From Candidatus Hinthialibacter antarcticus (lineage in GTDB: Bacteria > Hinthialibacterota > Hinthialibacteria > Hinthialibacterales > Hinthialibacteraceae), in NCBI GenBank assembly GCA_030765645.1, contig JAVCCE010000060.1, forward strand, positions 1 through 50,231: a stretch of 50,231 nt of DNA, written 5' to 3'. The notes below the pieces were generated by a model. The model saw only the letters and a list, made by a program, of their open reading frames with translations. It did no database searches and was not told the DNA's origin. This document shows, piece by piece, positions 1 to 50,231 of the stretch (the first letter of the stretch is position 1; every line of letters begins with the position of its first letter). The position numbers and the translations under genes were made by a program.

Positions 1-1421
1 ACATCATTACAGCCCAACACATCCGGGCGGGCGGCGCCGTATGGGCCGACCCGGTCTTGGATGGATATTGGTTCTGGTATCCGCCGACAAACGCCATTCT
101 CTTTTCGACGATTTCCTCACTTTTGCATATTGATTTATTCGCTCTGTATGCGCTCTCTCCATCATTGCTCAATTGGTTATTTGCCGCCGCGTTTTATTGT
201 TTCGTCAAGCAACTATTCGACGGCGACCACGCCTTTGCTTTTTGGACGACGCTGGGGCTGGCTTCGCTGCCTTGGGTAGTAACTTACGTGATTGCGTTTC
301 CAACGGTGATGGCCCACGCCGCCGGATTGGGGATGTTGGTTCTCTATTTGTATCAACGCTGGACGGATTGGCAGCCGTACGGGACTCTATTCGCTTCGGT
401 GTTTGTTGGAATGATGGGCTTATACCACCCGCCGACCGCAATTATTTTGTTGCTTTGCCTGACGCTGCATCGTCTCTGGCAGCGTGACCTGCGCGGCGCG
501 TTGTTTGTTGTCTGCATTGGCTTGTTTCTTTCATCGCCTTATTGGATCGTGCAGATTAGTTCTCCAGTGTTGAATCCCGACCCAATTCGATATATTTCTC
601 CGGCTATGATGCAGAAATCAGTGGTGTTTCCTGGATTCAGTCCGCTGATGTCGTCGGTGTTTTTTCTGCTGGTCGGCGTCGGCGCCTTTGTGGTCAAACA
701 GCGTTGGCGTAGTTTGCGTATGCGTTTGGTGATGGTGCTGTTGGGCGTTAGCCTGCTGGGCCAAGCGCCGGCGTATCTGTTGAAGATTTTAGAAATCTAT
801 GCTCCCGCACTCTATCAACAATATGGTCATGCCGTTCCGGTTGTGGTTCCGCATGAATTTCAACTCTATTCGCAAGTCGCGTTGCTTATGATCGCCGGGT
901 TGGGACTCAAAGCGCTCTGGCAATCGTCTGCGTTGTTGAAACCGGTTGTTCGATACGCAGTGCTCCTTTGTCTTGTCGCATGGCTGGGCGCGATGATGGT
1001 CCCGCTGGCCAAGCGTTCGCAGGCGTTTTGCGAGCCGTATCGGATGAAAGGCGAGTGGGCGGCGCTGGTTGAATTTATTCAGAGCCATCCTGATGTTGTG
1101 AGTGGAGACGCTGTGATCTGTGCACCGGAAGACGAGGTCAGTTTTTTTGTGGTCGGCCTTCGCACGGGGCGAAAATCGCTAGCGACGTATGCGTCGCACA
1201 TGAACCCGCGCGCTGATTATTTCGCCCGCGTCGTCGCGCGAAACATAATACTCAATACCGGCGTCATTGATGAAGTAAAACGAGAATGCCAAGAATACAA
1301 CGTAAAATACATTCTCGCGTGGAGAAAAAAAACTTCACCGGAACGAATTGAATTATTTCAAAAATCGTTTGAAACCGTCTACAATGACGGAAATGTATAT
1401 TTATTCCAAACAGCGCCTTGA
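1..1421 (+). CDS. Multi-pass membrane protein, GT-C glycosyltransferase-like (5' truncated by window edge)
   Basis: The reading frame is already open at the first bases (first complete codon at 3), so the N-terminus lies outside the window; a TTG at 57 is unlikely to be the real start. About 472 residues are visible. They contain around nine or ten hydrophobic segments, then a soluble C-terminal part ending in a short mixed strand/helix domain. An ADPVLDGYWFWYPP loop before the membrane region and the overall layout resemble GT-C (ArnT/PMT-like) glycosyltransferases that use lipid-linked sugars. That is a fold-level inference, because no family motif could be pinned down. The next gene follows after 30 bases on the same strand, suggesting one operon with two secreted carbohydrate-active proteins. 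Confidence 0.6.
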   Translation, partial: IITAQHIRAGGAVWADPVLDGYWFWYPPTNAILFSTISSLLHIDLFALYALSPSLLNWLFAAAFYCFVKQLFDGDHAFAFWTTLGLASLPWVVTYVIAFPTVMAHAAGLGMLVLYLYQRWTDWQPYGTLFASVFVGMMGLYHPPTAIILLLCLTLHRLWQRDLRGALFVVCIGLFLSSPYWIVQISSPVLNPDPIRYISPAMMQKSVVFPGFSPLMSSVFFLLVGVGAFVVKQRWRSLRMRLVMVLLGVSLLGQAPAYLLKILEIYAPALYQQYGHAVPVVVPHEFQLYSQVALLMIAGLGLKALWQSSALLKPVVRYAVLLCLVAWLGAMMVPLAKRSQAFCEPYRMKGEWAALVEFIQSHPDVVSGDAVICAPEDEVSFFVVGLRTGRKSLATYASHMNPRADYFARVVARNIILNTGVIDEVKRECQEYNVKYILAWRKKTSPERIELFQKSFETVYNDGNVYLFQTAP

Positions 1422-1451
1422 CGGTTGTGTTTGGGTTGAGGACAACCAATC

Positions 1452-2771
1452 ATGCTGCGTATCATTTGCGCGTTCCTGCTGACGTTTGCTGCGCTCGCTC
1501 ATTCCGCTGAATCTGACTACGACGGTTTCGGCGGTTGGACGCACCTCAAAGGCGAAGCGACCGGCTTCTTTCACGCGGAACAAATTGACGGCGTCTGGTG
1601 GATCATCGACCCCGTGGGTAATGTGTTTCTTTCCAAGGGCGTCAACCACATTGTGTACGGCGGCGACTATTCTCCGGTGACGAATACCTCGCTCTACAAA
1701 GAGGCTGTCAATGAACTGTATGAGTCGCCGACTGCTTGGTCAAAAGTGGTTGCCGAGCGGCTGAAAGCATGGGGCTTCAACACCATCGGCGCCTGGTCGG
1801 ACCAACGCATGAATCATCGCCTCGTTCCCTATACAAAAATATTGGATATCGGCTCGAAGGCGGGCGGCAATTGGCAGCGCGGAATTTTTCCTGATGTGTT
1901 CTCTAAAAAGTTCGCCACTCAAGCGAACCATATCGCCGCGATGGAATGCAAAAAATTACGGGATGATATGTTTTTGTTGGGGTATTATCCTGACAACGAA
2001 TTGCGTTGGGGTCCGGATTGGCGCAACAAAAATGCCTTGTTGATTGACTTTTTGGCGATGGAGCCCTCCCGCGACGGCGGCGAGCAAGCGCTGTTGTTCC
2101 TCAAAAAACGCTACCGGACAATTGAAGAACTAAACCAAGCCTGGAAGATTCAAGTAAAAACGTGGGACGAGATTTCCAAAGCCAAATTGCCGGAATCAGA
2201 AGCGCGTAAAAAAGACGAAGCCGAATTTTTACGTAAAGTAGCTGACCAATATTTTCGTGTTTGTTATGAAGCCGTCAAAAAAGCCGACCCCAACCACATG
2301 CTACTGGGCTGCCGTTTTGCGGGGTATGCGCCCGAACCCGTGCTGGCGGCGGCGGGGACCTACTCTGATGTTATCAGTTACAATTCGTATAATCGCTTGC
2401 CCCCCGTTGAAGCGCTCAACCGCGTACACGAAATCACCACAAAGCCGATCATGCTGACCGAGTTCTCGTTCAAAGCGATGGACTCCGGCTTGCCCAACAC
2501 CAAAGGCGCAGGCAAACCCGTCGCGACCCAAAAAGACCGCGCGGCGTTGTTTACTCAATATGTGAATGCTTTGATGAAACTCCCGTACGCAGTGGGGTAT
2601 CATTGGTTTAAATACGCCGATCAGCCGCCCGAAGGCCGCTTCGACGGCGAGAACAGCAACTACGGCCTGGTGTCGTTGAAAGACGCCCCCTGGGAAACCT
2701 TGGTCAATGAAATGACAAAAACCAACCGAAGCGTTGAGTTAGTCCATCAAAAACCGGAAGCCTCTTTATGA
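1452..2771 (+). CDS. Secreted agarase-like TIM-barrel glycoside hydrolase
   Basis: 439 residues with a Sec signal peptide ending near residue 18 (AALAHSA). The block near residues 38-56 (DGVWWIIDPVGNVFLSKGVN) is typical of the N-terminus of agarase-like (GH50-like) and other clan GH-A barrel enzymes. DNELRWG near residue 180 provides the expected Asn-Glu acid/base pair, and TEFSF near 336 a candidate nucleophile glutamate. Substrate cannot be read from sequence: agar-type galactans are the precedent, but many relatives are uncharacterised. A GAGG ribosome-binding site precedes the ATG. The stop codon overlaps the next start in an ATGA, so the two are probably translationally coupled. Confidence 0.75.
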   Translation: MLRIICAFLLTFAALAHSAESDYDGFGGWTHLKGEATGFFHAEQIDGVWWIIDPVGNVFLSKGVNHIVYGGDYSPVTNTSLYKEAVNELYESPTAWSKVVAERLKAWGFNTIGAWSDQRMNHRLVPYTKILDIGSKAGGNWQRGIFPDVFSKKFATQANHIAAMECKKLRDDMFLLGYYPDNELRWGPDWRNKNALLIDFLAMEPSRDGGEQALLFLKKRYRTIEELNQAWKIQVKTWDEISKAKLPESEARKKDEAEFLRKVADQYFRVCYEAVKKADPNHMLLGCRFAGYAPEPVLAAAGTYSDVISYNSYNRLPPVEALNRVHEITTKPIMLTEFSFKAMDSGLPNTKGAGKPVATQKDRAALFTQYVNALMKLPYAVGYHWFKYADQPPEGRFDGENSNYGLVSLKDAPWETLVNEMTKTNRSVELVHQKPEASL

Positions 2772-5101
2772 AACAATTGTTCTGTCTCTTTTTTGTTGGG
2801 TTGTGTCTTGCGGCGCTGCCCATTCATTCGCAACCAACCAGCCCGCAAACCGTAGGCGCAAGCCTCACCGTGGGCGCGACCGCATCGCAAACGATGTATG
2901 TGTTTGATTTGGAAGCGTATTTAAACACGCGCCCGGACGACAAAGTGTGGCAGTATGATGTGGTAAACCTCGTCACGGCGTTACAGGGATTAGTCAATCG
3001 TCAGCAACCCCAATTGTATATCCTCTTTGTGCGCGAACGCCTGTCTGCGCATCAACTCAACGTCGATCAATATTGGTTAGACAAAATCCATTCTCAAAAC
3101 GGGCCGTTCGGGTCGTATGAGTTGGTTTCGATTGATCGCCTTGAAACATTGATCGAGATGTTTCGGCGATCATTCACGGGCGTTGTCTTGTGGGACCCTA
3201 AAGTCCCCGCGACGGTGAACATCGCGATGACGGTTGCGGGCGTCGACGGGTTGTTGCCTGTCCGCCATGATGAATCTCCCGGGTCATTGTTTAACCAACT
3301 GGTGATGGGTGGGCCGGAACTTCCGCCGATTGAGCGGTTGACCGATCTGTTTACGGGGGTCGGGTACGTTCCGTTGCCGCCGCCGTTTGATGACCGCAAC
3401 ATCAAAGCGCTGACTCCCAAAAACGATAGTTACGCCTGGGCGCGCGTTTTATATTTAGAAACCAAAAAGACGTCGCCGAAATATTTCGCGAATTTTATTG
3501 ATGCTTACGATTGGGACATCCAAGCGCCGGGCGTTCAATACCCCGATTTATACAATTGCCAGATTGTCAATCGAGATTTTTACGTCGCCGAGGGCGCTTT
3601 TTTCTGCGACTTAGACCCGTGGTGGGATGAAATCGCGACAGACACCTATAACCCGTTGATAGAGAAGGGAAATACCTATCAATCGGGTTTTGACAACCAT
3701 ACGTTTCGAAACATTCTGAATTTTGCGTACGAAAACACATTAGGCGATGACCGCATTATGCGAGTCGGCGGCTTTGTCCCCTGGTGGAAAAAATACAGTT
3801 CGTATGAAAATGTCGGCGGCAAGTATTCGGAGGAAGAAACAGCGGAAGAGTTTGTTAGCATTATGTCGGCGTTTAATGGAATCGTTGATGCGGACAGTTA
3901 TCCCTTCGGCGCATTGGCGAACGCCTCCGTCTATCGACATGTCAAACTGCCTGAGCGGTTTTTCCAAAACAAGACGCCGCAACCCAAGCCGTTGCAAAAC
4001 AAAAATTACCTGCTGTTTGTTTTGGGCGATTTCCGGTCGTCTTCTTTGCTGTATCAAACCATTCCTTATTTGTGGGACGACCCCTATCGCGGCGTCTTAC
4101 CTATCGCCTGGTCGGTTGCGCCGATGTTGTCTGAGCGGGTCCCGCACGTGTTCCAGTATATGTACGACACCCGCACGCCCAATGATTACTTTATCGGCGC
4201 CGGGGCCGCCGCCGGGCTGTGTTACCCCAACCGCTACATCCCGCCGCGCGAGCATTCAGACCTGGACGCAAATGGCATGTGGTTTTTAAGAAACTTCACA
4301 AAAGAGTTATACAAAAAATTTGACCTGCGCCAGACCGCCGCCGCTGACCTCGACCGTGATCGCGGCGTCAAGGAAATATTTTTCAACGAAAAAATGCAAA
4401 CGTTCTTTCGCGAGTTCTCTCCGCATGGCGTGTTGACGTTGAAGCCGTACGAACGCCGCTTGGGGCAATTCATCGTGCCGTTTGATCTGGAGACGGCGAA
4501 TGTACAAGAGCGTTTGCTTCCGCTTGATTCCGTTGTGGAGCGCATCGTGTCGTCCAGCCGTTCCGGTCAGCCGACGTTTCAAGCCTATCGGTTCAATTTG
4601 GCTTCGCCCACGTCTTTATATTATTTGTATCAGCAACTGATTACCAAACATCCCGATTTATCATTTGAAGTGTTAGACCCGATTTCATACTTTTATTTGT
4701 TACGCCAACATTACGCCGGCGGCGAACCGGAAATCAATTTTGCGATGCCGACGTTTATTGACGACACCATCCCCCGAACGCTCAGCCCTGGCGTTCCTGT
4801 CAAAGTTTCGTTCACGTTGCGCAATGACGGCTGGGACGTATGGGACCCCAAGCGGGTGCCGGAGAACCAGCGATACCGTATTACCTATCAATTTCAACAA
4901 GAAAACGGCGTCGTCGCTGAGCGTGGGCGCCAGGCGGCGTTTATCGACCATACCGTGCCCACTGGCGAGATGATTACCATTGACGGGTTGATTGAACCGC
5001 CGGAAGACGCCAGCGGCGTATATGATTTAATGTTGCGCTTTGAACAGGAAAACGTGCGTGTTTCGCCCATTTTTGAGCGTATTCGCGTGGTTGTGCAGTA
5101 A
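2768..5101 (+). CDS. Secreted GxGYxYP-family protein (putative glycoside hydrolase)
   Basis: 777 residues with an N-terminal signal peptide (hydrophobic run at residues 4-20). The early block YDVVNLVTALQGLVNRQQPQ (about residues 58-77) matches the N-terminal region of GxGYxYP proteins. GAGAAAGLCYPN near residues 477-488 is this protein's version of the signature. The final roughly 110 residues look like a beta-sandwich (SFTLRNDGWDVWDP onward), probably a carbohydrate-binding or immunoglobulin-like appendage. The family is predicted to act on glycans but has no well-settled activity. Coupled to the upstream agarase-like gene by a 4-base overlap, implying they act on the same exported substrate. 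Confidence 0.8.
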   Translation: MKQLFCLFFVGLCLAALPIHSQPTSPQTVGASLTVGATASQTMYVFDLEAYLNTRPDDKVWQYDVVNLVTALQGLVNRQQPQLYILFVRERLSAHQLNVDQYWLDKIHSQNGPFGSYELVSIDRLETLIEMFRRSFTGVVLWDPKVPATVNIAMTVAGVDGLLPVRHDESPGSLFNQLVMGGPELPPIERLTDLFTGVGYVPLPPPFDDRNIKALTPKNDSYAWARVLYLETKKTSPKYFANFIDAYDWDIQAPGVQYPDLYNCQIVNRDFYVAEGAFFCDLDPWWDEIATDTYNPLIEKGNTYQSGFDNHTFRNILNFAYENTLGDDRIMRVGGFVPWWKKYSSYENVGGKYSEEETAEEFVSIMSAFNGIVDADSYPFGALANASVYRHVKLPERFFQNKTPQPKPLQNKNYLLFVLGDFRSSSLLYQTIPYLWDDPYRGVLPIAWSVAPMLSERVPHVFQYMYDTRTPNDYFIGAGAAAGLCYPNRYIPPREHSDLDANGMWFLRNFTKELYKKFDLRQTAAADLDRDRGVKEIFFNEKMQTFFREFSPHGVLTLKPYERRLGQFIVPFDLETANVQERLLPLDSVVERIVSSSRSGQPTFQAYRFNLASPTSLYYLYQQLITKHPDLSFEVLDPISYFYLLRQHYAGGEPEINFAMPTFIDDTIPRTLSPGVPVKVSFTLRNDGWDVWDPKRVPENQRYRITYQFQQENGVVAERGRQAAFIDHTVPTGEMITIDGLIEPPEDASGVYDLMLRFEQENVRVSPIFERIRVVVQ

Positions 5102-5224
5102 TCGCCAAACCAGATTATGTTCGGCGTCTATTGAATTTAGCCCTCTCTCATGGAACAATACTACAACAGAGACGGAGTATGCCCGTCGAGACAGACACTT
5201 TTGTCATTATTTAGTAAATTACGA

Positions 5225-5695
5225 ATGGAAAAAGCATCCATGGATTTTGACTTCATCGAACGGGTCGTTCAATTGGTGGAAGCGTCTGATATCGGCGAAC
5301 TTGAGGTCGAGTCAGGCGAAGGGTTGCGCGTGGTGGTCAAAAAAACATCCAGCGCCGCGCCGCCGATGGTCGCTCCTCAATATTACGCCGCTGCTCCTGC
5401 GCAAGGGGCTGCAGCGCCAGCGCCGTCCGCCCCGGAAGATATCATTGACGACACCATTGAGATTATTAAAGCGCCGATGGTTGGCACATTTTATCGCTCT
5501 CCTGCTCCCGATGCCCCTCCCTTTCTCGAAGAAGGGAACGTGGTGCAAAAATCACACGTCGTTTGCATTTTAGAAGCGATGAAAGTGATGAACGAAATCA
5601 AGGCGGGCGTGGCAGGCACCGTCGTTTCAATTTTGGTTGAAAACGGTCAGCCGGTCGAATTTGGTCAGCCGCTGTTCAAGATCAAAAAATCTTGA
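5225..5695 (+). CDS. accB: Biotin carboxyl carrier protein of acetyl-CoA carboxylase
   Basis: Carries the biotin that shuttles carboxyl groups in acetyl-CoA carboxylase, the first step of fatty-acid synthesis, in the cytosol. The biotinylation motif EAMKVMNEI is present with the acceptor lysine near residue 120, in a C-terminal lipoyl/biotinyl domain. This is preceded by an Ala/Pro-rich linker and an N-terminal helix-plus-strand domain ([20 protein letters not shown]) as in E. coli AccB. The frame is open to an ATG at 5150, but those residues do not resemble the family. ATG 5225 or ATG 5240 gives the usual length (156 or 151 residues); none has a strong ribosome-binding site. Followed by accC after 31 bases. 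Confidence 0.93.
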
Positions 5696-5726
5696 TGCGG
5701 TCAGCATCGGAACGAAGCCATCCACT

Positions 5727-7073
5727 ATGTTTAAGAAAATACTAATAGCCAATCGCGGCGAAATTGCGTTGCGGATTATTCGGGCTTGCCAGGAACTCGG
5801 GGTCGCAACGGTCGCCGTCTTTTCCGAAGCGGACCGCGACTCGCTGCATGTTCGTTTTGCGGATGAAGAAGTCTGCATTGGTCCGCCCTCGCCAAATGAA
5901 TCCTATTTGAACACGCCGCGCATTATCGCTGCGGCGGAAATCACCGGCGCCGATGCCATCCACCCTGGATACGGCTTTCTGGCGGAAAGCGCGGCCTTCG
6001 CGGAAGTCTGCGAAACCTGCAACATCACTTTCATCGGCCCCACTCATCATGCTATTTCTCTGATGGGCGACAAGGCCGTCGCGCGCGACACCATGATGCG
6101 CCACAACATCCCGACCATCCCCGGTTCTCCCGGTATCATTGAAAATACCGAAAAGGCCGTCGAGGTCGCCAACGAACTCGGCTACCCCGTCATGTTGAAA
6201 GCTGCGTCCGGCGGCGGTGGTCGTGGGATGCGCGTCGCCCGCGATGATGTGGGTTTAGTGCAAGCCTTTGTCACGGCGCAGGCCGAGTCGCAAACAGCCT
6301 TCAACGACTCGCGCATTTATGTCGAAAAGTTGATCGAAGAGCCGCGCCATATCGAAATTCAGGTGATGGCGGATAATTTTGGCAATATCGTTCACTTGGG
6401 CGAGCGCGACTGCTCGTTGCAGCGCCGCCATCAAAAAGTGCTGGAAGAATCTCCCTCGCCAGTGGTCGATGAAGAACTGCGGGCGCGTATGGGCGAGACC
6501 GGAATCAAGTGCGTCGAAGCCGTGAATTACACCAGCGTTGGGACGATTGAGTTTCTGCTTGATAAAGACCGCAATTTTTATTTCATGGAAATGAATACCC
6601 GCATCCAGGTCGAGCACTCGGTTACCGAGATGGTCTCTGGAGTGGATGTTGTTAAAGAACAAATCCGCATCGCCGCCGGCGAACCGCTATCGGTTAAGCA
6701 GGATGAAATCGTCTTCTCTGGTCACTGCATTGAATGCCGTATTAACGCCGAAGACCCGCGCAACCAGTTCCGCCCCTGTCCCGGAAAGATCACCGGGTTT
6801 CATTTGCCCGGCGGCCCTGGCATTCGCGTCGACTCTCATGCTTATGCCGAATACGTCGTCCCGCCGTATTATGATTCGCTGCTGGCGAAACTAATGGCGT
6901 ATGGCAAAGACCGCACCGAAGCGGTGGCGAAGATGAAACGCGCGTTGTCGGAAATGGTAGTCGAGGGCATCCCAACGACCATTCCGCTGCATCAGCGCAT
7001 CATGGACGACCCGCGTTTTCTCGCAGGCGACATTCACACGTCCTACTTGGATGAAATCACCAAACGGTTGTAA
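5727..7073 (+). CDS. accC: Biotin carboxylase subunit of acetyl-CoA carboxylase
   Basis: ATP-dependent carboxylation of AccB-bound biotin using bicarbonate. The 448-residue product begins [18 protein letters not shown], the canonical AccC N-terminus, so the ATG at 5727 is chosen over an in-frame ATG at 5637 lying inside accB. The ATP-grasp glycine-rich loop ([14 protein letters not shown]) and the [14 protein letters not shown] active-site block are intact, and length is normal for the family. Forms the usual accB-accC pair. The carboxyltransferase genes accA and accD are not in the window. A C-rich hairpin just downstream may end the transcript. Confidence 0.97.
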
Positions 7074-7083
7074 CTTGCCCCAA

Positions 7084-7130
7084 AGCCCCCTTTTTTAAGG
7101 GGGGAAGCCGCTGAAAGCGCAGGGGGATTA
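7084..7130 (+). repeat. C/G-rich REP-like repeat with possible accBC terminator hairpin
   Basis: Between accC and the convergent glycosyltransferase gene. A perfect 7-bp stem (7086-7092 with 7097-7103, CCCCCTT/AAGGGGG, T4 loop) is followed by CCGCTGAAAGCGCAGGGGGATT. The CGCTGAAAGCGC-AGGGGG-ATT part recurs inside the element near 43122-43160, so this is an interspersed repeat rather than a one-off hairpin. Use as a transcription terminator for accBC is plausible from position only; there is no clean T-run on the + side. Confidence 0.55.
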
Positions 7131-7154
7131 AGCCTTCTCTTTTTATGGAAAATT

Positions 7155-8942
7155 TCAAATTGCTTTGCTGATCTTCTCGTAATAGTTATGAATCGTCTCG
7201 GCGCGTTGGGCGTAGGTGTGCTGGTGAATGACGCGCTCGCGGGCGCGTTCGACGCAGGCGAAGCGCTCATCCTGGTTCGCTAAAAAATACTCAACAATCT
7301 TCTGCATGTCGTTCGCGTTGTGATAAAAAAACACTTCCTGTTCTGCCTTGCCGTCTAGCGGCAAATCTTCAGCAAACCCCGGTTTAAAAACTTCATCTGC
7401 TTTAGGCAGCCAATCCGACAATAAAAATCCGCCCGCCGCCGGTACGTCAAAGTCGCGGACGTTCAAGCAGGTGTACGATTGCAGGCTATGAATGTTAAGC
7501 GTGATGCGGGCGTTGCGGTAAATTTCAAACAAGCGCTTAAACGGCGCGATGTCCTTAAAGCAGCGTTCGCTTATCTCCGGCGGCAATAATGCTTGCCAGG
7601 CGGTGTTGCCGTAAATGTGCAGGTCGTATTGCGCCAGCGATTTGATGATTTGCAGCCGGTAGCGGGTGTTAGCTTCCCACAATAAGTATTGCCTGAGTTC
7701 GTCCATGCGGTCGTGAGGCACTTCGCCTGGCATGGGGAATTGCTGCATGATTTCGAGGACGTCGCGTCGCGGGTTCGCCAGTTTTTCTGCAATGAATTGT
7801 TCGGCAAATTCACCCCAGGCGGGCGAGAGTTGTTCGATAAAATTGCGGTGGTCGCGTATTTGCCCAACGAAGACCACGTCGCATTTCCTTGCAGCGCGTT
7901 TGGGGCCGCGCTTGGTTTTTGTCACTGCGCCGGGCATAAATCCCACGTTCTGCGCACCGTGACGCCGCAGCGTTTCGCTCCAGCCTTCATCCGCGACCCA
8001 GAAATGTTCATCAGCCGAGATACCGTTTCGGTAGAAAAAATGCTCGGCGTAAAATGGATCGTCGGCATACCAAACCAATTTAGGAACCGGCAACGAGCGG
8101 CTGAATTCAGCCCCCAGGGCGACATCATACGAAGGCGACTGGTTGCATAAAAAAATCACGTCCGGTTCCGAATAGATCAAGTCTAATATGCGATAGTAGG
8201 GCGGGTAGTAGGCGTCGGGTTTCATCACCGTATAGCGCGTCTGCCAGCCCAGGCGACGCAAATAAAACAACAGCGTACGGATAAGGACATGCTGGATGGT
8301 TGAATATTTCGCCGCCGCGCGTAGGTCGCTGTAGGTCCAGAGCAAGGGCTGACTGCGTTTGCATTCTCGTAATCGCGCCGAGATGTTTTGGATCGCGGAG
8401 AGGTGCGCCTGTTTGTGTTTGGGGATTTCTTGCGATAAAAATGAATGGACGCTTTGCAGCGTTTGAAAACGCTCTTCGTCGCAGGATGGATCGCCGCTTT
8501 GCAAAAACGGTTTCGCCGCAGCGTCTGAATAGGTTTCACGCCAGAGCGCTTCAATCTGCCCGGCCAGATTTTCGCCGACCGCCCAGAATACGCGCCCTGA
8601 ACGGAACAAGGCGCCCAAATCGCCAGCCATGAGCGCCGAAGCAAATGCCTTCCAGGAGGGTTCGATAATCAATACGCCGCGATTTTCCTGAATGATTGCC
8701 GGGGTGCACGACGCGGCGAATTCCGGGTTGAATCCAAAGAGGTATAGAAAGTCCATCCCGTTGGTTAATGCGGATTGGATCGAATTCAGGCCTTGTTGCG
8801 TTTGCGTTTTATTGAGCGAGGGCGGCGCTTCTATTGCGTTGGCGCGTTGCAAGTCCGACGGCATCTGTGCGAATAGCCCCGGATGTTGTTTACGAAATAC
8901 GGATAGGTTTTTCTGAAACCGTTTGTTTTTGATCGGGTCCAT
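7155..8942 (-). CDS. CgeB-like glycosyltransferase (GT1-type)
   Basis: 595 residues, no signal peptide. The C-terminal half has the CgeB/Glyco_trans_1_2 pattern: VVFVGQIRDHRNF opens the second Rossmann domain, and a stretch with RITLNIHSLQSYTCLNVRDF then VPAAGGFLLSDW is the nucleotide-sugar site signature of the group. The family's terminal helix with repeated Arg/Glu follows. The middle part (VWYADDPFYAEHFF) resembles the associated DUF3880-type N-terminal domain. Such enzymes usually transfer sugars to surface polysaccharide or protein; donor and acceptor are unknown. Convergent with accC and divergent from the TPR gene. The start lacks a clear ribosome-binding site, so the N-terminus is uncertain. 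Confidence 0.82.
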   Translation of the reverse strand: MDPIKNKRFQKNLSVFRKQHPGLFAQMPSDLQRANAIEAPPSLNKTQTQQGLNSIQSALTNGMDFLYLFGFNPEFAASCTPAIIQENRGVLIIEPSWKAFASALMAGDLGALFRSGRVFWAVGENLAGQIEALWRETYSDAAAKPFLQSGDPSCDEERFQTLQSVHSFLSQEIPKHKQAHLSAIQNISARLRECKRSQPLLWTYSDLRAAAKYSTIQHVLIRTLLFYLRRLGWQTRYTVMKPDAYYPPYYRILDLIYSEPDVIFLCNQSPSYDVALGAEFSRSLPVPKLVWYADDPFYAEHFFYRNGISADEHFWVADEGWSETLRRHGAQNVGFMPGAVTKTKRGPKRAARKCDVVFVGQIRDHRNFIEQLSPAWGEFAEQFIAEKLANPRRDVLEIMQQFPMPGEVPHDRMDELRQYLLWEANTRYRLQIIKSLAQYDLHIYGNTAWQALLPPEISERCFKDIAPFKRLFEIYRNARITLNIHSLQSYTCLNVRDFDVPAAGGFLLSDWLPKADEVFKPGFAEDLPLDGKAEQEVFFYHNANDMQKIVEYFLANQDERFACVERARERVIHQHTYAQRAETIHNYYEKISKAI

Positions 8943-9179
8943 TCGCCGCCGCTTTGGTTTGATTCATGCACAATCACGGCAGAGATTTGGTATTCAATCG
9001 CGCCGCTGCTACACTCGGATACGCTTATCGTTATTATCAGCGAAAAGTGATACATTCTAAAGTGTTTGCCAGAATTGCGGTCGGATTGAATTTCCGTTAT
9101 CGGTATTGAGCGCAGAGCCCTTTGGGCGCGCTTAACGAACCTGATTTTGACAAATACTCTTTACAGCCAGAGGTGAATT

Positions 9180-9488
9180 TTGGACCGCTTGCAACAATTA
9201 GAAGAAATGCTGGCGCAAGAGCCGGACGATGCCTTCACGCGCTATGCGCTTGCGTTGGAACTAAAAAAACACGGACGCATCAATGATGCGCTCGACCAGT
9301 TTGAGCAGGTCATCGGGCGCCATGCCGACTATGTCCCCGCCTACTTTATGATCGGTCAATTGTTGGCGGAAGAAGGCCGCGCCGAAGACGCTAAACAGCG
9401 CCTGCGCGAAGGCGTTGCGATGGCGCAGCGCAGCGGTGATTCACACGCCCAAGGCGAAATGCAAGAATATTTAGATTCACTCGACTAA
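9180..9488 (+). CDS. Small tetratricopeptide-repeat protein
   Basis: 102 residues starting at TTG, chosen because AGAGGTGA sits 5-6 bases upstream and no ATG fits. Two to three TPR-like helix pairs are visible: DAFTRYALALELKKHGRIND, then VPAYFMIGQLLAEEGRAEDA, with a C-terminal helix. No signal peptide, so probably a cytosolic protein-interaction scaffold. It precedes the PNGase F-like gene by 21 bases, suggesting co-transcription; its specific partner is unknown. Confidence 0.85.
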   Translation: MDRLQQLEEMLAQEPDDAFTRYALALELKKHGRINDALDQFEQVIGRHADYVPAYFMIGQLLAEEGRAEDAKQRLREGVAMAQRSGDSHAQGEMQEYLDSLD

Positions 9489-9509
9489 GTCGCAACGTGG
9501 AAGGCAACG

Positions 9510-11153
9510 ATGTTTCGAATCATTTCAACAATCTGTTTTGCATTACTGATTGCGCAGGCCAATGCCGCGCCTACCATTCAATCATTCGACGGCGCGGCGG
9601 ACGATGCGCCCTATACGGCCTCGAACTTTGGTCGCTCGCGTGATTTGGCGCCAGTCGACGGCGTTATGGTATTGGTGAAAGCCGCTGCGGAATCGAATGC
9701 TATCGCATTCGATCGCACGGCAGCCGGAACCTATAAACGCATCAGCGCACAATGGCGCTTTTCTATCACCAGCGGGCGTGAAGGCGCGGGTATTATGCTT
9801 TTGAATACAGCGCATTACGGCGAAACCGGCGATGCGCCGGATATCGGTTGGGAAGAGCCAAACCTCGACGGCTCGTTCGGATTGGGCATCGACATTGCGA
9901 ACCCGGACGATTACACCAACCTCGACCGCGCCCACGAAATCTCGCTGCATTGGGACGGCGTTGAGCGCGCAAACAAACGTACGTCATTCGATTTCCGCGA
10001 TGCAGGGTTCCTACAATTTCTACTCGATATTGAATTTTCGCTGGGCGGCGCATTTGTAAATCTGCGCATCGACGACGAAGTCGTATACGACAATTATTTT
10101 GTCGCAGGCATGGCGCCCTATGAATCACGCGCTGCATTCGGCGCCCGATCCACCACAACCTCTCGGCCCCAAATGCAACTGGATGATGTTTATGTTTCGT
10201 TTGAAGAACCCGCGCCGCAATTCGAGTCGCCGCTGGTCGCCGGAACCTTCAATCAAGAATACATCTATAGCAGTAACCGCCAGCCCAGCCGCAGTTTTGA
10301 TTTGCCCGATGAGGGCCTCGTCTACGAGCGCGTTCTGTTGCGCATGACGCTTGAGGCGCCCGAAGGCGGCTACGATTTTTGGGACCGCATTATGAAGATA
10401 AGCGTTCGCAGTGATGTTAGAAAGACGGTCGAAATTGCCCGCTTTATGACGCCCTACAGAAAAGGCGGCGTCTGGTGGTGGGACGTGACCGACTACCAAT
10501 CGATCTTGCGCGGCTCAACCCGGATGACGGCGTTTATTGACACCTGGGTCGGGCCGGGACACGCGCAAGGCGCCGGATGGTTGGTGACGCTGGATTTGTT
10601 TTACTACCAAGGCAACCCGAAGTGGGAGCCGTATTTTGTTGAAAATGTATGGAACGGCGAGCCGCGATATGGCGATCCCAATAATCCCATTTCGAAATTC
10701 TTCGCCGACAAAACGCTTGACGCTGACGCTGAGATGGAACGCGCCAAACTGCGCATCATCGTCACCGGACACGGCCAGTCGCCCAATACCAACAACGCGG
10801 CGGAATTTTTGGTCAGGGGCCGCACCGTGCGCGTCAATGGCGCTGAATACTACAACGAACTCTGGCGCGATGACTGTTACATGAGTCCCTGCCGCCCTCA
10901 ATCCGGCACCTGGATTTACAGCCGCGCCGGATGGTGCCCTGGCGATGTGGTGGCCCCCTGGGACATTAATATCAGCGATGAGATTGAAGCGGGCGCATCT
11001 TATCAGTTAGAATATGAAGCCGATCCGTATACAAACAATAATATCGTTGATGGAAACCCCGCCCGGCATTTAACGGCGTCTCATGTAATCTATTACCGCC
11101 CCGCGCAGGACGCGTCTTTGCGCGATTGGATGATGTACGAACCGGGCAAGTAG
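9510..11153 (+). CDS. Secreted PNGase F-like protein with N-terminal lectin-like domain
   Basis: 547 residues with a signal peptide (to about residue 20, AQANA-AP). Residues about 25-230 look like a LamG/concanavalin-type beta-sandwich. From about 235 the pattern fits the two-domain peptide-N-glycosidase F fold: IARFMTPYRKGGVWWWDVTD and a following FIDTW...WLVTLDL stretch resemble the first domain. The second contains LWRDDCYMSPCRPQSGTW and YSRAGWCPGDVV, the strongly conserved Cys/Trp block of PNGase F C-terminal domains. PNGase F cleaves the asparagine-sugar amide bond of N-glycans; activity here is inferred because catalytic Asp/Glu positions could not be aligned reliably. GGAAGG ribosome-binding site; 15 bases before an O-antigen ligase-like gene. 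Confidence 0.75.
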   Translation: MFRIISTICFALLIAQANAAPTIQSFDGAADDAPYTASNFGRSRDLAPVDGVMVLVKAAAESNAIAFDRTAAGTYKRISAQWRFSITSGREGAGIMLLNTAHYGETGDAPDIGWEEPNLDGSFGLGIDIANPDDYTNLDRAHEISLHWDGVERANKRTSFDFRDAGFLQFLLDIEFSLGGAFVNLRIDDEVVYDNYFVAGMAPYESRAAFGARSTTTSRPQMQLDDVYVSFEEPAPQFESPLVAGTFNQEYIYSSNRQPSRSFDLPDEGLVYERVLLRMTLEAPEGGYDFWDRIMKISVRSDVRKTVEIARFMTPYRKGGVWWWDVTDYQSILRGSTRMTAFIDTWVGPGHAQGAGWLVTLDLFYYQGNPKWEPYFVENVWNGEPRYGDPNNPISKFFADKTLDADAEMERAKLRIIVTGHGQSPNTNNAAEFLVRGRTVRVNGAEYYNELWRDDCYMSPCRPQSGTWIYSRAGWCPGDVVAPWDINISDEIEAGASYQLEYEADPYTNNNIVDGNPARHLTASHVIYYRPAQDASLRDWMMYEPGK

Positions 11154-11168
11154 CACGAACGGAAACGA

Positions 11169-12596
11169 ATGGCGCTTCAATCAACGGCTCCGTATGATAT
11201 GAATACGCCTCTTCGCGGTTGGACTACAATCGCGGGAGCGGTGATTTTGCTGCTCGCGGTTTTGAGCGTCACGTATCCGCCTTATTCTGCGATTGCAATC
11301 ATCGCCGGGTCGGTGGGCGTGGTTTTGTTGCTCGCTCGGCCTGATATCGCGTTCGCGCTGTTTTTCGCCGCCGAGACGCTGATCTCCGAAGATGTGTTGC
11401 TCATCACCGAGCGTCTCAAGCCCACGCTCTATTACTACACGGTTCCCGGTCTTGGGCTGAACCCGTTTGAAATCGCATTGCTCGCGCTGGTGGCTGCGAC
11501 GCTGTTACACCGCAAAGGGCGTTTGTATGGCACTCGCCTGGACGGCGTGATGATAGGGTTCGGCTTGGCGTGTTTACTCGGCTATATCACTTGTATCCGG
11601 CTCTATGGCGATCCGGGCCGATTATTTGAGCCTCGGCGCTTGTTGCATTTTTATCTGGCGTATTTTCTGACGGTGAACCTCATTCGCAGCAAGCAAGCCC
11701 TGAAAATGTTTCTGATGGTCTTTTTTGCGGCGGTCGCCCTGAAGGGGCTGCAGGGCGTATTTCTGTATACCTTGGGTGAAGGCTTGCAGATTAAATGGAA
11801 GATTCGCGCCATTTTTACCGGATGGGGCGACTCGCTCAATTTTGTGACCATGTTACTGATTTTGGCGGCGTTCGTTCTCGACCGGGCGCCGCTGCCCGCC
11901 AAGCGCTTGTGGTTAGTCGCGACGCCGATTGTGCTATTCAGTTTTTTATTTTCTTATAAGCGGGCGTATTATGTTGCGCTGGTGGTCGGCTTGTTGGTTC
12001 TATTTTTAATGCAGAAGGGCAGGGCGCGGGTTCGATTTATGACTTCAGCGTTTGTTGGCTTCCTGCTGTTGCTGATACTCATCACCGCCGCTGGACAATG
12101 GCGCCCGATTGGAATGCGTTTTGAGTCGATTTTAAACCCCACTAAAGAGAGCAGCGCCAATTATCGCTTGGTCGAGTGGCAAAACGCGCTCATCAGCATT
12201 CGTAAAAACCCCACAAGCGGCATCGGCTTGGGTGGAGTCATGCCGATGGAGATTTATCTCTCCCGCACCAATTTATTGGGCGTACATAATACCTATTTAT
12301 GGGTAGCGGTTAAAATGGGCGCGGTGGGTTTGTTTGCTTACTTGTTATTACAACTAGCGTTTGTGAAGCGCCTGTTGCGTCAAAACCAGGCGCTGCATGA
12401 CCCTTTCTTACGGACTCTATCGCGAGGGCTGACTTGCGTATTCGCTGCGTTTTGCGCGGCGCAGATGTTTGCGCCCATGTTTATTCAAATGAGAACCTCA
12501 ACCTGGTTCGGCGTGATTTTGGGCATTGGTATGTTGCTTTCCACGCTTGACCAGCGCCATGCGCCAGAGCAGCCTGAAACCCTCAGCCAACCTTAG
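11169..12596 (+). CDS. O-antigen ligase/polymerase-like membrane protein
   Basis: 475 residues with about ten to twelve transmembrane helices and a periplasmic loop containing SANYRLVEWQNALI and GIGLGG followed by LLGVHNTYLWVAVKMG. That loop is the Wzy_C/O-antigen ligase signature (Arg-rich loop plus HNxYL). Members join or polymerise lipid-linked oligosaccharides at the outer face of the inner membrane. An alternative start ATG at 11199 would remove ten residues. Its 3' end overlaps the convergent small gene by 4 bases. With the upstream PNGase F-like gene it suggests a cell-surface glycan locus; no other polysaccharide genes are adjacent. Confidence 0.82.
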   Translation: MALQSTAPYDMNTPLRGWTTIAGAVILLLAVLSVTYPPYSAIAIIAGSVGVVLLLARPDIAFALFFAAETLISEDVLLITERLKPTLYYYTVPGLGLNPFEIALLALVAATLLHRKGRLYGTRLDGVMIGFGLACLLGYITCIRLYGDPGRLFEPRRLLHFYLAYFLTVNLIRSKQALKMFLMVFFAAVALKGLQGVFLYTLGEGLQIKWKIRAIFTGWGDSLNFVTMLLILAAFVLDRAPLPAKRLWLVATPIVLFSFLFSYKRAYYVALVVGLLVLFLMQKGRARVRFMTSAFVGFLLLLILITAAGQWRPIGMRFESILNPTKESSANYRLVEWQNALISIRKNPTSGIGLGGVMPMEIYLSRTNLLGVHNTYLWVAVKMGAVGLFAYLLLQLAFVKRLLRQNQALHDPFLRTLSRGLTCVFAAFCAAQMFAPMFIQMRTSTWFGVILGIGMLLSTLDQRHAPEQPETLSQP

Positions 12597-12904
12597 AGTT
12601 GTTCGCAGTCTCCTTCTACCAGCTGGCCGGCGTCCCAAACACAGATAAAGTTACGTTCTTGCAGCTCGTCCGGGTCTTCAGTAATCACGCCGGTGGGGGT
12701 CATGCCGTCTTTGCGGTTTTTAATGCGTGGCTCGTCTCCGGGCAAAATCTGTCGCCAGACTTCGTAGTCGCTATTATGTTTTGATACAGCAAAGGTCAAG
12801 CGTTGTTTGACAAAATCAGAGACAATGCTCTTTACGTCCTGCTTCGATAGGCGCTTGGTCACTTGCACACGAATATTACGAGTATAGTCATTGGTATTGT
12901 TCAT
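12593..12904 (-). CDS. Small protein of unknown function
   Basis: 103 residues, charged, without signal peptide or transmembrane segment. Starts with ATG preceded by a good AAAGGA ribosome-binding site at 8-9 bases, which supports a real gene. No family recognised: residues 1-50 are predicted helix/strand with many Lys/Arg, and a tail rich in Asp/Glu ends in a single Cys-Glu. It overlaps the end of the convergent O-antigen ligase-like gene by 4 bases. Confidence 0.65.
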   Translation of the reverse strand: MNNTNDYTRNIRVQVTKRLSKQDVKSIVSDFVKQRLTFAVSKHNSDYEVWRQILPGDEPRIKNRKDGMTPTGVITEDPDELQERNFICVWDAGQLVEGDCEQL

Positions 12905-13051
12905 AATTTTTATCCTTTCATCTCAAGACGATCACCGGGAAAGCCTTAAGTCCTCTACGTAAAATTTTATTGCCATAAGTTCAAAACGACAACAAAAAAT
13001 CCTATAAAGAAGTAATAGAACGAGTAACACAAGGAAAAAATAACGTCTAAT

Positions 13052-13447
13052 CTATTCGCGAGCGACTTGTTCAAGGACGTCTTTTGAGACGAAAATGGGC
13101 GCTTGGGTGCGTATGGCAAGGGCAATGGCGTCGCTGGGTCTTGAATCAACATCAACTTCGCCGTTAGAAGTCTCGAAATAAATACGGGCGTAAAAGGTGG
13201 AGTCGCGTAGGTCTGTAATATTGACCCGAATCATGGTTCCGCCCAGGGTAGAAATCAGATTGACTGCCAAATCGTGGGTCAGCGGGCGCTGAATGTGTAT
13301 GTCATTTAAGGCCAAATGAATGGATTGGGCTTCGTAGTATCCGATGAGAATCGGCATCATCCGAGCGCCGTTTTTCTCTTTTAAAATGATGATTTGGTCA
13401 GCGCCGCTTTCATCCAACCGCAGTTCGTAGAAATCCATTTCAATCAT
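13052..13447 (-). CDS. Bifunctional nuclease family protein (BFN/DUF151)
   Basis: 131 residues. The layout MPILIGYYEAQSIHLAL, RPLTHDLAVNLISTLGG and SRPSDAIALAIRTQAPIFV matches the BFN (DUF151) domain across its full length. In plants a relative shows both RNase and DNase activity; the role in bacteria is unsettled, and structure-based work places it as a small alpha/beta protein. No partner domain (UVR or STAS) is fused here. Separated by about 75 bases from the upstream maf gene on the same strand. Confidence 0.9.
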   Translation of the reverse strand: MIEMDFYELRLDESGADQIIILKEKNGARMMPILIGYYEAQSIHLALNDIHIQRPLTHDLAVNLISTLGGTMIRVNITDLRDSTFYARIYFETSNGEVDVDSRPSDAIALAIRTQAPIFVSKDVLEQVARE

Positions 13448-13522
13448 GCTAAGTCTCTTTAAACCCCACCCAATTTTTTCATTATATGAATATTGTATCT
13501 ATCTTCCTTAGAAACTCGCCCC

Positions 13523-14125
13523 CTAGACGATATTTTCATCAATTTTCAAATCAAATTGAACGCCGAGTTTGTCAAACATGCTTCCAAGGTCGGTGGTCGG
13601 TAAGCCGATTACATTGTGATAGGAGCCGTTTACTTCACAAACTAGATTGGCTCCAATCCCTTGGATTGCATAGGAGCCTGCTTTATCCATTGGCTCGCCA
13701 GTTTTTATGTAATTATCTATTTCATCTTGGCTTAAGTCTTTGAACCTAACATTGGATCGAATGGCTTTCACCATCTGGATTTCTTGCATCCGTTGAAAGA
13801 GGCAGACGCCCGTCCACACTTCATGCCATTGGCCTGATAGCGCTCCCAGCATTTCAGCCGATTCATTTTTGTCTTTGGGTTTTCCCATAATGCGGTCGCC
13901 TAAGGCAACCACCGTGTCAGCGCCAAGAACCAGATGTTCAGGGTTTTGCTGTCCAACCGCCGCTGCTTTTTGGACAGCTAAGCGAGCGCAATACGGCCCG
14001 GGCAATTCGTCCATTGGTTCCTCTTCGATGATTCCGCTTGGGAGGACGGTAAAATTGACGCCCATCTGACTGAGTAATGTTCGGCGCCGGGGCGATTCAC
14101 TGGCGAGTATGATGCCTGCAAACAC
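13523..14125 (-). CDS. maf: Maf family nucleotide pyrophosphatase
   Basis: 200 residues. Maf proteins hydrolyse non-canonical or UTP/dTTP-type nucleoside triphosphates to monophosphates (house-cleaning), in the cytosol. Family signatures are intact: ASESPRRRTLL at the N-terminus, LGADTVVALGDRIMGKPKD with the catalytic aspartate, and SGQWHEVWTGVCL. The C-terminal GSYAIQG block is also present. Length is typical. The remaining specificity residues resemble the YhdE (dTTP/UTP) branch, but this is not certain. Upstream lies the terminator of the proline-rich gene, so maf probably has its own promoter. Confidence 0.93.
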   Translation of the reverse strand: MFAGIILASESPRRRTLLSQMGVNFTVLPSGIIEEEPMDELPGPYCARLAVQKAAAVGQQNPEHLVLGADTVVALGDRIMGKPKDKNESAEMLGALSGQWHEVWTGVCLFQRMQEIQMVKAIRSNVRFKDLSQDEIDNYIKTGEPMDKAGSYAIQGIGANLVCEVNGSYHNVIGLPTTDLGSMFDKLGVQFDLKIDENIV

Positions 14126-14150
14126 GATATATGAGGTCTCCGTTTTCTAT

Positions 14151-14183
14151 AAAAAGAGCGTCCCGGTTGTTAAGGACGCTCTT
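14151..14183 (-). terminator. Rho-independent terminator of the proline-rich protein gene
   Basis: Perfect 10-bp inverted repeat AAGAGCGTCC (14154-14163) and GGACGCTCTT (14174-14183) with a 10-base loop. Read on the - strand the stem runs into TTTTT, a classical intrinsic terminator, 29 bases past the stop codon of the gene ending at 14212. Confidence 0.9.
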
Positions 14184-14211
14184 GAGGTAATCTATTGTAT
14201 CTTTATATTTA

Positions 14212-14637
14212 TTATGCAGTTACATCAAGTGATTGTCCCGCTGCCAGGTCTTGGATCGGGCTTACTGGCGCCGCTTGAATAAAGGTCTGGTCTTCAGAAG
14301 GGATGAACCCTGTTTGACTTGCTTGGGCCGCTGAAGGAATGATGCCGGGGAACGGCGGCGTTCCTGGAGGGGGGCCTGGATTGAGCGTACTGACTTGGTC
14401 AGCACCCGCTGGCGGCGGAGGCGCTGTTTGCGCTTGAATTGCGTTCTCGCTAATCAGCACTGAATCGGTGCCATTGGTTTGGTTCAGACCGTCGGTTTGC
14501 CCGCTTTGAGGAAGCGGAGTAAATCCGGTTTGTACAGGCGCTATCGGCGCCGCAGGCGATGGTGGAGACGGCGCAACCGGCGGCGGCGCTGTCGGGTTTA
14601 AAGCCTGATTGATTTGTGGAATCGGTCCAGTAACCAT
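14212..14637 (-). CDS. Proline/alanine-rich low-complexity small protein
   Basis: 141 residues, about one fifth proline, with runs such as APPPVAPSPPSPAAPIAP and GPPPGTPPFPG and no cysteine. No signal peptide or membrane helix is apparent, so it should be an intrinsically disordered cytosolic protein or linker. A GAGGA ribosome-binding site 7 bases before the ATG and a strong terminator after the stop argue that it is expressed. Three TGF(I/T)P-type motifs (QTGFTPLP, QTGFIPSE and a related IIPSA segment) hint at loose internal repetition. Function unknown. Confidence 0.7.
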   Translation of the reverse strand: MVTGPIPQINQALNPTAPPPVAPSPPSPAAPIAPVQTGFTPLPQSGQTDGLNQTNGTDSVLISENAIQAQTAPPPPAGADQVSTLNPGPPPGTPPFPGIIPSAAQASQTGFIPSEDQTFIQAAPVSPIQDLAAGQSLDVTA

Positions 14638-14829
14638 AATAAATCCTCGCTGAGCCTAAAACTCTATATATCATTATACACAATTCAATTGTGGATGCAA
14701 CAATCTGATTGTATTAGAGCGTTTGTCATAAATATGTGCGTAAAGCGCGCCCGCAGGGCTCAGCGATAGATACCGTTATGGAAACTCAATCCGCACAGTA
14801 TTCTGGCAACCACTATAACAATTCATCGC

Positions 14830-15462
14830 TCAATTTTGTCCGCTCCATCGGATAATCTCGCCGGAACTACGCAGTCCATTGCTGGGGTCATAAACCTCCG
14901 CTACCAGCAGCACGGCTGGAGTCTTGATATTGCAAACAGCGCATAGTTCCGTACCCTCGGTTTCATCTTGGGGGAAGTAGGCGAAGTATTGCAACAAGCC
15001 GTCAGGGCCGCTGGATGACGCCATCCATTTATGAAAGCCATAGTCATACTGCCCGCCCGGGCCAGAGCGGTCAGCGCGAAAATACCCATACGCATACGCG
15101 CCGTTGACCACGTCTTTGAAATCAATCGACTGGTCGAGTTCGCGGGCGCTGTGGTGTGGGAACGGGTCGCGAGGGATGTTAGTTAAGTAGGCTAATGGCG
15201 TGGTCAGGGATTTGAACAGGGCTTCAAAGTTATAAATTTGCTCTCCGGCTTGAATGTGCGACGGAGGCGCGGTGTTGCAATCCAAGCGATACATTTCAAT
15301 AGAAGTTGAGAGCGATTTGTGGTCAGCCTGGACGCGGGCGACGTTAGCGCGCACTTGCGCTTGCAGGAAATTGGGGACAGCGATTGCCGCGAGAATGCCA
15401 ATGATGGCGACAACGATCAGCAATTCAATCAGTGTAAAGCCGTTTTGATTTATTCGTTTCAT
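14830..15462 (-). CDS. Orphan type IV/II pseudopilin (prepilin N-terminal signal)
   Basis: 210 residues starting MKRINQNG-FTLIELL, with the prepilin peptidase cleavage site after Gly and Glu at +5, followed by the hydrophobic helix VVAIIGILAAIAVPNFL. The soluble part resembles GspG-type pseudopilins (SIEMYRLDCN, TPLAYLTNIPRDPF) but is longer, with two cysteines near the C-terminus. GGAG sits 7 bases upstream, directly beside a strong hairpin. No secretion or pilus assembly gene is near. It is one of three related pseudopilin genes in the window, each standing alone. Confidence 0.9.
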   Translation of the reverse strand: MKRINQNGFTLIELLIVVAIIGILAAIAVPNFLQAQVRANVARVQADHKSLSTSIEMYRLDCNTAPPSHIQAGEQIYNFEALFKSLTTPLAYLTNIPRDPFPHHSARELDQSIDFKDVVNGAYAYGYFRADRSGPGGQYDYGFHKWMASSSGPDGLLQYFAYFPQDETEGTELCAVCNIKTPAVLLVAEVYDPSNGLRSSGEIIRWSGQN

Positions 15463-15475
15463 AATAGAACTCCGC

Positions 15476-15501
15476 CCCCTCTGCTCCGAAAAGCAGAGGG
15501 G
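15476..15501 (-). promoter_or_regulatory. Strong hairpin between FG-GAP gene and pseudopilin start
   Basis: Perfect 10-bp stem CCCCTCTGCT/AGCAGAGGGG with a 6-base CCGAAA loop. It ends 2 bases before the GGAG ribosome-binding site (15470-15473) of the pseudopilin gene. There is no T-run after it on the - strand, so it may be a weak terminator for the upstream FG-GAP gene, an mRNA stabiliser, or a structure modulating pseudopilin translation. Confidence 0.6.
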
Positions 15502-15517
15502 AGTAGTATTGATTTAG

Positions 15518-17272
15518 TTAATACAAATACCATGACTTAACGACTGTTTGTTCACCTTCGCTTTGAATTACGGTGATGAACTGGTCGGCGTTCATTTCTC
15601 CAAACGACTCGCTCGATCCGTCAAGCCATGTTACTTGCACCTCAGCGCTTATTTCTGCGCCCAAGCCAAAATGAATCACGCTTGACGATTGCGATCCAAA
15701 ACCTGTATCGCCAAACCCGCATTGGCGAATTTGGGTGACGCCGCCTACTGTCGCTTTGACGCGGGCGCCGAATGCGAAGCCGTTGGCGCCGTTGCCTTGC
15801 AGCTGAATATTCAGCCAGTGGTTGTCGCCGACTGCATTATTCTCATACAACAGAGTCGGGCCTTCGCCGTGATTCTCTGTGAAGAGAAATTCCAAGTCGC
15901 CGTCGTTATCGAGGTCGCCGCAGGACACGGCGATCAGGTGGTTGATGTCATCGACCCCGGTGTCGAGCAGCGCCTGATCGGCTGTTTCGTTGATGTTAGT
16001 AAACGTCCCGTCGCCGTTATTCATAAAAATTGGGTGCGGAAACGGATATAACTGGCCTGCGGGGTAGTCGTCATGGTCGGGGTGGTTGATCGCCAAAAGG
16101 TCGAGCCATCCATCATTGTTGAGGTCAACCCAGGAGGCGTTAAAGAGATAGAACTGCTCGGTCATGCCAGATTGAGGAAACACATCGGTGAAGGTTCCAT
16201 CGCCGTTGTTTTGATACAGATGCTGGGGGATTGCGGTATCTTCATTGATGGAGCCGATATTGCAGACAAATAGGTCAACGTCGCCGTCGTTGTCATAGTC
16301 GCCCCAGACCGCCGAGTTGGAACTGGCCGCATTTGGAGCGCCCAAACCAACTTCGTCTGTCATTTCAGTGAACGTCCCGTCGCCGTTGTTGACGAAGAAG
16401 CGGTTCTCTGTTTGATCGCCTTCATGCTCATCTTGTTGAGGGAACGAGGCCGCTTCACTTTCATGGTCATGTGCGTGTGCGACGGCGATGCTGAAATAGA
16501 CATCCAAGTCGCCGTCATTGTCATAGTCACCCCAGGCGGCGTGTTCGATGGAGTAATAATCATGGTCGTGTTCGTCTTCTTGGGCTGTATCTGTTTCAAT
16601 TTCATGGTCGTGCTCGGCGAGCAGCCCGGCTTCTTCAGAGACGTATTCAAACGACCCATCGCCCAGATTTTTATACAAGACGGGGCCGTAGGTACGCGAT
16701 GAAACCATGAGATCAAGCCAGCCGTCGAGGTCATAGTCGATCCATGATGCGCTGGTGAATGCGCCCTCTTCGTATTCTTCTTCCACTTGCGTGGGCAACG
16801 AAGCGGCTTCGTCCTCATGGTCGTGTTCTTCGGGATAGCCTTCGACGCCTGCTTCGTGGGCAACGTCGGTGAAGGTTCCGTCGCCGTTGTTTTTGTACAA
16901 ACGGTTGATGGGCAGGTCGCCGGTGATCGGTTCGATGTTGCAGACGTATAGGTCTAGGTCGCCGTCGCCGTCATAGTCGCCCCAGGCGGCGCCGATGGCT
17001 TCCATGTCGCCGTCTTGAACCCCGGCGGATGCGGCGATGTTGGTGAACACCCCTCCGTCATTGCGATATAAGTCGTTATTGGGAACCGTCGCGACGAACA
17101 GGTCGGCGTCTCCATCGTTGTCGAAATCGCCCCAGGCGGCGCCGAAGTTGCGTCCATTCACGGCCTGTTGGATGCCCGCCGCGTTGGCGATATTTTCAAA
17201 TAGCGCATCTTGCGCGAATACTTGCGCTTGTAGAAATAAAAGCAGACTGAAGGTATAGCAAAATATTTTCAT
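15518..17272 (-). CDS. Secreted FG-GAP/VCBS repeat protein with ASPIC/UnbV tail and His/acid-rich insertions
   Basis: 584 residues from the ATG at 17272, chosen because a signal peptide (MKIFCYTFSLLLF...AQVFA) starts there and GGAG lies 6 bases upstream; the frame stays open 66 bases further. Six or so FG-GAP/VCBS repeats carry calcium-type loops (DFDNDGDADLF, DYDGDGDLDLY, DYDNDGDVDLF), forming a beta-propeller. The C-terminal about 90 residues fit the ASPIC/UnbV domain (CRTAC1-like). Unusually, three insertions near residues 148-167, 220-244 and 265-289 are rich in HDHE/DEHDHD, suggesting metal binding. Probably an extracellular calcium-stabilised adhesion or binding protein; ligand unknown. 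Confidence 0.88.
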   Translation of the reverse strand: MKIFCYTFSLLLFLQAQVFAQDALFENIANAAGIQQAVNGRNFGAAWGDFDNDGDADLFVATVPNNDLYRNDGGVFTNIAASAGVQDGDMEAIGAAWGDYDGDGDLDLYVCNIEPITGDLPINRLYKNNGDGTFTDVAHEAGVEGYPEEHDHEDEAASLPTQVEEEYEEGAFTSASWIDYDLDGWLDLMVSSRTYGPVLYKNLGDGSFEYVSEEAGLLAEHDHEIETDTAQEDEHDHDYYSIEHAAWGDYDNDGDLDVYFSIAVAHAHDHESEAASFPQQDEHEGDQTENRFFVNNGDGTFTEMTDEVGLGAPNAASSNSAVWGDYDNDGDVDLFVCNIGSINEDTAIPQHLYQNNGDGTFTDVFPQSGMTEQFYLFNASWVDLNNDGWLDLLAINHPDHDDYPAGQLYPFPHPIFMNNGDGTFTNINETADQALLDTGVDDINHLIAVSCGDLDNDGDLEFLFTENHGEGPTLLYENNAVGDNHWLNIQLQGNGANGFAFGARVKATVGGVTQIRQCGFGDTGFGSQSSSVIHFGLGAEISAEVQVTWLDGSSESFGEMNADQFITVIQSEGEQTVVKSWYLY

Positions 17273-17443
17273 GGTTTTCTCCACTTGGTTTCCTGAATGA
17301 ATTGAATGATTGGATTCAACGCCTTCGCAACGCAACAACGGGTACAGGGCGACTGCTCCTGGACGCCGTTACGCAGGTTGAGTGTGAATACAATTCGGGC
17401 GCATTACTCGAATGCGCTTAAAACATTGTGATGAAAGGGAAAA

Positions 17444-17800
17444 TCAGGAAACGGCGGGAGGAGCGCGTGGATTGCATAAATGAAGATGAGATTGATCGGG
17501 CAAACCGCCCGTTGACGGTAAGGTCGGCGCGTCGCTGTTTCCATCAACGATTGCGACGGGAGCGGCAAGGTCAAAGTGAAACGCCTGGGCGAGATTGCAA
17601 ATCGAACAGGCGTGGTTTGTAACGTCAACCGCGCACGAACCGCACTCCGGCGCTTCAATCTCGATACCAGCGTGGGAGGGCTCAGCGTAGTGTTGGTGGG
17701 TGTGAACGGTTGTGACTGACAGTGCGCATAGATAGAGCGTCAGCAATGTCCACGACATTTTTTGTTTAATAAGAAAGAGTTTTGAATTGAATCGAAACAT
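17444..17800 (-). CDS. Small secreted Cys/His-rich protein (possible metal-handling, DUF2946-like)
   Basis: 118 residues with an N-terminal hydrophobic helix (MSWTLLTLYLCALSV, from about residue 15) that should act as signal peptide or anchor. The mature part starts with THQHYAEPSH, has CGSCAVDVTNHACSIC, then HLHLCNPRAPPAVS at the end. This His/Cys pattern and the terminal RAPP motif resemble small DUF2946-type proteins found with copper or iron transport genes, but the match is by eye only. It lies upstream of, and codirectional with, the FG-GAP protein that has HDHE insertions; a gap of about 170 bases separates them. Confidence 0.6.
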   Translation of the reverse strand: MFRFNSKLFLIKQKMSWTLLTLYLCALSVTTVHTHQHYAEPSHAGIEIEAPECGSCAVDVTNHACSICNLAQAFHFDLAAPVAIVDGNSDAPTLPSTGGLPDQSHLHLCNPRAPPAVS

Positions 17801-17934
17801 AAATCCCTGCGCGTCGATAGAATGTTTAGTATCCTAGTTCAGTTTTCGATTCTGTAAAGTGGGTTTTGAAAATCATTGAAGATTAGATTATAGTTGTAGA
17901 GAAACTGAACTCAAAAAATTTAGGTAGTCGACCA

Positions 17935-18213
17935 ATGAATGCAACTGATGTTCAAATCAATGAAAACACGTTTACCGTCAAGTTAATCGACGGTCGAGAA
18001 CTGGCTGTTCCGTTGGATTGGTTTCCGCGTCTTCAGCATGGTACGCCTGAAGAACGGAATCATTGGAACTTCCTAGCCAAAGGAGAAGGTATTCATTGGC
18101 CTGAATTGGATGAAGACATTAGCGTAGAAGATTTGGTTTTGGGGAAGCGTTCAATAGAAAGCCAGTCTTCAATTGGAAAATGGCTTACAAAACGAAATAA
18201 AAATGCAGTCTAA
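17935..18213 (+). CDS. DUF2442 domain protein
   Basis: 92 residues. The N-terminal half (VQINENTFTVKLIDGRELAVPLDWFPRL, seen as two strands and the DGR...P..WFP core) and IHWPELDEDISVEDLVLGK match DUF2442, a small protein often encoded beside DUF4160 or toxin-antitoxin-like genes. No partner is adjacent here: the next gene is the convergent endonuclease V. Likely cytosolic, possibly DNA- or partner-binding; no function is established. Confidence 0.85.
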   Translation: MNATDVQINENTFTVKLIDGRELAVPLDWFPRLQHGTPEERNHWNFLAKGEGIHWPELDEDISVEDLVLGKRSIESQSSIGKWLTKRNKNAV

Positions 18214-18876
18214 TCACTTTTCTGACAACCTGAATTGATTGACATAGCGATGGGCGGCGCGGATTGGCTCCGGCTGGCGGAGCCCACGACACAGGGAAAG
18301 AATAATTTGTGTAGACATCTCAAAATCAATTTGATGTCCGGGGCTAATATATAGAGGCGATACGCCGCTTCTCGTTCTCACCACTTCACCCACTTTTTCA
18401 TGATTGTGGATCAAATCGACCCAACTTCCTGCTTCTTCGGGCAAGGTTTCATGGGTTCCAATCAGAGGCGATTTTGCGCATCCAATTGATGGGATGCCCG
18501 TCTTTACGCCGACATGGCAGGCTAAACCGGCGCGGCGGGGATGCGCATAGCCCTGCCCGTCACAAATGAGCACATCGGGTTTCATTTTTAAACCTTCCAG
18601 GCAGGCTTCGATTAATGGCCCTTCGCGGAAAGACAAAAAGCCGGGGACATACGGCGCCTGCATCTCCATGGCAATGCCCGCCTGGTCTACTCGTTCAATC
18701 GCCGGATAGGTGAATAGCATGACCGCCGCGTATCCAATGTTGGAATCGCGGTTACATGAGATATCCGCCGCCGCAACGCTGGTGATGTCGCTTAACGATG
18801 CAAATACACAATCCAAACTCACACGTTTAGCGATGCGTTGCTGTTCTTGTTTCATGGTTTCGGCGTCGAAGGCCAT
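18214..18876 (-). CDS. nfi: Endonuclease V (deoxyinosine 3' endonuclease)
   Basis: 220 residues. Endonuclease V nicks DNA one base 3' of deoxyinosine, starting repair of deaminated adenine. Conserved blocks are present: AAADISC with the first catalytic Asp, VPGFLSFREGP with the Glu, DVLICDGQGYAHPRRAGLACHVGV with the second Asp and the substrate-probing wedge region, and GCAKSPLIG. Length and order are normal. Divergent from mfd, another DNA-repair gene, across a 142-base gap that holds a hairpin. Confidence 0.95.
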   Translation of the reverse strand: MAFDAETMKQEQQRIAKRVSLDCVFASLSDITSVAAADISCNRDSNIGYAAVMLFTYPAIERVDQAGIAMEMQAPYVPGFLSFREGPLIEACLEGLKMKPDVLICDGQGYAHPRRAGLACHVGVKTGIPSIGCAKSPLIGTHETLPEEAGSWVDLIHNHEKVGEVVRTRSGVSPLYISPGHQIDFEMSTQIILSLCRGLRQPEPIRAAHRYVNQFRLSEK

Positions 18877-18951
18877 AGGCTTCTTATCAATTGTCCGTTG
18901 TTGATTTTTAATTCTGCCACTACCCTATTATGCTGGATTCATTACGAACCC

Positions 18952-18978
18952 AAACCCCAATTTTTTGAATTGGGGTTT
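18952..18978. promoter_or_regulatory. 11-bp hairpin between divergent nfi and mfd
   Basis: Perfect inverted repeat AAACCCCAATT (18952-18962) and AATTGGGGTTT (18968-18978) with a TTTTG loop. It lies in the shared upstream region of two divergently transcribed repair genes, an unusual place for a terminator. It could be a remnant repeat, a protein-binding palindrome or a 5' UTR structure on the mfd mRNA. Confidence 0.55.
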
Positions 18979-19018
18979 ATTGCGTTTATTTGAAACAGGA
19001 TAGTAATTCATAAATCTT

Positions 19019-22000
19019 ATGATAAAGAAAAAGCCTCTCGCGTTAAAAACCATCGCTTCGGTCTGCGCTGAATCCGCCGCGACTGATGTATTTCAATCCT
19101 TACAACAACGCATAAAGGAGCGCGATGGTCTTACGATGTGCGGGCAGGCGGTGGGTTCCTCCCGCGCCATGCTGATCGCTGCATTGGCTAAAGCGCAGAA
19201 GAAGCCGGTTGTCGTTATCACCGCCGAACAAAGCCAGGCGTATATCCTGCTTGATGACGTCCAGTTTTTTCTGGGAGACGATGCGGACGATATCCCGGTT
19301 TACGTCTATCCCCATTTAGAAATCCTTCCGTATGAAGCGCAGGCGCCCGAATTGACCATCCGTATGGAGCGCTTGGGGCCGATTCAACATTTGATGGAAA
19401 ACAAAAATGCGAAGGCGTCGCCGATGGTGGTGATTGCGCCCATCGCCGCCGCCATGAAGCTGGCGCCGCCGATGTCGGTGTATGAAGATCAACGCCTGTT
19501 ATGTACCGTCGGGAGCGAACTGAATCGCGATGCGGTCGCCAAATGGCTGGTCGACCAAGGGTACGAATTTCGCGACCTGGTGGCGCAGCGCGGCGACTTT
19601 TCCATTCGCGGCGACATCATCGACATCTACTCGTTTTCATATCCCGAACCGGTGCGAATTGAATTGTGGGGCGATGAGGTCGATTCGATCCGCTTGTTCA
19701 ACGTGTCCGATCAACGCTCTATGTCTAAATTAAAAGAGGCGGTGTTTTATCCCGGCGCTGAAGACCCGCTGATTCGCGCGGCGCTCAGCGGCGGCGTCAT
19801 GTTAGAGCCGCTGCCTTCCTTGTTTGGCGATGACGCGCTGATGGTGTTGAGTGATCCCGAAGAAATTGAAAAAGAGGCCGAGAATTTTTTCGCGCTGGTC
19901 AACAAGCGTTATTCGGAAGAAACCGCAGGCGACCGCGAAGACCATGAATTGCATCTCAGCGAAGAAGATTTTCACAAGCATCAAGACGTTTTATTAGAAC
20001 CCACCGAGACTCTCTATTGTCATTTTGGATTTCTCGAGCAAGAGGCGGAGGCGCGCGGCGGCGTCGGCCTGACGGAATTTACGCTCGAACCGGATGAGGG
20101 CCATCTCAACCTGGGCTTTGGTACGCCGGAAATTTATGGCGAAGAACGCAAAGAGCGCATCCAAAGCCTGATGAAAGTCTGTGAAGCGGGCGGGCGCGTC
20201 GCCATTGTTTGCGACAACGAAGGCCAACAACACCGCCTGGATGAAATTCTCGAAACCCATTTGAAAGACGCAAATCTTGAAGCGGGCGCTTCCGTCCCGA
20301 CGACATGCGTAGGAACGATGCACCGGGGCTTCGTGCGTCATCTTACCCAAACGCTAGTCTGCACCGACCGCGAGATTTTCGGGCGCTACCGCCGTTTCCG
20401 AACGCCGATGCGCGAAGGCATCGCCTTGCCAGTGACGGAACTGATCGACCTCAAGCCCGGCGATTACGTCGTCCACATCGACCACGGCATCGGAAAGTTT
20501 GTGAAACTCTTGCGCATGGAACACGACGGACGCGAGGGCGAATATCTCGAACTTGAATACGCCGACGGCGGCAAGTTGTTTACGCCAATTGAACAGATAG
20601 ACCGTGTAGGCCGTTACATCGGCGGCGAAAACGTGCAGCCCACCTTGGCGAAATTGGGAACCAAATCATGGGAGCGCACCAAGACGCGCGCCAAAGAAGC
20701 CATCGAAGACATGGCGGACGAACTGCTCGAACTTTACGCGGCGCGGCAGATTCATACCGGGCATTCATTCAACAAAGACACCACTTGGCAGCATGAGTTT
20801 GAGGCGTCGTTTTTATATGAAGAAACCCCCGACCAATGGCGCGCCATTGAAGAAGTCAAGCGCGATATGGAAGGCAGCGAGCCGATGGACCGGCTCATTT
20901 GCGGAGACGTGGGCTTCGGCAAAACCGAGGTCGCCATTCGCGCTGCGTTCAAGGCGCTAATGGACGGCAAGCAGGTTGCGGTGCTGGCGCCGACGACGAT
21001 TCTTTGTCAGCAACATTATGAGAATTTCCAAGAACGCTATGCCGATTACCCCATCAAGGTCGAGTCGCTGTCCCGCTTCAATACAACGGGCGAACAGAAG
21101 CAAGTCGTCGAAGCGATGAAAGCAGGCGAGGTTGATCTAGTCGTCGGAACCCACCGCCTACTTTCAAAAGATGTGGCGTTTAAAGATTTGGGACTGGTGG
21201 TTGTTGACGAAGAACAGCGCTTCGGCGTGAAGCATAAAGAACGCCTGCGCCAGATTCGCAAACTGGTCGATACGCTGACGCTGACCGCGACGCCCATCCC
21301 GCGCACACTGTATATGTCGATGTCGGGCATCCGCAACATGAGCCTGATGAGTACGCCGCCCAAGAACCGCCTGCCCATCGAGACCTACGTCATGGAATGG
21401 TCGATGGATGTGGTTGAAAACGCGATCCTGCGCGAACTGTCGCGCGATGGTCAGGTGTATGTCGTCCACAACCGCATCGAGTCGATCTATCAGGTCGCCA
21501 ATCGAATTCATGAGTTGGTTCCTGATGCGCGCATCTGCGTCGGACACGGTCAGATGGGTGAGCATGAACTCGAAGACGTCATGCACAAGTTCATTCATCA
21601 GGAATATGATATCCTGGTCGCGACCACCATCATCGAAAACGGGCTGGATATCCCCAACGTCAATACCATTATCATTAACGACGCCGACCACTTTGGCTTG
21701 TCGCAGCTGTACCAGTTGCGCGGGCGCGTCGGGCGCGACCGTCACCGCGCCTATTGTTACCTGCTGGTTCCCAGCAAGAAGGCGCTGTCGAGCATCTCGC
21801 GGCGCAGGCTGTTGGCGCTGCAAGAACACAACCAACTTGGCTCGGGCTTCCACCTCGCTATGCGCGACATGGAACTGCGCGGCATCGGAAATATCCTAGG
21901 CCGTCAGCAGCACGGGCATATCGCTGCAATTGGCTTCGATCTATACAGCAAATTATTGTCCGACACCGTCGCCATGATGCGCGGTAAGAAGGGCATGCAG

Positions 22001-22558
22001 TCCGAATGGGAAACCAGTCTGGAAATTTCGCCCAAGGGTTCGATCCCGCCCGGCTATGTCGAGAGCAGTAAGCAGCGCATGTCGCTTCACCAGCGCATCG
22101 CCAAAATCAAAAACCGCGAAGAAATCGAAACCTTGCGCGAGGAACTGACCGACATCTACGGCAAGCCGCCTGCTTCGGTCGAACGACTTTTCCAGAACCT
22201 GAGTTTGCGAGTGCGCGCGCAAGAAGCCGGTCTGGACGTGCTGCAAGTGTTTCGCAACCGCGCCTTTCTGCGTTATCACCAGTCGCAGGCGGAGCGCTTT
22301 GATCCATTGCGCGTCTTGCATCTCGATGGTTGGGAAGGTTGGAAACTCACCATCGAAACCAAGGACGAGAACGTCGGCATCAACATCGACGACGCCCACA
22401 AACGGGGTGCGCTGCCTGACAGGATCGAAGCCTTTTTGGATGCGCTCGACGCCAAAGAAGCGCCCCGGTTCACCAAGCCCGAACCGCCGCCCAACGCCAA
22501 ACCAAAGACGCCGACCAAACCCAAACGCAAAAAAATTAAAATGAAACTACGGTTTTAA
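19019..22558 (+). CDS. mfd: Transcription-repair coupling factor
   Basis: 1179 residues, the usual length. Mfd removes RNA polymerase stalled at DNA lesions and recruits UvrA. The N-terminal UvrB-like module is followed by the CarD-like RNA-polymerase interaction domain near residue 475 (DLKPGDYVVHIDHGIGKFVK). Next come the superfamily 2 translocase with Walker A GDVGFGKTEVAIRA near 630, DEEQRFGV near 730, TATPIPRT, and the TRG block DIPNVNTIIINDADHFGLSQ with QLRGRVGR. The C-terminal UvrA-interaction domain carries FHLAMRDMELRGIGNILG before it, and a Lys/Pro-rich tail ends the protein. Ribosome-binding site is weak for the chosen ATG. Confidence 0.98.
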   Translation: MIKKKPLALKTIASVCAESAATDVFQSLQQRIKERDGLTMCGQAVGSSRAMLIAALAKAQKKPVVVITAEQSQAYILLDDVQFFLGDDADDIPVYVYPHLEILPYEAQAPELTIRMERLGPIQHLMENKNAKASPMVVIAPIAAAMKLAPPMSVYEDQRLLCTVGSELNRDAVAKWLVDQGYEFRDLVAQRGDFSIRGDIIDIYSFSYPEPVRIELWGDEVDSIRLFNVSDQRSMSKLKEAVFYPGAEDPLIRAALSGGVMLEPLPSLFGDDALMVLSDPEEIEKEAENFFALVNKRYSEETAGDREDHELHLSEEDFHKHQDVLLEPTETLYCHFGFLEQEAEARGGVGLTEFTLEPDEGHLNLGFGTPEIYGEERKERIQSLMKVCEAGGRVAIVCDNEGQQHRLDEILETHLKDANLEAGASVPTTCVGTMHRGFVRHLTQTLVCTDREIFGRYRRFRTPMREGIALPVTELIDLKPGDYVVHIDHGIGKFVKLLRMEHDGREGEYLELEYADGGKLFTPIEQIDRVGRYIGGENVQPTLAKLGTKSWERTKTRAKEAIEDMADELLELYAARQIHTGHSFNKDTTWQHEFEASFLYEETPDQWRAIEEVKRDMEGSEPMDRLICGDVGFGKTEVAIRAAFKALMDGKQVAVLAPTTILCQQHYENFQERYADYPIKVESLSRFNTTGEQKQVVEAMKAGEVDLVVGTHRLLSKDVAFKDLGLVVVDEEQRFGVKHKERLRQIRKLVDTLTLTATPIPRTLYMSMSGIRNMSLMSTPPKNRLPIETYVMEWSMDVVENAILRELSRDGQVYVVHNRIESIYQVANRIHELVPDARICVGHGQMGEHELEDVMHKFIHQEYDILVATTIIENGLDIPNVNTIIINDADHFGLSQLYQLRGRVGRDRHRAYCYLLVPSKKALSSISRRRLLALQEHNQLGSGFHLAMRDMELRGIGNILGRQQHGHIAAIGFDLYSKLLSDTVAMMRGKKGMQSEWETSLEISPKGSIPPGYVESSKQRMSLHQRIAKIKNREEIETLREELTDIYGKPPASVERLFQNLSLRVRAQEAGLDVLQVFRNRAFLRYHQSQAERFDPLRVLHLDGWEGWKLTIETKDENVGINIDDAHKRGALPDRIEAFLDALDAKEAPRFTKPEPPPNAKPKTPTKPKRKKIKMKLRF

Positions 22559-22659
22559 TTAAAAGGATGATACGTTTTGACTTTTCATGCCGGGCGTGGT
22601 ATTGAATTCAGCGATAATATTTTTACGTCTATTGAATTTCACCGTTGAAAGGAACTCTT

Positions 22660-24441
22660 ATGCGCATCTTTGTGATTAGCATTGTGGTATTGTTTTCTTC
22701 GTTAACCTCTCTTTCCGAAGAACGCCCAATTATTCAAGCCAGCGATGTAGTCTTTATGTATTCCGCTCAGGACCCGGCGCAATATGACGCCTATCAGGGA
22801 ACGGTCGTCGGCTGGGGCGGACTCACAAATTCGCGCGATGATGACAGCGTGAACCGATTTCAACAACGAGTGAATGAAACTACAAAGCGCGGGATGCGCT
22901 ATTGCGGCAGCATTAATTTTCTGGTTGACTTCGCCGGTTATATCGACTTCGCGCCGGACAACTTTATAGAAGCCGTCTGCCGCGATCTAAATGGCGAGCC
23001 GCTGCGAGTGCCTTGGTTGTGGGACCACACGCACAAGGGGCATCCATCGTACTGGTTCTGTTTTAATCATCCCAACTTTCAAGCCTTTTTGCTCGATCAG
23101 ACTGAACGCGCCTGCCTGGCGCCCATCGAAGGGTTGCACATCGACGACTACAGCGGCACCTCGCATTGTTCAGAATTTAATGGCGGCTGTTTTTGCACTT
23201 ATTGCATGACCGGTTTCCGCGAGTATATGCGTGAGAAATTTACTGTGGATGAATTGAAGTCGATGGAAATTTTAACGATAGATGATTTTCATTATGGTGA
23301 TTTTTTGGAATCGAAAGGAATTTCAGCGGACGATTTTAAGAACAAACATTGGCAATGTCCGTTGGTTCACGATTTCCAAGATTACCAAAACGAACAGATG
23401 AAAATTCGCATCGCGGCTGTGTATGAATACGCTGAAACACTGCGCGGCAAACCGCTAGTGAGAAGCATCAATTCCAGCGCCTCATCACCGCGAACCATTA
23501 TTCCGCATGAGATCATTGACTATTTTTGCGGTGAAATTCATCAACATGCGAGTGAGCCTTCAATTAGCGTCGATCCTGTTTTTGTTTATCGCATGGTGGA
23601 GTCGCTGAAGAACCGGCAGACGGCGACCGCATCGGGACAGGATTGGGCGTGGATTAAAGCCAACGATAAACCCGGGAAAGTGAAAAACTGGATCGCCCAA
23701 ACCTATGCGTTCGGCAGCGTGTTTATGGTTCCTCATCGGCAATGGTGCTACACGCAGGAATTGGGGACGCATTGGTGGAACGGCAAGCCGGAGGATTTCG
23801 CTTACCTGTACAGGTTCGTTCGTGAACACGCTGACTTGCTCGATGAGTATGTGTCATTGTCGAATACGTTATCGCTGATAACAGAGTCTGATTTTTATAG
23901 GATGAGGGGCGCCGTTGCCAAGATGACTGAGGCGAGCATACCGAATGATTTGATTTATCAATCAAACGCGGATAAAGGGCTGCTGAACGCTGAAGATATC
24001 GCTAATTATGATTATATCATTTTCGATAAATCCAGCCGGGCAAACGCCGTGGTTCCAGAAAACTCAATACTCGCTGCGGTTGAATGGAATGACATCGCGT
24101 CATTGCCAAACGAGATACGCAACGCGGTGCGGATTGAAGGCTCCGACAATACGCGAATCTCGTTGCGTTATAAACAGGGAGCGCCTGACGCGGCTGTTGC
24201 TTGTCATCTGTTGAACCAGGATTACCGTAGCGATGCTGACGCCAATCAATCCGCAACGGTCCAGGTGACGATTGATAAATCGCTTCTCAAAAAAGTGATC
24301 GGCAATTCACGCATAAACAAGGCAATCATTCATCAACCCAATCAAACGAGTAAAGAAGTGGATGTCCGACAGGTCGATGATGCGATTGTTTTTTCCGTTT
24401 CTGATGTTGACTTGTGGGCCGTTGTGGAGTTGAGGCCATAA
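22660..24441 (+). CDS. Secreted glycoside hydrolase-like TIM-barrel protein of unknown specificity
   Basis: 593 residues from ATG 22660, which has AAAGGA 7 bases upstream; an in-frame TTG at 22645 contains that site and is rejected. Signal peptide MRIFVISIVVLFSSLTSLS. Residues about 130-190 contain SYWFCFNHPNF, a LHIDDYSG strand end and a CFCTYCMTGFREYM motif. This pattern is seen in putative GH-A-type (GH42-like) proteins of Planctomycetes and relatives, where the cysteines probably bind zinc and FREYM begins a helix. DQTERACLAPIEGLHIDDY could carry active-site acids. A beta-rich domain forms the last roughly 90 residues. No defined CAZy family could be assigned. Confidence 0.6.
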   Translation: MRIFVISIVVLFSSLTSLSEERPIIQASDVVFMYSAQDPAQYDAYQGTVVGWGGLTNSRDDDSVNRFQQRVNETTKRGMRYCGSINFLVDFAGYIDFAPDNFIEAVCRDLNGEPLRVPWLWDHTHKGHPSYWFCFNHPNFQAFLLDQTERACLAPIEGLHIDDYSGTSHCSEFNGGCFCTYCMTGFREYMREKFTVDELKSMEILTIDDFHYGDFLESKGISADDFKNKHWQCPLVHDFQDYQNEQMKIRIAAVYEYAETLRGKPLVRSINSSASSPRTIIPHEIIDYFCGEIHQHASEPSISVDPVFVYRMVESLKNRQTATASGQDWAWIKANDKPGKVKNWIAQTYAFGSVFMVPHRQWCYTQELGTHWWNGKPEDFAYLYRFVREHADLLDEYVSLSNTLSLITESDFYRMRGAVAKMTEASIPNDLIYQSNADKGLLNAEDIANYDYIIFDKSSRANAVVPENSILAAVEWNDIASLPNEIRNAVRIEGSDNTRISLRYKQGAPDAAVACHLLNQDYRSDADANQSATVQVTIDKSLLKKVIGNSRINKAIIHQPNQTSKEVDVRQVDDAIVFSVSDVDLWAVVELRP

Positions 24442-24475
24442 CCGAATTCTATGTACTTAATGGATATTATCGGGT

Positions 24476-24502
24476 GGGCTATTCTCCATGGAGAATTAGC
24501 CT
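24476..24502. terminator. Candidate bidirectional terminator between convergent genes
   Basis: A 16-bp perfect palindrome ATTCTCCATGGAGAAT, extended by GGCT/AGCC with one extra T, in the gap between the GH-like gene (ends 24441) and the convergent threonine aldolase gene (ends 24602). Position fits transcription termination from both sides; no long T-run follows. Confidence 0.5.
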
Positions 24503-24601
24503 ACTCGATGCTGACTCTGTTTCATTCGTGCCAATGCGAGCAAAGTGAAGCAATCTCGCTCTCTGTTTTATGATACCAAGATTGCTGCGTCTTCTAAAAT
24601 C

Positions 24602-25657
24602 TCACTTTCCCATTTCGGTTTTGATGTCATTCACGAGGTAGTCGATGTCTTCTTCGGTTGTGTCCCAGCTGCACATCAGGCGGCAGCCGCCCGTACCGAT
24701 GAATGAATAGAAATGCCAGCCGTTTTCATGCAAGCGTTCGGCTACGCTTTCGGGCAAGCGAATGAAAACGGAATTGGACTGCACGGGATTCAACATTTCA
24801 ATTCCTTCGATCTTTTCTAAGCAGCGGAATAAATATTGTGCGCGTTGGTTGGCCTTTTGCGCGTATTTCATAAAGGTCTTGTCTTTTAACATTCCTACCC
24901 AGGGCGCGGAAAGGTAGCGCATTTTTGACGCCAATTGTCCCGCCTGTTTGCATCGATAGTCAAACTCTTTCGCCAATTCCAAATTGAAAAAGACTACCGC
25001 TTCGCCCAACGCCATGCCGTTTTTGGTCCCGCCAAAACAGAGCACGTCGACGCCACGCTTCCAGGTGATCTCTTTGGGAGGAAGATTGAGAAACGCCAAC
25101 GCATTGGCGAAGCGCGCACCGTCCATGTGGAGGGACAATTTATATCTCGCGGCGACCTCATGTATCGCGCTCAACTCATCCGGCGCATAAACCGTCCCCA
25201 GTTCCGTCGCTTGGGTTAGGCTAACCACTTTGGGTTTTGGAAAGTGGATGTCCTCGCGTCGGAGAATCATTTGTTCCAATTCTTGCGGAGAAATTTTCCC
25301 CTGATCGCCGCCGACCAATAGCACTTTGGTTCCGTTGGAGAAAAATTCCGGCGCCCCGCATTCGTCCGTTTCGACGTGCGCATAGCTGTGGCATAAGATG
25401 CTGTGATAGGATGAACACAGGGCCGATAAAGCCAACGAATTGGCTGCGGTTCCGTTAAACACGAAAAACACTTCGCAATCGCATTCAAACAAATCGCGCA
25501 GTCCATCAGACGCTTGACGCGTCCAGCGGTCTGTTCCATAGGATGGAACATGATCGTCATTTGCGGCGACTATCGCCTGCAATGCTTCCGGGCACATTCC
25601 TGAGTAGTTGTCGCTGGCAAACTGCCGCCGGTCAAATTCAATTGTGTCGTCGCGCAT
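24602..25657 (-). CDS. ltaE: Low-specificity L-threonine aldolase (PLP-dependent)
   Basis: 351 residues from the ATG at 25657, chosen for the GAGGGA site 6 bases upstream; a further ATG at 25684 would add nine unusual residues. Cleaves L-threonine/allo-threonine to glycine and acetaldehyde using pyridoxal phosphate. FNGTAANSLALSAL binds the cofactor phosphate, HVETDECGAPEFF follows, HMDGARFANALAFL carries the ring-contacting Asp-Gly-Ala-Arg, and CFGGTKNGMALGE contains the Schiff-base lysine. The GTGGCRLMCSWDTTEEDID tail is typical. Gene symbol is by family; stereospecificity cannot be read from sequence. Confidence 0.93.
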   Translation of the reverse strand: MRDDTIEFDRRQFASDNYSGMCPEALQAIVAANDDHVPSYGTDRWTRQASDGLRDLFECDCEVFFVFNGTAANSLALSALCSSYHSILCHSYAHVETDECGAPEFFSNGTKVLLVGGDQGKISPQELEQMILRREDIHFPKPKVVSLTQATELGTVYAPDELSAIHEVAARYKLSLHMDGARFANALAFLNLPPKEITWKRGVDVLCFGGTKNGMALGEAVVFFNLELAKEFDYRCKQAGQLASKMRYLSAPWVGMLKDKTFMKYAQKANQRAQYLFRCLEKIEGIEMLNPVQSNSVFIRLPESVAERLHENGWHFYSFIGTGGCRLMCSWDTTEEDIDYLVNDIKTEMGK

Positions 25658-25819
25658 TGATTGTTCCCTCGATTGATTGCACAAATTGGTTCAATTTATC
25701 CTACAGGAAAAAACAATCAAATTCAGGTTCAGCCCCGTACGGTTTCATCATGTTTTAGTTGGTGGGTTTCATCAAGGCAGGATGGACTGGCGAACATCTC
25801 ACCACATCAACAAGAGATA

Positions 25820-26404
25820 TTAGTTCACTAACACGCCGTTGTTTGAGGTATAGATATCGCCGAGCGAGGTGAGTCCATTACTGGCTTTGTATAAGCGGGG
25901 GAAGACTTCGTTGTGCGGCTGCGACCAAGCGGCCTGGTCAACTAAATCCGGCCCGACGCTGGTCATGGTATATATGGTGTTGCTGGGTTTCCAGGCAGGA
26001 CGGGGAATTAGTTCGCCGCCCAATGGCCCGGCGTATTGAAAGAGTGGATACGGCTTATTGGTCGCCTGTTGAAACTGGCTTTTGCCCTGCGGCCCCAAAT
26101 AAAAGGCGTCGAATGGAACCGAACTCATATACGCGACCGGCGTCGTGAGTTGTGAGTAAGACAGAAATTCATGACCGGGGCTGCTGACGCCTGGAACCTG
26201 TCCGCTGTCATAATCGGGCGGGTAGTAATTATTGTCGAGAAAATACATCTCCATTGATGTGTGAAGCGCTTTCATATCGGAGACGGTGCGCGAGACTTTG
26301 GCGCGCATCTGTGCGTTGAGAAAGTTAGGTACGGCAATCGCCGCCAGGATGCCAATGATGGCGACGACGATTAATAATTCAATGAGCGTAAATGCGCGTT
26401 TCAT
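25820..26404 (-). CDS. Orphan pseudopilin (prepilin N-terminal signal)
   Basis: 194 residues from ATG 26404 (MKRA-FTLIELL), the only start giving a prepilin leader; the longer open frame to 26674 would run upstream through the promoter of the divergent gene. AAGG lies 8 bases upstream. The hydrophobic helix VVAIIGILAAIAVPNFL is nearly identical to that of the pseudopilins at 14830 and 42041. The soluble part has MEMYFLDNNYYPPD and TPVAYMSSVPFDAF as in GspG-like proteins, then diverges. Stands alone without assembly genes. Confidence 0.9.
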   Translation of the reverse strand: MKRAFTLIELLIVVAIIGILAAIAVPNFLNAQMRAKVSRTVSDMKALHTSMEMYFLDNNYYPPDYDSGQVPGVSSPGHEFLSYSQLTTPVAYMSSVPFDAFYLGPQGKSQFQQATNKPYPLFQYAGPLGGELIPRPAWKPSNTIYTMTSVGPDLVDQAAWSQPHNEVFPRLYKASNGLTSLGDIYTSNNGVLVN

Positions 26405-26504
26405 AGTAAACCTTTTCAGTAAAGATTGCGATTGATTATAACGCATTCGCCATTTTGGTATATATTTATTTAGAATTATCTCGCGATAGAGCCGGGGCCG
26501 ACCG

Positions 26505-26966
26505 ATGCGTAGTTTTTTTGTATTTATGGGTTGTATTCTGACCGGGATATTGATCGTCTGGTTTTTGATGACGTTTGTCTTGCTCACCGAAGAAGAGCGC
26601 ATCTTGCGCGTGATTGAAAAAGGCCGCCGCTGCGTCGAGAACGGCTCGGTCATTTCATTGAGTAATATCCTCACTTCAGATTATGCGCACGAAGGCGGCA
26701 TTGACCGCCGTACTGCGTTGGGCGCCATGCGCCAGCTCTTTCAAGACACCAACAACCGTCGAATCCAACTGGTCGATCGAGAGGTTCGCATTGACGGTGA
26801 GCGCGCCAGCGCGTGGGTGGAATTTACCGTGATTGCAGACAAGATTGGCAACCGACCGCGCGACCCGTCCGGCTTGTTTTCGGGCGATGACGTACGGACG
26901 ATTGAGATAGAACTGCGAAAAGAAAAGGGACGCTGGCGGGTGTCCAGCAGCCGCGTTCCGAGATAG
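26505..26966 (+). CDS. Membrane-anchored small protein, possibly NTF2-like
   Basis: 153 residues: one N-terminal membrane helix (FFVFMGCILTGILIVWFLMTFVLL) then a soluble domain starting EEERILRVIEKGRRCVE. The sequence of a long helix, ILTSDYAHEGG, and alternating strands (IQLVDREVRIDGERASAWVEFTV, IELRKEKGRWRVSSSRV) fits a cystatin/NTF2-like cone fold facing the periplasm. The final KEKGRWRV strand is a common ending of such domains. Function unknown. 13 bases before the FlgG-like gene, so probably co-transcribed. Confidence 0.75.
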   Translation: MRSFFVFMGCILTGILIVWFLMTFVLLTEEERILRVIEKGRRCVENGSVISLSNILTSDYAHEGGIDRRTALGAMRQLFQDTNNRRIQLVDREVRIDGERASAWVEFTVIADKIGNRPRDPSGLFSGDDVRTIEIELRKEKGRWRVSSSRVPR

Positions 26967-26979
26967 AAAGAAATAAAAA

Positions 26980-27579
26980 ATGAAGCAGCGTATCTATCCA
27001 ATTGTATTGTCATTTTTTGCGGGGTTGATTTTGGGCGTTGTTTTTATGGTGCAGGTTCCCGCGATGCTAGCTGCGCAGCGGGGCGAAGAATTCTTGCCGA
27101 ATGATATGACGCCGACGGCTTATGAAAAAAGTCCGCGTTCTCTCGATGTCGCTATTTTAGGGCGGGGATATTTTCAGTTTGATGGGCGGGACGGTTCGAC
27201 GTTATATAGCCGTGAGTCTAGTTTATATATTGATGCAGAAAATACTATCGTTGGAAAAGATGGTTTGTCTCTAAGTCCTGCGGTCCGCGTTCCAGAAAAT
27301 GCAGACCGAATCAATATTTCTGAAGAAGGCATCGTATCCGCTTGGTTACCTGATGAAAAGAAAATCCAACAAATCGGACAAATTGAATTAGCCCTTTTCC
27401 CAAATTCGGATGATCTCGCTCCGTCATTGCAAGAAGGGTATTTTGAAGAAAGCATAGCCGCAGGGCCTCCAAAATCTTGCATACCAGGGCAGGGCGGTAC
27501 GGGGGCCTTATTACAGGGTTATACGCTTTTACCTTTTATCCCGGTGAATCACCCAAAGCATCTCATGACCAAACCATGA
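26980..27579 (+). CDS. Membrane-anchored orphan FlgG-like (flagellar rod/hook core domain) protein
   Basis: 199 residues. An N-terminal membrane helix (about residues 5-30) replaces the usual rod-protein coiled coil. Residues about 52-180 follow the FlgG/FlgF core closely: SLDVAILGRGYFQF, TLYSRESSLYID, VRVPENADRINISEEGIVSA, IGQIELALFPNSDDL, and PGQGGTGALLQGY. The C-terminal polymerisation helix (SNVxxxEEM type) is missing, and the last 20 residues are unrelated. No other flagellar gene is in the window. It may be an exported scaffold or a repurposed fragment; a frameshift at the 3' end is possible but not shown. Flanked by two other small membrane proteins. Confidence 0.72.
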   Translation: MKQRIYPIVLSFFAGLILGVVFMVQVPAMLAAQRGEEFLPNDMTPTAYEKSPRSLDVAILGRGYFQFDGRDGSTLYSRESSLYIDAENTIVGKDGLSLSPAVRVPENADRINISEEGIVSAWLPDEKKIQQIGQIELALFPNSDDLAPSLQEGYFEESIAAGPPKSCIPGQGGTGALLQGYTLLPFIPVNHPKHLMTKP

Positions 27580-27669
27580 AAGAATTTGTGCGCCGCAGCG
27601 TAAAGTATAACAACAGGCGGTTTTGTGAATCGCCCAAACCTGCGCCTTGTGCTAGGATAATCCAAGACT

Positions 27670-28128
27670 ATGACGACCTGGATCGAAACCAATATGGGCC
27701 CTGCTGAATTTGTCGTGGAATTTATCCGCGCGTATGCGACGTTTTTGACCGCCATCGCCTGGCCGTTGGTGATTGTCGTGATCTTTATCACGGTGATGGT
27801 CTATGTAGAACGCACCTTCGGCGTGTTGTTTCGCAAACGGCGCATGGCGCTCAACTGGCGCGCCTATGAGTCAGTCATCGACCAGTTAGAGGCTGGGTAT
27901 GCTGACAGCCTGGGGCGACTAAAAAACAATCATTCCCGTAAACAACTCGTCCAACAACAGATTGTCCGCGCCCGCGAGTCGATTCAACAGCGCGATTCCA
28001 AACGGGCGTTGCGGTCGCTGGCCGCGCTCTCGGCGTTGGGCGTCCAGACTGACAAGCAGGTGGCGCAATTACAGGTGGGCGATTGCGCCGATGCGGCGGA
28101 ATTATTGCCGCCGGGGAATAGTGAATGA
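27670..28128 (+). CDS. Membrane protein with C-terminal helical/coiled-coil region
   Basis: 152 residues: one long membrane helix (FLTAIAWPLVIVVIFITVMVYV) near residues 24-46, followed by a charged helical region (VIDQLEAGYADSLGRLK, RKQLVQQQIVRARESIQQ) likely to form a coiled coil. No family recognised. Probably the third gene of the 26505-28128 group, though a 90-base gap precedes it. Its 3' end abuts the remnants of hicA on the other strand. Confidence 0.7.
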   Translation: MTTWIETNMGPAEFVVEFIRAYATFLTAIAWPLVIVVIFITVMVYVERTFGVLFRKRRMALNWRAYESVIDQLEAGYADSLGRLKNNHSRKQLVQQQIVRARESIQQRDSKRALRSLAALSALGVQTDKQVAQLQVGDCADAAELLPPGNSE

Positions 28129-28392
28129 TCATCGTGACGCTCGCCGTGTCGGTGAGGAATTAAAACGAGTTTTTCTAGAAGCCATCTCATTATTAATTGA
28201 TCTTCCGCTGAGTGTGGCATGGGTACAACTCTGATCGCTTCAGTGCGGGCTTTCAGGCCCTTATGCACAGGCGCTCCCAGAGTTGCACCCATGCCAGGAT
28301 TGGTCATTAATTTTTGATATGCCAGAATATCTTTTCGTAATCATTTTTTATGAGATGGCTTCTAATAAACGAATAAACTGCTTTCGTTTCAC
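28129..28392 (-). pseudogene. hicA: hicA toxin remnant split by a MITE-like insertion
   Basis: Reading the - strand, GTG at 28392 overlaps the hicB stop in GTGA and begins MKRKQFIRLLE, the start of HicA mRNA-interferase toxins. After that the element at 28176-28364 interrupts the frame, giving a stop almost at once. Removing the element and one copy of its TA target restores the frame into EKLVLIPHRHGERHDDH, where RHGERHD resembles the HicA RHGGxHD active-site region. The remainder is not recognisable and runs into the end of the convergent gene. Not functional as it stands. Confidence 0.65.
28176..28364 (-). mobile_element. MITE-like element inserted in hicA, TA target duplication
   Basis: 185 bp bounded by perfect 13-bp terminal inverted repeats GAAGCCATCTCAT (28178-28190) and ATGAGATGGCTTC (28350-28362), flanked on both sides by TA. 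Inside is a second inverted pair, TGGCATGGGTACAACTCTG (28215-28233) with CAGAGTTGCACCCATGCCA (28278-28296), one mismatch. No transposase is encoded. TA duplication suggests mobilisation by an IS630/Tc1-like transposase (inference). The inner 150 bases recur at 33383-33570 and at 50105-50231, in opposite orientation relative to the window. Confidence 0.75.
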
Positions 28393-28576
28393 AAAACTAA
28401 TTCTTTGGTTTGGTAATCCGCAGGGACATCGTCCATAATCATTAACTGGTAGGCGTCTCTTAAATTTTCTTCCAATTCTTCAAGGGTTTCGCCTTGGGTC
28501 ATAATGTCAGGCCGCTCAAGAATTTTTCCCAACAGAATTGCTTTTCTTTCCAATAGATCATTGTGATTTTTTGCAT
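28389..28576 (-). pseudogene. hicB: Frameshifted hicB antitoxin
   Basis: ATG 28576 has GAGG 7 bases upstream and starts MQKITMIYWKEKQF. A single-base loss then shifts the frame, and in the next frame the text continues LGKILERPDIMTQGETLEEL and on to a TGA at 28389. The PDxxTQGETLEELEENLxDAY block is the hallmark of this HicB branch. Adding one G in TTCTG-TTGGG restores a roughly 62-residue protein reading FWLGKILERPD. HicB neutralises HicA and represses its own operon. With hicA also broken, the locus is dead or decaying. Confidence 0.75.
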
Positions 28577-28618
28577 ATTTCGCCTCGTTTGAGATACAGG
28601 TTTTTCTGTTTAATTATA

Positions 28619-29740
28619 TCACAATCTATTTTGAAAATTACTCAAAGAAAATTGTAATTCATCTAACACATATTTATCAGATTCTTTCTGCTGATGGCTT
28701 TGTATCGCCTGAATGGCGTTTTTCCCGCCAAGCCGTCCCAGCGCCCAGGCGGCATGGCTTCGAATCAGCGGTTCCGGGTCGCTAAGCGCGTTGGCGAGCG
28801 CGGGGATTGCTCGCGCGTCGCCGCTGTTTCCTAAAGCGACCGCGATATTACGCAAGAGCCCTCGTCGCTTTGTCCGCAGAATCGGGCTTCCCTTAAATCG
28901 TTGGCGGAACGTAGCGTCATCCAGTTTCATCAATTCAATTAAATCCGCTGGATTCAATCCAAGCCGGGGGTGGAATTCACTGACATCAACTGGTTGTGCG
29001 AAGCGGTTCCAGGGACAGGCTTGCAGACAGTCATCGCAGCCGAATATGCGATTGCCCATCAGCGGGCGGAGGTCGCGTGGAATCGGCCCTTTCAATTCGA
29101 TTGTTAAATACGAAATACATCGCCGCGCATCAAGCGAGTAGGGTGAAACGAACGCGTTCGTCGGGCAACGATCGAGGCAACTGGTACACGTTCCGCAGTG
29201 CGCTTTGACGGGTGCGTCAAAATCGAGTTTGAGTGTGGTTAGTACCACGCCAAGGAAAAACCAATTGCCCATCTCCCGGCTGAGGATGTTGGTGTGTTTC
29301 CCAAACCAGCCGATGCCTGCCTGCGCGGCATAGTCGCGCTCTAATACCGGTCCGCTGTCGACGAACGCGCGCGCTTGATTGACGCCGTTGGTTTCGTGTT
29401 GGAGCCAATCGGACAATTCGTTCAGCTTGGGGCGCAACACATCATGGTAATCATCGCCCCAAGCGTAACGCGCGATAATTCCAGACGGAGTTTTATTCAG
29501 CGCGTTGAATTCTACTGTCTTGTATCGCTTCGCAACGACGATGACGCTTTGGATGTTCTCAAGCAGTTGATTGGGGGCGCTGCGCAGCGGTTCGCGGCTG
29601 GCCATGTATTCCATCTCGCCGTGGAAGTTATTTGCCAGCCATTCGCGATAATGATGGAGCGTGTTTGGCGAGGGAGGGGCAACGCCAACGCGATCAAAAC
29701 CCAGTTGTATGGCGCGGGCTTTGATCGCGGCGTTATCCAT
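28619..29740 (-). CDS. queG: Epoxyqueuosine reductase
   Basis: 373 residues. QueG reduces epoxyqueuosine to queuosine in tRNA anticodons using cobalamin and two [4Fe-4S] clusters. Signatures: FVDSGPVLERDYAAQAGIGW, in which the Asp is the catalytic acid, then GKHTN. Ferredoxin-like cluster motifs CGTCTSCLDRCPTN near residue 180 and CDDCLQACPWN near 235 are intact. A C-terminal HEAT-like repeat stretch (ALANALSDPEPLIRSHAAWALGRLGG, in two parts) is typical of the longer QueG form that binds tRNA. Ends 9 bases after the ROK gene start region on the same strand order (ROK first), suggesting co-transcription. Confidence 0.95.
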   Translation of the reverse strand: MDNAAIKARAIQLGFDRVGVAPPSPNTLHHYREWLANNFHGEMEYMASREPLRSAPNQLLENIQSVIVVAKRYKTVEFNALNKTPSGIIARYAWGDDYHDVLRPKLNELSDWLQHETNGVNQARAFVDSGPVLERDYAAQAGIGWFGKHTNILSREMGNWFFLGVVLTTLKLDFDAPVKAHCGTCTSCLDRCPTNAFVSPYSLDARRCISYLTIELKGPIPRDLRPLMGNRIFGCDDCLQACPWNRFAQPVDVSEFHPRLGLNPADLIELMKLDDATFRQRFKGSPILRTKRRGLLRNIAVALGNSGDARAIPALANALSDPEPLIRSHAAWALGRLGGKNAIQAIQSHQQKESDKYVLDELQFSLSNFQNRL

Positions 29741-29749
29741 TGAATTCTC

Positions 29750-30736
29750 TTACGCGGCTATTGCGCTTTTTTGTAATGCAAGTCCAGCGGCGCCGATGGT
29801 CCCGGCTTCTTCACCCAACTGGGCTTGTACGATGAGGGCGTCGAAATGCGAATAGAAAAAGACGCGCTTTTTGATTTCGTTGCGGGCGTGGTCGAACAAC
29901 AGGTCGCCCATGTTTGACGCGCCGCCGCCGATACAAATGATTTCGGGGTTAAACGAGACGATGAGCGTACTGAGGCCGATGCCGAGTCCACGGCCTGCGT
30001 GGGCGCACACGCCCAATGCGACCTCATCGCCTTGCAGCGCGGCGTCGTTGACCATCTTGGCAGTCACTTCGCCGCCATTTTGTTTTGCCATATCTTTCAT
30101 GATGCTAGGAATGTGGTCAACGCGAATGCGCTCATTGGCATAGCGCGCAATCGCGGTCGCGGAGGCGTAGGTTTCAAGGCAGCCTTCGTTTCCGCAGCCG
30201 CATACCGGGCCGGACGGGTCAACCATGATGTGTCCCAGTTCGCCCGCGAAACCGCGTGCGCCGTGAAAGACTTCACCGTTGCTGATGATGCCGCCGCCGA
30301 CGCCTGTGCCCAGCGTCAATGCCATTACAACGCTCTTGCCTTGCCCAGGACCAAACAACGCTTCGCCTAATGCTGCGACATTGGCGTCATTATCAACCCA
30401 GGTCATCAGGCCGAATCGTTCTTGAAACGCGTCGCGAACGCTGATCCAATAATTCCAATCGGGAATATTTACCGGACGGGTGATGGCGCCGTTCTCGTGG
30501 TCGATCAATCCGGGGCTGCCCATGCCAACGCCAACCAGATCATCTTTGCGGCCCTTCATGGCGTCGGAGTCTAATATTTCCTGAATCAAATCGCCGATAC
30601 GTCCAACCACGGCTTTACCGCCGGATTGGGCTTGCGTTGATTTTTTATACTGTGCGATCAATTTTCCCGATTCGTCGACCAAACCGGCTTTGATGTCGGT
30701 TCCGCCCAAATCAATACCAATTGCAATGCGGGACAT
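29750..30736 (-). CDS. ROK family sugar kinase (glucokinase-like)
   Basis: 328 residues. Phosphorylates a hexose, most often glucose, with ATP in the cytosol. IGIDLGGTDIKAGLVD is the N-terminal phosphate loop, VDNDANVAALGEALFGPG holds the catalytic Asp, and GTGVGGGIISNGEVFHGARGFAGELGH is the ROK signature. CGCGNEGCLETYAS supplies the zinc-binding Cys-x-Cys-Gly-x2-Gly-Cys motif, so it is a kinase-type ROK. No helix-turn-helix is fused, so not a repressor. Precedes queG by 9 bases. Confidence 0.93.
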   Translation of the reverse strand: MSRIAIGIDLGGTDIKAGLVDESGKLIAQYKKSTQAQSGGKAVVGRIGDLIQEILDSDAMKGRKDDLVGVGMGSPGLIDHENGAITRPVNIPDWNYWISVRDAFQERFGLMTWVDNDANVAALGEALFGPGQGKSVVMALTLGTGVGGGIISNGEVFHGARGFAGELGHIMVDPSGPVCGCGNEGCLETYASATAIARYANERIRVDHIPSIMKDMAKQNGGEVTAKMVNDAALQGDEVALGVCAHAGRGLGIGLSTLIVSFNPEIICIGGGASNMGDLLFDHARNEIKKRVFFYSHFDALIVQAQLGEEAGTIGAAGLALQKSAIAA

Positions 30737-30892
30737 AGCGGCATAACTCCATTGATGTATGTTGAGCCCGTTGGGGCGCGATTTTAAAAATACGGGATAT
30801 AATGTATACGCGCAGGCGCATATTTTGCAGTGCTGCGCTTCATATCAAGCGCTCGTCTACCGTTCGCCAGCGCTTACATACAAGAGGGATAC

Positions 30893-31564
30893 ATGATATC
30901 AGTTTTAACGCAGTCCGGCCCGGCGGCCGCTGTCGCCTGGGTGTTCATTATCATCATGGCCATCTCGATTCACGAAATGGCGCACGCCTGGATGGCGCAA
31001 CGCTGCGGAGACAATACTGCCGCTTCTATGGGACGAGTGACGCCGAACCCTGTCGCCCATTTTGACCCGATTGGTTTCTTGTGCGTCATGTTTGCCCCCA
31101 TCGGTTGGGGAAAGCCGGTTCCCTACAACCCCTATAATCTTCAAGATGAGCGCCGCGACGGAATGTGGATCGCCTGGGCGGGGCCGGCCAGCAATTTCAT
31201 TCAGGCAATCCTATTTGCCATTTTGCTTCAAGTGATTTTCTTCGCCCCGGTATATAGTACGCTCTATCAATTGCCTGGCGGGACGAATATCTTGATTGCC
31301 TGTAGTATGGTTTTTCAATTCGGCGTCATATTAAATGTTGGATTGGCGTTCTTTAATCTGATTCCAATTTTTCCTTTGGATGGAGAAAAAATCCTGGTCG
31401 GTTTGCTGCCCTTCGAGCAAGCCCGGACGGTAGAGAATCTGCGGCAATATGGAACCGGAATGTTAATGGGATTGTTGCTGATTAATTTCGCGGTGTACCC
31501 TGTTCTCACGCCGTATTTTATGCTTACAGCTCAACCCATCATCAATTTTTTGCTGCCATTTTAG
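30893..31564 (+). CDS. Site-2 protease family (M50) membrane metallopeptidase
   Basis: 223 residues from ATG 30893, which has GAGGG at 5-6 bases; an earlier ATG at 30830 would add a non-conserved tail. HEMAHAW in the first membrane helix region is the HExxH zinc motif, and LAFFNLIPIFPLDGEKIL near the C-terminus is the NPxxPLDG motif that supplies the third zinc ligand region. Four to five membrane helices, no PDZ or CBS domain: the Rip2/YwhC-like minimal form. Cleaves membrane-bound substrates within the bilayer; substrate unknown. Divergent from the ROK gene. Confidence 0.92.
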   Translation: MISVLTQSGPAAAVAWVFIIIMAISIHEMAHAWMAQRCGDNTAASMGRVTPNPVAHFDPIGFLCVMFAPIGWGKPVPYNPYNLQDERRDGMWIAWAGPASNFIQAILFAILLQVIFFAPVYSTLYQLPGGTNILIACSMVFQFGVILNVGLAFFNLIPIFPLDGEKILVGLLPFEQARTVENLRQYGTGMLMGLLLINFAVYPVLTPYFMLTAQPIINFLLPF

Positions 31565-31661
31565 CTGGAGAGACTCGACGGCTTGACGAAGCGCGGGCGG
31601 GCTAGATAATGTCAGTCGGTAGATTAAGCAGTAGAAGTATCCTACATACGAAGTTTCCTCT

Positions 31662-31735
31662 GCGGGAGTAGCTCAATTGGCTAGAGCATCAGCCTTCCAA
31701 GCTGAGGGTTGCGGGTTCGACCCCCGTCTCCCGCT
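31662..31735 (+). tRNA. tRNA-Gly (anticodon TCC)
   Basis: Complete 74-base cloverleaf: acceptor GCGGGAG (31662-31668) pairs with CTCCCGC (31728-31734) with discriminator T. D-arm GCTCAATTGG...AGC, anticodon stem TCAGC/GCTGA around loop CTTCCAA gives anticodon TCC, and T-arm GCGGG-TTCGACC-CCCGT is intact. No CCA is encoded (TTT follows). Isolated gene. Confidence 0.97.
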
Positions 31736-31960
31736 TTGATTTCACTTCACTTCTGATTGTTTATCTGTTAACTAAACCTGCCCTAGGAACCCTCTCTGGA
31801 ACCCTTTTTTAAAAATTTGAGACTTTTTTCTGTTTGGTGACAGAAATCCTCAATTTTATAATATCCTTAAAAATATACAGTTAAAAAAAAGTTATTTATT
31901 AATCTGGGGAAGTCTCCGCTCGATTATCTGGAGCAGTCTAATGCAAATTTGTCTTATCAA
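31736..31960. other. AT-rich intergenic region after tRNA-Gly
   Basis: No open reading frame with a credible start. Contains one small hairpin, TTTCTGT-TTGGTG-ACAGAAA near 31828-31848, and a T-rich run after the tRNA that could end its transcript. No further signal seen. The terminator of the convergent gene lies at the right end. Confidence 0.5.
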
Positions 31961-31993
31961 AAACGCCCTGCCGGATACAATGGCAGGGCGTTT
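31961..31993 (-). terminator. Rho-independent terminator of the VCBS protein gene
   Basis: Perfect 12-bp stem AAACGCCCTGCC (31961-31972) and GGCAGGGCGTTT (31982-31993), 9-base loop. On the - strand the stem ends in GTTTTTGAT. It sits 27 bases past the stop codon at 32020. Confidence 0.9.
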
Positions 31994-32019
31994 CAATTCG
32001 ATAATTTCAAGCGTATCTT

Positions 32020-33084
32020 TTAGTACAAGGGCCATGAAGAAAGGCTGCTGACAGATGTTGTCGGCTCGCCTGCGTATACGCCGAATATATGACCAACTGG
32101 GATTTCATAGACGCTGCCTTCATAATTGCAGTCGATTAGCATTCCAACCAGGCTGACTTCGTCTCCTGATTTTTCATACCAATAAATTTGGCTCCATGCC
32201 CCACCGTCTTCATTGGTTTTCAAAAAATCTAAATCGTCATCGCCGTCTATGTCGGCGCAAGTAAGCGCTTCAGAGCCGCCGCCTGGAACCGTTATAATCA
32301 ATTCTTGCAAGTCTGACCATACGCCGGGGCTGGTTTGTTCAATCAAGTGTATTCCCGATTTATCTGGACTGTCTCCATAAAACATTTGAATCATGACGTA
32401 ATCAATATCGTTGTCGCCGTCATAATCACATGCAGCGACGCCATTGACGCCGCCGTCACTTGGGTAGGATGCGCTCCAATTGAGTGTGCTGGTATAAATG
32501 AGCGTCGGCTCTCCAGTCGTTGTCAGCGTCCCGTCTGTTGAGAGCGTGAGAACCTGGTCATAGATTTCACACTTCATGCTTTTGGGACCAGCCGCATCGT
32601 TGTCTTCAACCCACACAATATGAATTTCGTCGCCGACTTTATAGATATCAACTCCAAGCGGACTCACGTCTGCTGGAGTCTTGAAAATCGGTTCCTGTAC
32701 TGGTTCCCATTCACCGTTGGCGTTCAGTTTTCGGTGTTGAAATTCCGTCCCTTGGCTGGGAAAGTGCCCGGTCCCTTTCGATACGGCGATGATGGCGCTC
32801 AATTCGCCGTTTATCTCAATCATGTCAAACGCCATATCATAAACATTTCCGTCGTGAGTTTCAGTCTGAAAATAGGGAACGGTTAAGTATTGTTCGGCGC
32901 CGTCCCAATACTCATTGGCGCCATCATAAACCCACTCAACAATTGGATAGCCTTCCTCAGCGCTATAAGAATCAAAATTCGTAGTCCAGACTGAAAAGCC
33001 GTCGCTTACTCCTTCAATCGCGTGTGATGGCAAAACCATCAATGCGGTGATGGCAATCATTGTCCATAAAATTTTACTGGTCAT
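32020..33084 (-). CDS. Secreted VCBS/FG-GAP-like repeat protein
   Basis: 354 residues with a signal peptide (MTSKILWTMIAITALMVLPSHA). Two clear calcium-type loops lie in the C-terminal half, ACDYDGDNDIDYVMIQMF and CADIDGDDDLDFLKTN, spaced as in FG-GAP/VCBS propeller blades. The N-terminal half has beta-rich repeats without the Asp loops (for example DMAFDMIEINGELSAIIAV). Probably an extracellular beta-propeller for binding. It ends SSWPLY, close to the SWYLY end of the FG-GAP protein at 15518, although that one otherwise differs. Single-gene unit with its own terminator. Confidence 0.75.
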   Translation of the reverse strand: MTSKILWTMIAITALMVLPSHAIEGVSDGFSVWTTNFDSYSAEEGYPIVEWVYDGANEYWDGAEQYLTVPYFQTETHDGNVYDMAFDMIEINGELSAIIAVSKGTGHFPSQGTEFQHRKLNANGEWEPVQEPIFKTPADVSPLGVDIYKVGDEIHIVWVEDNDAAGPKSMKCEIYDQVLTLSTDGTLTTTGEPTLIYTSTLNWSASYPSDGGVNGVAACDYDGDNDIDYVMIQMFYGDSPDKSGIHLIEQTSPGVWSDLQELIITVPGGGSEALTCADIDGDDDLDFLKTNEDGGAWSQIYWYEKSGDEVSLVGMLIDCNYEGSVYEIPVGHIFGVYAGEPTTSVSSLSSWPLY

Positions 33085-33382
33085 TATTATTTCTCCCTTT
33101 TTTTATTTCCCCTGATAAACGATATTAGAATGAAGTGAAGTCAGCCGTTGGTCGAATTAAGTCGGATTCGATTATTTGCATGAATTGATCATTTCTTCAG
33201 AATAAATTGTTTTAAAGTTATATTTATCAAATAGGTATCGTTTTAATCTTCTTCTTTTTTATCTTTGTAGAATTAATTGGATTATACGGGAAAATTTTGT
33301 ATGCGTCTATAAAATAATCGTTTTTTTTTAAAATTGTGTGTCTGGCCTCGTTTTTTCGTGCCAGTTGAAGTGATCGTTTTTA
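33085..33382. other. AT-rich upstream region of the VCBS gene
   Basis: About 300 bases, strongly AT-rich with several T-runs (such as TTTTTTTTAAAATTG). It must hold the promoter of the - strand gene, but no clear -35/-10 pair or operator could be chosen. No coding region seen. Confidence 0.5.
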
Positions 33383-33570
33383 AATTCATCCGGTAAGTGA
33401 GTACCTACATTGATGGATGGTCATGATTTTGATTCCGAAAACATATCCCGGCGTATCAATAATTGACAAACCAATTCAGGCGTGGGTGTAACTCTGGGAG
33501 CGCCTGTGCATAAGAGCCTGAAAGCCCGCACTGACGCGAGCAGAGGTGTACCCATGCCACATGCAGCGAA
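33383..33570 (+). repeat. Dispersed repeat, copy 2 (related to the MITE in hicA)
   Basis: The core 33478-33559 matches the reverse complement of 28215-28296 almost base for base (GGAGCGCCTGTGCATAAG, GCCTGAAAGCCCGCACTGA) and is bounded by imperfect inverted repeats AGGCGTGGGTGTAACTCTG and CAGAGGTGTACCCATGCCA. About 95 bases upstream (AATTCATCCGGTAAGTGAGTACCT onward) are shared with the copy at the right edge of the window. No transposase. The outer GAAGCC termini of copy 1 are not recognisable here, so the ends of this copy are uncertain. Confidence 0.7.
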
Positions 33571-33573
33571 ATC

Positions 33574-33813
33574 TCAATTCAATGTATTAAAAAGTATCCA
33601 ATTAACGGAAGAACCAGTTTTTAGTTGTTCCGAAATCGCAGCGAATTCGTTCGGCGTCAAATATCCCAACGATCTGAGCAGACGATCTTCAGAGATATAA
33701 GCATTTTCTTTCTTGAAAAATTGGACATCATAAAAATCTGTGATAGATTCGTTGGCTAAACGGGAAAAAATAGCTGGTCCAAATTTTGGAACACTGCGAG
33801 TCTGGTTGACCAC
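33574..33813 (-). pseudogene. Possible transposase C-terminal fragment (IS3-like)
   Basis: 79-codon open frame with no ribosome-binding site. The only recognisable text is RSLGYLTPNEFAAI, which resembles the HxSLGYxTPxEF ending of IS3-type integrase-core transposases, preceded by charged residues. No DDE core or upstream OrfA is present. It directly abuts dispersed repeat copy 2. Either a decayed insertion-sequence end or a chance frame; evidence is one short motif. Confidence 0.3.
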
Positions 33814-33881
33814 CGATAAGCGCCGATATGCGAAAGGAATACGCAGAATAGAATTCGATTGAATCTAATTCATAAAATTGC

Positions 33882-33908
33882 GGCGGTGGATTTCTCCACC
33901 GCCTTTTT
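33882..33908 (-). terminator. Terminator downstream of the fasciclin gene (possibly bidirectional)
   Basis: 9-bp stem GGCGGTGGA/TCCACCGCC with a TTTC loop, then TTTTT on the + side and AATTTT on the - side. It lies 19 bases past the fasciclin gene stop (33927). The same 22-base hairpin sequence recurs at 35403-35424 on the other side of that gene. Confidence 0.85.
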
Positions 33909-33926
33909 GTTTCTATTTTTTCTAAT

Positions 33927-35099
33927 CTAGATCGACAGTTTTTCGTAGGCTTCGTCTAGGCCGCGGCGCATGATCCAGGCTTGGTCGCTTGAGCCATGGG
34001 CTTTCTCCATATTTGCGAGGGCCGTCATCAATGGCGCTTTGACCGTGCTGCATACAGCGTCGCTGCTGGTAATGGCTTTGGCTGCCATTGTATACATCGC
34101 TGCGCAACCCGCCGAGTTGCCGTGATTGTACATCGGCGCGCCGTGATTAATTGCAGTACGGATCATCTCACGCGCTTCGTGCGCGCTTGAGACTTCTTCC
34201 TTCGGCAAGATGACTGAATCAATGACATGAATCACGCCGTTACTTGCGTTGATGTCGGTCTTGGCAATCTGAACGCCGTTCACAAACGCCTTGCCGTCTT
34301 TCAACGTCGGCTTCAGTGATAAACCTGCAAGTGAATCAAATTTCTCTGTCTTAAGTACTGTCTCTGAAAAAGCGCGACTTTCAACAACATGGAGTTTCAG
34401 TATTTTTTGAAGTTGCGTTTTGTTTTCCGGCTTCAACAATGCTTCTACAGTACCTGCAGGCAATTTCGCGAAGGCGTCATCAGTTGGGGCAAAGACAGTA
34501 AATGGTCCGTCGCCAGACAATACGCCCGCCAGGCCCGCTGCTTTGGCGGCAGCAATCAGTGTATTGAACGAGCCTGCACCAGCGGCGGTTTCAACAATCG
34601 TCTTGTCTGATGGCAAGATCACTGAATCAATGACGTGGATAACGCCGTTGCTTGTTTTGATATCAGTCTTAATGACTTTGGCGTTGTCTACCATGACGGT
34701 CTTGTCATCAATTACGATGCTGGCGCGTTGCCCGTTGACTGTTTCAGCGCCGTTCAATTTAACTACGTCTTTGGCCATGACTTTCCCGGCTACGACGTGA
34801 TAGGTCAGGATCGCAATGAGTTTTTCTTTATTTTCCGGCTTTAAAAGAGAATCAAGCGTGCCTTCAGGTAATTTGGCAAAAGCGTCATCCGTCGGTGCGA
34901 AAACGGTAAATGGTCCTTCGCCCTTCAACGTATCAACCAAGCCAGCGGCTTTGACTGCGGCAACCAGCGTGTTGAATGAACCCGCTGACACGGCAGTGTC
35001 AACAATATCGGCTTTGGCGTGATGCGCCGCGACGGCGACAAACGGTGATACAGACAACATTACAATCAGGGACAAAACGGGTGCGATAGTACGAATCAT
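33927..35099 (-). CDS. Secreted protein with two fasciclin (FAS1) domains and a C-terminal helical domain
   Basis: 390 residues from ATG 35099 (GAGGAG 7 bases upstream); an open frame reaches 35201 but the signal peptide ([25 protein letters not shown]) begins at 35099. Two FAS1 domains, about residues 30-165 and 170-300, each have the H1 and H2 motifs [15 protein letters not shown] and [16 protein letters not shown]1 domains mediate adhesion to surfaces or partner proteins. The last roughly 85 residues form a separate helical domain with [17 protein letters not shown] and [13 protein letters not shown], seen elsewhere as an unnamed C-terminal module. Preceded by two matching palindromes, suggesting tight regulation. 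Confidence 0.9.
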
Positions 35100-35207
35100 A
35101 ATAGTCTCCTCTTTAGTTTTATATGGTTTTAAGGACATCAAATTACGTTGCGATTTGTCTACCTGCTTAACCTCCTGCCTGAATTTTATGATTTCATTCA
35201 ATTAGTA

Positions 35208-35229
35208 AATGAATGTTATAACGTTCATT
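35208..35229. promoter_or_regulatory. 22-bp near-palindrome, candidate operator 1 of the fasciclin gene
   Basis: AATGAATGTTATAACGTTCATT: inverted repeat with a single mismatched pair, about 110 bases upstream of the fasciclin ATG. Its core GAATGnTAtAACGTTC recurs 105 bases further upstream. The symmetry and size fit a dimeric repressor or activator site; the regulator is not identified. Confidence 0.6.
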
Positions 35230-35312
35230 GTATGGTGGCGATACAGGTTATGCCAAAAAATAAAACCATAAAATATCAAAAAAAATAGTGGTGTGCAATA
35301 CTTCTATTTAAA

Positions 35313-35334
35313 AAAGAATGATAAAACGTTCTTT
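35313..35334. promoter_or_regulatory. 22-bp near-palindrome, candidate operator 2 of the fasciclin gene
   Basis: AAAGAATGATAAAACGTTCTTT, sharing GAATG-nTA-nAACGTTC with the palindrome at 35208-35229. Centre-to-centre distance is 105 bases, about ten helical turns, which would put two bound dimers on the same DNA face and permit looping. Surrounding sequence is AT-rich non-coding. Confidence 0.55.
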
Positions 35335-35396
35335 CTAATAGAGTTTGTTCTGGGGTAGAGGGGAATTATCTGTGTGTAAATGTACCGGATTTCATT

Positions 35397-35427
35397 AAAA
35401 AAGGCGGTGGATTTCTCCACCGCCTTT
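35397..35427 (-). terminator. Terminator of the galactoside operon
   Basis: 12-bp stem AAAGGCGGTGGA/TCCACCGCCTTT with a TTTC loop; on the - strand it runs into TTTTTT. It lies 24 bases past the stop codon of the last operon gene (35452). Confidence 0.92.
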
Positions 35428-35451
35428 GATGATTCGCGTTTTTGGGATGAA

Positions 35452-36333
35452 TTACACGTCGCAGATTTCTACGGCGCGGCGTAGGGAATCAAACTTATGT
35501 TTGGCGCCGAACTCGTGCGCGACGAAGCCATTGAATTTGCCTTCTTCCGTTAATTTGGCGATGGCTTCCATGATGCCGACGTAATTGAGTTCTTGGAAAT
35601 TATCCATGTCCTTGCGGCCCGGATTGCCCGCTGTATGGAAATGGGCGATGTAGTCAATGTTTTCGCGAATGGTGCGGATGAGGTCGCCTTCCATGATTTG
35701 CATGTGATAAATGTCGTACAATAATTTGAAACGCGGCGAGTCGACGCGCTTACATAATTCAACGCCCCAAGCGGTGTGGTCGCACATATAACCGGGGTGG
35801 TCGACTTTGCTGTTTAACAATTCCATACACATGGTGACGCCGAGGTCTTCGGCAACTTTCTTGCCTTCCATCAAAAATTTATAGCAGTTATCCATTCCTT
35901 CTTCATCGCTGATCCCGGCGCGGTCGCCCGCCATGACGATGACGTTCGGCCAGCCGTTATCGGCGGAAGCTTGCAAGTTTTTTTTCAGCGTTTCCATATA
36001 TTTCTCGTGCATGTCAGGATTGTTCAATCCGTTTTTAATGGAACCAGCGCCTGGCGACATGCTCGAAATCATTCCGTGTTCTTTTAACTTGGCCCAGTCG
36101 CCTTGGCCGACGAGGTCGATGCCGATGATTCCCATTTGTTTGACGGTGGGCAAAAACTCGTCCCACGGATATTTGCCCCAAAAGCCTCGGCAGACGCATT
36201 GTTTGATGCGGCCTTTTAATTTCGCCGACGCCGCTTCGCTTTTGTCGCTGCGTCCTGAAATAAACGCAAAGGCAGAACCTGCCAGCAGGCTCTTTAGAAT
36301 TCCCCGTCGCTGCAATATTGATTCTTTTTTCAT
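35452..36333 (-). CDS. Exported TIM-barrel sugar isomerase/epimerase-like protein (hydroxypyruvate isomerase-like)
   Basis: 293 residues from ATG 36333 (GAGGAG 7 bases upstream); the frame remains open into galT but that stretch is not conserved. The N-terminus MKKESILQRRGILKSLLAG has a twin-arginine-type RR before a hydrophobic segment, implying export. The mature part is an AP-endonuclease-2-type barrel: MGIIGIDLVGQGDW, IVMAGDRAG, MCMELLNSKVDHPGYM with the metal Glu, LLYDIYHMQIMEGD with Asp/His, FHTAGNPGRKD, and GFVAHEFGAK with a final metal Glu. Related to Hyi; the true substrate is unknown. Last gene of the GH2-galM-galE-galT operon. Confidence 0.85.
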   Translation of the reverse strand: MKKESILQRRGILKSLLAGSAFAFISGRSDKSEAASAKLKGRIKQCVCRGFWGKYPWDEFLPTVKQMGIIGIDLVGQGDWAKLKEHGMISSMSPGAGSIKNGLNNPDMHEKYMETLKKNLQASADNGWPNVIVMAGDRAGISDEEGMDNCYKFLMEGKKVAEDLGVTMCMELLNSKVDHPGYMCDHTAWGVELCKRVDSPRFKLLYDIYHMQIMEGDLIRTIRENIDYIAHFHTAGNPGRKDMDNFQELNYVGIMEAIAKLTEEGKFNGFVAHEFGAKHKFDSLRRAVEICDV

Positions 36334-36362
36334 GACACTCTCCTCAATTAATTCAGATGAAA

Positions 36363-37418
36363 TCAAACTTGATTTTTGTAATGCGTTTCTGAAAGCGAGC
36401 GTAAGCGGTCGGCGGCTTGTTCGGCTGTGATGTCTCGCTGAGGCTCGCTCGACAGTTCGTAACCCACCTGGAATTTTTTCACCGTTGCGGAGCGCAATAG
36501 GGGTGGGAAGAAGTGCTGATGCAACACCACCCCGCGATGTGATTCGCCGTCCGTCGGCGCTTGGTGGATCCCCATCGAATAGGGAAACGAAACTTCGAAT
36601 AAGTTGTCGTAACGAACCAACAGCGCCTGCATGATTGCCGCCCAATCGGCGATTTCTTCATCATGCAATTCTAAGATATTTCGTACGGCGCGTTTGGGCA
36701 ATATCATCGCTTCAAACGGCCAAACCGCCCAATGGGGAACCAACGCAGCGAACGAATCATTGTGGCAGACGATGCGTTTGTCTTGTTCGAGTTCCCAATT
36801 GAGGTAATCAATTAACATGGTGGTTCCATGTTTTTTGTAATAGGACGCCTGAGTCTTGGCCTCTTTCGCCTGCATGGTGGGGACGCTGCGGTTGGCCCAG
36901 ATTTGTCCGTGGGGATGCGGGTTGCTGCATCCCATGATGGCGCCTTTATTTTCAAAAATCGTGACGCAGGAGATGTCAGACCGCGCACCGATTTCAGCAA
37001 ACTGCTTGCGCCAGACGTTGATAACAGTCTGGATGGATTCGGCGTCCATTTCGGCAAGAGTCAGATTATGCTGAGGCGAAAAGCAGATGACGCGGCAGAC
37101 GCCTGTTTCGGGCTGCTCACGCACCAGAGCGTTGCAATGTTTCTGTTCCGGCTCGTGAGGCGTATCGGGAAGCAGGGCGGAGAAGTCGTTATCAAATACA
37201 AACGTAGTGTCGTATTTCGAATTCTGATGTCCGCCCGCCCGTTCGTTGCCGGGGCAGAGGTAACAGCCGGAGTCGTACTCAGGCCGCGAGTCGGGCGGCG
37301 TCTTCTCGACTTGCCCCACCCAGGGCCGTTTGGCGCGATGAGGCGAGGCCAACACCCATTCTTGCAATAGCGGGTTCCAACGGCGGTGTGGGTGGTCGTT
37401 CGGGTCAAAATCAGTCAC
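36363..37418 (-). CDS. galT: Galactose-1-phosphate uridylyltransferase
   Basis: 351 residues from a GTG at 37418, preceded by AAAGGA at 6 bases; the open frame continues into galE but the family N-terminus ([20 protein letters not shown]) starts just after this GTG. Transfers UMP between UDP-glucose and galactose 1-phosphate in the Leloir pathway. [12 protein letters not shown] carries zinc-ligand cysteines and [11 protein letters not shown] contains the HPHGQ active site with the nucleophilic histidine. The C-terminal HQAPTDG and [14 protein letters not shown] blocks are also present. Ten bases after galE. Confidence 0.96.
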
Positions 37419-37428
37419 GTCGTATCCT

Positions 37429-38418
37429 TTATGAATCGTATCCGTTTGGGTTTTTCTTGTGCCAGTTCCAGGCGCTGGCGACGATGTCGCGCAAGTCGGT
37501 AATCTGCGGCGTCCATCCCAGGCGCTCTTTCGCGCGCTGGGCGGAGGCGGTAAGCCGATCAGGGTCGCCGGGGCGGCGGGGCGCTTCAATTGCCGGGATC
37601 GGATGCTCAGAAACCACGCGGCAGGCTTCAATCACTTCACGAACTGAGAAGCCCTGTCCATTGCCCAGGTTGCAAGTGATGCTCTCATTGCGAATAAACT
37701 CTAACGCTAGTCGGTGCGCTTCGGCGAGATCGCTGACGTGTATGTAATCACGGACGCATGTTCCGTCCGGCGTATCGTAGTCGGCCCCGAAAATTGAAAT
37801 ATGCTCGCGTTGTCCTAAGGCGACCTGTAATGTCAGCGGGATGATATGCGTTTCGGGATCGTGGTCTTCTCCGATGGTTTGGGTGGCGCCAGCGGCGTTA
37901 AAGTAGCGCAGCACGGCGTAATGAATGCCGTAGGCTTCTTCATAACTTTTCAGGATATATTCAAACGCCAGTTTGGAGCGCCCGTACGGGTTAATCGGAA
38001 TCGTCCGGCTGTCTTCTTGAATGGGTTCGTCTTCGGGATTGCCATACACTGCGGCGGTAGATGAAAACACAATGCGCTTGACATCGTGGTCGCGCATCTG
38101 GTCAATCAAGACGCGCCCGCCTTCGGTGTTATTGTGAAAGTATTTGTCCGGCTGGGTCATTGATTCGCCCACCAGACTGTAGGCGCCGAAGTGCATGACG
38201 GCGTCGATAGCGTTGTCGTCAAACACGGCTTTTACTGCATCCTTGTCGCGCAGATCAGCGACGACCAAACCCGCAGATTCATGCACGGCCTGGCGATGGC
38301 CTTTTTCGAGGTTGTCGAACACGATGACTCGATGGCCGTGTTCAGCCAACAAAGCCGAGGCGACGCTGCCAATATAGCCAGCGCCGCCGACGACCAGTAT
38401 TGTTTCTGTATTGCTCAT
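37429..38418 (-). CDS. galE: UDP-glucose 4-epimerase
   Basis: 329 residues. Interconverts UDP-galactose and UDP-glucose using bound NAD, in the cytosol. [16 protein letters not shown] is the NAD-binding GxxGxx[11 protein letters not shown] and [12 protein letters not shown] give the Ser/Tyr-x3-Lys catalytic set, and RYFNAAGA and [16 protein letters not shown] are typical of GalE. AAGGAG precedes the ATG. Third gene of the operon, 37 bases after galM. Confidence 0.97.
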
Positions 38419-38455
38419 TCAATTGGCTCCTTGCGTCTGAACATGACGCAATCAA

Positions 38456-39580
38456 TTACCGCGTAGAAAACTGATAAATCGTCGTTGATGTATAGGTCTC
38501 GCCCGGTTTCAAAATCGTTGATGGAAACTGCGGCTGGTTGGGCGAGTCGGGAAAATGCTGCGTCTCCAGACAGAAGCCGTAGCGATGGTTATATACCTTG
38601 CCATCTTTTCCCGTCAGGGTTCCATCCAGAAAATTGCCGGAATAAAACTGAACGCCGGGTTCGGTGGTGAAGATTTTCATCTCACGGCCTGACTTGGGTT
38701 CGTAGACGGTTCCGACAATAGATAACACGCCGTATGGATGATTGAAAACGAAATTGTGGTCGTAGCCGCCGCCGAATTTGATCTGCTCATCATCAGCGCC
38801 GATTCGTTCGCCGATGGCGTGCGGCGTGGTGAAATCAAACGGGGTGCCTTTGACGCTGGTGATTTCACCTGTGGGGATCAATGTCTCATCCACCGGCGTG
38901 GCCCAGGGCGCTTGCAGCGTTAGTTCATGGCTGAGGATATCGCCGTTGCCTTGGCCCGCGAGATTGAAGTAGGAATGGTTGGTGATATTTTTCGGCGTGG
39001 GTGCGTTTGATTCAGCGACGTAATCCAACCGAATGCCGTTTTCTTTCGTCAGCGTATAGGTGACGGAGCATTTCAAAACGCCAGGGTAGCCTTCTTCGCC
39101 GTCGGCGCTTTTGTAGGAAAACTTAATGCTGGGTTCGTCTGATTTGCTGAGAACTTTGGCTTTCCAAACTTGCTTGTCAAAGCCTTTCAGCCCGCCGTGC
39201 AGATGGTTCAGGTCGTTGTTGATCGCCAGCGTGTAGGTTTCGCCGTCGAGGTGAAACTTGCCGCGCACGATGCGGTTGCCGACGCGGCCTACGACGCAGC
39301 CAAAATAGGGGCTGTCAGAAATATAGTCGTCAAGATTATCAAAGCCGAGAACCACATCGCCCAGCTTGCCGTTTTTGTCGGGGACGTTGAGCGAAACCAC
39401 CGTCGCGCCGTAGGTCATGATGCGTACAGACACGCCGTTTTCATTATTCAGCGTATAGATGTCAACACGTTTGCCGTCGGGCGTTTTACCGAATGGTTCT
39501 TTGCTGACGTTGCTTGCGCTTGCTGTCAATGCGGTCACGATGACTGCTCCAAGTAAGAGTGTGGATAAGCGTCGAAACAT
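38456..39580 (-). CDS. galM: Exported aldose 1-epimerase (mutarotase)
   Basis: 374 residues with a signal peptide (FRRLSTLLLGAVIVTALTASA), so it acts outside the cytoplasm, converting beta-galactose released by the upstream hydrolase to the alpha form. NHLHGG and NITNHSYFNLAGQG carry the substrate and catalytic histidines, and TTEPGVQFYSGNFLDG the catalytic Glu. Length is normal for exported GalM. GGAGAGG ribosome-binding site. Located between GH2 and galE in the operon. Confidence 0.95.
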   Translation of the reverse strand: MFRRLSTLLLGAVIVTALTASASNVSKEPFGKTPDGKRVDIYTLNNENGVSVRIMTYGATVVSLNVPDKNGKLGDVVLGFDNLDDYISDSPYFGCVVGRVGNRIVRGKFHLDGETYTLAINNDLNHLHGGLKGFDKQVWKAKVLSKSDEPSIKFSYKSADGEEGYPGVLKCSVTYTLTKENGIRLDYVAESNAPTPKNITNHSYFNLAGQGNGDILSHELTLQAPWATPVDETLIPTGEITSVKGTPFDFTTPHAIGERIGADDEQIKFGGGYDHNFVFNHPYGVLSIVGTVYEPKSGREMKIFTTEPGVQFYSGNFLDGTLTGKDGKVYNHRYGFCLETQHFPDSPNQPQFPSTILKPGETYTSTTIYQFSTR

Positions 39581-39629
39581 GTTCCTCTCCTATTCATATC
39601 AAATTGATTCCTGGATTAAATTTCAATGG

Positions 39630-41891
39630 CTACTTTGCGGTAATGATTGCCGCGTCGATAAACTGGCCGCCTTCATCTTGGTGGCAATGGACCGCGATGG
39701 TGTTCGCGCCTTTTTTCAACGCGCTCTTAAGCGCTTCGGTGATATCAAAACCGGCGTAATCGTCGTTCCAGTGGCCGCGATGCCAAACTAACTTTCCATT
39801 GACGTAGACATGGGTTTCGTTGTCGTAATGAGTGACGAGCAGCGCGGAGCGAAACGCTTTGCCGTCGTATTGAAATTCGCGGCGCAGCCAAATGTCTTTT
39901 GTATTCCATTCCGTATTGACATGCGAATCGCCCTCGCCGCCGAAGCCGCCTTTGCCGGTTTTCCAACTGTTGTCATCGAATTGGACGTTCATCCACTCAT
40001 CGCCGGGTTGTTGGGTCGTATATTGCCACGGTTTGTTGGCGTTGCCGTCAGGCGCGGCGCCCAAAAGCAGGTTGTAAGTTGTCGCTTGTTTTTTGACTTT
40101 CAAGGGCGGGTTTTTCTCATACGCTGCCGTACGAGTTTGAATCGCGTGTAACTTGGCGGCGTCGAATTTCGGCGTACGGTCATAGAAGAATATGCCGTTT
40201 TTCTCTTGTTCAATGTCAGTCAATTGCGTATAGCAATAACCGAAGAAGTTGGGGTTGTCTAATTGCGCATCGACTAAGCCTTTGAAGCGCGCGTAGAATT
40301 CATCCAGCGTCTTGGGTTGATTGCCGTAGCCCCATGACTCTTCGGTGGTATGGGGGAACCAGCCAATGCCGCCGAATTCACTAATGAAAAACGGAATGCC
40401 TTTTTTTGAGCCGGAGCCGTAGCGCGAAGGCATGGGCGCACTGTTAAAATAATTGTCCCATTTGCTCGCTAGCTCTTCCGCATTCTGATTGTAATCGTGC
40501 GCATCCATCACTTCGGGGTCGGGAAGGCTATGCACCCAGCCGCTGGTGTCGATTAATGGGCGGGTCGGATCAATGATCTTGGTCAGTTCATGGACGGTGT
40601 TTTGCAACTCGCCTGCATCCGCTGGCGTTTCATTAAAGGGGCACCAGCCGATGACCGACGGATGGTTGCGGTCGCGGCGGACGATGTTGACCCACTCGTT
40701 GATCCACGGACGGTTCACAATGGGGTTGCCGTAGTCGGCGCCGTAACTGGGGAACTCGCCCCAAACCAGATAGCCTAACTTGTCGGCCCAATAGAGAAAG
40801 CGCGGTTCAAATACTTTCTGGTGTAAGCGGGCGCCGTTGAAGCCGACGGATTTTGACAAGACGATATCGTTTTTCAGCGCTTCATCGGTCGGGGCGGTCC
40901 AGATGCCGTCCGGGAAGAAACTCTGGTCGAGTACCAATCGCTGAAAGACGGGCTTGTCATTAATTAAAATCGCGGCGCCTTCGATATCGACTTTGCGTAA
41001 ACCAAAATAACTATCGACTTGGTCAATCACTTTGTCGCCGAGTGAAAGGGTGAGTTTCAGGTCATACAAAAATGGATCATCGACAGACCACAGATGTTTG
41101 TCGCTCAAGTCGAGGGTCAAGTAGTTGTTGCGCATGACCGCGTCGCATTTGACCGAACCGACTTTCTTGCCGTTCGCTAATGCGACGGCGTGAAGGGTAA
41201 GGCCGTCCGCCGGGCCGTCGATTTCCGGTTGTAAGAGAATACGGCTATTGTCAGGGTCGGGCGTCATACGGACGTCTTCGATGAAACTTTCTCCAACGCC
41301 TTCTAACCAGACCGTCTGCCAGATGCCCGTCGTGCGCGTATAGAAAATTGCGAAACTTTTTTCGCGAATGGATTGCTTGCCTAAGGGTTGCAACCCGCCC
41401 GCGCTGTCGTCGAAGGCATGAACGATGATCGTGTTTTCGCCGTCTTGCAAATGGTCGGTGATGTCAAACGTAAAGCGGGAATATCCGCCTTCATTTTTGC
41501 CGACAAAGAGGCCATTGACCCACACGCGAGAAATCCAGTCGCAGGCTTCAAGGTGAATCAAGACGCGCTCTGTCTTCCAGTTTGATGGGACCTCGAACGT
41601 CCGGCGATACCAGGCGTTTTTCATGAAGTCCGTACGCTGAATTCCAGACAAGGAACTTTCGCGGCAGAATGGAACTGTGATTTCTTCGGGAAACTCTTTT
41701 AACGCAAGAAACGACTCATCCGATGAATCATTGGTTTCTGCATAATCCCACACGCCGTTCAAGTTGAGCCATTCAGAGCGGACCATCTGGGGAAACGGGT
41801 GTTCGGGGCGGGGAATTTCGCCGTAAGTTGTCAGGGTGATGCAGAAAACCGTAAGACAAATAAAAAAAGGATTAAATACGCGCGTCAACAT
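39630..41891 (-). CDS. Secreted glycoside hydrolase family 2 (beta-galactosidase/glucuronidase-like)
   Basis: 753 residues with a signal peptide (FNPFFICLTVFCITLTTYG). Standard GH2 order: sugar-binding jelly roll (RVLIHLEACDWISRVWVNG), Ig-like domain, then the barrel with HPSVIGWCPFNE near residue 421 (acid/base Glu) and FISEFGG near 504 (nucleophile Glu). The C-terminal about 140 residues form an extra beta-sandwich (LLVTHYDNETHVYVNGKLVWH), likely substrate binding. It is first in an operon with galM, galE and galT, so a beta-galactosidase is the best guess; a glucuronidase cannot be excluded. AAAGGA at 8 bases upstream. Confidence 0.93.
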   Translation of the reverse strand: MLTRVFNPFFICLTVFCITLTTYGEIPRPEHPFPQMVRSEWLNLNGVWDYAETNDSSDESFLALKEFPEEITVPFCRESSLSGIQRTDFMKNAWYRRTFEVPSNWKTERVLIHLEACDWISRVWVNGLFVGKNEGGYSRFTFDITDHLQDGENTIIVHAFDDSAGGLQPLGKQSIREKSFAIFYTRTTGIWQTVWLEGVGESFIEDVRMTPDPDNSRILLQPEIDGPADGLTLHAVALANGKKVGSVKCDAVMRNNYLTLDLSDKHLWSVDDPFLYDLKLTLSLGDKVIDQVDSYFGLRKVDIEGAAILINDKPVFQRLVLDQSFFPDGIWTAPTDEALKNDIVLSKSVGFNGARLHQKVFEPRFLYWADKLGYLVWGEFPSYGADYGNPIVNRPWINEWVNIVRRDRNHPSVIGWCPFNETPADAGELQNTVHELTKIIDPTRPLIDTSGWVHSLPDPEVMDAHDYNQNAEELASKWDNYFNSAPMPSRYGSGSKKGIPFFISEFGGIGWFPHTTEESWGYGNQPKTLDEFYARFKGLVDAQLDNPNFFGYCYTQLTDIEQEKNGIFFYDRTPKFDAAKLHAIQTRTAAYEKNPPLKVKKQATTYNLLLGAAPDGNANKPWQYTTQQPGDEWMNVQFDDNSWKTGKGGFGGEGDSHVNTEWNTKDIWLRREFQYDGKAFRSALLVTHYDNETHVYVNGKLVWHRGHWNDDYAGFDITEALKSALKKGANTIAVHCHQDEGGQFIDAAIITAK

Positions 41892-41936
41892 GCTGTGTTC
41901 CTTTCAGGATGACAAATTCATTAACAAGGTACCGCA

Positions 41937-41974
41937 AATTCGGGCGGAAAGCAAACTCCGCCTCCGCCCGAATT
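41937..41974 (-). terminator. Terminator of the third pseudopilin gene
   Basis: Perfect 12-bp inverted repeat AATTCGGGCGGA and TCCGCCCGAATT with a 14-base loop, between the pseudopilin stop (42041) and the GH2 start. It separates that gene from the galactoside operon. T-run on the - strand is short (AATTTG). Confidence 0.75.
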
Positions 41975-42040
41975 GTGGTCAATATAGGTTTGATAACGCA
42001 ACATCAGTTTTGAAGCGTTACAAATATAGCGATGTATGAA

Positions 42041-42613
42041 TTACGGCCCATAGCGAACAATGTTGCCGTCGCTCAGAAGGCCGTTGGTTGCGTCATAACT
42101 GATATATTGGCCTGCAAGTGGATGGCCTTGTGGATAGACGAGATTGCCGATCCATTTCTTCGTCGGACCGAAACCGCGAAATTGATATTCATATTTGTTT
42201 GCGGGGAACGCGGTTTTTTGCGCCCAATAGCTGCCGCCCCGGTCATTGCCGTTGGCCCAATAGCGCGTCCAGTAATCATAGTTGCCTTGCGTATTGCTGC
42301 CGTCTTTGGGGCCGTCACTGGTGTCGGTCGGACGTTCATTAAAGGGATCAAGCGGGATGCTGGACATATAAGAGATAGGCGTCGTCAGCGGGATATAGCG
42401 TTCGTGCATGAGTCCGCCGCGCACCGGATAAAAATTCTGGTCCATCATATACATTCGCACGGCAGTGTCGATTGTGCGGATATCGCTTTCAACGCGGGCA
42501 ACTTTTGCGCGGATTTGCGCGTTCAAGAAATTCGGAACGGCGATCGCGGCGAGAATTCCAATAATGGCAACGACGATGAGTAACTCAATTAAGGTGAATG
42601 CCTTGGTCCTCAT
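42041..42613 (-). CDS. Orphan pseudopilin (prepilin N-terminal signal)
   Basis: 190 residues, MRTKA-FTLIELL leader, with AGGA 7 bases upstream. The helix VVAIIGILAAIAVPNFLNAQ and the following ARVESDIRTIDTAVRMYMMD and TPISYMSSIPLDPF resemble the copies at 14830 and 25820, after which the sequence is variable (Gly/Trp/Tyr-rich, NYDYWTRYWANGND). The C-terminal GLLSDGNIVRYGP ending suggests the exposed tip. Single gene with its own terminator; no secretion machinery nearby. Confidence 0.9.
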   Translation of the reverse strand: MRTKAFTLIELLIVVAIIGILAAIAVPNFLNAQIRAKVARVESDIRTIDTAVRMYMMDQNFYPVRGGLMHERYIPLTTPISYMSSIPLDPFNERPTDTSDGPKDGSNTQGNYDYWTRYWANGNDRGGSYWAQKTAFPANKYEYQFRGFGPTKKWIGNLVYPQGHPLAGQYISYDATNGLLSDGNIVRYGP

Positions 42614-43100
42614 GGAAAATCCTTTTGATCGGATATGTGTTCAAATATATATTATTAGCATTTGTGTTATACGAAATGGGTGGAGGTTTGTCAATTCAAA
42701 TATTGCTATCCAATATCACTTCCAGCAAACAATCATTGTGGTGTAGACAAAAAAATGGACGAGAAATAAATTCCCGTCCCAAGTCGCCATCATCTGAATT
42801 GGTTGGAGATTTTCGTAGTGATACTTCGTTTTCTGGTTTGTTTTTTGACATGCGGAGGAAACTTACATTTATCCCAAATAATTAATGGGGCAAAATAAAG
42901 TGTGAATGACCTACTCCCCTACATTCAATAAACAAAACATCAGTTAACTTGGTACTAGTTTATGCGGATGTGATAAAATGGATCACCAATTTGCGAAAAA
43001 AAATCGCCATTTTTCGAACCACTGAATTGAGAGAGTTGGAGAGTGTTTTGTAACCGCTGTCACAGCGATGAAATGGGGAATTATGGGGGTTATTTAACCA
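42614..43100. other. Non-coding region between pseudopilin and TIR element
   Basis: Holds a hairpin GGACGAGAA/TTCCCGTCC (42758-42766 with 42771-42779, one mismatch) flanked by seven A on the left, which reads as a terminator on the - strand, about 480 bases past the regulator gene. A 51-codon open frame on - (ATG near 42852) lacks a ribosome-binding site and overlaps that hairpin, so it is not called. The pseudopilin promoter must lie at the left end. Confidence 0.5.
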
Positions 43101-43259
43101 ATGTCATTGACTTAAGACTTCTAGCCCCCCTTTTTACGCTGAAAGCGCCAGGGGGGGATTTCAAAACAGCACAAACAAAGCGATACATTCAAGCAATATC
43201 TCAAGGGCTGCCGTCGCTTCGCGACGCCTTGCCCTTGCCACCCCTTAAGTCAATGACAT
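43101..43259. mobile_element. 159-bp element with perfect 16-bp terminal inverted repeats
   Basis: ATGTCATTGACTTAAG (43101-43116) and CTTAAGTCAATGACAT (43244-43259) are exact inverted repeats. The inside holds a C-run/G-run repeat (43122-43160) like that after accC, and TCGCTTCGCGACG, a small palindrome. TATTTAAC occurs just outside on both sides, though offset from the termini by 2 and 4 bases, so a target duplication is not certain. It ends 3 bases before the regulator's stop codon. No coding capacity. Confidence 0.65.
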
Positions 43260-43262
43260 CGA

Positions 43263-44417
43263 CTATTTAACGCCGTATGTTTTACGGTATTTTAATAGAC
43301 TCATGTTTTTTTCACGTTGAAAGTAGCGCGAAATGTGTTCGTTTCCATTGAAACTGAGCGACAAAGCAATCTGAGAGACGGACAGATTGGTTTCAATCAA
43401 CATCTGAGCAATCTTATCAGTACGAACGCGGCGTATCTCTTGTAGGAGGGTGGTTCCCAATTGGTCGCGAAATCGTTTTTCTAAAACCCTTCGTGATAGC
43501 GTAACAACCTCTACAACGTCGCTCACGCAAATGTTGTCGGTCGCATGAAGCCGAATAAACCGTACGGCCTTCGAAACGTCTGCATCATCAATTGCGGTAA
43601 TGTCGGTTGAAAGCCGAGGTACGACATGCGACGCATGAATCATAATGTCACGGTTTTCATCATCTTTACCGTCCATGAGTTGATCGAGGACGGCGGCGCC
43701 TTCATAGCCTGCGCGTTCAAAATTCACAGAGACGCTAGACAACGGCGGGTCGGACAATTCACAGATCAATTCATCATTGTCGGCGCCGATGATGGCGAGT
43801 TCATCGGGGACTTTCATTCCCGCTAATTTGCTGGCTTGAAGCGCTTGCTGGCTGCGGTCGTCGTTACAACACATCAGTCCAACGGGCGTGGGGAGCTTCT
43901 TTATCCATTTCACCAGGAAGTCTTGTTCTTTCTCCCAGGTGAGCGTCAATGGATTTGATGGCGGTTTATAGATCGAGGTTTTATAACCGGCGTTTGAAAT
44001 TTGCGCACTGAAACTCTCGCTCCGCTCGACGGACCACGGTTTGTCGTCGAAGCCGCAATAGGCGAAATGTTTCAGTCCGCTTTTGAGTATGTGTTCCGCC
44101 GCCATGCGCCCGATGGCTTTCGAGTCGGAGATGATGTTGGTCACGCCTTCGACTTTTTTGAAATGGTGTCCGACGACAATCAGCGGAATTCCTAACTCGA
44201 TGACTTCCTGAACCAATTCCGAGTCGCGCATGATGATGCCGTCAGTATTCAGGTTTTTCAAACGGGGAAGCACTTCGTCAAGTCCGCCGGGTTCCCAATA
44301 AAACGTCCACGGCCCATGAAGCCGCGAATATTTCGCGATGCCGCGTAACAAGGCGCGCCCCGATGAGCGTGAACTTTCTATGGGCAGAACGACTGTTCGC
44401 ATTTTGGCGACGCGCAT
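43263..44417 (-). CDS. XylR-like AraC-family transcriptional regulator with LacI-type sugar-binding domain
   Basis: 384 residues. The N-terminal about 270 residues form a periplasmic-binding-protein-like sensor (GPWTFYWEPGG, GIPLIVVGHHF, GLMCCNDDRSQQ, LAIIGADNDEL, PPLSSVSVNFERAGYEGA) without its own helix-turn-helix. The C-terminal 110 residues form an AraC two-HTH DNA-binding domain (VVEVVTLSRRVLEKRFRDQLG, ALSLSFNGNEHISRYFQREK). This is the architecture of XylR, which senses a sugar and activates catabolic genes. Ligand unknown; the nearby galactoside operon is a possible target. The ATG at 44417 or 44402 may be the start; neither has a clear ribosome-binding site. Confidence 0.92.
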   Translation of the reverse strand: MRVAKMRTVVLPIESSRSSGRALLRGIAKYSRLHGPWTFYWEPGGLDEVLPRLKNLNTDGIIMRDSELVQEVIELGIPLIVVGHHFKKVEGVTNIISDSKAIGRMAAEHILKSGLKHFAYCGFDDKPWSVERSESFSAQISNAGYKTSIYKPPSNPLTLTWEKEQDFLVKWIKKLPTPVGLMCCNDDRSQQALQASKLAGMKVPDELAIIGADNDELICELSDPPLSSVSVNFERAGYEGAAVLDQLMDGKDDENRDIMIHASHVVPRLSTDITAIDDADVSKAVRFIRLHATDNICVSDVVEVVTLSRRVLEKRFRDQLGTTLLQEIRRVRTDKIAQMLIETNLSVSQIALSLSFNGNEHISRYFQREKNMSLLKYRKTYGVK

Positions 44418-44515
44418 TCGTGAAATGGTGATTATTTTTTTGTATTACGATTATATCGCATTTTTGTTCGAGATCAATCAATTTGTTCGATTGTCTATTT
44501 AATAAAAGTCAGACG

Positions 44516-44544
44516 AAAAAGGCCGGTGAGAGATTCACCGGCCT
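44516..44544 (-). terminator. Terminator of the first Gfo/Idh/MocA gene
   Basis: 10-bp stem AGGCCGGTGA/TCACCGGCCT with a GAGAT loop, running into TTTTT on the - strand, 32 bases past the stop codon at 44577. Separates this gene from the regulator. Confidence 0.93.
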
Positions 44545-44576
44545 GATTGAAATTCAATGGGTACTGGAATGAATGC

Positions 44577-45953
44577 TTAAGCGACTTCCCAGCCTTTGCG
44601 GTATTCTTTGGTCACAAACTGGTTGGCTTCTTTTTTATTGGTAAAGCGCATGTTGGGGCCGTCCCAATTTAGCGTTTCAAACGGGAATCGCAGTGAAATA
44701 TTGCCCATCACCACCCACTCGGTTAGCGGGCCGGCGTGGTTGAAGTTTGAACTCGCTTTTGAACCGGTTTTGCATGACAAAATCCAGTCTTCTTTGTGCA
44801 TACGGTCAGTCTCGCCATCGCCGATAACGGGGATGCGCGGAATGATTTTACTCGGCTTTTTGTAATCTTTCACAATTTCGCCGTTCACCGCCAACACGTT
44901 GCCCTCGCTGCCTTTCATGACGATGACGCCTTTTTCTCCGACGAACATGGTGCTGGTCGATTCACTCGTAAGGTTCAAGTCTTCTGAGAAGCCTTTTGGG
45001 GTTTTCGGTTTCAATTTTCCGTCGTACCAGGTTAAGGACGTCGCATCAAAACTCCCGCGTTTGGGGAATTGATATTCAATAATCGCTTCTGTTGGATAAG
45101 TTTGGCTGTTCGCATCTTTTTGATGGATGCACTTGACGCTGGTTGGATATTCCAACTGAAGCGCTTTGACGACCGGGCTGAGGTTATGGCAGGCGATGTC
45201 GCCCAAGGCGCCGCAGCCGTAATCCCACCAGCCGCGCCATTTGAAGGGACAGTATCCTGAGTTATAGGGACGGTAGGGCGCGGTTCCTAACCAAAGGTCC
45301 CAATCAAGTGTTTCGGGAATGTCTTGTTCGGGCAGTGCGTTGGGGACGCCTTGAGGCCACCAGCCAATAGAGCGGTCGGTCCAGGAATGAACTTCGTGTA
45401 CTTGTCCGATTAAGCCGCTCCAGATCATTTCGGCAACTTCGCGGTGCTGAGCGGTTGCGGCGCCTTGGTTACCCATTTGCGTCGCAACGCCATATTTTGC
45501 GGCGGTTTCGCGCAGCAGCCGCGCTTCAAAAACGGTATGGGTCAGTGGTTTTTGTACATAGACGTGTTTGCCGCGCTGCATACATTCCATCGCGACGCGT
45601 GCGTGCATGTGATCGGGGATCGAAATCGTAACGGCGTCGATTTCGGGGCAATCGTCAAGCATCTTACGAAAGTCTTTGAAGCGTTTCGCATCCGAATAGC
45701 GGTTGAAGGTCCCGCCTCCACTCCGCCAGTCGACGTCGCATAGCGCAACGATGTTTTGGCTATTGCAGGTATCAACGTCGCTTGAGCCTTTTCCGCCGAT
45801 GCCAACGCATGCAATGTTCAATTTTTCCATTGGCGAGGAGTAGTGGCTTTTTGCCAGCGTGGTCGTACGGGTTCGATTGGTTGCGCATCCAGCCGATGCC
45901 GCAGCGGCGGCGGATGTAAGAAGAAATTGGCGGCGATTAAAATGAGATTTCAT
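44577..45953 (-). CDS. Tat-exported lipoprotein Gfo/Idh/MocA oxidoreductase
   Basis: 458 residues. RRQFLLTSAAAAASAGC combines a twin-arginine signal with a lipobox-type Cys, so the folded NAD(P)-loaded enzyme is probably exported and lipid-anchored. NIACVGIGGKGSSDVD is the Rossmann glycine motif and VQKPLTHTVFEARLL the EKP-type (here QKP) catalytic segment. VTISIPDHMHARVAMECMQ and WRGWWDYGCGALGDIACH are typical of this branch. These proteins oxidise or rearrange sugars and cyclitols; substrate unknown. GGGGG upstream of the ATG. A paralogue lies at 48577. Confidence 0.92.
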   Translation of the reverse strand: MKSHFNRRQFLLTSAAAAASAGCATNRTRTTTLAKSHYSSPMEKLNIACVGIGGKGSSDVDTCNSQNIVALCDVDWRSGGGTFNRYSDAKRFKDFRKMLDDCPEIDAVTISIPDHMHARVAMECMQRGKHVYVQKPLTHTVFEARLLRETAAKYGVATQMGNQGAATAQHREVAEMIWSGLIGQVHEVHSWTDRSIGWWPQGVPNALPEQDIPETLDWDLWLGTAPYRPYNSGYCPFKWRGWWDYGCGALGDIACHNLSPVVKALQLEYPTSVKCIHQKDANSQTYPTEAIIEYQFPKRGSFDATSLTWYDGKLKPKTPKGFSEDLNLTSESTSTMFVGEKGVIVMKGSEGNVLAVNGEIVKDYKKPSKIIPRIPVIGDGETDRMHKEDWILSCKTGSKASSNFNHAGPLTEWVVMGNISLRFPFETLNWDGPNMRFTNKKEANQFVTKEYRKGWEVA

Positions 45954-46116
45954 GATTTCCCCCGGATGTATGAGTAAGTTATCGTCCGTTATAAAACAAG
46001 ATGGTGGATGCTGTCAAGCAATCGGGCGATTGTTTTGCGCTTGGTTCGCTTGATTTGAACCAGGCTTTCGATTTAGTATTCATAGAGTATCTACAATAAA
46101 AAATAGGGAGATCACT

Positions 46117-47505
46117 ATGCGAATTCACTTTATGGGCGCGGCTGGCGGCGTAACGGGCTCGATGCATCTGATCGAAGTGAACGGCAAACGCATCCTTCTC
46201 GACTGCGGGTTTTTCCAAGGCCGCCGCGATGAGAGCAATCAACTCAACCGCAATCTCCCGTTTTCGCAACAAAATATTGATTGCATGGTATTGTCGCACG
46301 CGCATATCGACCATAGTGGAAACATCCCCTTGCTCAGCCGGGGCTATGAAGGCGACATTATTTGTACGCTGGCGACGCGCGACCTTTGCGCTGTCATGTT
46401 GATGGACAGCGCCCATATTCAAGAAAAAGACGCCGAGTTTTATAACAAAAAAATCGCGCAAACCCCTGATGATTATATTACGCCGATCTACGGGTATGCG
46501 GATGTCGATAAATGCCTCAAGCAATTTGTGGGCATCAATTACGAACGCCCGTTTCATTTATGCGACGGCGTGACGTTGACATTCTTTGACGCCGGCCATG
46601 TTCTTGGTTCCGCCGTGACCGTGTTGGATATCGTCGAAGACGGCAAGAAGCAACGCTTGGTCTATAGCGGCGACATCGGGCGACGTATGAAACCTATCTT
46701 AAAAGACCCGGTCTATGTGAACGACGCCGATATCATGTTGCTGGAAAGCACCTACGGCAATCGCGAGCATGAGGCGATTGAAACGGCGGACGATCAACTC
46801 GCGAAAGCAGTCAACGACATACAGGCCCGCAAGGGTAAATTGATTATTCCAAGTTTTGCGTTAGAGCGTACGCAAGAGATCATTTATTGTCTGCGTAAGT
46901 TGCTCAAAGAGAAACGAATTGAGCCGATTCCTATATTTATTGATAGTCCGCTCGCGATCAGAGTGACGGAAATTTTCCGCTTGCATCCAGAGTGTTTTGA
47001 TGAAGAAATTCTCTCGTTATTTAACATGCGGGAAGACCCGTTCGATTTTCCCAATTTAGAAATGTCGCGCAGCAAAGAATCATCACAGGCGCTGAATGAC
47101 GTTGACGGGCCGATGATTATTTTGTCCGCATCCGGCATGTGCGAAGCCGGGCGCATCCTCCATCACCTGCGCAACAACATCGGCGACCCGAACAATATGA
47201 TTTTGATCGTCGGGTTTCAGGCGAAAAATACGTTAGGCCGAAAAATTCTCGAGCGCCGTTCCACAGTGCGTATTTTTGGCCTTGAACATAATCTCGAAGC
47301 AGAAGTGCGCGTTATCAATGCATATAGCGGCCATGCTGACCGGCATGGACTGGACCGGTTTGCAAACGCCTCCAAAGAGACTGTGAAGAATTTGTACCTC
47401 GTTCACGGCGAGCCGGAACAGAGCAAGGCGATGGCGGAGCGGTTGCTACAGAACGGCTTCTCTCATGTTCATGTTCCAGAACGGGGTGAGTATGTGGATG
47501 TATGA
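46117..47505 (+). CDS. Beta-CASP metallo-beta-lactamase-fold RNA-processing-type hydrolase
   Basis: 462 residues. HAHIDHSG near residues 61-68 is the metal-binding HxHxDH motif. GHVLGSAVTVLDI, YSGDIGRR, LLESTYGNREH and the beta-CASP segment (IDSPLAIRVTEIF, SASGMCEAGRILHHLRN, VGFQAKNTLGRKIL) lead to the C-terminal RMMBL domain with SGHADRHGL. This is the CPSF73/YsH1-like family, in bacteria predicted to be ribonucleases but poorly characterised. Cytosolic. Starts with ATG after GGGAG. Divergent from the Gfo/Idh/MocA gene. Confidence 0.93.
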   Translation: MRIHFMGAAGGVTGSMHLIEVNGKRILLDCGFFQGRRDESNQLNRNLPFSQQNIDCMVLSHAHIDHSGNIPLLSRGYEGDIICTLATRDLCAVMLMDSAHIQEKDAEFYNKKIAQTPDDYITPIYGYADVDKCLKQFVGINYERPFHLCDGVTLTFFDAGHVLGSAVTVLDIVEDGKKQRLVYSGDIGRRMKPILKDPVYVNDADIMLLESTYGNREHEAIETADDQLAKAVNDIQARKGKLIIPSFALERTQEIIYCLRKLLKEKRIEPIPIFIDSPLAIRVTEIFRLHPECFDEEILSLFNMREDPFDFPNLEMSRSKESSQALNDVDGPMIILSASGMCEAGRILHHLRNNIGDPNNMILIVGFQAKNTLGRKILERRSTVRIFGLEHNLEAEVRVINAYSGHADRHGLDRFANASKETVKNLYLVHGEPEQSKAMAERLLQNGFSHVHVPERGEYVDV

Positions 47506-47573
47506 GCAGAGACTGTAAATGATATAAACAAAAGTATTCTGTATTAAACGCCTGAGATGTGGAGCCCGTTTCA

Positions 47574-48194
47574 TTGATTAAAAGCACGGCAATGATTGAA
47601 TTTTCTAAACAAGAGACGCGGTTCATTACTGTGTTTGCAGTGATATGCGTCGTTTATTTTTTTGTGAGTTTTGTGTTTGATCAATTTGTTGAATTGGCCT
47701 ATTACGATGAGTTGCAGGCTTTGTTTGTTCCCGCTCTCTTGTATCCTTCATTTCATTTTTCTCGCAAAGTTTATTTCTTCAGTACGGCGCTGGTTATGCT
47801 TACGATTGGATTAACCGATTTTGCGCTTATGACTGATGCGGTTGGCGCTGTTCGTACGGCTGCGATTGTTTTGATCGGAGTATTAATGGCGCAGGAAATG
47901 ATCTTTCGAAACGCGCGAACGCAGCGCATTTTGAAAGATGAAAAAGAAGAAATTGCAGCCAAACTCGAACAGACATTAGATAAAGTCCGTCGGCTGAGTG
48001 AAATTCTACCCATGTGCGGCGTTTGCAATCAACTGAGGACAGACGATGAAACCTGGAGTAAGTTTGAAGGGTTTCTCAAAGATGAACTCCATGTTGAACT
48101 TATTCACGGCGTTTGTGAAAATTGTCTCCGTGAAATGATGGACGATATTAGCGTAGAAAAGGGCGATTCGTCGACAGACCTGCTATTCGAATAA
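47574..48194 (+). CDS. Membrane protein with C-terminal CxxC signalling-type tail
   Basis: 206 residues from a TTG at 47574 with GGAG 9 bases before; GTG 47559 and ATG 47592 are alternatives. Four membrane helices, then a short coiled coil (KDEKEEIAAKLEQTLDKVRRL). The C-terminus is ILPMCGVCNQLRTDDETW, then FEGFLKDEL and HGVCENCLREM. It matches the zinc-ribbon-like tail common at the end of PAS/GAF sensors and response regulators (LPICxxCKKIR...GICPEC), here without any kinase or cyclase domain. Probably a minimal membrane sensor or adaptor; function unknown. About 70 bases after the beta-CASP gene. Confidence 0.78.
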   Translation: MIKSTAMIEFSKQETRFITVFAVICVVYFFVSFVFDQFVELAYYDELQALFVPALLYPSFHFSRKVYFFSTALVMLTIGLTDFALMTDAVGAVRTAAIVLIGVLMAQEMIFRNARTQRILKDEKEEIAAKLEQTLDKVRRLSEILPMCGVCNQLRTDDETWSKFEGFLKDELHVELIHGVCENCLREMMDDISVEKGDSSTDLLFE

Positions 48195-48419
48195 TCAATC
48201 GCCCGCTGGCGCTGGTTGTTCGTTGTTGCGCGAGGCGAGCGCGATCCAACCTCGATCTGTATATACGGGCGCAGGCCAAATTTTTCCTACTTGACGAACA
48301 CGGTAATAGGGACGGGTGTTCAAGTCTTCAAGTTTTCGTTTAAACCACCAATGCACGGGTAGGATATTTAACTCACGCATCAATATGGGATGAAACGAAT
48401 ATCGCTTTTGCAGTTTCAT
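48195..48419 (-). CDS. Small conserved-looking protein of unknown function
   Basis: 74 residues from ATG 48419, which has GAGGGA 5 bases upstream. Basic and aromatic-rich (LPVHWWFKRKLEDLNTRPYY, then VRQVGKIWPAPVYTDRGWI), without signal peptide or membrane helix. No family recognised. Its stop is adjacent to the stop of the convergent membrane protein gene. A good ribosome-binding site and non-random composition support a real gene. Confidence 0.6.
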   Translation of the reverse strand: MKLQKRYSFHPILMRELNILPVHWWFKRKLEDLNTRPYYRVRQVGKIWPAPVYTDRGWIALASRNNEQPAPAGD

Positions 48420-48520
48420 CAATTTCCCTCAATATAGCAATGCGCCTTAAATGCGCAGGAGTCTCTTACAAACGATGATGTATGATGTGGGTTTCAGTGT
48501 GATTAGCAAGTGTAATGCAA

Positions 48521-48553
48521 GAGACTTCTCCCAAATAAATCAGGAGAAGTCTC
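48521..48553 (-). terminator. Terminator of the second Gfo/Idh/MocA gene
   Basis: Perfect 11-bp stem GAGACTTCTCC (48521-48531) and GGAGAAGTCTC (48543-48553), 11-base loop, 23 bases past the stop at 48577. T-run is weak (TCTCTTG) on the - strand. Confidence 0.8.
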
Positions 48554-48576
48554 GTAATAGGCTCAATTCTATTGAA

Positions 48577-49911
48577 TTAGGATAAGCCTGCCAATGTCCA
48601 CGGTTCGCGCATGGGGCGCGACAACAGCCAGTTGGCGGGCGTATCTCCGATAAATTCTTCTTTCTCCGGGTCCCATCGCAATTTACGTTTTAATAACATG
48701 GCAATATGGCCGATGTGGGCGATTGTGATGGTGCGGTGCCCGGTTTCCGCAGGCGCGTAGCATTCTTTGCGCGACTTGACGCAATCGAGGAAATTGCGCT
48801 GCTCGCCTTCGGGGCAGGTATACAACTGCGTTTCCATTTTGCTGATTGGTTCATCCAAAATTGCTTGTGAACTGGCTTCGAGCTCTGCCCGCCAGCCGTC
48901 GTTGCCAATCCAGCCGTCGCTCCCAATGAATTTGAGATAGGGGTTTTTCGATTCGACGATGAGTTTGACGCCGTCGGCGAATGTATAGTTTATGATAAAA
49001 TCATGGGCGACATCATATAGCCCCTCGTTGGGGAACTTGCCTTTGCCTTCAATCTCGACCGGGCCGGTCTGCTCGGTTCCGTGGCCCCACTGCGCCAGGT
49101 CAATCATGTGGGCGCCCCAGTCGGTCAACTGCCCGCCGGAATACTCCATGATCCAACGGAAGTTCCAATGACAGCGCGCTTCGCTGTAGGGACGCACCGG
49201 CGCTTGTCCCAGCCACATATCGTAATCAAAGCCTTCAGGGGGATCTTTGATCTCCATACTTGCCTTGTTGATGCCGGGTTTGCCGGGCAGGCCGACGCGA
49301 ATCTCTTTTAGTTTTCCAATTCGTCCGTTGCGTACGAGCGTACATAAGCGGTGGTAATTCACGTCAGAACGGTTTTCGGTTGCGGTCTGAAATACGCGCT
49401 GGTATTTCTTCATCGCGTCTGCAAGCAGGCGGCCTTCGATCACCGTGAGCGACAGCGGCTTTTCGCACATGACGTCTTTGCCCGCTCGCGCCGCCATGAT
49501 GGAAGGGATGACGTGCCAATGGTCAGGGGTGGCGTTCATCACGGCGTCGATGTCGGTTCGCTCTAAGATTTCGCGAAAGTCGTTGTAGTCGTCGCAGCCG
49601 TTGTAGGCGCCGCGTTCTTTCATTTCTGCATAACGGGTTTCGATCAAAGCCTTCGCTGCGAGCCGACGCGAGCGGTCAACGTCGCACACCGCCAGAATGC
49701 GGCAGTCCGGCTCAGGTAGAAAGCGCTTAATGTTGCGGTTAACGCCGTGGTCGCCGGTTCCAATCACGCCAAGGGTGATCTGGTCGCTGGGCGCGGTGGC
49801 GCCGTTGCGTCCTAACACGGTGGACGGCACAACCATCGGCGCGGCGGCGGTCAACGCGGCGATTGAACTCTGGCGAAGAAACGAACGACGGGTGTGATAT
49901 TTAGATAACAT
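48577..49911 (-). CDS. Tat-exported Gfo/Idh/MocA oxidoreductase
   Basis: 444 residues. TRRSFLRQSSIAALTAAAP is a twin-arginine signal, ending near PSTVLG. LGVIGTGDHGVNRNIKRFL is the NAD(P)-binding motif, AVCDVDRSRR the adenosine-side acidic end, and CEKPLSLTVIEGRLLADAM the EKP catalytic segment. WHWNF-like CHWNFRWIMEYSGGQLTDWGAHMIDLAQW and WLLSRPMREPW at the C-terminus mark the exported branch frequent in Planctomycetes and relatives. Substrate unknown. GGGG upstream of the ATG. Unlike the 44577 paralogue it lacks a lipobox Cys and keeps the canonical EKP. Confidence 0.93.
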   Translation of the reverse strand: MLSKYHTRRSFLRQSSIAALTAAAPMVVPSTVLGRNGATAPSDQITLGVIGTGDHGVNRNIKRFLPEPDCRILAVCDVDRSRRLAAKALIETRYAEMKERGAYNGCDDYNDFREILERTDIDAVMNATPDHWHVIPSIMAARAGKDVMCEKPLSLTVIEGRLLADAMKKYQRVFQTATENRSDVNYHRLCTLVRNGRIGKLKEIRVGLPGKPGINKASMEIKDPPEGFDYDMWLGQAPVRPYSEARCHWNFRWIMEYSGGQLTDWGAHMIDLAQWGHGTEQTGPVEIEGKGKFPNEGLYDVAHDFIINYTFADGVKLIVESKNPYLKFIGSDGWIGNDGWRAELEASSQAILDEPISKMETQLYTCPEGEQRNFLDCVKSRKECYAPAETGHRTITIAHIGHIAMLLKRKLRWDPEKEEFIGDTPANWLLSRPMREPWTLAGLS

Positions 49912-50104
49912 GATAGTTCCCCAAGAAATGATGGATGATTTATCTTACCCAATCATTGCCGGGGAAATATAGGGATGCGAAAAAACTCGCCGACGCGTTG
50001 AATTTTGATTACCGATTATTTTTGTGATGCGAATGTAGAGCAATGAAATTACGTCCTGGTTGCCTCTGGGAACAGAGGCGCACCAGTTTTCATTTTATAA
50101 CTTC
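49912..50104. other. Upstream region of the Gfo/Idh/MocA gene
   Basis: Non-coding. Contains a small hairpin GCCTCTG-GGAA-CAGAGGC (50062-50079) without a T-run. The promoter of the - strand gene should be here, but no convincing -35/-10 pair stands out. Confidence 0.5.
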
Positions 50105-50231
50105 AATTCATCCGGTAATTGAGTACCTAGTATTTATGGATAGCCATAATTTTGTTTCGGAAAACGTGTTCCGGCCTGTCAAAAATTGACAAATCAAATC
50201 AGGCATGGATGCAACTCTGGAAGCGCCTGTG
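50105..50231 (+). repeat. Dispersed repeat, copy 3 (cut by window edge)
   Basis: From AATTCATCCGGTAATTGAGTACCT to the last base, this matches 33383 onward along about 125 bases (GGAAAAC, TCAAAAATTGACAAA, AGGCATGGATGCAACTCTGG, GCGCCTGTG). Same orientation as copy 2. The remainder, including the second inverted-repeat arm, would lie outside the window. Confidence 0.75.

Follow-up and report, generated by a model that had tools for sequence, protein, structure and literature searches.

As described so far, FlgE, FlgF and FlgG are components of the flagellar axis that travel through the flagellar export channel, and the known contacts of the D1 domain all lie within the basal body. The D1 domains of the three proteins make up the PF22692 superfamily, and FlgG itself is covered by the NCBIfam model TIGR02488 and by the structures 6JF2, 7CBM and 8WKI. 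In the Salmonella rod, the D1 surface bears acidic patches, whose FlgG residues D109 and D154 have been described as facing lysines of FlgI that are needed for P-ring formation (PMC8298488). Inner-membrane-anchored proteins of another kind, such as PflB, PflD, FcpN and FcpO of Campylobacter, form a periplasmic scaffold of complex flagellar motors (PMC11870540).

Here, we describe a gene of Candidatus Hinthialibacter antarcticus that combines a FlgG D1 domain with a membrane anchor. It lies in a contig of 50,231 nucleotides (JAVCCE010000060.1, assembly GCA_030765645.1), which was analyzed as a whole and is called the window below. The relevant features of the window are as follows.

26505..26966, + strand: upstream neighbor, not part of the system; single-pass, with weak NTF2/SnoaL-like similarity.
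26980..27579, + strand: gene for the membrane-anchored FlgG-D1 protein (open reading frame); a single-D1, shortened family member.
27001..27057, + strand: membrane helix, residues 8-26, from hydropathy and flank charges; AlphaFold2 helix 5-36.
27022..27036, + strand: GxxxG motif (G15, G19) inside the membrane helix, from the alignment of family members.
27118..27525, + strand: FlgG D1 beta domain, residues 47-182, from TIGR02488 and PF22692; pLDDT mostly >90; Foldseek match 6JF2.
27526..27576, + strand: remnant of an interdomain linker, then stop, with the second D1-like domain (D1b) missing; alignment with the relative in genome G005, TLLPFIPVNHPKHLM versus QLLSSIPPNTPSHLI.
27670..28128, + strand: downstream neighbor, not part of the system; single-pass, of no known family.

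The window gene starts with ATG and encodes a product of 199 aa, in which a first-pass annotation had recognized a FlgG core with a membrane helix in place of the N-terminal polymerization helix. Both claims held. Residues 58-121 matched PF22692 with 62.3 bits (E 4.9e-17), well above the gathering cut-off of 27 bits; residues 47-181 matched positions 83-216 of the 259 in TIGR02488 (E 2.9e-29), and in the PDB, solved FlgG chains gave the highest-ranking sequence matches (E 1.5e-20). The TIGR02488 score of 102.4 bits missed the equivalog cut-off of 252.75 bits. Identity in D1 ranged from 33 to 45% across FlgG proteins and was 43-44% to the host's own FlgG, with which the run NISEEGIVSA is common. 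As for the N terminus, a helix at residues 8-26 with a mean hydropathy of 2.55 and flank charges of +3 (N side) and -1 (C side), indicating an N-in orientation, stands where FlgG carries its D0 helix and the Dc region with the L-stretch. The C-terminal D0 helix (SNVnvveElvnlI...) is absent from the window protein, the profile match stopping at FlgG position 216 of 259.

The AlphaFold2 model (pLDDT 89) consists of a long N-terminal helix (residues 5-36) and a beta domain, followed by a C-terminal tail of 18 residues with lower confidence. Foldseek matched it best to chains of the FlgG rod and to 6JF2, the crystal structure of FlgG D1, with an rmsd of about 1.3 angstrom and TM-scores by target of 0.86-0.91, so that the predicted fold is that of FlgG D1; since FlgG rows were among the 33 rows of the input alignment, this match confirms the homology and is not independent of it. 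Overall, the product of the window gene is a single, complete FlgG D1 domain carried by an N-terminal membrane helix, and the rod-building D0 and Dc parts are missing. This product is membrane-anchored, whereas FlgE, FlgF and FlgG are axial and exported through the flagellum, and, unlike flgG, the gene lies outside the flagellar operon and has relatives with two tandem D1 domains.

These relatives emerged when the window's own genome (G000) was searched with the window protein, which returned FlgG and two further reading frames that match from the membrane helix onward.

Contig C8, L007 8119-9450 and 9447-10748: P1 and P2, tandem overlapping genes of 443 and 433 aa.

The P1/P2 pair is flanked by a Gfo/Idh-type gene and a nadA-like gene. 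A syntenic tandem pair, likewise of overlapping genes (448 and 476 aa), with a matching neighborhood occurs in a second genus (G004), and this nadA neighborhood was found in G000 and G004 only, not in the four other genomes of the taxonomic family. The closest relative of the window protein is encoded by a single gene (337 aa) in a third genus (G005), is 47% identical over window-protein residues 4-196 and lies not at the window's locus but beside a large hydrolase-like gene. The protein type is thus conserved elsewhere, with six members in three genomes, the window protein being one of them.

All six members share the N-terminal hydrophobic helix, a basic N flank, small-xxx-small spacing and a first D1 domain (D1a). 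G15 in the helix is invariant (6/6), and the full GxxxG is present in four. Moreover, the post-helix motif and the linker of the window protein recur in the five other proteins, at other loci. D1b is found in five of the six and is missing from the window protein. In the G005 protein, residues 35-179 align with host FlgG residues 73-219 (E 1.5e-31) and residues 218-336 with residues 93-229 (E 2.5e-10), and Pfam likewise reports two D1 stretches in the two-domain relative. The architecture of the family is a membrane helix followed by D1a and D1b, distinct from flgG.

In a tree of D1 segments, the D1a halves formed one clade (100/96) and the D1b halves another (100/99), with the window D1a sister to that of G005 (97/88); the D1b halves and P2 sat on long branches. 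D1a stood apart from host FlgG, and both sets of halves lay outside the FlgF branch, leaving FlgF unsupported as the source of the family. Descent from the FlgG lineage of the host itself was neither established nor rejected (p-AU 0.35 for the tree that keeps the two together): the extra residue of host FlgG (GKRGFF) is missing from the family, while NISEEGIVSA occurs in both host FlgG and the window copy. Divergence gathers at third codon positions (0.66-0.70, versus 0.34-0.45 at first and second positions), indicating that the proteins have been under selection over their history.

A profile search of up to 386 mostly unrelated genomes gave helix-covering matches only in G000, G004 and G005; matches in G011 and G013 that resembled short members turned out to be frames of the FlgF/FlgG type. 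GTDB species contigs were also scanned, with one exact peptide pattern that could miss distant members; the best 80 loci comprised G004 once more and, apart from it, axial proteins of the flagellum. FlgG was present and a family member absent in G001, G002 and the families f2 and f4; G003 has FlhA, FlgE and flagellins, and FlgG was not found in its assembly. No earlier description of membrane-anchored FlgG-D1 proteins was found in open-access full text. The tandem-D1 membrane-anchored family is apparently small and undescribed, with three related uncultured bacteria as its carriers so far.

The window gene had been described as lying outside any flagellar context. This is true of the window, where no flagellar genes were seen among the larger open reading frames, but not of the genome (5.15 Mb, 96% complete), which carries flgF-flgG-flgA-flgH-flgI-flgJ, including a true flgG, on contig C19, fliK-flgD-flgE-motA with two motB-like genes on C7, flhF-flhA-flhB-fliR on C15, and seven flagellin-N matches. 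These names come from reading the translations and from FlhA and flagellin profile matches. FlhA and flagellin were present in all 14 phylum genomes examined.

In genomes of families f1 and f2, FlgE frames are unusually long (about 1000 aa), and several flagellin frames per genome reach about 800-960 aa; in G000 these long frames lie on C7 (L008 9447-12491), C19, C57, C66, C73 and C37, with counterparts in relatives, and they suggest thick or decorated hooks and filaments. The one-residue insertion in the strongly conserved AIxGxGFF motif of FlgG (AIAGKRGFF) is a trait of f1 and f2, seen in the flgG of L002/L006 and in the FlgG of G001, G002, G004, G005, G006 and G008; neither the membrane-anchored proteins nor f4 FlgG have it. 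An orphan full-length FlgG-like gene lies away from the flagellar operon in G005 (C130, L043 6767-7522), and orphan FlgG-like genes stand beside a histidine kinase gene in G006 and G008 (L192, L190 1279-1995) and in G007 (L191 1195-1911); the orphan proteins have 239-252 aa and D0 helices and form their own clade. Finally, the two motB-like genes at L008 13963-15619 are adjacent and share about 40 identical N-terminal residues (MAGRKPEEKKGGAPEWMCTFSDMMSLLLCFFVLLFSLST).

The two genes that border the window gene do encode single-pass membrane proteins, as first annotated; each has a single hydrophobic segment, at the N terminus, and neither could be assigned to a family with confidence. The upstream one ends 13 nt before the window gene and is possibly co-transcribed with it here. 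It is present in 13 of 14 phylum genomes, most of them without the FlgG-like gene, and the downstream one is present in all six genomes of the taxonomic family. G004 has them side by side, separated by 138 nt and by no FlgG-like gene, and the G005 relative lies elsewhere. The proposal of a trio conserved in order (26505-28128) fails on this empty site and on the distribution of the neighbors. Elsewhere in the window, three pseudopilin-like genes lie within 28 kb (14830-15462, 25820-26404 and 42041-42613, all on the - strand); the N termini of their products are nearly identical (FTLIELLIVVAIIGILAAIAVPNFL) and the bodies differ.

An uncleaved N-terminal helix with a positive N flank leads to N-in insertion by the general secretion route. 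Judged by its sequence, the helix of the family would be such an uncleaved signal-anchor, and N-in insertion would place D1 in the periplasm, with the conserved GxxxG-like motif possibly pairing helices. The family would have arisen from a duplicated FlgG with both ends replaced. Without D0 and Dc the protein would not polymerize into an axial tube and could offer a copy of the rod surface held in place in the periplasm, acting as a non-polymerizing binding module. In the reading that we favor, to which we give a probability of roughly 0.4, this FlgG paralogue has exchanged flagellar type III export for a membrane anchor and serves as a periplasmic accessory of the basal body, where it would meet the rod's usual partners: the P-ring protein FlgI, neighboring rod D1 domains or the rod cap FlgJ. 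An inner-membrane anchor with a periplasmic domain in flagellated bacteria is also what the Campylobacter scaffold proteins present, although the analogy is functional only and the Campylobacter cage was borrowed from another machine, being built of type IV pilus-like components and not of rod D1.

When counted along the alignment with FlgG from the PDB, Salmonella D109 and D154 correspond to D71 and E116 of the window protein. Acidic residues at these positions hint at a possible FlgI-facing surface; the rod-facing acidic residues are kept unevenly across the family and not in all members. A further step, which we consider distinctly unlikely, would be that in this lineage the duplicated tandem FlgG domains, anchored in the inner membrane, surround or guide the basal body as a stationary periplasmic collar, rotor-type domains thus being re-used as stationary parts.

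The main competitor of the accessory role is a purely non-flagellar envelope job for the rod beta domain, such as surface sensing, adhesion or the scaffolding of another complex, which we regard as doubtful. It would agree with the absence of flagellar genes, including flgF and flgA/flgH/flgI, beside any family member, which counts against an accessory, and with the rapid change seen in the D1b halves and in P2. It would also agree with the promoters: all 10 testable phylum genomes have a sigma-54-like -24/-12 site in front of flgF, against a chance rate of about 3/167 blocks, and none was found upstream of the family genes. However, the flagellin genes of G000 are likewise without such a site, and its absence is thus compatible with a flagellar role. 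Sigma-28-like sites were set aside as evidence, being too frequent by chance (48/125 blocks). The partly kept rod-facing acidic positions speak against a non-flagellar job, as does the presence of flagella in all three carrier genomes, although every phylum genome is flagellated and this co-occurrence therefore does not discriminate between the two roles. Most of these flagellated genomes are without the family, which must therefore be dispensable for the flagellum. The basal-body accessory remains slightly preferred in view of the contacts known for D1, all of them with parts of the basal body, and of the flagella of every carrier.

The non-conserved site and atypical codon use of the window copy count against an accessory role as well, and raise the alternative that a two-domain gene, inserted between two conserved genes to which it is unrelated, is in decay here and that the window copy is what is left of it, no longer functional. 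The tail had been called unrelated to FlgG. The C-terminal polymerization helix is indeed gone; the tail itself is what remains of the linker to the second D1, since the last residues of the protein (TLLPFIPVNHPKHLM-TKP*) can be aligned to the beginning of the G005 linker, after which comes the stop. The 90 nt that separate it from the next gene showed no trace of D1b in any reading frame. Because G005 and both P-type pairs keep D1b, a loss in the window is the more economical assumption, and it is well supported that the window copy lost D1b and kept only the linker start. The copy may accordingly be a reduced or decaying version of the family. Its GC3 of 0.405 is the lowest of 30 window genes and its codon fit the worst, a pattern that would fit a recently arrived gene, a weakly expressed one or one under relaxed selection, and its site is empty in G004 and not common with G005. 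Nevertheless, the frame is open, the helix is present and D1 is complete with its core residues kept; divergence from the G005 gene is biased to third positions (0.41/0.37/0.66), and the intact G005 gene has a similar GC3 (0.435), so that a low value need not mean decay; the G004 pair is typical (0.61-0.63). Taken together, we consider decay rather unlikely. A simple truncated flgG duplicate with a chance hydrophobic start is highly improbable: the genome does hold a flagellar set, the copy is truncated and its D1 resembles host FlgG as given above, but the truncation is relative to the two-domain family, whose helix, post-helix motif and linker recur at other loci and whose D1a domains form one clade apart from host FlgG.

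If the basal-body reading or its non-flagellar competitor is true, the FlgG D1 domain can leave the axial machine and serve as a fixed periplasmic module. The family, known from the genes of three uncultured genomes alone, would then offer a testable case of rotor parts turning into accessory or unrelated parts of the envelope.
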